Source of the DNA: an uncultured Bacillota bacterium
GTDB taxonomy: Bacteria; Bacillota_I; Bacilli_A; RFN20; CAG-288
Length of the DNA stretch: 34,166 bases
Reading direction: 5' to 3'
Assembly (NCBI GenBank): GCA_949282275.1
Contig: CASDOO010000003.1
Location: 1 to 34,166, forward strand
Positions 1 through 34,166 of the stretch are shown in pieces. How positions within the stretch are numbered: the first letter of the stretch is position 1; every line of letters begins with the position of its first letter. A model generated the notes under the pieces. It was given only the letters and a program-made list of their open reading frames with translations, was not told the origin of the DNA and ran no database searches. Position numbers and translations under genes: made by a program.

Positions 1-2
1 AC

Positions 3-116
3 CTTGTCGGAACGCTCGACCGCTTCAACAACGCCAAGAAGGCCGAGGTAAACGACCGCGTCAAGCACAACCGCTACTCCGACGCCGCCGAACTTGGAAA
101 GAAGTTCGAAGACTAA
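3..116 (+). CDS. nrdD: Anaerobic ribonucleoside-triphosphate reductase, C-terminal end (partial)
   Basis: Only the last 37 codons are inside the window; the reading frame runs in from the left edge and stops at TAA 114-116. The tail reads GTLDRFNNAKKAEVNDRVKH, which resembles the end of class III NrdD proteins just after the glycyl-radical loop (the radical glycine itself would lie a few residues outside the window). NrdD reduces ribonucleoside triphosphates to deoxyribonucleotides without oxygen. The identification is reinforced by the next gene, which encodes the matching radical-SAM activase NrdG, 50 bases downstream on the same strand. A short extra tail (about 15 residues) follows the region that aligns with the E. 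coli C-terminus. Confidence 0.85.
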   Translation, partial: LVGTLDRFNNAKKAEVNDRVKHNRYSDAAELGKKFED

Positions 117-123
117 CGTCATC

Positions 124-148
124 AAAAGCCTGCCCTGAGCAGGCTTTT
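124..148 (+). terminator. Hairpin between nrdD and nrdG
   Basis: A perfect 10-bp inverted repeat, AAAAGCCTGC / GCAGGCTTTT, with a 5-base loop sits between the nrdD stop and the nrdG ribosome binding site. The T run is only four bases, so it may be a partial terminator that lowers nrdG relative to nrdD, or an mRNA 3'-end stabiliser. Confidence 0.6.
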
Positions 149-166
149 CCGAATAAAGGAGAAAAC

Positions 167-715
167 ATGAGACTTGCCGGTTTCGCGGAAGAATCCATCG
201 TCGATGGCCCTGGCGTCCGTATCGTCGTCTTTTTCCAAGGCTGCATCCATCACTGTCCATTTTGCCAGAACCCGACGACATGGCCTTTCGATGCCGGAAC
301 CGAGATCGGCATTGACCAACTCGATCCCGTCCTTGAAAAGAACAAGGAGACCACCTCGGGCATCACGCTTTCCGGAGGCGATCCTTTCTGCAATCTCGAC
401 GATGCCATTGCCGTCGCCCGGCTCTCGAAGGAGAAATACCATCTCAACGTCATCTGCTTCACAGGATTCACTTTCGAGGAAATCCTGGAGCGGTCGAAGA
501 AGGACATGCGCTACCTTGTCCTGCTTTCCTATATCGACTCCCTGGTCGACGGGCGTTTCATCATGGCCCTTCGTTCCATCGAGATCAACAATCGCGGAAG
601 CCGCAACCAACGCTGCATCAACGTCAAGAAATCGCTGGAAACGGACCATATCGTCCTGGACGAGAAGATGATGGACATGTCCTTCTACGAGGACGACGAA
701 AGGGATCTGTTCTGA
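167..715 (+). CDS. nrdG: Anaerobic ribonucleotide reductase activating protein
   Basis: A 182-residue radical-SAM enzyme that generates the glycyl radical on NrdD using S-adenosylmethionine and a [4Fe-4S] cluster. The cluster motif CxxxCxxC is visible near residues 26-33 as C-IHH-C-PF-C, following the family N-terminus FAEESIVDGPGVR, and a SAM-binding GGDPF stretch follows at about residue 70. Length is within the normal range for NrdG (150-230). The start ATG at 167 is preceded by AAAGGAG with proper spacing. It follows nrdD directly, so the two form a class III reductase operon, which points to an anaerobic or facultative lifestyle. Confidence 0.95.
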   Translation: MRLAGFAEESIVDGPGVRIVVFFQGCIHHCPFCQNPTTWPFDAGTEIGIDQLDPVLEKNKETTSGITLSGGDPFCNLDDAIAVARLSKEKYHLNVICFTGFTFEEILERSKKDMRYLVLLSYIDSLVDGRFIMALRSIEINNRGSRNQRCINVKKSLETDHIVLDEKMMDMSFYEDDERDLF

Positions 716-793
716 TCGAATCCGTCACCGAATTTCGGTTCAGAATAAAGGAATGGAATGTTAGAATGAAGACAATCATGATTCGGAAAAGGA

Positions 794-2732
794 ATGCCCC
801 CCCGAAAAACACGCCTTTCTTCCGGTGAAGAAGCCGTTTTCTAAGCCTGTCGTTTTCGCTGTCGCCGTTTTTCTTTGGACCGTTGCCTTTTTCTTCCTGT
901 CCCTACACGTCGTCACGGCCAATCCCAGGCAAGAAGACAGTTTCTTCGTTCAGCTAGAAAGGAACATGACGCAAAGCCATGTCCTCCAACCCATAGGTTC
1001 CCTTCGGTTAGATGACGAAGACAGGCAGAAAATCGAGAGCCGAATCGGAAGCAACGGCATTGCCATATCGAAACACTCTTTATCCTTTCAGCCGTTCTTT
1101 CGGAATGAACAGGTTTCCGAGATCATGCCGCCATTCCATTTTGCGGAATTCGATAATGCCATCCTATATTCCTATCCTCTTCTTGTCGGAAATGCGCCAT
1201 CGGCGGAACAGGACATTCTCTTGGCCTCCCTGCACCTCTATTTGTGAAACCGGCTCGGCTATCGGAACCCCTACGATGCCACAGACTTCATCCAGCATGG
1301 AAAGGTCACTCCGGAAAAGCTGATTGGAAAACGCTCCTTTGCCCTGGCAAGGACATTCCCTATCACATCTGCGGATTCCTGAAGACACCCCTTGAGGAAG
1401 CGGATTTGGACAAGTGCATGGAGGAAAGCAAATTTGCCATCCAAAATCCATCCTCCCGTTCCTTTCCCTCCGCAAGCCTCGGAATGGAATTGCTGGAAAG
1501 AAGCGAAGGCTTGGCGCTACAAGGCGAAAAAGACGATCGGATCATAAGCAAAGATCTGGATCAACCTCTTGCCATAGTCCTTTCCACCTACAATCCAGCC
1601 ATTCCTGGATATCGTTTCCACGACGAAACGAAAAATGGGCTTGAAGACAATGAAGCCTTGATTTCCGTTCATGACTATTGCGCTCTCGTCTTAGAAAAGC
1701 AAAGCCTTCAAAAAACCGATTTCCGAATCCCGGGTCAATACTTCCAAGATGGAAAAGGAAAGATTGTCACGAAAACATACAACGGCATTATTGATTATCT
1801 TCAACAATTCGCAATGGAAACGATTTGCGAGACAGATTACGATTTGGTGTCGGACGATACAAACGAAATTCTTCATTTGAAAAGGACGCTTCTCTATCCG
1901 GAAACGCCTTACTTGGCTTTGTCCGATTCCCAAAAGAAGGACGTCTTTCTAAGTTATCTTTCTAATCTTCCCTTTTCCTACTTTCCCCTGCCCTACTCCA
2001 TTCAATGGATGCTTCTTTACTTCGATCTTCTCCAAGACGTCATCTTCGATGATCTTCCGTCCATCTCCTCCTTCACGATCCGGCAAAATGGTGTGGAAAA
2101 GACTTTCGACATCGTCGGATGGAATCTCCGTGGAACCAGAAGGATGGTCCTTGTCTCGAATCCGATTACCTACTATTGCCCCGAGGAATCGAAGCCCTAT
2201 TCGCAGATTCTTTTCCTGAACAAGCCCAGTCACGAATGCTATCAAGCCATCCAAAGATTCCTCTATCCAAACGAAACCGATCTTTCCATGGAATGGATCG
2301 CTCCAGGCAGCGGAAACATGAAGGAGGCCATGGACTATTTGCCTGGATTATTTAAGGCATTTCCTCATTGCCGGGATTGTCCTATTCGTCCTTTCCGCCC
2401 TGTTTACCCTTGCCTTCGCCTTCAATTTGTTCGGCATCCGTCTTACCTACCTTCAGGAAGAACGGGACAACAAGGAAAGAAGAAGGGAATACCTCCTTCT
2501 CTCACTGCTCTTCTTTTTGGTCCCTTATCTTCTTTCCTTCCTTCTTGCCATCGACGCCTTGACTTTGATGAACTTCATGGCGTTTTCGACACCGGCCCAT
2601 CTGCTTGCAACCTTCCCATCCGTATTCCTGGTTCTTCCGCTTGCCCTCGTTTCCGCATTCCTGTTCCTGCTTCCTATCCTGAAAAAGCAAAAAGAAGAGG
2701 ATCTTATCAAAAACCACACAAGAATCCGTTGA
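794..2732 (+). pseudogene. Decayed FtsX/MacB-like ABC transporter permease
   Basis: Pieces of one membrane protein lie in successive frames. An N-terminal membrane segment (VVFAVAVFLWTVAFFF) and extracytoplasmic start read in the frame of 825-1247, ending at an in-frame TGA (1245-1247). Sense continues in that frame, then moves to another frame around 1330-1380 and runs as a long extracytoplasmic domain to about 2345. There the frame changes again into three membrane helices and a lysine-rich tail ending at 2732. The layout of one N-terminal helix, a large outer domain and three C-terminal helices is that of FtsX/MacB-type permeases. The 5' end also looks damaged: ATG 794, preceded by an AAAGG-like site, would need a frame change at the 7-C run at 797-803. 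No partner ATPase is adjacent. At least one stop and two or three frame changes argue for a pseudogene, though assembly errors cannot be excluded. Confidence 0.6.
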
Positions 2733-2740
2733 GTCCCGTC

Positions 2741-3178
2741 TTATCGCCGAAGATTTTCAAAGAAGCTATCCATCAAAGGCTTGAATCGTTTGTCTTCTAT
2801 CCGATGGACATGGATTCGATCGTCGACAAAGGCATGGTAATGGGAAAGCGCCCCAAGCCTTTCATCGTCCAGAACATAATAAAGATCGGGAATGCCCGCC
2901 TTGAGTATGGCACCCATGCACATCAGGCAGGGCTCCAGGGAGACAAAGAGGATGGCATCCTTGAGATACCTTCCCCTTGCTTTCATGGCTTGACGGATGA
3001 CGCGCATCTCAGCATGTTCCAAGGGATCGTCCTTCTCTTCGACAGCATTGCCGTCCACGACAAAAGAACCATCCGGAAAGACAAGAATTGCGGAAATCGG
3101 GATTTCGCCTCTTTCCGAGATTTCCTTCGCTTTTCGATAAAGTCGATCGAGATAGGATGAAAGTTCCTGAAAATCCAT
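2741..3178 (-). CDS. tadA: tRNA-specific adenosine deaminase-like zinc deaminase
   Basis: A 145-residue cytidine/deoxycytidylate deaminase fold protein. The zinc site is complete: HAE at residues 55-57 (ligand His55, proton-shuttle Glu57) and PCxxC with Cys84 and Cys87 (LEPCLMCMGAI). TadA converts A34 to inosine in tRNA-Arg, letting one tRNA read several codons; the length and PCLMCMGAI box fit, though a general nucleoside deaminase is possible because the usual DPTAHAE is here DPLEHAE. I chose ATG 3178; a TTG 33 bases upstream would put the start inside the SRP RNA. The gene begins just after the U tract of the SRP RNA on the same strand and shows no clear ribosome binding site, so it probably depends on read-through from that promoter. 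Confidence 0.8.
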   Translation of the reverse strand: MDFQELSSYLDRLYRKAKEISERGEIPISAILVFPDGSFVVDGNAVEEKDDPLEHAEMRVIRQAMKARGRYLKDAILFVSLEPCLMCMGAILKAGIPDLYYVLDDERLGALSHYHAFVDDRIHVHRIEDKRFKPLMDSFFENLRR

Positions 3179-3184
3179 GTTATG

Positions 3185-3268
<84 letters not shown>

Positions 3269-3274
3269 GAGAAA

Positions 3275-3280
3275 ATTATA
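3275..3280 (-). promoter_or_regulatory. -10 box of the SRP RNA promoter
   Basis: Perfect TATAAT on the minus strand, 6-7 bases ahead of the inferred 5' end of the SRP RNA. The -35 region is poor (a TTGTTT 15 bases upstream is the best candidate). Confidence 0.65.
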
Positions 3281-3308
3281 CCGCTTGCGCTTTCAAAACA
3301 AAAGGTCT

Positions 3309-3419
3309 TTACGCCTTTTTCTGCTGTGCAAGATAGGCCTTGAGATTCTCCTCGTCCTGGTGCTGCTTCCGGAAACGCCAGGTTGATTGCCGTTCGTGAC
3401 ATGTTCTAAATTCACCCAT
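3309..3419 (-). pseudogene. Duplicated 3' end of trpS in a 36-codon remnant ORF
   Basis: Bases 3310-3378 match 7651-7719, the 3' end of the intact trpS in this window, at 67 of 69 positions by eye. The copy is in frame and encodes RFRKQHQDEENLKAYLAQQ-KKA with a TAA stop, differing from trpS by two residues (Thr to Ala, Lys to Gln). The frame opens at an ATG (3419) with 14 unrelated residues in front. The remnant sits just upstream of the SRP RNA promoter. It is probably a rearrangement scar rather than a functional gene; a tiny expressed peptide is possible but nothing supports it. Confidence 0.7.
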
Positions 3420-3945
3420 TCAGAAAACGAGAGACAAAGAATCATCCGTTCATCATCACTTTACGAATTTGTTCATGACAAAAACAGCACTTATTCAAAT
3501 TAAAATTACAAAGACAAAATCATAACCATTCTTTAATTTAAATTATCAAATTGGTTTTAAAATGAATTCCTATTTTTAAAACTCAATTCTATTAATTTGT
3601 ATTCTTTTTATACAGAAAAATAATTGAATGAAATTATGATTTTTGTCGATTTTTCCCTCTTTTGCTTTCGCTTTTTGAAAAAGATTTTGCTTTCTTTCGA
3701 ACTTCTTAACAGCTTTCATTTGCTTTTCACCCCCCCTATTGCTCTATACTTGCTTCGGCAAGCGCTTTGCTGTTGAAAGAAGGTCGACACCCCTGTGTCC
3801 GTTGGACACATAAAAAAAACAGAACCTTCTCAATCAGCCACCTTTTGTTGCAACCATTTTGTTCGGTTGGGAAGTTTTCGAATCGAAGATTCCAGCAATG
3901 CTTTTTATTCAGACTTTTTCTGTTTTCTCGAAAGGATAAAAGACA
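3420..3945. other. AT-rich intergenic region ahead of the lipoprotein pair
   Basis: No gene seen. Roughly 3470-3660 is strikingly AT-rich compared with the coding DNA on either side. A possible -10 TATACT lies at 3745-3750, followed at once by a small UUCG-capped hairpin (3749-3762) and a GTGTCC/GGACAC hairpin near 3795-3810. This region most likely holds the promoter and a long leader of the downstream gene. Confidence 0.4.
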
Positions 3946-6018
3946 ATGAAAAAGAGATCTGTCCTAAGCGTTTTCCTGTTGGCTTCCATGTTCTGTTTTG
4001 CCGGTTGCACGAACACTTCTTCCCAGACAACGCCGCCTTCGAGCACGACCAGTATCGCCGTCACGGGAATTACCATTTCCAGCGCCAATAATGTCCGTGC
4101 CATCAAGGAAGGCGAGACGCTTCAATTGACCGCCACCGTTCTCCCGGAAGGTGCCGATCAAGGTGTCACTTGGTCTTCATCAAGCGCAGCCAATGCGACT
4201 GTTTCCAGCACTGGCCTTGTCACCGCCGTGAAAGAAGGAAACGTCACCATCACGGCAACTTCGGTTTCCGATACGACAAAGAAAGCCACCTTTAGTCTTG
4301 TTATCGAAAAAGGTGAGACTCCCCTTCCCACCGCCATCACTATCACGGCTTCCGAAAAGGAAGTCGAGGTCGGAGGCAATTTGACGCTTTCCGTTTCCGT
4401 CACCCCTGAAAATGCCAAGGATGATGTGACTTGGTCTTCTTCCGATGAAACCAAGGCGACTGTTTCCGCAGCCGGAGTCGTTCGTGGTATCGGCGAGGGC
4501 GAAGTAACCATCACCGCGACTTCCAAGGAAGCCCCGACAGTCTCGGGATCCATTACCCTTACCGTCAAGGCCGCAACAGCCCCGGAACCGACAACGGATT
4601 GGACCAAAGTCTCCTATTCCACCCACGATCAATTCATGAGCGCCGAAAACGATACCGCCCTGAAGATCAAGGGTGTCGTCACTTTCATCAGCCCAGCCTC
4701 GGAAGACAACGAAATCAATTATTACATCCAGAACACGGAAGGCGGATTCTATGTCTATGGTCAAAATAGCGCCACCTTCCCCGTGGAGGTCGGAAAGGTC
4801 TATGAAGTCGGCGGATACAAAGCTCTTTATGCCGGACAGCACGAACTCAAGGACATTGAGCTTTGCAACGAACTTACTGAAACCATAACCGCCGACAAGC
4901 AAGATATCTCCGACAAGAACGTCGCCGATGCGGAAGCCATGAGTACCTATTATGGCAGCTATGTCTCCGTCAGCAACGCCGTCGTCAAGGAAGCCGAGGT
5001 CAACAATACCAAGGCATACAACATCACTTTGACCGTTGGCGACAACGAGCTTGACGTTCGTATCGACCCCGAAATGATGACGGATGCTGAATTCAAGGCA
5101 ATCAACGAAAAGGTCCAGACCGCCATGGTCGGCATCAAGGCTTCCGTCAGCGGTATCATGTCCCTGTATGGCTATGGCAAAGCTTCTCCTCAGCTCATGC
5201 TCATGAAGGCCGCCGATCTTACTTTGGCAGAGCCGGAACCCGAAGATTTGGTCGCCTCTGTTAAGACAGCCCTGACGCTTCCCTTCTCCATCGAAGAAGA
5301 AGTCACTAGCATCAATCTTCCCAAGACAATGGAAGGCTATGACGGCGTCACGATCTCCTATTCTTCCAGTGACGAAACCATTCTCAATGGCAACACCGGT
5401 GCCGTCACGCATGCTGCCAATGACACGATGATAACCCTCACGGCCAGCATCCGCTGCGAAGATGTCACCGATACGAAGGAATTCAATATCAATGTCTTCG
5501 GAACTGCCGTCATCGACAATCTCCAGCTTGTCCATACTTTCGATTGCGAAGACTGCACGGAAGGTGACCATGGCAATGCCGCTGAAAAGAGTAGTTATGC
5601 AGCAGGCACAGTCAAGCTCGGCTCGCCCGAAAAGAAAACATGGATGCTTGATCAAGCTCTTATTGGAAGTCTCGACAATGATTTCTTCAATGGCACGTTC
5701 GGAATTCGTGGCCGCAAGGAAAGCCATATTCGTCTCGAGGAAGACCTCAACGGCATCGTCTTCTTTGACTTCCAGGCTTCCGTCTACGGTTCCGATTCCG
5801 CAGGTTCGACCTTGACCTTCTCCTATCTCCCTGTCGGTGCCACGGGCGAAGACGCCTGGAAAAAGGTCGACTACACCATCGTTCTTACCGAGAAGAAACT
5901 CAACACCGTCCGCGTTGCCCTTCCCGAAGAAGCTTGCCGCATTTCCATCGATGCCACGGCCAGCAACGGCAGCGACCGCTATAACGTCGACGATTTGCAC
6001 CTCTACACCGCGAAGTAA
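3946..6018 (+). CDS. Surface lipoprotein with two BIG2 domains and an OB-fold-like domain
   Basis: A 690-residue predicted lipoprotein: signal peptide with lipobox FAGC (Cys21), a Ser/Thr-rich linker, then two bacterial Ig-like (BIG2) repeats at about 35-120 and 128-208, each with the VTWSSS...ATVS..G.V......G...ITATS pattern. Residues about 213-390 resemble the OB-fold type domain of YhcR-like extracellular nucleases (LKIKGVVTFIS ... YYIQNTEGGFYVYG). A further Ig-like region (about 395-500) and a C-terminal beta-rich domain (about 510-690, starting LVHTFDCEDC) follow. No catalytic nuclease domain is seen, so the OB-like region may simply bind nucleic acid, sugar or protein. A GAAAGGA box precedes the ATG with long spacing. 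The next lipoprotein starts six bases after the stop, so the two are almost certainly made together. Confidence 0.8.
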   Translation: MKKRSVLSVFLLASMFCFAGCTNTSSQTTPPSSTTSIAVTGITISSANNVRAIKEGETLQLTATVLPEGADQGVTWSSSSAANATVSSTGLVTAVKEGNVTITATSVSDTTKKATFSLVIEKGETPLPTAITITASEKEVEVGGNLTLSVSVTPENAKDDVTWSSSDETKATVSAAGVVRGIGEGEVTITATSKEAPTVSGSITLTVKAATAPEPTTDWTKVSYSTHDQFMSAENDTALKIKGVVTFISPASEDNEINYYIQNTEGGFYVYGQNSATFPVEVGKVYEVGGYKALYAGQHELKDIELCNELTETITADKQDISDKNVADAEAMSTYYGSYVSVSNAVVKEAEVNNTKAYNITLTVGDNELDVRIDPEMMTDAEFKAINEKVQTAMVGIKASVSGIMSLYGYGKASPQLMLMKAADLTLAEPEPEDLVASVKTALTLPFSIEEEVTSINLPKTMEGYDGVTISYSSSDETILNGNTGAVTHAANDTMITLTASIRCEDVTDTKEFNINVFGTAVIDNLQLVHTFDCEDCTEGDHGNAAEKSSYAAGTVKLGSPEKKTWMLDQALIGSLDNDFFNGTFGIRGRKESHIRLEEDLNGIVFFDFQASVYGSDSAGSTLTFSYLPVGATGEDAWKKVDYTIVLTEKKLNTVRVALPEEACRISIDATASNGSDRYNVDDLHLYTAK

Positions 6019-6024
6019 TAAATC

Positions 6025-7551
6025 ATGAAGCATAGAATCGCAAAGTGGAGCCTTCTTTGTCTCCTCCCTGTTGCTCTTTGCTCCTGCGCGTCCACTTCTG
6101 CGACGACTGGTCCGTCTGCCACGACGAACGATTCGACGGAGGAGGCTCCCTCCTCCGTCGATATCCTTGCCAACGGAATCAGCGTCGGAGAAATCGACAT
6201 TCTCAAGGACGAGGCCGTATCCCTGACAACAGCCCTTCTTCCCGAAGGACTCGATATCGATTTTCAGTGGACCAGCTCCAATTCCGCCATCGCCAGTGTC
6301 ACTGAAGCAGGAGTCGTCCAAGGCGTGGATGAAGGAACGGCTATCATCACAGTCACCGCAATCGACTATCCCTATGTCACCGATAGCATCTTCGTCAACG
6401 TCTCCCTGCCCATCGAGCAGGTCGGCATCGGCTCTGGTCTCACGGCGGACGACCCGATTTTCAAAGGCAATGCCGGGGATGAGAACATCGAAGTCTATTT
6501 CCTTGAGATGCAACATATCTATTCCGATTCCATCTTCATCAAGAGTGGAAACGTGGAAGTCCTGATTGATTCCGGATATGCCTATGATGGCACCTATATC
6601 GATTCCTTCCTGGACACCCATATGACCGATGACAGACTCGACCTCCTTATGCTCAGCCATTCCGACGAAGACCATGTCAATGGTCTGGAAAACGCACTTC
6701 AGAACGTCGAGAATATTTCCATGATGATTGATTATGGTGGCCGAAATACCGGCAGCGTCGGCCAGATTCGTGAAAAATACATCGAAAAGGGCATGACTTA
6801 TCATTCCGCCTACGATTGCGTCAACTTCATCGATGGCGCAAACGATCGCTATTACCTGACGGAAGACTTGACAATCGATATTCTGGACACGGGAAACTAT
6901 GTGACGCCAGAAGAATCCGGTGCCGGGAACGCCAACAGTGTCGCATGCATCTTTACCTACAAGGAAGACTTCCGCTTCTTCACGGGCGGCGATCTTACCA
7001 CCGGCTCGGAAGCCGACCTTCTTAAGAACGAAGCCCTTCCCCAAGTCACTCTCTTCAAGGCTCACCATCATGGCTCCCATGGTTCCAATAGTCAGGCACT
7101 CCTGGACACGCTCAATCCCAAGGCCGTTGCCATCTCCGCAGCAAGGGCCGATCGCTACGGAACGACCCCCGGGCCTGCTTCCCCGAACAACACCTACAAT
7201 CTCAATGGCGCCTCTGGCCATCCGGCGGCGGAAGCCATCGAAAGAATCTACAAGGCCCCACGGATCAGTCAGAACCTCAACGTTTACTGGAATGCCGTCA
7301 ACGGCACGATGAAGTTCACCAGCGAAGGAGAAGATGACTTTACCTTCCAGGGTTCCGCCACCATGAAGGGCTATTATGATCTCTCCATCACCGATGGACA
7401 ACCAGTCTGGGATGAAACCATCAACGACTTCCAGAACAGGGTCACTGGCGAAGAAAACAAGAAGCTACACGAAACGAAAGTCTTCCAGTTCCGTGACTAC
7501 ATCTCTCTTCTTCCTAAATGGGCGCAGGAGGAATACTTTCCCAAAGCCTAA
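6025..7551 (+). CDS. Lipoprotein with BIG2 domain and ComEC-like metallo-beta-lactamase domain
   Basis: A 508-residue lipoprotein (lipobox LCSC, Cys21) with one BIG2 repeat (about 45-128) and a metallo-beta-lactamase fold domain (about 150-430). Metal-binding motifs are intact: SHSDEDH (residues 211-217, the HxDxDH pattern of ComEC/Rec2-type domains), GGD at 321-323 and AHHHGSHGS at 346-354. In ComEC this domain is linked to degrading one DNA strand during uptake; here it is stand-alone and anchored outside the cell, so a secreted phosphodiesterase or nuclease-like hydrolase is a reasonable inference, not shown. It has no obvious ribosome binding site and begins six bases after the previous stop, suggesting translational coupling. 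A strong terminator follows. Confidence 0.85.
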   Translation: MKHRIAKWSLLCLLPVALCSCASTSATTGPSATTNDSTEEAPSSVDILANGISVGEIDILKDEAVSLTTALLPEGLDIDFQWTSSNSAIASVTEAGVVQGVDEGTAIITVTAIDYPYVTDSIFVNVSLPIEQVGIGSGLTADDPIFKGNAGDENIEVYFLEMQHIYSDSIFIKSGNVEVLIDSGYAYDGTYIDSFLDTHMTDDRLDLLMLSHSDEDHVNGLENALQNVENISMMIDYGGRNTGSVGQIREKYIEKGMTYHSAYDCVNFIDGANDRYYLTEDLTIDILDTGNYVTPEESGAGNANSVACIFTYKEDFRFFTGGDLTTGSEADLLKNEALPQVTLFKAHHHGSHGSNSQALLDTLNPKAVAISAARADRYGTTPGPASPNNTYNLNGASGHPAAEAIERIYKAPRISQNLNVYWNAVNGTMKFTSEGEDDFTFQGSATMKGYYDLSITDGQPVWDETINDFQNRVTGEENKKLHETKVFQFRDYISLLPKWAQEEYFPKA

Positions 7552-7565
7552 GAATTGGTTTCATG

Positions 7566-7606
7566 AAAAAAAGCGCATCACTTTCATAAAGGCGGTGCGC
7601 TTTTTT
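7566..7606. terminator. Bidirectional terminator between the MBL lipoprotein and trpS
   Basis: AAAAAAGCGCA at the left pairs with TGCGCTTTTTT at the right around a loop of about 18 bases that can extend the stem. A-run and T-run flank both sides, so it can end the plus-strand lipoprotein pair and the minus-strand galU-trpS operon. Confidence 0.85.
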
Positions 7607-7649
7607 CTTATAAGATCGGTATCGACTACTAATGTAGACTCGAGCGTTT

Positions 7650-8795
7650 CTACGCCTTTTTCTGCTTTGCAAGATAGGTCTTGAGATTCTCCTCGTCCTG
7701 GTGCTGCTTCCGGAAACGCTTGACCTGTTTCTCGATTAGCTTACGGTCCTCGAAATAATTGATCTTGAGGGCTCGACGGACACGACGGATGGTCTCCGAG
7801 GCCTTTGCCCTTGCCTTTTGGGTTCCCTCCTCAAGGATCTTGTAGACACCGGGAATGTCGTTCTCGTATTCGTGTCTCTTCTGTCGAATCGGATCGAGAA
7901 CATCATTGATGACCCGGGCAAGGAAACGCTTGACCTCGACATCGCCAAGGCCACCGTTCTCGTACTTCCGCTTCAAGGCATCAAGATTTTCGTATTGGGA
8001 ATAGAAACGACGGAAATGATCGTCCGTGGCAAAGGCATCCAAGTAGATGAAGACAGGATTGTCTTTCGTATGTCCTTTGTCGTTGATGGTCAGATGCGTC
8101 GGATCGGTGAACATCGTCATGACCTTCTTGTTGACGGTCTGCTCATCATCGGAAAGATAGATGCAGTTGTTGAGGGACTTGCTCATCTTCGCCTTTCCGT
8201 CCAAGCCGGGAAGCCTCTTGCAGGAATCGTTCTCCGGAAGAAGAAGATGCGGCATGACAAGCGTCTCTCCATAAAGGGAGTTGAACTTGTGGACGATTTC
8301 CTGGCATTGTTCGACCATCGGCGCCTGATCCTCGCCGGCGGGAACGGTATCGGCATCGAACGCCGTGATGTCGGCAGCCTGACTGACGGGATAGCAAAGG
8401 AAACCGACCGGAATGGATTCTTCCAAGCCTTTCTGACGCATTTCGCTCTTGACCGTCGGATTGCGCTCCAGCCGGGAAAGGGTCACGAGGTCGAGGTAAT
8501 AGCACGTCAGCTCGAAAAGCTCCGGGATGCGCGACTGGACGAAAATCGTCGAGCGGGCGGGATCCACGCCACAGCTGAGATAATCCAAGGCGACCTCGAT
8601 GACGCTTTCCCGGATCTTGTCAGGGTTGTCGTAATAATCGGTCAGAGCCTGGGTGTCGGCAATCATGACATAACTCTCGTCATATAGTCCGGAATCCTGA
8701 AGCTCGACACGCCTTCTCAGGGCTCCGACATAATGGCCGATATGGAGTTTTCCCGTCGGCCTGTCGCCAGTCATGAATATTTTCTTCTTTTCCAT
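7650..8795 (-). CDS. trpS: Tryptophan--tRNA ligase
   Basis: A 381-residue class I aminoacyl-tRNA synthetase that charges tRNA-Trp. The HIGH box is at 18-21 within GDRPTGKLHIGHYVGAL and the KMSKS box at 203-207 (KAKMSKSLNN). Tryptophan-pocket sequences such as YPVSQAADI (about 135-143) and the GEDQ segment are present. At 381 residues it is longer than the common 330, because of a basic, helical C-terminal extension. I chose ATG 8795, preceded by AAGGAG that overlaps the TAA of the upstream gene; a longer in-frame opening upstream lies inside that gene. Its last 69 bases are duplicated near 3310-3378. Confidence 0.96.
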   Translation of the reverse strand: MEKKKIFMTGDRPTGKLHIGHYVGALRRRVELQDSGLYDESYVMIADTQALTDYYDNPDKIRESVIEVALDYLSCGVDPARSTIFVQSRIPELFELTCYYLDLVTLSRLERNPTVKSEMRQKGLEESIPVGFLCYPVSQAADITAFDADTVPAGEDQAPMVEQCQEIVHKFNSLYGETLVMPHLLLPENDSCKRLPGLDGKAKMSKSLNNCIYLSDDEQTVNKKVMTMFTDPTHLTINDKGHTKDNPVFIYLDAFATDDHFRRFYSQYENLDALKRKYENGGLGDVEVKRFLARVINDVLDPIRQKRHEYENDIPGVYKILEEGTQKARAKASETIRRVRRALKINYFEDRKLIEKQVKRFRKQHQDEENLKTYLAKQKKA

Positions 8796-8808
8796 AGTCG
8801 ATGTCTCC

Positions 8809-9417
8809 TTAGATACAGGGAAGCATGGGCGTCGCTTCTCGATAGTTCCTGCGAACGTCTTCGATATGTTCGTCCAATCTCTTCTCTCCAGCCTTGGCAT
8901 CATAGTGCGAGAAATCGAAGCCGAAGTAATCCTCCCTTTTCACTTTCCTTCCGACCAAAGGGGAATAGAGATAGTCTTCCCCTTCGTTTTCGAAATAGTA
9001 ATCGAGGATATGCCGATTCTCTTCGATGATGCCGGCTCCCTTTCCGGAAAGAATATGAATCTTCTCGTCGCCTTCTGCCTCTTCCGCGGATTCGACAAGG
9101 ACTTGGAACTGTATGTCGCCTCCCCTTCCGTAGAAAAAGGAAAAGGTCATGCCTTCCTCAAGTCCAAAGGAGCAAAGGGAACATTCGGAATCCAGCTCAT
9201 AGCTTTCGTCCAAGGATTTGGCCAAGGGATAATCAATCCGGGAAACGACCTTTCGCTTCCCGAACCGATAGGAGTATAGCTTATTGCATCTCGCCTCGAA
9301 AGCCAGGAGAATGGCATAGCCCAGAGAATCCAATGTGATATTCTCCGGAACCATCAGAACTCGATAGAGACTTTCGGGAAAAGGGAGGTAGCCAATCCTC
9401 AGACGAAACTTCCTCAT
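8809..9417 (-). CDS. Plasmid pRiA4b ORF-3-like family protein
   Basis: A 202-residue soluble protein with the layout of the pRiA4b ORF3-like family (also seen as a passenger in IS1096): an N-terminal strand (RKFRLRIGYL), LDSLGYAILLAFEARCNKLYSYRFG, then an acidic stretch and GMTFSFFYGRGGDIQFQVLVES. Function of the family is not established. The start ATG at 9417 shares a base with the galU stop (TGATG) and has AAAGGAG within the end of galU, so it is translationally coupled to galU; trpS follows 13 bases later. Confidence 0.65.
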   Translation of the reverse strand: MRKFRLRIGYLPFPESLYRVLMVPENITLDSLGYAILLAFEARCNKLYSYRFGKRKVVSRIDYPLAKSLDESYELDSECSLCSFGLEEGMTFSFFYGRGGDIQFQVLVESAEEAEGDEKIHILSGKGAGIIEENRHILDYYFENEGEDYLYSPLVGRKVKREDYFGFDFSHYDAKAGEKRLDEHIEDVRRNYREATPMLPCI

Positions 9418-10298
9418 CAAATCTCCTTTGCCAACTTGAGGATGTAATCCCGAACGCTATCCTTCAAGTCATCACGTCTAAGAGCGAAATCCAACGTTGC
9501 CTTGATATAGCCGAACTTGTCGCCGATATCATATCTCTCTCCGGTAAAGATGCAAGCGTAGCATTTCCTTTGCTCAAGGCTCAGCTTGATGGCGTCCGTC
9601 AGTTGAATCTCTCCGCCGACGCCCTTGGGCGTGCGGTCAAGAACATCAAAAATTTCCGGCGGCAGGACATATCTTCCAAGCACGGCAACATCCGATGGGG
9701 CAAGAGAAGGATCCTTGGGTTTCTCGACCATGTCCGTCACTTGGAAGACCTTTCCATCGGCCTTGTCAAAAGGCTTGACCACGCCATATTTCTTCAGAAG
9801 ATCCTTTGGCACCTTTCGGCAACCAAGGATGGTTCCCTCTGTCTGGTAAAAAGCCTCAATCAATTCTCCGATTGCCGGCTTTTCGCTATCATCAATCAGA
9901 TCGTCCCCGAGCATGACGGCAAAAGGCTCGTCACCGACAAATGTCTTGGCGTATTTGATGGCATCCCCAAGGCCTTTGGGTTCCTTCTGACGAACAAAGC
10001 AGACATTGGCCATGTTCGCAATTTCCCGAATCAGACGAACCTGCTCGTCCTTTCCGCTTTCATGAAGTCTTGTCTCCAGCTCGTAGTTGACATCAAAATA
10101 ATCCTCAATGGCCTCTTTCGAAGAAGACACGATGACGAGGATATCCTGGATTCCTGCCTCGACTGCCTCCTTGACGATATAGTGGATGTTGGGCGTATCA
10201 ATGATAGGCAGCATTTCCTTCGGAAGGGCCTTCGTTGCAGGAAGAAAACGCGTCCCCATGCCCGCTGCGGGAATGACGGCTTTTGTGATCTTTTTCAT
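9417..10298 (-). CDS. galU: UTP--glucose-1-phosphate uridylyltransferase
   Basis: A 293-residue nucleotidyltransferase making UDP-glucose from UTP and glucose-1-phosphate for cell-surface polysaccharide and glycolipid synthesis. The N-terminus KAVIPAAGMGTRFLPATKAL is the classic nucleotide-binding signature, with the catalytic PKEMLPI lysine following; VMLGDDLI and the C-terminal GGEIQLTDAI are also diagnostic. ATG 10298 has a GGAGG site eight bases away, making the upstream in-frame extension unlikely. A TATAAT box at 10332-10327 would give a leader of about 20 bases. It heads an operon with the pRiA4b-like gene and trpS. Confidence 0.95.
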   Translation of the reverse strand: MKKITKAVIPAAGMGTRFLPATKALPKEMLPIIDTPNIHYIVKEAVEAGIQDILVIVSSSKEAIEDYFDVNYELETRLHESGKDEQVRLIREIANMANVCFVRQKEPKGLGDAIKYAKTFVGDEPFAVMLGDDLIDDSEKPAIGELIEAFYQTEGTILGCRKVPKDLLKKYGVVKPFDKADGKVFQVTDMVEKPKDPSLAPSDVAVLGRYVLPPEIFDVLDRTPKGVGGEIQLTDAIKLSLEQRKCYACIFTGERYDIGDKFGYIKATLDFALRRDDLKDSVRDYILKLAKEI

Positions 10299-10326
10299 AG
10301 ACGATCCTCCAAATGGATTTGGGGAA

Positions 10327-10332
10327 ATTATA
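10327..10332 (-). promoter_or_regulatory. Putative -10 box of galU
   Basis: Perfect TATAAT on the minus strand about 29 bases upstream of the galU ATG. No convincing -35 is seen at the usual distance. Confidence 0.5.
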
Positions 10333-10461
10333 CCACTTTCCGTCATTCCTTTTCCTCGTCCCAAGCAATTAGCGCCCGTAAAACAAAGATTTAGACGGAA
10401 GAAAAGTAATAATAAGAAAGAAAACCGATAAAATATGCGAAATATATCAAAACTTAATAAT

Positions 10462-10475
10462 TGACAGCGCTTAAA
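10462..10475. promoter_or_regulatory. cre-like site in the galU / Crh-like divergent region
   Basis: Minus-strand TTTAAGCGCTGTCA matches the CcpA operator consensus TGWAANCGNTNWCA at all but the second position. It lies roughly midway between the divergent galU and HPr-like genes, so its target is unclear. Confidence 0.5.
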
Positions 10476-10580
10476 CGTGATATATTTTTGACGTTGGTGC
10501 TTGCAAGGTTTTCTTTTCGATTCCTTTATACGAAGACCCTTCCCCATGGTTTCCTTTTGCGTAAGATATCCGAAAGTCCT

Positions 10581-10594
10581 TGTAATCGCTTACA
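10581..10594 (+). promoter_or_regulatory. cre site overlapping the promoter of the HPr-like gene
   Basis: TGTAATCGCTTACA matches the CcpA operator consensus TGWAANCGNTNWCA at every position and is nearly palindromic. It overlaps a plausible -35 (TTGTAA, 10580-10585), which is 17 bases from an extended -10 (TGC TAATAT, 10600-10608). CcpA bound here would be expected to repress the HPr-like gene. Confidence 0.7.
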
Positions 10595-10630
10595 GCTTTT
10601 GCTAATATAGGGGTGCTAAGAAAGAGTTCT

Positions 10631-10897
10631 ATGACAAGCTACAAGATCAAAGTCGCAGACATGGGTGGATTGACCTCTCGCTCGAGCGCTGAACTCGTCG
10701 AGGAAGCCAATCACCATAAGTGCAACATCAAACTCAAGCTGGAAAATGGAGATGAGTGCGATCTCAAGTCCATCATGAATGTTTTCGGACTCGCCCCCAT
10801 CAACTGCGGAGCCGTCCTCACCATCGAATGCGAAGGAGAGGATGAACAGAAAGCCGTCGAAGGCTTCGAAAAACTTTGCCAAGAATATAGCTTCTAA
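10631..10897 (+). CDS. HPr-fold protein lacking the catalytic histidine (Crh-like)
   Basis: An 88-residue HPr-family protein. The regulatory serine segment DLKSIMNVFGL (Ser47, equivalent to HPr Ser46) and the C-terminal GEDEQKAVEGFEKL are well kept, but the active-site motif GIHARPA is replaced by GLTSRSS: residue 15 is threonine, with Arg17 kept. It therefore cannot act as a phosphocarrier in sugar PTS but could still be phosphorylated by HPr kinase and serve as a CcpA corepressor, as Bacillus Crh (Gln15) does. The ATG at 10631 is 10 bases after a weak AAGAAAG site; a GTG at 10613 is an alternative. A perfect cre site overlaps its putative promoter. Functional assignment is inference from residues. 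Confidence 0.75.
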   Translation: MTSYKIKVADMGGLTSRSSAELVEEANHHKCNIKLKLENGDECDLKSIMNVFGLAPINCGAVLTIECEGEDEQKAVEGFEKLCQEYSF

Positions 10898-10919
10898 TAG
10901 TCAACGCACTATCAAGAAG

Positions 10920-11649
10920 TCCATAATCCGCCGAGTCGAAAGTCGTTACGTTTCGTGACCTGATTCCGTATATCATTGGCCATGATATAGTCGAGCCGGT
11001 ACTTCACCCTTTCTTACGAGACGGGAAGTGTCGACAAAACTTCTTCCAGAAACCCGAGCAATTGGGGAGAAACCGTTCGCCAATGTTTTTTGGCACATTC
11101 GCTGTCCTTTCGGCTAAGTTGCCGAGCGGACGAAAGAAGATCCTTGGCTGGGCTGAGAACCACCAAGATGTCCACTTTCGCTCCAAATCCAATGAGACAA
11201 TGTCGACGATGCAAAAAGACGCAGGCGTGTGACAGACGAAAACGGCAATCCAGCAATTCCGGGACGTCCGGCAGAAAGCAGCCTCAAGGGGTTTAGCGCC
11301 ATGGCATGAGAGCTGCAAGACGAGACGGTTCGGGATGAGAAGGGAAGGGACGATACGGGAAGAGATGGGACGAGAAGAAATCCGATTGGAACCCAATCTT
11401 TTGTCCTAATGACGATACGAATACGATAAGTCTTACGATCAGGTATGAGACGCTAGACGAGTCAAGCTGAACTGTTTCTTAGCAGAACCGATTCACCATA
11501 GTCGGAAATTCGGGAAGGGATGTCCAACAATGCTGACCAAAGTTGATAGACTTAGGTCAAGAAGGGAGATTCGACCATCACCAATCTAGACTGTTCCATC
11601 GGATGAAAGACCCAGCCGCAATTGTTGAATTGTCAAACTGGGTCTTTTT
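10920..11649 (+). ncRNA. Candidate large structured non-coding RNA
   Basis: About 700 bases with no convincing protein in any frame but many stable hairpins, ending in a strong terminator. Hairpins seen: GTTACG/CGTGAC (10945-10959), an 8-bp TATATCAT/ATGATATA stem with TGGCC loop (10969-10989), GCCAA/TTGGC (11079-11094), GTCC-TCGGC/GCCGA-GGAC with an internal loop (11104-11131), CCGG/CCGG (11259-11271) and GATTGG/CCAATC (11384-11398). The segment 11330-11380 is purine-rich. I see no match to RNase P RNA, tmRNA or rRNA cores. Size and hairpin density recall large RNAs such as ROOL, OLE or GOLLD, but I cannot assign a family. The 5' end is uncertain; it may be processed from the HPr-like transcript or start near a CATAAT at 10922-10927. 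Confidence 0.5.
11606..11649 (+). terminator. Terminator of the candidate RNA
   Basis: AAAGACCCAG pairs with CTGGGTCTTT (10 bp), enclosing an inner CAATT/AATTG hairpin, and is followed by a five-T run. There is no coding sequence just upstream, which argues for a non-coding transcript ending here. Confidence 0.85.
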
Positions 11650-11687
11650 CCTTGTCCATTTTTGTTTTCCCAACTATATTTAAAGAC

Positions 11688-12191
11688 ATGAATTACTCAT
11701 GTAAGTTGATATTCCGAAAGGGAAAGCTATCGCGAACAATCCAGGCTGGAATGACGGATTCCCTGTACGACATCGCCATTCTCCTTTATGCTTCCCTCGT
11801 TCATGAAGACTTTCAAGACGAGTACCTGTTTTCTTTCGTCTTTGGAGAGGACTCTTATATCACGCGCAAGGACGAACAGGAATCACTCTTTGGCTATTCC
11901 ACCGAGCATTATCATGTCCTGGAGCAGGAATGCCTAAGAAACGTCATCCTCCGAAACCCTTCCTCCGCCCTTTTCCGCATCACCTCTCTTAAGCGCCCGG
12001 ATGATCTGGATTTGGAAATGGACATCGAATTCGATGACTCGGAAAGACAAGACAAGTCAATTCGACTTATCGATGGGGCAGGCATTTTGATTAAAGATTA
12101 TGGAATTGTCGATTGTAGCTTTCCAAAAGTCAAAGAAATGACAACGAAAGACCTGCCTATCACAAAGAAACTAAGAAAATACAAGAGTTAG
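11688..12191 (+). CDS. Uncharacterised protein, remotely pRiA4b ORF3-like
   Basis: A 167-residue soluble protein of unknown function. Its plan echoes the gene at 8809-9417: an N-terminal strand (YSCKLIFRKGK), then a helix and strand (SLYDIAILLYASLVHEDFQDEYLFSFVFG) and later an acidic DDLDLEMDIEFDD stretch, so it may be a distant pRiA4b ORF3-like relative; similarity is by eye only. ATG 11688 follows the terminator of the candidate RNA by 38 bases and has only a weak TAAAGA site; an earlier in-frame start would overlap that terminator. No partner gene is obvious. Confidence 0.6.
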   Translation: MNYSCKLIFRKGKLSRTIQAGMTDSLYDIAILLYASLVHEDFQDEYLFSFVFGEDSYITRKDEQESLFGYSTEHYHVLEQECLRNVILRNPSSALFRITSLKRPDDLDLEMDIEFDDSERQDKSIRLIDGAGILIKDYGIVDCSFPKVKEMTTKDLPITKKLRKYKS

Positions 12192-12357
12192 CTTTGTGAT
12201 TTTGATGTTTCCTTAAGCAGTAATCGAGCTTTTTCTTCCGCGTATTTCATCATCCAAGCCAATGCTTTTCAATTTCGTCCATAATTATTTGTTTTTATCG
12301 GAACCTCCCATTTTTTCACTTAAAAATCATGCCTCACCGCTAAAATCAAGTTTGAGG

Positions 12358-12371
12358 TGTAAGCGCTTAAT
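12358..12371. promoter_or_regulatory. cre-like site upstream of the GH3-like remnant
   Basis: TGTAAGCGCTTAAT fits the CcpA operator consensus except the last two bases and has the palindromic AAGCGCTT core. It lies 29 bases before the start of a broken glycoside-hydrolase-like fragment, the kind of gene usually under catabolite control. Confidence 0.5.
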
Positions 12372-12399
12372 GCTTCCAACACAAAAGAGTACTAATCGC

Positions 12400-12612
12400 A
12401 TGGTCAAGGCAAAGCTTTGGCGTGGTTTGACCATCGTTTCCGGTATGTTCCTTGTAATTTCGTGACGGCTTCCATGATTATGGAGCTCTATCGGGGTTCT
12501 CTTGATGACTTGCCAGGAACGCAAAATTCAACCATCGTTACCGAAAAATACGAGAATTCCGATGACGCCTGGAATTTCAAAACCGACTTCAAGACCGCAA
12601 AGAGGGCTTAAA
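12400..12612 (+). pseudogene. Truncated, frameshifted remnant resembling the N-terminus of a GH3 beta-glucosidase
   Basis: ATG 12400 opens MVKAKLWRGLTIVSGMFLVIS and hits TGA at 12463-12465. Shifting one frame continues the sense as VTASMIMELYRGSLDDLPGT ... DDAWNFKTDFKTAKRA to a stop at 12610-12612. A membrane-like leader followed by a WNFKTDF segment resembles the N-terminus of Firmicute GH3 beta-glucosidases, which are normally over 700 residues; everything downstream is missing. A terminator follows immediately. The family call is by recollection and is tentative; the frame break is clear. Confidence 0.45.
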
Positions 12613-12621
12613 AATCAAGAA

Positions 12622-12657
12622 AAGGCGGTCTTGCGCAATGCAGGGCCGCCTTTTTGC
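12622..12657. terminator. Terminator between the GH3-like remnant and the rsuA operon
   Basis: AAAAGGCGG pairs with CCGCCTTTTT around a loop containing a small TTGCGCAA palindrome. A-rich and T-rich sides make it work in both directions, ending the convergent genes. Confidence 0.85.
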
Positions 12658-12678
12658 TTGTCTCTCTTTCTGACCGAA

Positions 12679-13086
12679 CTAATTCGCCTTCTTGATTTCC
12701 TTGTCTTTTTCCTGGATAAGCTTTCCGAAGTAATCCAGAATTTCCCGGAAGTGCTTTTCCTTGCGGGGCGAGCATCCCTTGACGGCAAAATAGGTCTTGT
12801 TTCGGAACAGAACCTTGAGGAAGAAGGAAAGTGAATACTGGTTCGGATCGTTTTCATAATCAAATGCCCGGTACTCTTCGAGATCTTCCTCGAGATGGAT
12901 GGTATCGTTCAAAAAGATAAAGACGCCTTCCTTTTCGTTTTGATCGAGAACGCCTTCCTTCACGCCGTTTTCCGTCTCGATTTTCCACTTCCCTTCCGGA
13001 AAGTCGAAACGACATCGCTCTATCTTGTCGACGGCATCCGGCATACGATGCCAGAACGAAACATACTGTATTTCATTCAATTTCAT
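12679..13086 (-). CDS. Uncharacterised 135-residue protein
   Basis: A small soluble protein with no recognised domain. It is rich in aromatic and charged residues, contains FWHRMPDAVDKIERCRFDFPEGKW-like strands, an acidic middle (HLEEDLEEYRAFDYENDPN) and a lysine-rich helical tail, which suggests a small alpha/beta fold. The ATG at 13086 has GAGGAA upstream at good spacing. It is the last gene after rsuA (13 bases apart) and ends just before a bidirectional terminator. Confidence 0.7.
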   Translation of the reverse strand: MKLNEIQYVSFWHRMPDAVDKIERCRFDFPEGKWKIETENGVKEGVLDQNEKEGVFIFLNDTIHLEEDLEEYRAFDYENDPNQYSLSFFLKVLFRNKTYFAVKGCSPRKEKHFREILDYFGKLIQEKDKEIKKAN

Positions 13087-13098
13087 CGTCGTTCCTCT

Positions 13099-13818
13099 CT
13101 ATAGCTGTTCTTCGAATTTCATATGGACGCTTTCCAGAAGGGAAACATATTCCTCCTTCGTCAGCAGACGACACTTCCCCCGTTCCAGTTCTCCCAACGT
13201 CAAGCTGCCAAAGGCGATCCTCTCAAGCTTGATGACGTCATAGGAGAATTTCCCGAAGATTCTTTTGATTTCATGGTACTTTCCCTCATGAACGGTGATT
13301 TCGGCATGGTAGTCATCCAATACCTTGAGGTTGTCGACATGGGCAACCTCTCCCTTGCCGATATCGATCGGGGATTTCACGGCTTCTTCGAAAGAAGGCT
13401 TGAGGAGATGGTTCACTTCGACCCGATAGGTCTTCTGGATGCCGTGTTTCGGATTGGCTAGACGGGCATTTAGGACACCGTTGTCAGTCAAAAGAAGCAA
13501 ACCAGTCGTATCGTTGTCCAGCCTTCCGACAAGTCGGACCCGCTTTCGATAGCGTTCCGGAACAAGGTTCATGACGGAAGGATATCGTTCATCGACCATG
13601 GAGGACATATAGCCCTCTGGCTTGTTCATCATCAACGTGACATAGGGATCGTTTTCGACTTCCTGGCCGTCCACGACAATGCGATTGTTTCCGTTGATTT
13701 CCATCGCAAAATCGAAGACGGGCTTTCCATCCACCTCGACCCTGCCGCTGCGGATGACTTTCTTGATGGACTTGCGGCTATCGACACCCCGCATGGATAG
13801 AAAACGGTCCAATCTCAT
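13099..13818 (-). CDS. rsuA: Ribosomal small-subunit pseudouridine synthase (RsuA family)
   Basis: A 239-residue protein with an N-terminal S4 RNA-binding domain (MRLDRFLSMRG ... GRVEVDGKPV, residues 1-60) and a pseudouridine synthase domain carrying the catalytic motif GRLDNDTTGLLLLTD, whose Asp is the nucleophile. The C-terminal EGKYHEIKRIF...V.KLERI stretch is also diagnostic. RsuA makes pseudouridine 516 in 16S rRNA; the related RluB/RluE enzymes act on 23S rRNA, so the exact target is inferred. Its ATG overlaps the stop of the preceding membrane-protein gene (ATGA). Confidence 0.88.
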   Translation of the reverse strand: MRLDRFLSMRGVDSRKSIKKVIRSGRVEVDGKPVFDFAMEINGNNRIVVDGQEVENDPYVTLMMNKPEGYMSSMVDERYPSVMNLVPERYRKRVRLVGRLDNDTTGLLLLTDNGVLNARLANPKHGIQKTYRVEVNHLLKPSFEEAVKSPIDIGKGEVAHVDNLKVLDDYHAEITVHEGKYHEIKRIFGKFSYDVIKLERIAFGSLTLGELERGKCRLLTKEEYVSLLESVHMKFEEQL

Positions 13819-14936
13819 TCGTCCTTCATCTCTTCCTGTATTTTGCGAAGCTTGTCCAAATCGATTCCGGAAAATGCGTTCTTCTCCCCTGTCGAAGCCT
13901 TTGTCATCATCTCCTCATCCTCTTCCGGATAAGGAAGGAAGATGTCCTTCACCAAAAGATCATGGTAATAGGAAGAGGAAACGCTCTTCTCCGTATGGTC
14001 CGGCGCTTCCGGAAATGTCAGCGACAAGACCGGTTCTTTAACGGCAATATCCTCCGTATCAAGAGAACGATAGCCGTGATAAGTGAAGGCAATTCCGATA
14101 CCGATGGAAGCGATGGCAACGGATAGAATGACAAACAATTGTGCTTCCCACGATGTCGAAACATCCGTGAAAAAGGGTTCCTTGATTTCGAATGCGGCAA
14201 TCGTGACGAGAATGCCGAGATGGATTCCGGCGTTGAATCCGGATTTCTCCGTCACCAGGCGAAAACGCCGGATGGCATGCGCCAAAAGACCACCGACAAG
14301 AAGGCCTCCCAGAAGGACGGCCAAAAACATGCCATGGTCCTCCAGGAGATTCGAGAGCCTGGAAACCTCTGCCATTTCATCCGCAAAAGGCAGATAGATG
14401 GCACAAAGATAAAGGACCGTTCCGATGGAAAGGCCGGAAAAGAAGACAAGGAAAGCGCCGATCAGGACGGCAACAAAAAGGAAGACAAGTCCCATCGTCG
14501 TATCCAGAGAAGGGACATCAAGGGGGAAGAAATGCAAAACCAAGGGAATGGCTAGCCCCAAAAGGCCAAAAAGGATCGTAAAAACGTTGTGCTTCTTGTT
14601 TCGATATCGATAGCAACGATAGATCTCATAGATGCCGAAAGTCAGGGATAGGCCCATGAAGAGACAGGAAAGGGCAAGAGGATAGCCTTCGGCAAGAGAA
14701 CGGACGGGGACAAGGAAGAAAAAGACGAAGCCGATGAGACCGCCAAGAAGATAGGACCAACGCCTAAGGAAATAGGCTTTTCCGCGAAGCGTCTGGCCAT
14801 CCATGCGGAAAGTCTCCGAAAAGGCACGGTTGTTGAAAAAGGGAATGGCGGTGAAAAAACCGGAAACAGCGCCGAGAAGAAGGCGGCTTACGGATTTGCC
14901 GATATAGCGTCCGATGTTGGTATGTTTTCTTTCCAT
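13815..14936 (-). CDS. DUF368-like polytopic membrane protein
   Basis: A 373-residue membrane protein with about eight to ten helices and an acidic cytoplasmic tail of about 75 residues. Two similar halves (GAVSGFFTAIPFFNNRAF... and FFSGLSIGTVLYLCAIYLPF...) each followed by glycine-rich helices recall the DUF368 family, some members of which (PopT/UptA-type) recycle undecaprenyl phosphate; the usual PGVSGGT signature is not intact, so the call is tentative. I chose ATG 14936 because the upstream ATG (14948) is embedded in a TATAATG promoter box. That leaves almost no leader, so the mRNA may be leaderless. The stop overlaps rsuA (ATGA). Confidence 0.55.
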   Translation of the reverse strand: MERKHTNIGRYIGKSVSRLLLGAVSGFFTAIPFFNNRAFSETFRMDGQTLRGKAYFLRRWSYLLGGLIGFVFFFLVPVRSLAEGYPLALSCLFMGLSLTFGIYEIYRCYRYRNKKHNVFTILFGLLGLAIPLVLHFFPLDVPSLDTTMGLVFLFVAVLIGAFLVFFSGLSIGTVLYLCAIYLPFADEMAEVSRLSNLLEDHGMFLAVLLGGLLVGGLLAHAIRRFRLVTEKSGFNAGIHLGILVTIAAFEIKEPFFTDVSTSWEAQLFVILSVAIASIGIGIAFTYHGYRSLDTEDIAVKEPVLSLTFPEAPDHTEKSVSSSYYHDLLVKDIFLPYPEEDEEMMTKASTGEKNAFSGIDLDKLRKIQEEMKDE

Positions 14937-14946
14937 AGACTTAAAC

Positions 14947-14952
14947 ATTATA
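14947..14952 (-). promoter_or_regulatory. -10 box of the DUF368-like / rsuA operon
   Basis: Perfect TATAAT on the minus strand, 11 bases ahead of ATG 14936; the predicted transcript start would fall within a few bases of the start codon. No clear -35 is seen. Confidence 0.5.
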
Positions 14953-15087
14953 ACCGAACTTCTGTTTTTCAGGTCCTAAAAGAGATTCGGAAAACTGCTT
15001 TTCCTTTCCCAAGTATTTGTTTTTTCGCTTCTTGTCTTTCCGTTTCCGTCGGGCTCCTCTAAAATATAAGGAAGATAAGGAGAAAAG

Positions 15088-16815
15088 ATGTTGGATCTAA
15101 CGAGAGAGGGCATGTTCATCGCCGATTGGATCATCCTCTGCCTATCCCTTTTCGTTGCCGCACTCTATTTCGTCGTCAATTATGCAAAGGCCATCGCCCA
15201 CTCCCCGACAGGAATCCTCGCCTATGCCAAAAGCAATCCCAAGGTTCTTCTTGTCACTTTCCTCTTTGCCGTGGCCTTTGCCCTCCGGGTCAGCTTTGTC
15301 GACCTGCTTCCAAGGGGGTTCAACCAGGACGAGGCATCGATCGGATATGAAGCCTGGTCGATTCTCCACTATGGCATCGACAGAAAGGGAAACTTCCTTC
15401 CCGTCCATCTTGTTTCATGGGGAAGTGGCCAGAATGCGTTCTACGCCTATTTCATCATTCCCTTCGTCGCCCTTTTGGGCCTTAACGAATTGAGCGTCCG
15501 CCTACCGATGGGCCTGTTGAGCTGCCTTTCCTGCTTCCTTGTCTTCCGCATGATAAGGAAAACGGGAAAGGAAAACATGGCCATCGCCGTCCTTGCCTTT
15601 TTGGCAATTGCGCCATGGGACATCATGCGGAGCCGATGGGCCTTGGAATCCAACGCTTTCCCCTCCCTGCTTGTCTGCGGGACATACCTCCTTCAGGCGG
15701 GCCTCTCCTTCCGCTCTGCCAAAGGAATAAATGCAAGAAGAACAATTCCCCTCGCTCTGTCCGCTATCGTCTTTGGCTTATCCGCCTATTCCTATGGTAC
15801 CTCCTATCTCTTCCTTCCGCTCTATCTTGGAATTGCTTTCGCCATCCTCGTCTTTCGCAAAAAAATGTCCCTCCTTGAAGCCATCGGATTCGTCGTCCTT
15901 TCCGTCCTTGTCGCCCTTCCTATCATCCTGTTCATCTGGATCAATCTCTTCGATGGCGAAACCTTCCGTTTCCTTGGTTTCACGATACCGAAACTGAATC
16001 AGGATCGCTTCCATGCGACGACGAACCTTTTCTCGTCGGATTTTTTCCGGACGGCATTGGAAAACTTCGGCCAAGGCCTAAGGATCCTCTTCCTCCAGAC
16101 AGATGGCCTAAGCTTCAACGGCATCGATATCTTTGGAACGATTTATGTCTTTTCGACGCCCTTTGCCCTCTTTGGCCTTTTCCACAAAAGCGAAAACGAA
16201 AGCGAGTCGAATCTCCTCACCCTGCTTAGCGTCTGGATTGGCGTCAGCCTCCTGATGCTTCTCGTCATCTCCCCCAATATCAACCGGATCAACTTCCTCT
16301 TCCCGCCGCTCATCATCCTGACCGGAATCGGTCTCTACGATACCGTCGGAAGGAAACGCCAGCTTGCCATTGCCTCCTCCGCGCTCTATGTCGGCGCTTT
16401 TGCCTTCTTCCTTTCCACCTACACCGGAAAGTGGAACACCGACAATGGCCTTTATAGCTTTCGCGTCTCCCTGGGACAGGCTATCGACTACGTCTCTTCC
16501 ATAAAGGACTACGATACCTGCTATGTGACCAGCCATGCCGGGGAAGGCGCCATCTACATGCTTTTCTACCAGGAAATCGACCCCTATCGCTATCTGGAAA
16601 CGGTCGACATTGCCGGTGAGCCGAACACGGCAGCGTTCGAGCACATCAATTCCTTCCTCGATTTCGACTTCAATGGCATTCCCAACCATATCGAAGAAGG
16701 AAACGTCTACATACTCTGTAAGAACTACGACCACGCCTTCGACAATTTGGACCTGTCGAAATACAAGGTCGTCGATTTCGAGCTTTATTGGGTCGTCAAT
16801 GCCGTCATCGACTGA
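15088..16815 (+). CDS. Membrane glycosyltransferase of the GT39/ArnT-PMT type
   Basis: A 575-residue polytopic membrane protein with about eleven to thirteen helices and a C-terminal extracytoplasmic domain of about 120 residues. After the first helices comes NQDEASIGYEAWSI (about 87-100), the acidic loop motif typical of GT-C enzymes that use polyprenyl-phosphate sugars, followed by RLPMGLLSCLSCFLVF, the usual ArnT/PMT layout. Such enzymes glycosylate surface glycans, lipids or proteins; the acceptor cannot be told. A clear AAGGAG precedes ATG 15088. It stands alone, divergent from the DUF368-like gene and convergent with phoR across a shared terminator. Confidence 0.8.
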   Translation: MLDLTREGMFIADWIILCLSLFVAALYFVVNYAKAIAHSPTGILAYAKSNPKVLLVTFLFAVAFALRVSFVDLLPRGFNQDEASIGYEAWSILHYGIDRKGNFLPVHLVSWGSGQNAFYAYFIIPFVALLGLNELSVRLPMGLLSCLSCFLVFRMIRKTGKENMAIAVLAFLAIAPWDIMRSRWALESNAFPSLLVCGTYLLQAGLSFRSAKGINARRTIPLALSAIVFGLSAYSYGTSYLFLPLYLGIAFAILVFRKKMSLLEAIGFVVLSVLVALPIILFIWINLFDGETFRFLGFTIPKLNQDRFHATTNLFSSDFFRTALENFGQGLRILFLQTDGLSFNGIDIFGTIYVFSTPFALFGLFHKSENESESNLLTLLSVWIGVSLLMLLVISPNINRINFLFPPLIILTGIGLYDTVGRKRQLAIASSALYVGAFAFFLSTYTGKWNTDNGLYSFRVSLGQAIDYVSSIKDYDTCYVTSHAGEGAIYMLFYQEIDPYRYLETVDIAGEPNTAAFEHINSFLDFDFNGIPNHIEEGNVYILCKNYDHAFDNLDLSKYKVVDFELYWVVNAVID

Positions 16816-16818
16816 AAA

Positions 16819-16844
16819 GACCGGGCTAAGACCCGGTCGTTTTC
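16819..16844. terminator. Bidirectional terminator between the glycosyltransferase and phoR
   Basis: GACCGGG/CCCGGTC stem with a six-base loop, flanked by AAAA on the left and a GTTTT run on the right. It overlaps the last codons of phoR on the other strand, so it can end both convergent transcripts. Confidence 0.75.
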
Positions 16845-18540
16845 ATGTCCTCAGGATGAAAGTCGTCCCTTGCCCGAAGGTGGATCGGACCTCGATCCGA
16901 TAACCGTATTTCTGGCAGATATGCTTGATGATGGCAAGGCCAAGGCCGGTACCTTCCACGTTTTTCAATGTCTTGGAATTGTCGACGCGATAGAACCTTT
17001 CGAAGATACGCGAGAGGTGTTCCTCCTTGATTCCGATTCCCGTGTCGGAAACGGTAATATACCTATCCCTGGCATTCATCTCGATCGAGATCATGCCGTT
17101 AGGCCTGTTGTACTTGATGGCATTGTCGATGAGGTTTGAAAAGATCTTCTCGATATCGCCGCGGTCGGCCTGGACATGGTATTCCTCCAGCTTCAGGTCG
17201 ATCGAGACATTGTTTTCCCGGATCTTAGGTTGCATGTCATCGAGAAGCGATTGAACGAGTGAGGAAATCTCGACGTCCGACTTCTCCTTCCGGATTCCGT
17301 TCTCAAGACGGGAGATCGTCAACATGTCGGAAAGCATCTCCCGCATCTTCTTGGCTTCCTTTATCGTCATCCTGACGGCATCCTGCTTTTCCTCATCTGT
17401 CGACAGCAATCCGTTCTCGAGCATTTCCTGATAGCCAAGGATTGATGTCAGCGGGGTCTTCAGCTCGTGGCTGGCATTGGCGAAGAAGTCCGTCTTGATC
17501 TTGACCAGATTTCTTTCCTCCGTGACGTCCATGACAAGGATAGCCGCACCATTGCGGACCTGGTCGATCCACGGGAAATTCAGGGCCATGACATTGCACT
17601 GATAAGTCCTGCCATTCATCTGGATATCGAAATGGCGACCGTCCTTTCTTTCCTTGAGGCATTTTTCGACATGGGCGGAAAAATCCTCTCCTGCGGAAAG
17701 GATATGGTAATCCTTGTGGAGCGCCTCCTTTTCCGAATAGCCGAACATCTCGCTTGCCTTGCGGTTGAAGAGGACGATCTCGCCATCCCCGGAAACGGCA
17801 AGGAAGGCCTGGCTCATGGAATCCAGGATCATCTTCGTCTTTTCCTTCTCGTTCTGCAGATCCGTGATCTTCCTGTCCAGTTCGGAAGACACCTCATCGA
17901 TGGAATCGGCAATCAAGGCAAGGTCTTCACCCGAACCAAGACGATCGGCAGGATAGCCCGCAAGATAAAGAAGCCGTTCGACCTGGTCCCGCAAGGGCTT
18001 GACCGAGCGATTGTAGTCCCGGTACTTGAAGACGATATAGCCACCCATGAGGATAACCATGACAAGGCAACCATAGATGAGGAAATTCCTCGACACGCTT
18101 GTCGCGACGCTTTCGGCAACGGAGACACGGATGAAATAATCGGGTTTTTCCCTGTCGCGGACGGCATAATAGACCATATTGTAGCCATAGCTGGATTTTC
18201 GGGTGATGAATTTTCCGAGGTTCTCCGGCTGGAGTTCCTCGGCAAGGGCATCGGACTGAAGCATGCCATCGGAATCATAGAGGATCTGATAGTCATCGTG
18301 GCTTTTCGTGATAATGGAAACCCTGTAGTCTCCGGCATCATCGAAGTAGGAGACCGTTTCCTCGCCAGTAGAGGAGTCGTTGCCATCGAAAATCTTTTCC
18401 GCCACCGCAGAGATAGAGCGAATGTTCCCTTCAAGGGAATCCTGGCTGACCAGATAGAAGGTCAGGAAGGCGGAAAGGAAAAGGAGAAGGAGGACAAGGC
18501 AGAAGAGGACCGCCTCGAGGATGACTTTCTTTTTCGTCAT
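16843..18540 (-). CDS. phoR: Phosphate-regulon sensor histidine kinase
   Basis: A 565-residue membrane sensor kinase. Visible parts: helix 1 (about 8-31), an extracytoplasmic domain (32-150), helix 2 (152-172), a HAMP-like linker, a PAS domain (about 235-340), the H-box FFANASHELKTPLTSI with phospho-acceptor His358, and an ATPase domain with NLIDNAIKYN, VSDTGIGI, FERFYRVD and GTGLGLAI. The presence of a large outer domain plus PAS matches the Bacillus PhoR type. It phosphorylates the PhoB-type regulator encoded just upstream; the two genes overlap by ATGA. It is last in the pst-pho cluster and ends at a shared terminator. Confidence 0.92.
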   Translation of the reverse strand: MTKKKVILEAVLFCLVLLLLFLSAFLTFYLVSQDSLEGNIRSISAVAEKIFDGNDSSTGEETVSYFDDAGDYRVSIITKSHDDYQILYDSDGMLQSDALAEELQPENLGKFITRKSSYGYNMVYYAVRDREKPDYFIRVSVAESVATSVSRNFLIYGCLVMVILMGGYIVFKYRDYNRSVKPLRDQVERLLYLAGYPADRLGSGEDLALIADSIDEVSSELDRKITDLQNEKEKTKMILDSMSQAFLAVSGDGEIVLFNRKASEMFGYSEKEALHKDYHILSAGEDFSAHVEKCLKERKDGRHFDIQMNGRTYQCNVMALNFPWIDQVRNGAAILVMDVTEERNLVKIKTDFFANASHELKTPLTSILGYQEMLENGLLSTDEEKQDAVRMTIKEAKKMREMLSDMLTISRLENGIRKEKSDVEISSLVQSLLDDMQPKIRENNVSIDLKLEEYHVQADRGDIEKIFSNLIDNAIKYNRPNGMISIEMNARDRYITVSDTGIGIKEEHLSRIFERFYRVDNSKTLKNVEGTGLGLAIIKHICQKYGYRIEVRSTFGQGTTFILRT

Positions 18541-19205
18541 CGGGTGTATCGATAGCCGATTCCGTAGACAGAGACGATATGCTTTCCCTGTCCTTCCAGC
18601 TTCGTGCGAAGGGACTTGATATGAACATCGATCGTCCGGCTCTCATAGCTGTCCTGCTCGCCCCAGAGAACATTGAGAAGATAATCACGTGAGACAACCT
18701 TGTCCGAAGCCTTCATCAGCTCATAAAGGATGGTGAATTCGGCATTGGTCAGGGAAACATCTTTTCCTTCGACGGAGCAGGTTCTTCTATCGGCATCGAT
18801 AAGGACCTGATCGATGAGAATGCGGGATTGCTTCTTGCTTCGACGGAACTTGGCATTCACCCTTGAGATGAGTTCCAGGATATCGAACGGCTTTTCGAGA
18901 TAGTCATCGGCACCAAGATCCAGACCATCGACCTTGTCGACGATCTGGCTTTTTGCGGAAACGATCATGATCTCGACATCGTCGTTTTCCTTGTCGGCGC
19001 GAATCTTCCGGATGATATCGAAGCCATCGATATCGGGGAGCATGAGATCCAGGAGGACAAGATCCGGACGGCACTTGGAAAAAGCATCCAGAAAGGAAAG
19101 GCCATCCTGAAAGGAGACGACTTCGTATCCTTGCTTCCGGAGCGTGATGGCGATAATCTTGCTGATATTGACATCATCCTCGACAGAATAGATCAGGTTT
19201 GCCAT
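18537..19205 (-). CDS. phoB: PhoB/PhoP-type response regulator
   Basis: A 222-residue OmpR/PhoB-class regulator: receiver domain with acidic pocket (Glu9, Asp10, Asp11), phospho-acceptor Asp53 in LLDLMLPDIDG and conserved Lys105 (EKPFD); then a winged-helix DNA-binding domain (about 130-222) with the TNAEFTILYELM, RTIDVHIKSLRTKL and VYGIGYRY signatures. Phosphorylated by PhoR, it is expected to activate the pst genes. The name could equally be phoP in Gram-positive usage. It lies 16 bases after phoU and overlaps phoR. Confidence 0.92.
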   Translation of the reverse strand: MANLIYSVEDDVNISKIIAITLRKQGYEVVSFQDGLSFLDAFSKCRPDLVLLDLMLPDIDGFDIIRKIRADKENDDVEIMIVSAKSQIVDKVDGLDLGADDYLEKPFDILELISRVNAKFRRSKKQSRILIDQVLIDADRRTCSVEGKDVSLTNAEFTILYELMKASDKVVSRDYLLNVLWGEQDSYESRTIDVHIKSLRTKLEGQGKHIVSVYGIGYRYTR

Positions 19206-19221
19206 TTTCCTTCCCTCCTTT

Positions 19222-19875
19222 TTAGATGATCACGTGATCCTTATGATAGCCGTTGACCATGAAGACGACCCATTCGGCAATGTTCGTGGCGTGGTCGGCG
19301 ATTCTTTCGAGATACTTGAGAATCATGGTCTGATAGACCGTGTTCTCGGAGGAAATCTTCTTTTCCTCGTTCAATTTGACGATGATCTTGACGATTTCCC
19401 AGAACTTGTTGTCGACATAGTCGTCCCGATCCAGGATATCCTGTGCCTGATCGACGTTCATCTTGACACAGCAATACAGGGAATCCTGAACCATCTTCAG
19501 GACAACGGATGCAAGTTCTTCCATGCCATCGACAACCTTTATCGCATCGGGAAGTTTCTTGATAGAATCCGTCGTTCCTTTGATGTCGTAAGCCTGGTCT
19601 CCGATACGCTCGACATCCTCGACCAGTCGGAAATTGCCGATGATGTCCCTCAAATCGCCGGAGTAGACCTTCTCGCGTAGAAGAATCTGCATGCAGAGGG
19701 ATTCCGTCTCGCGCTCATAGAGATTGATCTTGTCATCATCGATGACAAACTTCTCGTCGTATCCTCTGTTCTTATCCAGATAATAGGAAAAAGCCTGCTT
19801 GCAAGAGTCGATGACAGCATCGAGCATCTCGTAGACCTTCGAATCGATGTGCTGGATTTCCTTTTCGATCTGCAT
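19222..19875 (-). CDS. phoU: Phosphate signalling and transport regulator PhoU
   Basis: A 217-residue all-helical PhoU protein with the two characteristic metal-binding repeats: EDVERIGDQAYDI in the first half and LERIADHATNIAEWV near the end. PhoU links the Pst transporter to the PhoR kinase and restrains phosphate uptake when phosphate is plentiful. Length matches the family (about 215-240). It starts 20 bases after pstB with a GGAGG-like site, inside the pst-pho operon. Confidence 0.95.
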   Translation of the reverse strand: MQIEKEIQHIDSKVYEMLDAVIDSCKQAFSYYLDKNRGYDEKFVIDDDKINLYERETESLCMQILLREKVYSGDLRDIIGNFRLVEDVERIGDQAYDIKGTTDSIKKLPDAIKVVDGMEELASVVLKMVQDSLYCCVKMNVDQAQDILDRDDYVDNKFWEIVKIIVKLNEEKKISSENTVYQTMILKYLERIADHATNIAEWVVFMVNGYHKDHVII

Positions 19876-19895
19876 ATTCCATTTCCTCCTGTATA

Positions 19896-20768
19896 TCAGC
19901 TAAAGCGTCCCGTGATGTAGTCATTGCTCCGCTTCTCCTTCGGATGGGAGAAGAAGGCATCGGTGGCGTTGAATTCGACAAGTTCCCCGAGCATGAAGAA
20001 GGCCGTATAGTCGCTGACGCGGGTGGCCTGCTGCATGTTATGCGTGACGATAACAATAGTATACTTCTCTTTCAGTTTCTGGATAAGGTCCTCGATCTTC
20101 TTCGTGGCAATGGGATCGAGCGCGGAAGTCGGCTCGTCCATAAGGATGACGTCCGGACGCATGGCAACACAACGGGCAATGCAGAGTCTCTGCTGCTGAC
20201 CGCCGGAAAGGGCCATGCCGGATTCCTTGAGACGATCCTTGACCTCGTCATAGAGGGCGCCTTCCTTGAGGGAATCCTCGACAAGCTGACGCAGATACTT
20301 GCGATCCTTGATTCCCTGGCAGCGCGGACCATAGGTGATATTGTCGCGAATGGACATCGGAAAGGGATTGGGCTGCTGGAAGACCATGCCGACGCGGGAA
20401 CGAAGAAGAATGGGGTTGATCGTATGGATATCCGTGCCATTGAAGAGCAGCTCGCCCGTCACGCGACAGCCATCGATGAGGTCATTCATTCTATTGAAGC
20501 ATCTCAGGAAGGTGGACTTTCCGCATCCGGAAGGCCCGATGAAGGCGGTGACCTTGTTCTTGTAGATCTTGATGTTGATGTCCTTCAGGGCCTGCTTGTC
20601 ATCGTAGAAAAGATTCAGGTTCCTTGCCTCGAAAACGACATTGTCCTTCGTTTCCTCGGCCTCTTCGCGTCTTGCCGCGGCAGGGGCTCCCAAGGCCGGT
20701 TCCTGTGACGGCGTCCTGGCCTCCAGCTCCTCGAGGGCTTGGATGGTCTGTTCCTCTTCAAGGGTCAT
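19896..20768 (-). CDS. pstB: Phosphate ABC transporter ATP-binding protein
   Basis: A 290-residue ABC ATPase powering phosphate import. Walker [10 protein letters not shown] is at 78-86, the Q-loop FQQPNPFP matches the PstB-specific form, the signature LSGGQQQRL is near 190, Walker [13 protein letters not shown] follows, and the switch histidine lies in VTHNMQQA. It carries an extra N-terminal tail of about 45 residues, rich in Glu and Ala, not usual for PstB (about 250). The ATG overlaps the pstA stop (ATGA), so the two are coupled. Confidence 0.97.
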
Positions 20769-22408
20769 TTTTCTTGTTCTCCTTCCATGGCGGGCCTGTT
20801 CTTCCCCATGATGGAATCCCGCACTTCCTTCCGGTCAAGATACTTCTGCTTTGTCTTCTCGTAGAACTTCCGATACCACGGCTTGGGTCCGACGGGACGG
20901 AACTTGTCGAGCTTGGAGGCGATGAGCTTGACGGCGATATTGAGGATAAGGACGACAAGGAGGATGAGAATGGCGGCAGCGGCGGCGGCCTTGTAGTTCG
21001 GGGCCTCGCCCGACATGACCCTCCAGATGTAGACGGCAAGGGAGGCAGCAGTGTTCGTCGGGGTCGGGGCATCGGAGATGAAGGTGCCCGTTGCAAAGAC
21101 CAAGGCTGCGGATTCGCCAATGATTCTTCCAATGGCAAGGAGCGTACCCGTCAGGATTCCCGGCACGGAATTTGGAATGATGATGCGGAAGACAGTCTGC
21201 GTCTCGGAAGCTCCCAAGGCCAGGGAAGCATTCTTGAGACTCTTCGGAATGGCGGCGATGGCTTCCTGGGTTGCCTTCATGATGGTTGGAAGGACCATGC
21301 AGGCCAAGGTCGCAGAACCCGAGAGAATATTTCCGGTCGCACCGGTCCAGTTGAATATCGGAATGAAGATGATGGCACCGGCAAGACCGAAGATGATGGA
21401 TGGTACGCCGGATATCATGTCGATGAGGGATTGTATCAGCTTCGTTATTGTACCGCGCTTGGCGTAGTAGCTGAGATAGACCGCGCCGCCGATTCCAAGC
21501 GGCAGGGCAATGATGAGCGCAAAGAGAATCATATAGAGGGTGGCAATAAGCGGACCGCGAATGCCGAAACCGCCGGAAGCGAAGAAACCGGAGCTGATGG
21601 AAACCATCCTGTCCATGTTTGTCGCGACGGCCTCAGCTCCGTTTCTTGCCGCAGCAGTAACGCTTCTCCCGTTTTCATCTTTGCCAATGATCATCGTCAC
21701 GGAATAACCGTTGGCAAGATGGAAGGGCTGGTCGGAAAGATCCTGAACGTTGGAGATGGGGGATTCGACATCGACATAGGTGATCGTGACGTCGCTCGTG
21801 CCGTCCGTCTTGACGGTATCGGCGAAGACGATGCCCCACCTCTGGGAGAAGTATTCCCCTTCGTCAAGCTGCGGCGCTTGGAAGGTTGTATTCGGATCGA
21901 GGGAGAAATCATCGGGTGTACGGACATTATAATTGATGGAATTGTAGTTCCCGGTGACAAATCCCCAAGAGAAGGTGTCCCAACCTGTGGAAAGGCAATA
22001 GACGACGATTCCGATAAGGACAAGCAAGGAAAGGCAGGAGAGAATGTAGGTTAAGGAAGAGCGCAGGACATCGAAGAAAGAACGAATCTTGAACTTCTTT
22101 TCCCTTTCAGCATTGATTTTCTTGATGGACTCGATTTTCTCCTTGGCGGTATAGGTGAAGTCTTCCTCCACGGTATCGGACAATTCGCTCTCTTCGGGAA
22201 CGGGAATCATGCCGACACCGATATTGGAACGGGAGAACGGTTCCTTGACCTTGGCTAGGCTCGTTTGGAACAAGTCAGCGGCCTTCTTTGCCCAAGTCGG
22301 AACCTTCTTTCCTTCCTTGGATGTACCATCTTTTCCGTTTGTCGTCACCGCGTCCTCGGAAGGAGTGGCCATGGATTCCAATTCTTCTTTTTTCTTATTG
22401 TCTTCCAT
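20765..22408 (-). CDS. pstA: Phosphate ABC transporter permease PstA, enlarged
   Basis: A 547-residue protein whose C-terminal 290 residues are a typical PstA permease ([20 protein letters not shown], the EAA-like loop [22 protein letters not shown], and [11 protein letters not shown]). Usual PstA length is about 280-300. Here there is a charged cytoplasmic N-terminal extension of about 110 residues, and between the first helix (about 114-138) and the permease core an extracytoplasmic domain of about 110 residues (from [10 protein letters not shown] to [10 protein letters not shown]). With PstC it forms the channel. The first codons overlap the end of pstC by 14 bases. Confidence 0.93.
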
Positions 22409-23492
22409 TTTCGATAGCCTCCTTCCTCTTTAATGACTTTATGATGCCCTCGGGGAAGAAACGACGATAGAGACGAGCAAACAGGGCGTTGTTTGGCTGT
22501 CCGACAGATTTGGCATAGATGGAATCCTTGACGGAATTGAGAACGACATCGACTAGAAGGATCACAATCATCAACAGGATACCGGCAGAGAAACGGATAT
22601 CGTATCCCATCGTCCCCGGCGTGGCCTCACCGATTCCCATAAGCATCTGCGTGGTCAGCGTCGCGGAAGTATCGAGAGGATTCCATGTCGGGCCACCGGT
22701 CGCATTTCCGATGACCATCTGCATGGCCGTAGCTTCGCCAAGGGCACGTCCGATGCCAAGAATGATGCCGGCGAAGATACCGGATTGGGCATCTTTGATA
22801 ACAATCTTAAAGTCGGTCTGGCTCTTGGATGCGCCAAGCGCCAAGGAAGCATTGATAAGGGATGGATTAACGGCCTTCATCGCCGTTATCGACATCGACG
22901 TCATCGTCGGAATGGACATCATGGCAAGAACCAGAACACCAGAAAGCATCGAGGATCCGCCTGCCGTCTGGTATCCAACAGCATTGGCAAAAGCCTTGAC
23001 GATACCCGTGATGATGCCCATGCCGAACAAACCGAAAATGACGGAAGGGATAGAGGCAAGAAGTTCGATACCGGTCTGGAACACGGCAGCAATAGGCTTG
23101 GGAGCGACCCTCGTGATCAAAAGGGCGGTAAAGATCGAGACAGGAATGGAAATAAGGAGGGACAAAACAGTGACATACAGCGTGTTGACGACAAGGTAGC
23201 CGGCACCATGATTGAATTCCCCGCCGTTCCATGTCGTGTTCGTAAAGAAACTTCCGAAATCCTGTTTTCCGACACCATCGCCCACGGCAGAGTGATATTC
23301 CGTAACGAATGGTTGTATTCCCTTGACGAGAATGAAGACAACAACAAAGATGATGATACTGGCACATAGAAGGGCTAGGAAAAAGAAGACTCCCTTGACA
23401 ACAAGATCGACCTTCTTTTTCGTCTCCGCCTGACGCGTGAGGTTTACGGTAATGTTGGTGGGTATGGTCTCCGTTTTCTGTTCCGGTTCCAT
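22395..23492 (-). CDS. pstC: Phosphate ABC transporter permease PstC
   Basis: A 365-residue inner-membrane permease with six predicted helices; it pairs with PstA. Family marks are the long first helix (VFFFLALLCASIIIFVVVFI), the IPSVIFGLFGMG segment, the EAA-like loop [19 protein letters not shown] and GRALGEATAMQMVIGN. It is slightly longer than typical (about 300-320) because of a basic N-terminus and C-terminal tail. The ATG at 23492 has AAGGAG seven bases upstream. A perfect hairpin separates it from pstS. Confidence 0.95.
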   Translation of the reverse strand: MEPEQKTETIPTNITVNLTRQAETKKKVDLVVKGVFFFLALLCASIIIFVVVFILVKGIQPFVTEYHSAVGDGVGKQDFGSFFTNTTWNGGEFNHGAGYLVVNTLYVTVLSLLISIPVSIFTALLITRVAPKPIAAVFQTGIELLASIPSVIFGLFGMGIITGIVKAFANAVGYQTAGGSSMLSGVLVLAMMSIPTMTSMSITAMKAVNPSLINASLALGASKSQTDFKIVIKDAQSGIFAGIILGIGRALGEATAMQMVIGNATGGPTWNPLDTSATLTTQMLMGIGEATPGTMGYDIRFSAGILLMIVILLVDVVLNSVKDSIYAKSVGQPNNALFARLYRRFFPEGIIKSLKRKEAIENGRQ

Positions 23493-23516
23493 TTTGTACT
23501 CCTTTTCACGAACAAA

Positions 23517-23542
23517 GGGAACCGCTCTTTTGAACGGTTCCC
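23517..23542 (-). terminator. Attenuating hairpin between pstS and pstC
   Basis: A perfect 8-bp stem GGGAACCG/CGGTTCCC with a 10-base loop lies in the pstS-pstC gap. The following T run on the minus strand is short (TTTG), so this is probably a partial terminator or mRNA stabiliser that keeps the binding protein more abundant than the permeases. Confidence 0.6.
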
Positions 23543-23574
23543 GATGATTGATTTAATGCTTCGTCTTCGACAAA

Positions 23575-24687
23575 TCAGGCAATGAGCTGGCTCCACTTGG
23601 TGATGGGCGTCTCATCGGAATAATCCTCACCGAAGTTTTCTTCGGAAGTTGCCTTGTCCTTGATGGCGTCCGGACGGACATAGATGCCGCGGAGCTGTTC
23701 GATGGTGATATTGGTCAGAGGGTTGGCACTGTTGACGATCGGGCAGATGGCATCCTTGCAGAGTTCGACCATGGTGTAGCTCTTGGACGTGGCATCGGCC
23801 TGCTCGGTGGCATTGAAGTCACGGGAAGCGAATCCGATATCGCCGGTTCCATCGTTGAGCTTCTTGAAGGCATCGCCGGAACCCGTATGGTTATGGGCAG
23901 CTTCAGGAGCATTCACAAAGTAGGTCGTCCATGTTTCGGAAAGCGCCGTGGACATGCCTTCGACAGAGGTAGAACCAACGAAGTTCACCTGAATGTTGGA
24001 ATAATCGCCGGCAATCTTGCCATTCTCGACGCCAAGAGTATTGACCCAGTCAAGGCTGGTATCCTTGAGCATGTCGGAGAAGGACTTGCCGGAAGCGAAG
24101 TCATCTTCGGGATCAACGATTCCGCCTTCGGCATCGATGATGATGGCCTGACCTTCGATGGAGGAAGCAAAGGCGACATAGGACTCGATAAGGGCAATCT
24201 TGGTTGCGTTACGCGTGCTGTCGACACTTGTGGCATAGACCATGTTGAAGTTACGCTGGAGAGAGTAGGTGCCATCGACGACCGTTTCCGAAGAAGCGGT
24301 GACGCCGTCGACGGTAAGGGCCTTGATGCCGTCCTGGGTCGGGACGCTGGCAAGGGAGCTGTATCCGATACCATATTCGTCCTGGGCAACCTTCGTCATC
24401 ATGTCGCCGTTTCCGGTTGTCTGGGCAACGCTGGCAGTGAGAAGCGTGTCGTCGCTCTTGGCATCTTCGATACCGATCTTCGTGCAGAAGCCATCGCGGG
24501 TTCCGGAAGTGGTGTCTCTGGTATAGGGCTTGATGTCCTTGCTCTTATCGAAATCCGTGGCAACAGGAGTCGTATTTCCGGTGGCACCACCCGTAGGAGT
24601 CGTGGCGGTGTTGCTGGAAGTTCCGTTGCAGCTGGCAAGCAAAGAGAGGGAGGCAAGTACGATCGTGCTCATAAGGATCTTTTTCAT
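23575..24687 (-). CDS. pstS: Phosphate-binding lipoprotein PstS with circularly permuted halves
   Basis: A 370-residue lipoprotein (lipobox LASC, Cys20; Ser/Thr/Gly-rich linker to about 45). The usual PstS order is GSTSV, GSGDA, DIGFASR, NPLTxxxxxQLRxIY, W-x-x-L, then IxPYTRxxxSGTR, GYxSL, DGVxxxxETVxxGxY, EGQ. Here IKPYTRDTTSGTRDGF (52-67), GIGYSSL (106-112), DGVTASSETVVDGTY (127-141) and SIEGQAIIIDAEGGIV (176-191) come first. After a linker (about 192-231) follow FVGSTSVEGM (236-245), GSGDAF (269-274), DIGFASRDF (283-291), NPLTNITIEQLRGIY (322-336) and a final ITKWSQL. All phosphate-contact motifs are kept, only their order is swapped. The start is ATG 24687 with GAGGT upstream; the frame is uninterrupted and no extra half lies beyond either end. 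It heads the pst operon. Confidence 0.9.
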   Translation of the reverse strand: MKKILMSTIVLASLSLLASCNGTSSNTATTPTGGATGNTTPVATDFDKSKDIKPYTRDTTSGTRDGFCTKIGIEDAKSDDTLLTASVAQTTGNGDMMTKVAQDEYGIGYSSLASVPTQDGIKALTVDGVTASSETVVDGTYSLQRNFNMVYATSVDSTRNATKIALIESYVAFASSIEGQAIIIDAEGGIVDPEDDFASGKSFSDMLKDTSLDWVNTLGVENGKIAGDYSNIQVNFVGSTSVEGMSTALSETWTTYFVNAPEAAHNHTGSGDAFKKLNDGTGDIGFASRDFNATEQADATSKSYTMVELCKDAICPIVNSANPLTNITIEQLRGIYVRPDAIKDKATSEENFGEDYSDETPITKWSQLIA

Positions 24688-24753
24688 GTTTTTACCTCGT
24701 TTTTGAAACGCCCATAATCTACTTTGTCCCCAAAAAGCGATATATCTTGATTC

Positions 24754-24780
24754 TGTTAATAATTGCAAAGAACCTGTAAA
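24754..24780 (-). promoter_or_regulatory. PhoP-box-like repeats upstream of pstS
   Basis: On the minus strand TTTACA, TTTGCA and TTAACA occur at starts 24780, 24769 and 24759 (11 and 10 bases apart), like the TTHACA repeats bound by Gram-positive PhoP. The middle repeat could be a -35 with GATATA 17 bases downstream as -10. This places the PhoB/PhoP regulator of this cluster upstream of its own operon. Confidence 0.45.
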
Positions 24781-24827
24781 GACGATTTGTTTCCTTCCTC
24801 TTGCCGAGAATAGGATAGAATAATGCC

Positions 24828-25475
24828 ATGACCAATAAATACGATGAACAGACGCAGGACGCCATCGGGCTTGCCATCAAGGATGCCTTTGGCCTTGGCG
24901 CCATCGCCGGAAAGACGACATATCTGGACGCCTCCTCAAACGAACTATGCTTTTTGGACGTCATTCCGGGACTTGGCGAATCCGAAAGGACACTCGTCGA
25001 GAAGGACTACGCCCTTCTTTTTCCTTATAAGAAAGAAAGAAGAATGACGTTCGATCTTGTCGGCAATCTCGCAAGCAACATCTTCCTTATCGACATTTTC
25101 GATCCCGAAAGGACTCCGCTTCCTCTCTCTCCCCTCCCCGTCCTCCAGTTCGAGGAACGCATCCGTGAGGAAATGAAGGCGGAAAATCTTTCCGAGGACT
25201 TCTTCGCGCGGATAAGCGCCCACTTCCATAGCCTTGTCGAAAAGCTCATGTTCCTCGCCTTCCTGAAAGGGGAAAGGGGCCTCAAGGACAAGAACGTCCG
25301 CTTCTACCTCCCCCAATGTTTCCTCGTCCGCAAGGAAGGAACCATCGAGGAAAGACGGCTTTTCTCCACGATCAACTATATCGAAAGAAAGGTCCTGTCC
25401 GAGTTCGTCGAAAAAATCGGCACGATTGCCAAAGGAGAGGAACGGGAGCTAAACCCCGTCTATGTCGAGCTATGA
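24828..25475 (+). CDS. Uncharacterised 215-residue protein
   Basis: No family recognised. It is a soluble, mixed alpha/beta protein without signal peptide or membrane segment; it has a glycine/alanine-rich start (DAIGLAIKDAFGLGAIAGKTTY), a central FEERIREEMKAENLSEDFF helix and an ERKVLSEFVEKIG helix near the end. The ATG at 24828 has only a weak GGATAG site and a TAGAAT-like -10 just upstream. It is divergent from pstS and its stop overlaps the start of the next membrane-protein gene (ATGA), so the two are coupled and probably act together. It shares the intergenic region carrying the PhoP-box-like repeats. Confidence 0.65.
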   Translation: MTNKYDEQTQDAIGLAIKDAFGLGAIAGKTTYLDASSNELCFLDVIPGLGESERTLVEKDYALLFPYKKERRMTFDLVGNLASNIFLIDIFDPERTPLPLSPLPVLQFEERIREEMKAENLSEDFFARISAHFHSLVEKLMFLAFLKGERGLKDKNVRFYLPQCFLVRKEGTIEERRLFSTINYIERKVLSEFVEKIGTIAKGEERELNPVYVEL

Positions 25476-26014
25476 ACATGAAAGAAAAACTAAGAACCGG
25501 TCTTGAGAGAATCAACGCCCGAAACCGAATCCACTTCTTCATCCCCATCCTTTCACTCGTCATTTTCCTTCTTTTCTATTTGGTCCCATTCCTTAGCACG
25601 AACATCAATGGCGATATTTCCTATATCAATGGCTATCAGGCCTTTTCGCTCTTCCAGGATTCGCAAAGCATCATCCATTACGCTTCTGGCCTTCTTATTG
25701 TCTCCCTCATCCTTTCCTGTTGCCTTGCCATTCCTTCCTTGATTGGACTCCTGGGCGAGGAAAGGCACACGTCAAAGGCCGCCATCTCGACCATTGCCAT
25801 CTATCTCGTGAAGCTTCTTGTCGAAGTCGCCGTGACGATTCTCTTCGGACAGACGCAAACAAACATCGTTCCTTCCTTCGGTTCCTATCTCATTCCCTCA
25901 CTGACCCTTGTCCTCGGCTTTGTCTTTGCCCTTGTCTATATCAACTTCCGCGACAAAGAAGGAAAGATATTCCATAAGAAAGACAGCGAAGAAACTTCCG
26001 AAAAGCAATCTTAG
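25472..26014 (+). CDS. Uncharacterised four-helix membrane protein
   Basis: A 180-residue protein with four predicted membrane helices (about 22-42, 68-92, 106-124 and 137-157) and a charged C-terminal tail rich in Lys, Glu and Ser. No family recognised. The first helix is followed by an outer loop containing NINGDISYINGYQAFSLF, a pattern seen in several Firmicute membrane proteins of unknown function. The ATG at 25472 overlaps the previous stop. Its TAG stop overlaps the TAA of the convergent glucosidase gene by two bases, with no terminator between. Confidence 0.6.
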   Translation: MNMKEKLRTGLERINARNRIHFFIPILSLVIFLLFYLVPFLSTNINGDISYINGYQAFSLFQDSQSIIHYASGLLIVSLILSCCLAIPSLIGLLGEERHTSKAAISTIAIYLVKLLVEVAVTILFGQTQTNIVPSFGSYLIPSLTLVLGFVFALVYINFRDKEGKIFHKKDSEETSEKQS

Positions 26015-27645
26015 TTTACTTTATAAATCCGGCACTCGTATGGATGAAGGGAATCGTCCTTTTCGCTTTGCCAGTAATTCGAAATCAGGATTCTTCTCGT
26101 TTCATTTTCCAGCACGACTTTGGGAATGTCCTTTTCCTTTTCCGAAAGATTGAAGACGCAGAGTCTCTTCTTGTCCTCACTCACTCTTAGGAAAAGAAGG
26201 ACCTCAGGATCGCTTTCCAGAAATTGGATATCACCCAAGGAAAGAGCATCGTCGCTCTGACGAAGTCTCAGGCATTCGCGGAAATAGTTCAGGACCGACG
26301 TCTCGTCCTTTTCCTGGATGTCCACATTGATTCGATCGGAAAGCTCGTTGAATTTTTGCCATGGCTGAACGTTCGGCTTCGTAAAGCCATGACCTTCCCG
26401 GCTTGCAAAGGCCATCGGGGCACGAGCATCGTCCCTTCCATATTTCCGGCTAAGATAGTCCCGCAACGGCTTAGGGACGTGATAGCCTTTCAGAAAGGCA
26501 TCGAGGAACTTCCGGACGACATCATGGCTTTCCTTCAACGACAAGGAGCGATAGTCCTTCGAGCCGATTTCCTCGCCTTGGAAGAAGAAAGGAACGCCCT
26601 TGAGGGCACAAAGAAGGGTGATGAGCATTTTCGCCCCCTCTTTTTCGAAGGCCCCTTCCTGAACATACTTTCCGACGGAGCGATGCTGGTCGTGGTTTTC
26701 GAAGTAGTTCCCGTTGCAGGAAAGGCCTTGCCAGGAAACAAGTATTCGTTTGAGATCCTTCGGCCGCATTCTCTTGCGGAAAAGGCCGGGATCGGTAATC
26801 TCGAACCCGAAGAGCGTATCCAGTTCCTCATCCAGAAAGGCGGATGCCTGATCCCTCTCCACGCCATAGCATTCCCCAATAAGGACGCCGTGTCTTGGCT
26901 CGATGACTTCCTTTCGGAGCCGCTTGAGAATTCTGTGGCAGCCTGGCGTCGCGATGTAGTGCTCATGCCCCGTCGGCTTTGTCAGTGACCCTTTCTTCCC
27001 ATCTTCGAAGCTCTCCTTGCAAATCTCGGATATGACATCGCACCGAAAACCATAGACGCCCTTGTCCATCCAGTATTCCACGACTTTCCGGACCGCCTGA
27101 TAAACCGATTCGTTCTCCCAGTTGAGGTCCGGCTGATGTTCCGAATAGAGGTGAAGGTAATACATTCCCTTTTCGTTGGGGACTTCCTTCCAGGCAGAAC
27201 CGAAGAACGTGCTCGTCCAATTGTTGGGCGGATTCCTCCCGTCCTTGCCCTTTCCGGGACGGAAGATATAGTAATCCCGATAGGGGGAATTCGGATCTTC
27301 AAGGGCCTTTCGGAACCATGGATGGCGATCGGAAGTATGGTTGACGACAAGATCCATGATGACTCGCATGCCACGCTTTCGCGTCTCTTCCATCAATCTT
27401 TCGAAATCCGCCATCGTTCCAAAAGCGGGATTGATATTGAAGTAGTCCGCAATATCGTATCCCATGTCCCACATCGGGGAGGGATAGATCGGCGAAAGCC
27501 AAAGCGTCCTTATGCCAAGGCTTGCCAGGTAATCCAATTTTCCGATGATTCCGGCAAGATCGCCTTTTCCATCGCCATCGCTATCGCAAAAGGAGATAGG
27601 ATAGATTTGATAGACGCCATAGCGACAAAGAAATTCTCGTTCCAT
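26011..27645 (-). CDS. GH13 alpha-glucosidase (oligo-1,6-glucosidase-like)
   Basis: A 544-residue cytoplasmic GH13 enzyme without signal peptide. Conserved regions: the Ca-site-like DSDGDGKGDLAGI (21-33), DLVVNHTSD (98-106), nucleophile Asp203 in GFRCDVIS, acid/base Glu258 in IGECYG, and Asp319 in ENHDQHR. Sequence order and length fit the oligo-1,6-glucosidase/dextran glucosidase/trehalose-6-phosphate hydrolase group; the substrate cannot be fixed. Oddities are Cys at 202 (often Met or Val) and GECYG in place of GEMxx. No ribosome binding site is seen and a TTAAAAT box ends six bases from the ATG, so the mRNA may be leaderless. Confidence 0.88.
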   Translation of the reverse strand: MEREFLCRYGVYQIYPISFCDSDGDGKGDLAGIIGKLDYLASLGIRTLWLSPIYPSPMWDMGYDIADYFNINPAFGTMADFERLMEETRKRGMRVIMDLVVNHTSDRHPWFRKALEDPNSPYRDYYIFRPGKGKDGRNPPNNWTSTFFGSAWKEVPNEKGMYYLHLYSEHQPDLNWENESVYQAVRKVVEYWMDKGVYGFRCDVISEICKESFEDGKKGSLTKPTGHEHYIATPGCHRILKRLRKEVIEPRHGVLIGECYGVERDQASAFLDEELDTLFGFEITDPGLFRKRMRPKDLKRILVSWQGLSCNGNYFENHDQHRSVGKYVQEGAFEKEGAKMLITLLCALKGVPFFFQGEEIGSKDYRSLSLKESHDVVRKFLDAFLKGYHVPKPLRDYLSRKYGRDDARAPMAFASREGHGFTKPNVQPWQKFNELSDRINVDIQEKDETSVLNYFRECLRLRQSDDALSLGDIQFLESDPEVLLFLRVSEDKKRLCVFNLSEKEKDIPKVVLENETRRILISNYWQSEKDDSLHPYECRIYKVN

Positions 27646-27700
27646 ATTCTTATTTTAACCCGAAACAAAGAATTTTCCCATGATAGATAAGACCATTCTT

Positions 27701-27742
27701 CCGAAAAGAAAAAGGGACATGTCAAAAATAAAGACACGTCCC
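27701..27742 (-). terminator. Terminator of degV
   Basis: On the minus strand GGGACGTGTC pairs with GACATGTCCC (one G-U) around a nine-base loop and is followed by TTTTTCTTTT. It lies 22 bases after the degV stop. Confidence 0.85.
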
Positions 27743-27763
27743 ATTTATCATTTAAGATTGCTT

Positions 27764-28597
27764 CTAGAAAGAAACGATAAGACCGCCAGTCATGGCATAG
27801 AAGGAACAGAGGGCTTGATTATCCCGAACGATGACGTCGTCGAATTGATAGTTCTTTCGGATTTCGTCCTGAAGATAATCGGCGCTCTTTTTGGCATCCG
27901 TGTGCGTGATGATACATGTTTTTCCTTTTTGGTTCGGGCAGAGAAGGCCAATGTTGACGATCATCCGCTTGAGAACGCCCTGAATCGTACGGACTTTCTC
28001 GCGAATCTTGATTTCGCCATTCTCACCGCAGCATAGCGGCTTGATCTTGAACTTCTCGGCGATGAAGCCGACGACCTTGCTGACACGTCCCATCTTTATG
28101 AGATTGTCAAACTTGTCAAGGACAAAAAGAAGATTGACGCTCTTTCGATATTCTGTCAGCCTTGCGCAAATCCCTTCAAAGGAAAAGTTCTGATGGATAA
28201 GGCGTCTTGCCTCCTGAGCCATCAATTCCATTGCGCCAGCGGTCAGAAGCGAGTCGAGCACGAAAACATTCTCCGGTTTCTCGTGGCTGGTCTTCGCCAG
28301 GTAGGCGGAATTGTAGGAGCCGGAAAGCTTCGAGGAAATCGTTATGACGATGTAATAGTCCGCTCCCGTCATGGCGGCAAGATACTCGCTCGGGGAAGGA
28401 CAGGAAGACGTGGCCTTGAGATCCGTGTTGCAGATCTTGTCCATCATGTCCTTGATGTCGGCAGTCCCGTCGTCGCGATATTCCTTGTCCCCGATGAATA
28501 TGGAAAGGGGAACGTTGGCAAAGGCGATGTTTTCCTCTTCGGGAAACATTCCGGGAAGAAGATTGGCAGAGCTGTCGCAGATGATCTTATATTTCAT
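27764..28597 (-). CDS. DegV family fatty-acid-binding protein
   Basis: A 277-residue DegV protein. Family marks are the N-terminal DSSANL (residues 8-13), the TSSCPSPSEY loop (normally TSQPS), ISSKLSGSYNSA, and the DSLLTAGAMELM segment. In Gram-positive bacteria DegV-fold proteins (FakB) hold a fatty acid for phosphorylation by FakA kinase; no fakA is in the window, so that role is inferred. I chose ATG 28597; a nearer-to-promoter ATG at 28630 lies two bases beyond the expected transcript start and would add eleven non-conserved residues. Confidence 0.88.
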   Translation of the reverse strand: MKYKIICDSSANLLPGMFPEEENIAFANVPLSIFIGDKEYRDDGTADIKDMMDKICNTDLKATSSCPSPSEYLAAMTGADYYIVITISSKLSGSYNSAYLAKTSHEKPENVFVLDSLLTAGAMELMAQEARRLIHQNFSFEGICARLTEYRKSVNLLFVLDKFDNLIKMGRVSKVVGFIAEKFKIKPLCCGENGEIKIREKVRTIQGVLKRMIVNIGLLCPNQKGKTCIITHTDAKKSADYLQDEIRKNYQFDDVIVRDNQALCSFYAMTGGLIVSF

Positions 28598-28638
28598 TTG
28601 TTTGGTGTCCTGGGTCTGGGCAACGCCCATATAGGGAT

Positions 28639-28669
28639 ATTATACGTGTTTTTGGGTTTATTTTATCAA
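28639..28669 (-). promoter_or_regulatory. degV promoter
   Basis: Minus-strand TTGATA (28669-28664) and perfect TATAAT (28644-28639) with a 19-base spacer. Transcription would start near 28632, giving a leader of about 35 bases to ATG 28597. Confidence 0.55.
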
Positions 28670-28714
28670 GTCTTGACTCTTTAGGACGAAACGGGCCTTT
28701 TTGATCAAGTGACT

Positions 28715-28742
28715 TTGACCGATTTTTGGTTTGGAATATATA
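28715..28742 (+). promoter_or_regulatory. secA promoter
   Basis: TTGACC (28715-28720) and TATATA (28737-28742) with a 16-base spacer, about 90 bases ahead of the secA start. Confidence 0.55.
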
Positions 28743-28839
28743 GTTCTTTGATATATATTAATAAAGTTGTTTGAAAGCTATTCAATGACGCAGGGAAACC
28801 TTGCACGAAATTGTCTGTCCCTACCGAAAGGAGATCGCC

Positions 28840-31335
28840 ATGAGTTTTCTCGACAAGCTATTCCGTATCGATGCCCGCGCCTTCAAGAAAATCGAAAAGA
28901 AGGCAAAGAGAGTTTTTGAGTTCGAAGATCGCTTCAGCAAGATGAGCGATGAGGAGCTCAAGGGCATGACCCCAATCCTCAAAAAGAGACTCCAGGACGG
29001 AGAAACGGTCGATGACATCCTTCCCGAGGCCTTTGCTACCGCAAGGGAAGCGGCAAAGAGAGTCCTCCACCAATTCCCCTACCCTGTCCAGGTCTTCGGT
29101 GCCACCGTCCTCAACGAGGGCGATGTGGCCGAGATGAAGACGGGCGAAGGTAAGACCCTTACCGCTACCATGGCCGTCTATCTCAACGCCTTGGAAGGCA
29201 AGGGCGTCCATGTCGTCACCGTCAACGAATACCTCGCCAGCAGAGACGCGGAATGGATGGGCAACGTCTATCGTTTCCTCGGTTTGACCGTCGGCGTCAA
29301 CCTCCGCGAGAAGAGCACCAAGGAGAAGCAGGAAGCCTTCAAGTGCGACATCACCTATTCCACAAACTCCGAGCTTGGCTTCGACTACCTCAGAGACAAC
29401 ATGGCGAAGACCGTCCAGAACCGTGTCCTCAGGGGACTCCACTATGCCATCATCGACGAAGCCGACTCCATCCTCATCGACGAATCCCGTACGCCGCTTA
29501 TCATCTCCGGCGGTTCCGGCATCACGGCATCTTCCTATGTCACGGCAGACAGAGCCGTCAAGGGACTCCGCAAGGACAGGGACTACACGATCGATATCGA
29601 GAAGAAGACATGCTCCCTTACCGACCATGGCGTCGAGCTTGTCCAGAAGGCCTTCTCTATCGACAACCTCTTCGATGCCCAGTGGGCGGATCTCACCCAT
29701 CGCGTCCAGCAGGCCCTCAAGGCAAACTACATCATGAAGCGCGACACCGAGTACATGGTCCATGATGACGAAATCCTTCTGATCGATGGCTTCACCGGCC
29801 GTGTCATGAAGGGAAGGGAATATTCCGATGGTCTCCAGCAAGCCATCCAAGCCAAGGAGCACGTCACCATCAAGCCCGAGACCGTCACGCTCGCGACCAT
29901 CACCTATCAGAACTTCTTCCGTCTCTACGACAAGCTCGCCGGCATGACTGGTACGGCGAAGACCGAAGAGGAAGAGTTCCGCAAGGTCTACAACATGCGT
30001 GTCGTCTCCATCCCGACCAACCGCCCCATCCAAAGAGTCGATGATGTCGATTCCATCTTCGGAAACGCCAAGGCCAAGTACAACGCCATCATCGAGGAAG
30101 TCAAGGAGCGCCATGCCAAGGGACAGCCTATCCTGATTGGCACGCCTTCCGTCGAGAAATCCGAAATCGTCGACAAGATGCTCACCGACATCGGCATCGA
30201 GCATGAGGTCCTCAACGCCAAGAACAATGCCAGGGAAGCCCTGATCATCGCCCAGGCCGGACAGAGGAATGCCGTTACCATCGCCACCAACATGGCCGGT
30301 AGAGGTACGGATATCAAGCTCGGCGAAGGCGTCAAGGAGCTTGGCGGCCTTGCCGTCCTTGCCACGGAAAGGAACGAATCCCGTCGTATCGACAACCAGC
30401 TCAAGGGACGTTCCGGCCGTCAAGGCGATCCCGGCTATTCCAAGTTCTATGTCTCCATGGAAGACGAGATCTTCGTCCGTTTCGCCCCGACGTCCTACAA
30501 GAGCCTCTATGAGAAGCTCGGCGACGATTCCTTCCAGTCCCGCATGATGTCCAACGCCATCACCCAGGCCCAGAAGCGTGTCGAAGGCCAGAACTTCGAT
30601 ACCCGTAAGCAGCTTCTCAACTACGATGACGTCCTCTCCAGGCAAAGAAAGATCATGTATGCCAGAAGAGACCAGATTCTCTATTCCAAGTCCGTCTCGG
30701 AGACGATCCCTTCCTACTTCGACCTGATCGCCAAGCATATCTCCGACAATTCCTTCTTCCTCAAGGACCAGGAAAAGCTCATCGACGGTGCCAAGCTTGC
30801 CGCAAACACAAGCAAGCTTCTCTCCATCGATCCCGCCCTCGTTCCTGCCAAGGCCTTCGACCAGATGGCCTATGCCGACTGCCTTGATGTCCTCTCCGCC
30901 CAACTCCAGAAGATCTATGCCGAGCATAGCAAGGACTGGAACGAGGACATGCGCAACTTCGCCGAAAAGACCGTCACCCTGGATTGCATCGACAGGCGCT
31001 GGACCAAGCACATCGACCAGATGTCCAAGCTCCGCGATGCCATCTGGCTGAGATCCTATGCCCAGACCGATCCTCTCCAAGCCTACACCAACGAAGGCTT
31101 CGACATGTTCGAGAAGATGAACGAGAACATCGCCACCGATGTCGTCCGTACCCTTCTCCACGTCACCTTCCGCAAGAACACGCAGGCCCAGCAGCCTGTC
31201 TCTGCCCCCATCGGTGCCATCAAGCCTCAGGCCGCCACGCCGACGCCGGTCAAGTACGATCCTGCCGCCAATGCCAATATCACTCCCGATGACGACGGCA
31301 TCGACAGAAGCAACCCGACCGCCAAGATTCACTAA
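28840..31335 (+). CDS. secA: Preprotein translocase ATPase SecA
   Basis: An 831-residue SecA motor that pushes secretory proteins through SecYEG. Walker A GEGKT is at 102-106 (MKTGEGKTLTATM), the DEAD-type motif reads IIDEADSILIDESRTPLIISG, and NMAGRGTDIKLG and GRSGRQGDPG mark the second nucleotide-binding fold; the pre-protein cross-linking, helical scaffold (RRWTKHIDQM) and wing regions are all there. Compared with Bacillus SecA, the C-terminal zinc-binding CxC...CH tail is missing; it ends in a Pro/Ala/Gln-rich linker. ATG 28840 has AAAGGAG nine bases upstream, so the earlier TTG is not used. It stands alone between its own promoter and terminator. Confidence 0.97.
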   Translation: MSFLDKLFRIDARAFKKIEKKAKRVFEFEDRFSKMSDEELKGMTPILKKRLQDGETVDDILPEAFATAREAAKRVLHQFPYPVQVFGATVLNEGDVAEMKTGEGKTLTATMAVYLNALEGKGVHVVTVNEYLASRDAEWMGNVYRFLGLTVGVNLREKSTKEKQEAFKCDITYSTNSELGFDYLRDNMAKTVQNRVLRGLHYAIIDEADSILIDESRTPLIISGGSGITASSYVTADRAVKGLRKDRDYTIDIEKKTCSLTDHGVELVQKAFSIDNLFDAQWADLTHRVQQALKANYIMKRDTEYMVHDDEILLIDGFTGRVMKGREYSDGLQQAIQAKEHVTIKPETVTLATITYQNFFRLYDKLAGMTGTAKTEEEEFRKVYNMRVVSIPTNRPIQRVDDVDSIFGNAKAKYNAIIEEVKERHAKGQPILIGTPSVEKSEIVDKMLTDIGIEHEVLNAKNNAREALIIAQAGQRNAVTIATNMAGRGTDIKLGEGVKELGGLAVLATERNESRRIDNQLKGRSGRQGDPGYSKFYVSMEDEIFVRFAPTSYKSLYEKLGDDSFQSRMMSNAITQAQKRVEGQNFDTRKQLLNYDDVLSRQRKIMYARRDQILYSKSVSETIPSYFDLIAKHISDNSFFLKDQEKLIDGAKLAANTSKLLSIDPALVPAKAFDQMAYADCLDVLSAQLQKIYAEHSKDWNEDMRNFAEKTVTLDCIDRRWTKHIDQMSKLRDAIWLRSYAQTDPLQAYTNEGFDMFEKMNENIATDVVRTLLHVTFRKNTQAQQPVSAPIGAIKPQAATPTPVKYDPAANANITPDDDGIDRSNPTAKIH

Positions 31336-31342
31336 GCAGAAC

Positions 31343-31373
31343 ATGCCATCCGGAAAATTGGATGGCATTTTTT
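31343..31373 (+). terminator. secA terminator
   Basis: A perfect 9-bp stem ATGCCATCC/GGATGGCAT with an eight-base loop followed by six Ts, seven bases after the secA stop. From here to 31654 the DNA is AT-rich and I see no gene in it. Confidence 0.92.
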
Positions 31374-31654
31374 GTAATATTGCTGAAGTTTTTGTCTTTT
31401 ATCCTAACAACTACATTAAAGTCAAAAAGATGAAGAATACGTGTATGACCTTTTTATAATCGCTTCGCATCCAAAATCGCAAAACCAACCCGCCTTATTT
31501 GATCAAGCAGACATTCAAAGTAAATCGTAAGATGAAACCATTTTATATCTAGCTATAAGGGTGTCCTTTTTAGAAACAAATTCTTGCTCTTACCTACCAT
31601 TCTAAACAAAGCAGATTTTTAGACACTTGTTATTCTTGCTAGAGTATTTTGATA

Positions 31655-32659
31655 CTATTCTGCCTTGAACGGAACGACGTGGCGGACGGCTTCGGCAGGA
31701 AAAATTTCCTTGTCGTCATTGTCGATATCGATAAGATGATACCTGTCGTTTCCCATTCCGAGTTCCTTCATGTAGCTCAGCTGTCTTAATCCATGTCGGC
31801 TTTCGATCCTCTCCACCAGGTCATGATGGTCTTCTTCCTTCATCGCATAGACAAGGTCGATGCAGGCTTGGTAGATGGCAAGGATATCCAAGGAGGCAAG
31901 GATGCCAACGTTGGGCGTGACGACAGGAGCCGCTGCCGTTCCTTCGCAATCGCAGGAAACGGACATGTTGCGCATGACGTTGACATAGCTGATATGGCCT
32001 TCGAAATGATCGATGACGGACTTGGTCGATTCCGTCATCCTCTCCATGAACTCTTCCTTTCGGATGTCCCACATGTCGCTGGATCCCGGCGTAGTATGGA
32101 TCATCGCCTTGCCGATACGGCCATCGGCGCAACCGATTCCGATGTTCTTGTTGGATCCCCCGAAGCCGCCTTGCGTATGCCCCTTGAAATGCGTCAAGAC
32201 GAAAAGGGAATCATAGTTCAGGAGGTTCTTGCCGACGGACATTTCATCGAACCACTTGCCACCCTTGATGGGAAGCATAGCCGTTCCTTCCTCATCGAGA
32301 ATATCGACAGGACAAAATGTCCAGCCGTTGATTTCCAGAGTCTTCCGATGCTGCTCCGTCGTATAGCGATCGCCTTCGTAGTAGGTGTTCGTTTCCACAA
32401 TCGTGGCATCCGGAAGTTCCTTCTCGATCAGATTCTTGACCCAAGGACGGGGAATGATGTTTGGTCCATGCGGTTCACCCGTGTGGAGCTTGATAGCGAT
32501 CTTTCCCGAAAGAGGCGCCTTGACGCGTTCGAAGATCTTCCTCAGGCCTTCTTCGGAAAGGTCCCTTGTGAAAAAGACGATGGATTCCGCTCCCGTCCTT
32601 TCGGAATAGGGGATGTAGTGCTCGCCGCCATTGCCGGCGATCGTCTTATCGTTTGTCAT
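31655..32659 (-). CDS. DUF362 domain protein
   Basis: A 334-residue cytoplasmic protein of the DUF362 type. Typical parts are AIKLHTGEPHGPNIIPRPWVKNLIE near the N-terminus, LTHFKGHTQGGFGGSNKNIGIGCADGRIGK in the middle (the conserved glycine-rich segment), and NVMRNMSVSCDC...PNVGILASLDILAIYQACIDLVY. DUF362 proteins are often joined to ferredoxin domains; none is fused here and only a CDC pair is visible, so redox chemistry is not shown. GAGGAAAACC precedes the ATG. It is probably expressed alone or with the acetyltransferase gene upstream. Confidence 0.85.
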   Translation of the reverse strand: MTNDKTIAGNGGEHYIPYSERTGAESIVFFTRDLSEEGLRKIFERVKAPLSGKIAIKLHTGEPHGPNIIPRPWVKNLIEKELPDATIVETNTYYEGDRYTTEQHRKTLEINGWTFCPVDILDEEGTAMLPIKGGKWFDEMSVGKNLLNYDSLFVLTHFKGHTQGGFGGSNKNIGIGCADGRIGKAMIHTTPGSSDMWDIRKEEFMERMTESTKSVIDHFEGHISYVNVMRNMSVSCDCEGTAAAPVVTPNVGILASLDILAIYQACIDLVYAMKEEDHHDLVERIESRHGLRQLSYMKELGMGNDRYHLIDIDNDDKEIFPAEAVRHVVPFKAE

Positions 32660-32721
32660 GGTTTTCCTCCTTCGGCAAAGCCGTTTGTCTACCTTTGTTT
32701 TAATTTCTTTCTAACACAATG

Positions 32722-33207
32722 TCAATATTCTTCAGCAAGCTTTTCGATCTTGTCGCGCGTCAGACGATAGTTCGTCCATTCTTCCATCGGCCTGGCGCCA
32801 AGGGAACAATAGAATCGAATGCTGTTTTCGTTCCAGTCGAGGCAAGTCCATTCCATGCGTCCATAGCCTCTCTCGGATGCGATGCGGGCAAGTTCATGGA
32901 ACGTCCTTTTCCCATACCCGCAGTGCCGGTATTCCGGCAGGATGAAGATATCCTCAAGATAGAGCCCTCCACGGCACATGAAAGTCGAGAAGTTCTGGAA
33001 GAAAAGGGCGAATCCGATTTCCTTGCCGTCGACCATCAGGAAAAGGACTTCGCAGGCCTTCCTATCGAAAACCCATTCCTCGAGAGTCTTCTCGTCTCCC
33101 TTGACCTCATCCTCGAGTTTCTCGTATTCGGCCATCCTTTTGATAAAGGAAAATATCGTTGCCGTATCCTTTCTTTCGGCAAGACGGAAAGTCAATTCCT
33201 GTTCCAT
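32722..33207 (-). CDS. GNAT acetyltransferase, diamine/thialysine N-acetyltransferase-like
   Basis: A 161-residue GNAT enzyme. The acetyl-CoA binding stretch LEDIFILPEYRHCGYGKRTF (about 84-103) has the R-x-x-G-x-G/A form (RHCGYG), followed by ARIASERGYGRMEWTCLDWNENSIRFYCSLGARPMEEW, which closely recalls spermidine/spermine N1-acetyltransferase and its thialysine-acetylating relatives (Trp-Asn and FY...GA). Substrate is inferred to be a polyamine or small amine. GGAGG is nine bases from the ATG. It is divergent from prfB and 62 bases upstream of the DUF362 gene on the same strand. Confidence 0.85.
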   Translation of the reverse strand: MEQELTFRLAERKDTATIFSFIKRMAEYEKLEDEVKGDEKTLEEWVFDRKACEVLFLMVDGKEIGFALFFQNFSTFMCRGGLYLEDIFILPEYRHCGYGKRTFHELARIASERGYGRMEWTCLDWNENSIRFYCSLGARPMEEWTNYRLTRDKIEKLAEEY

Positions 33208-33358
33208 GTTCGAAACCTCCGGAAAGACTATAGCATTTCAGGCATAATTCCGTTTCATGGGAATCCATGCTTTGGGATACAAAATAGCGCAAAATCTATT
33301 TTTTCCTCTTCGATTTGATAAAATGGAGACTGCCAAAAAAAGAAAGGAGAGCCGAACA

Positions 33359-34166
33359 ATGAAAGAACTCTCGGAACTCACCAATCTCAGCAAGGGATTG
33401 GAAGGCCGGCTTCTTGACTTGCGAGGCTGTCTTTGACCTCGAACAGCTTCAGAAGGACAGCGACGAGCTCAGCGCAAAGACAGCCGACCCAAGCTTCTGG
33501 AAGGATCCCTTCCAGGCCAAGGAGATCAACCGCAGGCTGAGCGAAGTCAACGACAAGATCAATGCCGAGGCCGCCTTCGGGAAAAAGCTTGCCACGATCA
33601 AGGAATACCTCGAATTCCTGAAAGAGGAAGACGATCCGGACATTCACAAGGAATGCGAGATTGCCTGTGCCCAACTGGAAAAGGAAATGACGAAATTCCA
33701 GAAGGCCCTTTTCTATAGCGGCCCCTACGATGCCAACAACGCCATCCTGGAATTCCATCCCGGCGCCGGCGGAACGGAAGCCCATGACTGGGCAAGCATG
33801 TTGCTTCGAATGTACGAGCGCTATGCCGAAATCGGCGGATTCACCTTCAAGCTTTTGGATATCCTGGAAGGCGACGAGGCGGGAATCAGCTCGGCAACCC
33901 TGCTCATCTCCGGAAAGAACGCATATGGAAACCTGCGTTCCGAAAACGGCGTCCATCGTCTTGTCCGCTTTTCGCCTTTCGATGCCTCGGGAGGAAGACA
34001 TACTTCCTTCGCCTCCGTCAACGTCATGCCGGAGTTCGATGATTCGATCAACATCGACATAAACCCCGCAGACCTCTCGATCGACACCTACCATTCCTCG
34101 GGCGCAGGCGGACAGAACGTGAACAAGACGGAGTCGGCCGTCCGCATCACGCACAAGCCGACGGGG
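33359..34166 (+). CDS. prfB: Peptide chain release factor 2 (5' part), with programmed +1 frameshift
   Basis: Class I release factor for UGA and UAA stops; the window cuts it off near residue 269. ATG 33359 has AAAGGAG nine bases upstream. The first frame has 25 codons (MKELSELTNL...LRGCL) and stops at TGA 33434-33436; moving +1 at CTT-TGA-C continues as DLEQLQKDSDEL... to the window end. The RF2 codon-recognition tripeptide SPF is present (RFSPFDAS, near 33970) and the peptidyl-hydrolysis motif GAGGQNVNKTES appears near 34100. The stop falls at codon 26, as in E. coli. The full protein would be about 365 residues. Confidence 0.96.
33421..33437 (+). promoter_or_regulatory. Programmed +1 frameshift site of prfB
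   Basis: GCGAGG (Shine-Dalgarno-like stimulator), four bases, then the slippery CTT TGA C. When RF2 is scarce the ribosome pauses at UGA and tRNA-Leu slips from CUU to UUU, so reading continues at GAC. This gives autoregulation of RF2. The stimulator is weaker than the E. coli AGGGGG. Confidence 0.92.

Follow-up and report, generated by a model that had tools for sequence, protein, structure and literature searches.

A circularly permuted PstS phosphate-binding lipoprotein and apparent returns to canonical order among its relatives in Bacilli

The pstS gene in a 34,166-nucleotide stretch of DNA from an uncultured Bacillota bacterium (the window) encodes a phosphate-binding protein whose two halves stand in swapped order. 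Judged from its sequence, the protein is a natural and intact circular permutation, which is old and was inherited from a permuted PstS lineage widespread in Bacilli. What appears to be new here is that canonical order was regained at least twice, once in the genus to which the window belongs. We hold with high confidence the explanation as a whole, in which a permuted receptor of the PstSCAB importer inherited its order within a family where fusion and trimming recurred, returns to canonical included. That permutation of PstS in Bacilli is ongoing and reversible, by fusion and trimming in place, with at least two returns to canonical order, about two shifts to a third cut point, sequence scars and persisting fused intermediates, we regard as likely.

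The features of the gene and its neighbors are given in Table 1. The reading frame runs on the minus strand from an ATG at 24687 to a stop codon at 23577-23575 with no frame break. In phmmer searches against PDB chains, canonical PstS 4q8r matched in two significant blocks, its residues 123-237 to query residues 55-183 and its residues 5-104 to query residues 233-337, and the halves of 4gd5 were likewise swapped relative to the window protein. An HMM built from 15 canonical PstS matched the native protein with HMM positions 117-237 first and 5-104 second, whereas the re-permuted protein (residues 232-370 followed by 46-191) matched in order, 5-104 then 107-237, with 139 bits. Homology to PstS therefore covers both halves, but canonical half order is lacking, and co-linear homology to canonical PstS was not seen. 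Both searches agree with a preliminary description of this gene, which had placed the C-half motifs ahead of the N-half motifs in an intact lipoprotein. Because each half is significant and the same order is found in more than 100 genomes, a chance origin of the swapped order is excluded. Both phmmer and Foldseek match 4h1x co-linearly, which shows the chain to begin ahead of the SGTR block and to end past W-x-x-L.

Table 1. Features of the window's pst-pho region; residue numbers are those of the permuted PstS.
Feature	Position in window	Strand	Basis
PhoR-like PAS histidine kinase	16843..18540	-	HisKA/HATPase/PAS
PhoB-like response regulator	18537..19205	-	Response_reg + Trans_reg_C
PhoU	19222..19875	-	two PhoU domains
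PstB ATPase	19896..20768	-	ABC_tran
PstA permease (547 aa, extended at the N-terminus and in a loop)	20765..22408	-	BPD_transp_1 at 305-501; lengths
PstC permease	22395..23492	-	BPD_transp_1; synteny
Permuted PstS lipoprotein gene, 370 aa	23575..24687	-	open frame; both PstS halves, swapped order
Former PstS N-terminal half, residues 231-370: GSTSV, GSGDAF, DIGFASR, NPLT..QLRGIY, final WSQLIA	23578..23997	-	Pfam PF12849 234-367, phmmer, HMM
Linker, residues 193-230: old C-terminus to old N-terminus	23998..24111	-	counterparts in other permuted PstS
Former PstS C-terminal half, residues 50-192: YTRDTTSGTR, GIGYSSL, DGV...GTY, EGQ..GGI	24112..24540	-	phmmer + HMM
New N-terminal segment, residues 21-49: low-complexity spacer, then FDKSKDI	24541..24627	-	alignment
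Signal peptide + lipobox, residues 1-20, LLASC	24628..24687	-	Cys20 invariant in 27 permuted relatives (alignment)

Ten residues (R57, S61, G62, T63, G238, S239, S241, G269, S270 and S288) are invariant in 27 permuted proteins. These lie in the SGT-R, GSTS, GSG and SR elements, which we take to be the phosphate-pocket motifs, and the earlier claim that every phosphate-contact motif is kept holds to this extent. Most permuted relatives share an F[DN] box; 130 of 188 entries for permuted ORFs have one ahead of the SGTR block. In one permuted PstS (L063, 4619-5647, minus strand) the SGTR block reads TSSTIRD and the SGT phosphate motif is lost. The 38-residue linker of the window protein has its counterpart in the C-terminal tail of canonical PstS from the same genus (DWVNTLGV vs DWAVTLGL).

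The gene is the first in the operon pstS-pstC-pstA-pstB-phoU-phoB-phoR. As described before, this pst operon is complete, with PstC, PstA, PstB and PhoU all encoded, and pstS is its sole substrate-binding gene; the flanks of pstS hold no spare PstS half (tblastn across the window, best off-target E 0.03). A second PstS copy elsewhere in the genome was considered and rejected, as the window's pstS is the only PBP_like_2 gene in this 84%-complete draft of 39 contigs. The N-terminal region of the window's PstA is long, as is the stretch ahead of the permease domain; the median length of PstA is 412 aa in the permuted clade vs 287 in canonical outgroups. PstA length was rejected as a cause of the permutation, since PstA is short in one permuted group and has stayed long in genomes whose PstS returned to canonical order.

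PstS is a type II binding protein. The AlphaFold2 model of the window protein (pLDDT 87.8, pTM 0.79, from a shallow alignment of 27 rows) found 4h1x as its best Foldseek match in the PDB (E 7e-22, TM-target 0.84). No canonical PstS was among its best 50 matches, where 4H1X was the sole PstS, as expected if a structure alignment that keeps to chain order is blind to permutations. The model of a canonical PstS from the same genus (pLDDT 89.6) matched many canonical PstS, including 1twy, 4gd5, 4q8r, 4exl and E. coli PstS. The protein is predicted to keep the type II fold, with both lobes and the phosphate pocket as in PstS; the old mid-protein connector, ahead of YTRDTTSGTR, has become the start of the chain, and the linker joins the old C- and N-termini. 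A suggested consequence is that the lipid anchor would have moved, sitting at the former connector in place of the former N-terminus. Motifs, operon and fold together suggest that the permuted protein is probably functional, as the membrane-anchored phosphate receptor of the PstSCAB importer.

By count from the tables, a permuted co-linear PstS is carried by about 50 of the 279 genomes in the order and by 81 of the 392 in the phylum sample. In the scan of named genomes the window protein alone gave no matches as query, and an alignment-based scan found carriers, among them the isolate Acholeplasma granularum ATCC 19168, Izemoplasmatales and Candidatus Borkfalkia. One permuted PstS lies on a contig titled as a Staphylococcus epidermidis MAG (L133); this contig matches L064 (G276, of the window's order) in its length of 6607 bases and in its ORF, which suggests a mislabelled bin.

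Permutation by duplication predicts fused tandem intermediates (PMC3320104), and the fused PstS genes found among relatives are such intermediates. When the order of three segment profiles was read along every ORF retrieved, in-frame doubles of the permuted protein, 593-678 aa long (L090, L092, L097, L171, L190 and L191), and one triple of 910 aa (L091) came to light. The units are 81-98% identical to each other, the genes checked are the first of a pst operon, and the fusions occur mainly in Acholeplasmatales, scattered over about four places on the tree; the scans of the genus and family of the window showed none. The triple fusion, a lipoprotein gene at 4011-6740 on the plus strand in an Acholeplasmataceae bin, has units 82-89% identical and is the first gene of a pst operon. 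Elsewhere, two adjacent but separate permuted PstS genes (L193, 3997-4902 and 5011-6015, minus strand) may be a pre-fusion duplicate. A fused double at 4420-6229 on the minus strand (L249) is broken in its first unit by an apparent frameshift; it was considered as a decaying, half-trimmed intermediate, but the frameshift may be a sequencing error.

Tandem fusion followed by trimming is the likely mechanism of permutation, with the duplication step inferred in each individual case. The preliminary description had proposed a tandem duplication followed by loss of the outer halves. As a route this stands, given the C-N-C-N and C-N-C-N-C-N genes in relatives; as an event in the history of this particular gene it does not, the order being inherited and already present in 4H1X. 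Fusion and trimming would have run more than once, giving at least two returns to canonical order and about two shifts to a third cut point.

Four genus-mates of the window (G001, G004, G010 and G012) have a PstS in canonical order. The halves of these proteins are about 50-59% identical to those of the window protein and are the closest relatives of its halves. In a PstS tree built from re-permuted sequences, the permuted clade had support of 100/99, and the window, G018 and the four canonical genus-mates formed a group (100/100) nested inside it. A second nested canonical set consisted of L066, L134 and L136. AU tests rejected all canonical rows as one clade (p 8e-6), the genus-mates with the canonical outgroup (p 9e-4), L066/L134/L136 with the canonical outgroup (p 1.6e-3) and the seven nested canonical rows as one clade (p 5e-9). 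The PstC-PstA-PstB tree, which is independent of the permuted gene, gave the same nesting. If reversal is disallowed on that tree, 16 independent permutations are needed, or 9 with weak branches collapsed, vs one gain and two reversals.

The proteins that returned to canonical order also carry marks of a permuted past. In true canonical PstS the chain ends no more than about 7 residues past the glycine that follows the last helix, and in nearly all of them the halves are joined by an NWxxxGG connector. The re-canonicalised proteins have 22-25 extra C-terminal residues that resemble the permuted linker, and the GG connector is absent from them. Against a profile of 117 permuted linkers, the tails of L066, L134, L136 and L252 beat 500 of 500 shuffles; those of the genus-mates scored more weakly, with 0 to 21 of 500 shuffles as good, and by eye their match is clear mainly to the linkers of the window and G018. 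L134 and L136 retain between their halves a vestigial FDTSK, which is the mature N-terminus of permuted lipoproteins. The tails, the vestigial N-terminus and the loss of NWxxxGG support the direction from permuted to canonical. Normal half order in relatives is real in four genus-mates, but on the evidence of the trees and scars it is derived, by re-permutation from a permuted PstS.

The opposite direction is unlikely, namely that the window and G018 permuted independently and recently while their canonical genus-mates keep the ancestral order. It is compatible with the tree of the N-half alone, where the six-row clade of the window lies closer to the canonical outgroup and canonical ancestry costs no extra steps, and the window and G018 do form a pair (96/73). 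However, the concatenated PstS tree with its AU test of the genus-mates and the transporter tree both contradict it, and it needs at least 9-16 identical separate cuts. The genus-mates, moreover, lack NWxxxGG and carry a tail foreign to true canonical PstS, and the window protein retains the FDxSK N-terminus typical of permuted PstS. Gene replacement is frequent in transporter operons, and the genus-mates might instead have acquired a canonical PstS by horizontal transfer. We consider this very improbable, as their halves are nearest to those of the window (52-58% identical) and nested in the permuted clade, with PstC, PstA and PstB concordant.

Separate half-genes re-fused in the other order, a general alternative to tandem duplication (PMC3320104), would also swap the halves. 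This route is improbable here, since separate half-genes were not found among relatives, fused tandem copies are common, and linkers and scars are as expected from trimmed tandem fusions. The sole apparent split (L194) is an interruption by TGA, which would read as Trp in Mollicutes. Although the genome is an incomplete draft in many contigs, mis-assembly or chimeric annotation of a metagenome bin is refuted as a source of the swapped order by the same order in independent assemblies of more than 100 genomes, the A. granularum isolate included, and in a crystal structure. Re-permutation from a permuted ancestor, by fusion and trimming, remains our preferred reading.

A third arrangement was seen in L017 (G015) and L188 (G486), where the protein starts inside the old C-half, keeps the permuted linker and ends past the QR-FN block. 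The trees place the two apart, and a single clade for both is rejected by the AU test (p 0.002). The neighbors of L188 on the tree are A. granularum, with which it groups, and the fused double L187, whose genome shares a genus code with G486; L192 is a further fused double. Placing L017 with the canonical outgroup gave p 0.08, which is not significant; the case for L017 comes from the PstS and PstC-PstA-PstB trees and the retained linker. This arrangement arose about twice.

A natural circular permutation is as a rule known as one ancient event, deduced from its two end states. In PstS the start, fused intermediates, other cut points and returns are all present in one family kept in its operon, so that close natural homologues allow a direct test of permutation by duplication and of how chain order and anchor position affect a binding protein. 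The part worth following is this repeated, reversible permutation with living intermediates, as the permuted order itself is inherited. The gene also carries a warning for annotation: Pfam detects only one half, and the TIGR02136 score of 109 bits falls short of the cut-off, 206.6.

Compared with canonical PstS (PF12849, TIGR02136; 4gd5, 1twy and E. coli PstS), the window protein shares homologous halves, phosphate motifs and a place at the head of pstSCAB-phoU, but its half order is swapped. The swapped topology is not unique to the window, as 4H1X (PstS2, SP_2084 of S. pneumoniae TIGR4), also a natural protein, has the same permuted order and is co-linear with the window protein in sequence and fold; the two are 23% identical and the linker of 4H1X is shorter. 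On the PstS tree 4H1X falls with a separate permuted branch, and a single origin of both permutations is not rejected (AU test, p 0.54). In the open-licence PMC literature, where absence is weak evidence, we found no publication on permuted PstS, the 4H1X permutation or permuted phosphate-binding proteins. TpMglB-2 (Tp0684) of Treponema pallidum, a 'Type Ic' permuted sugar-binding protein, is likewise a naturally permuted, membrane-tethered substrate-binding protein, and its authors suggest tethering as a reason for the permutation (PMC4990184). Unlike the window protein it has a type I fold and binds glucose, the permuted part is a few strands of one lobe, and the available text of that report describes no reversals or tandem intermediates (PMC4990184). 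With swaposin and the DNA methyltransferases, cases of permutation by duplication (PMC3320104), PstS shares duplication, fusion and trimming of the outer halves; beyond these cases, a single operon-anchored family here contains the fused intermediates together with a third arrangement and what appear to be returns to the original order.
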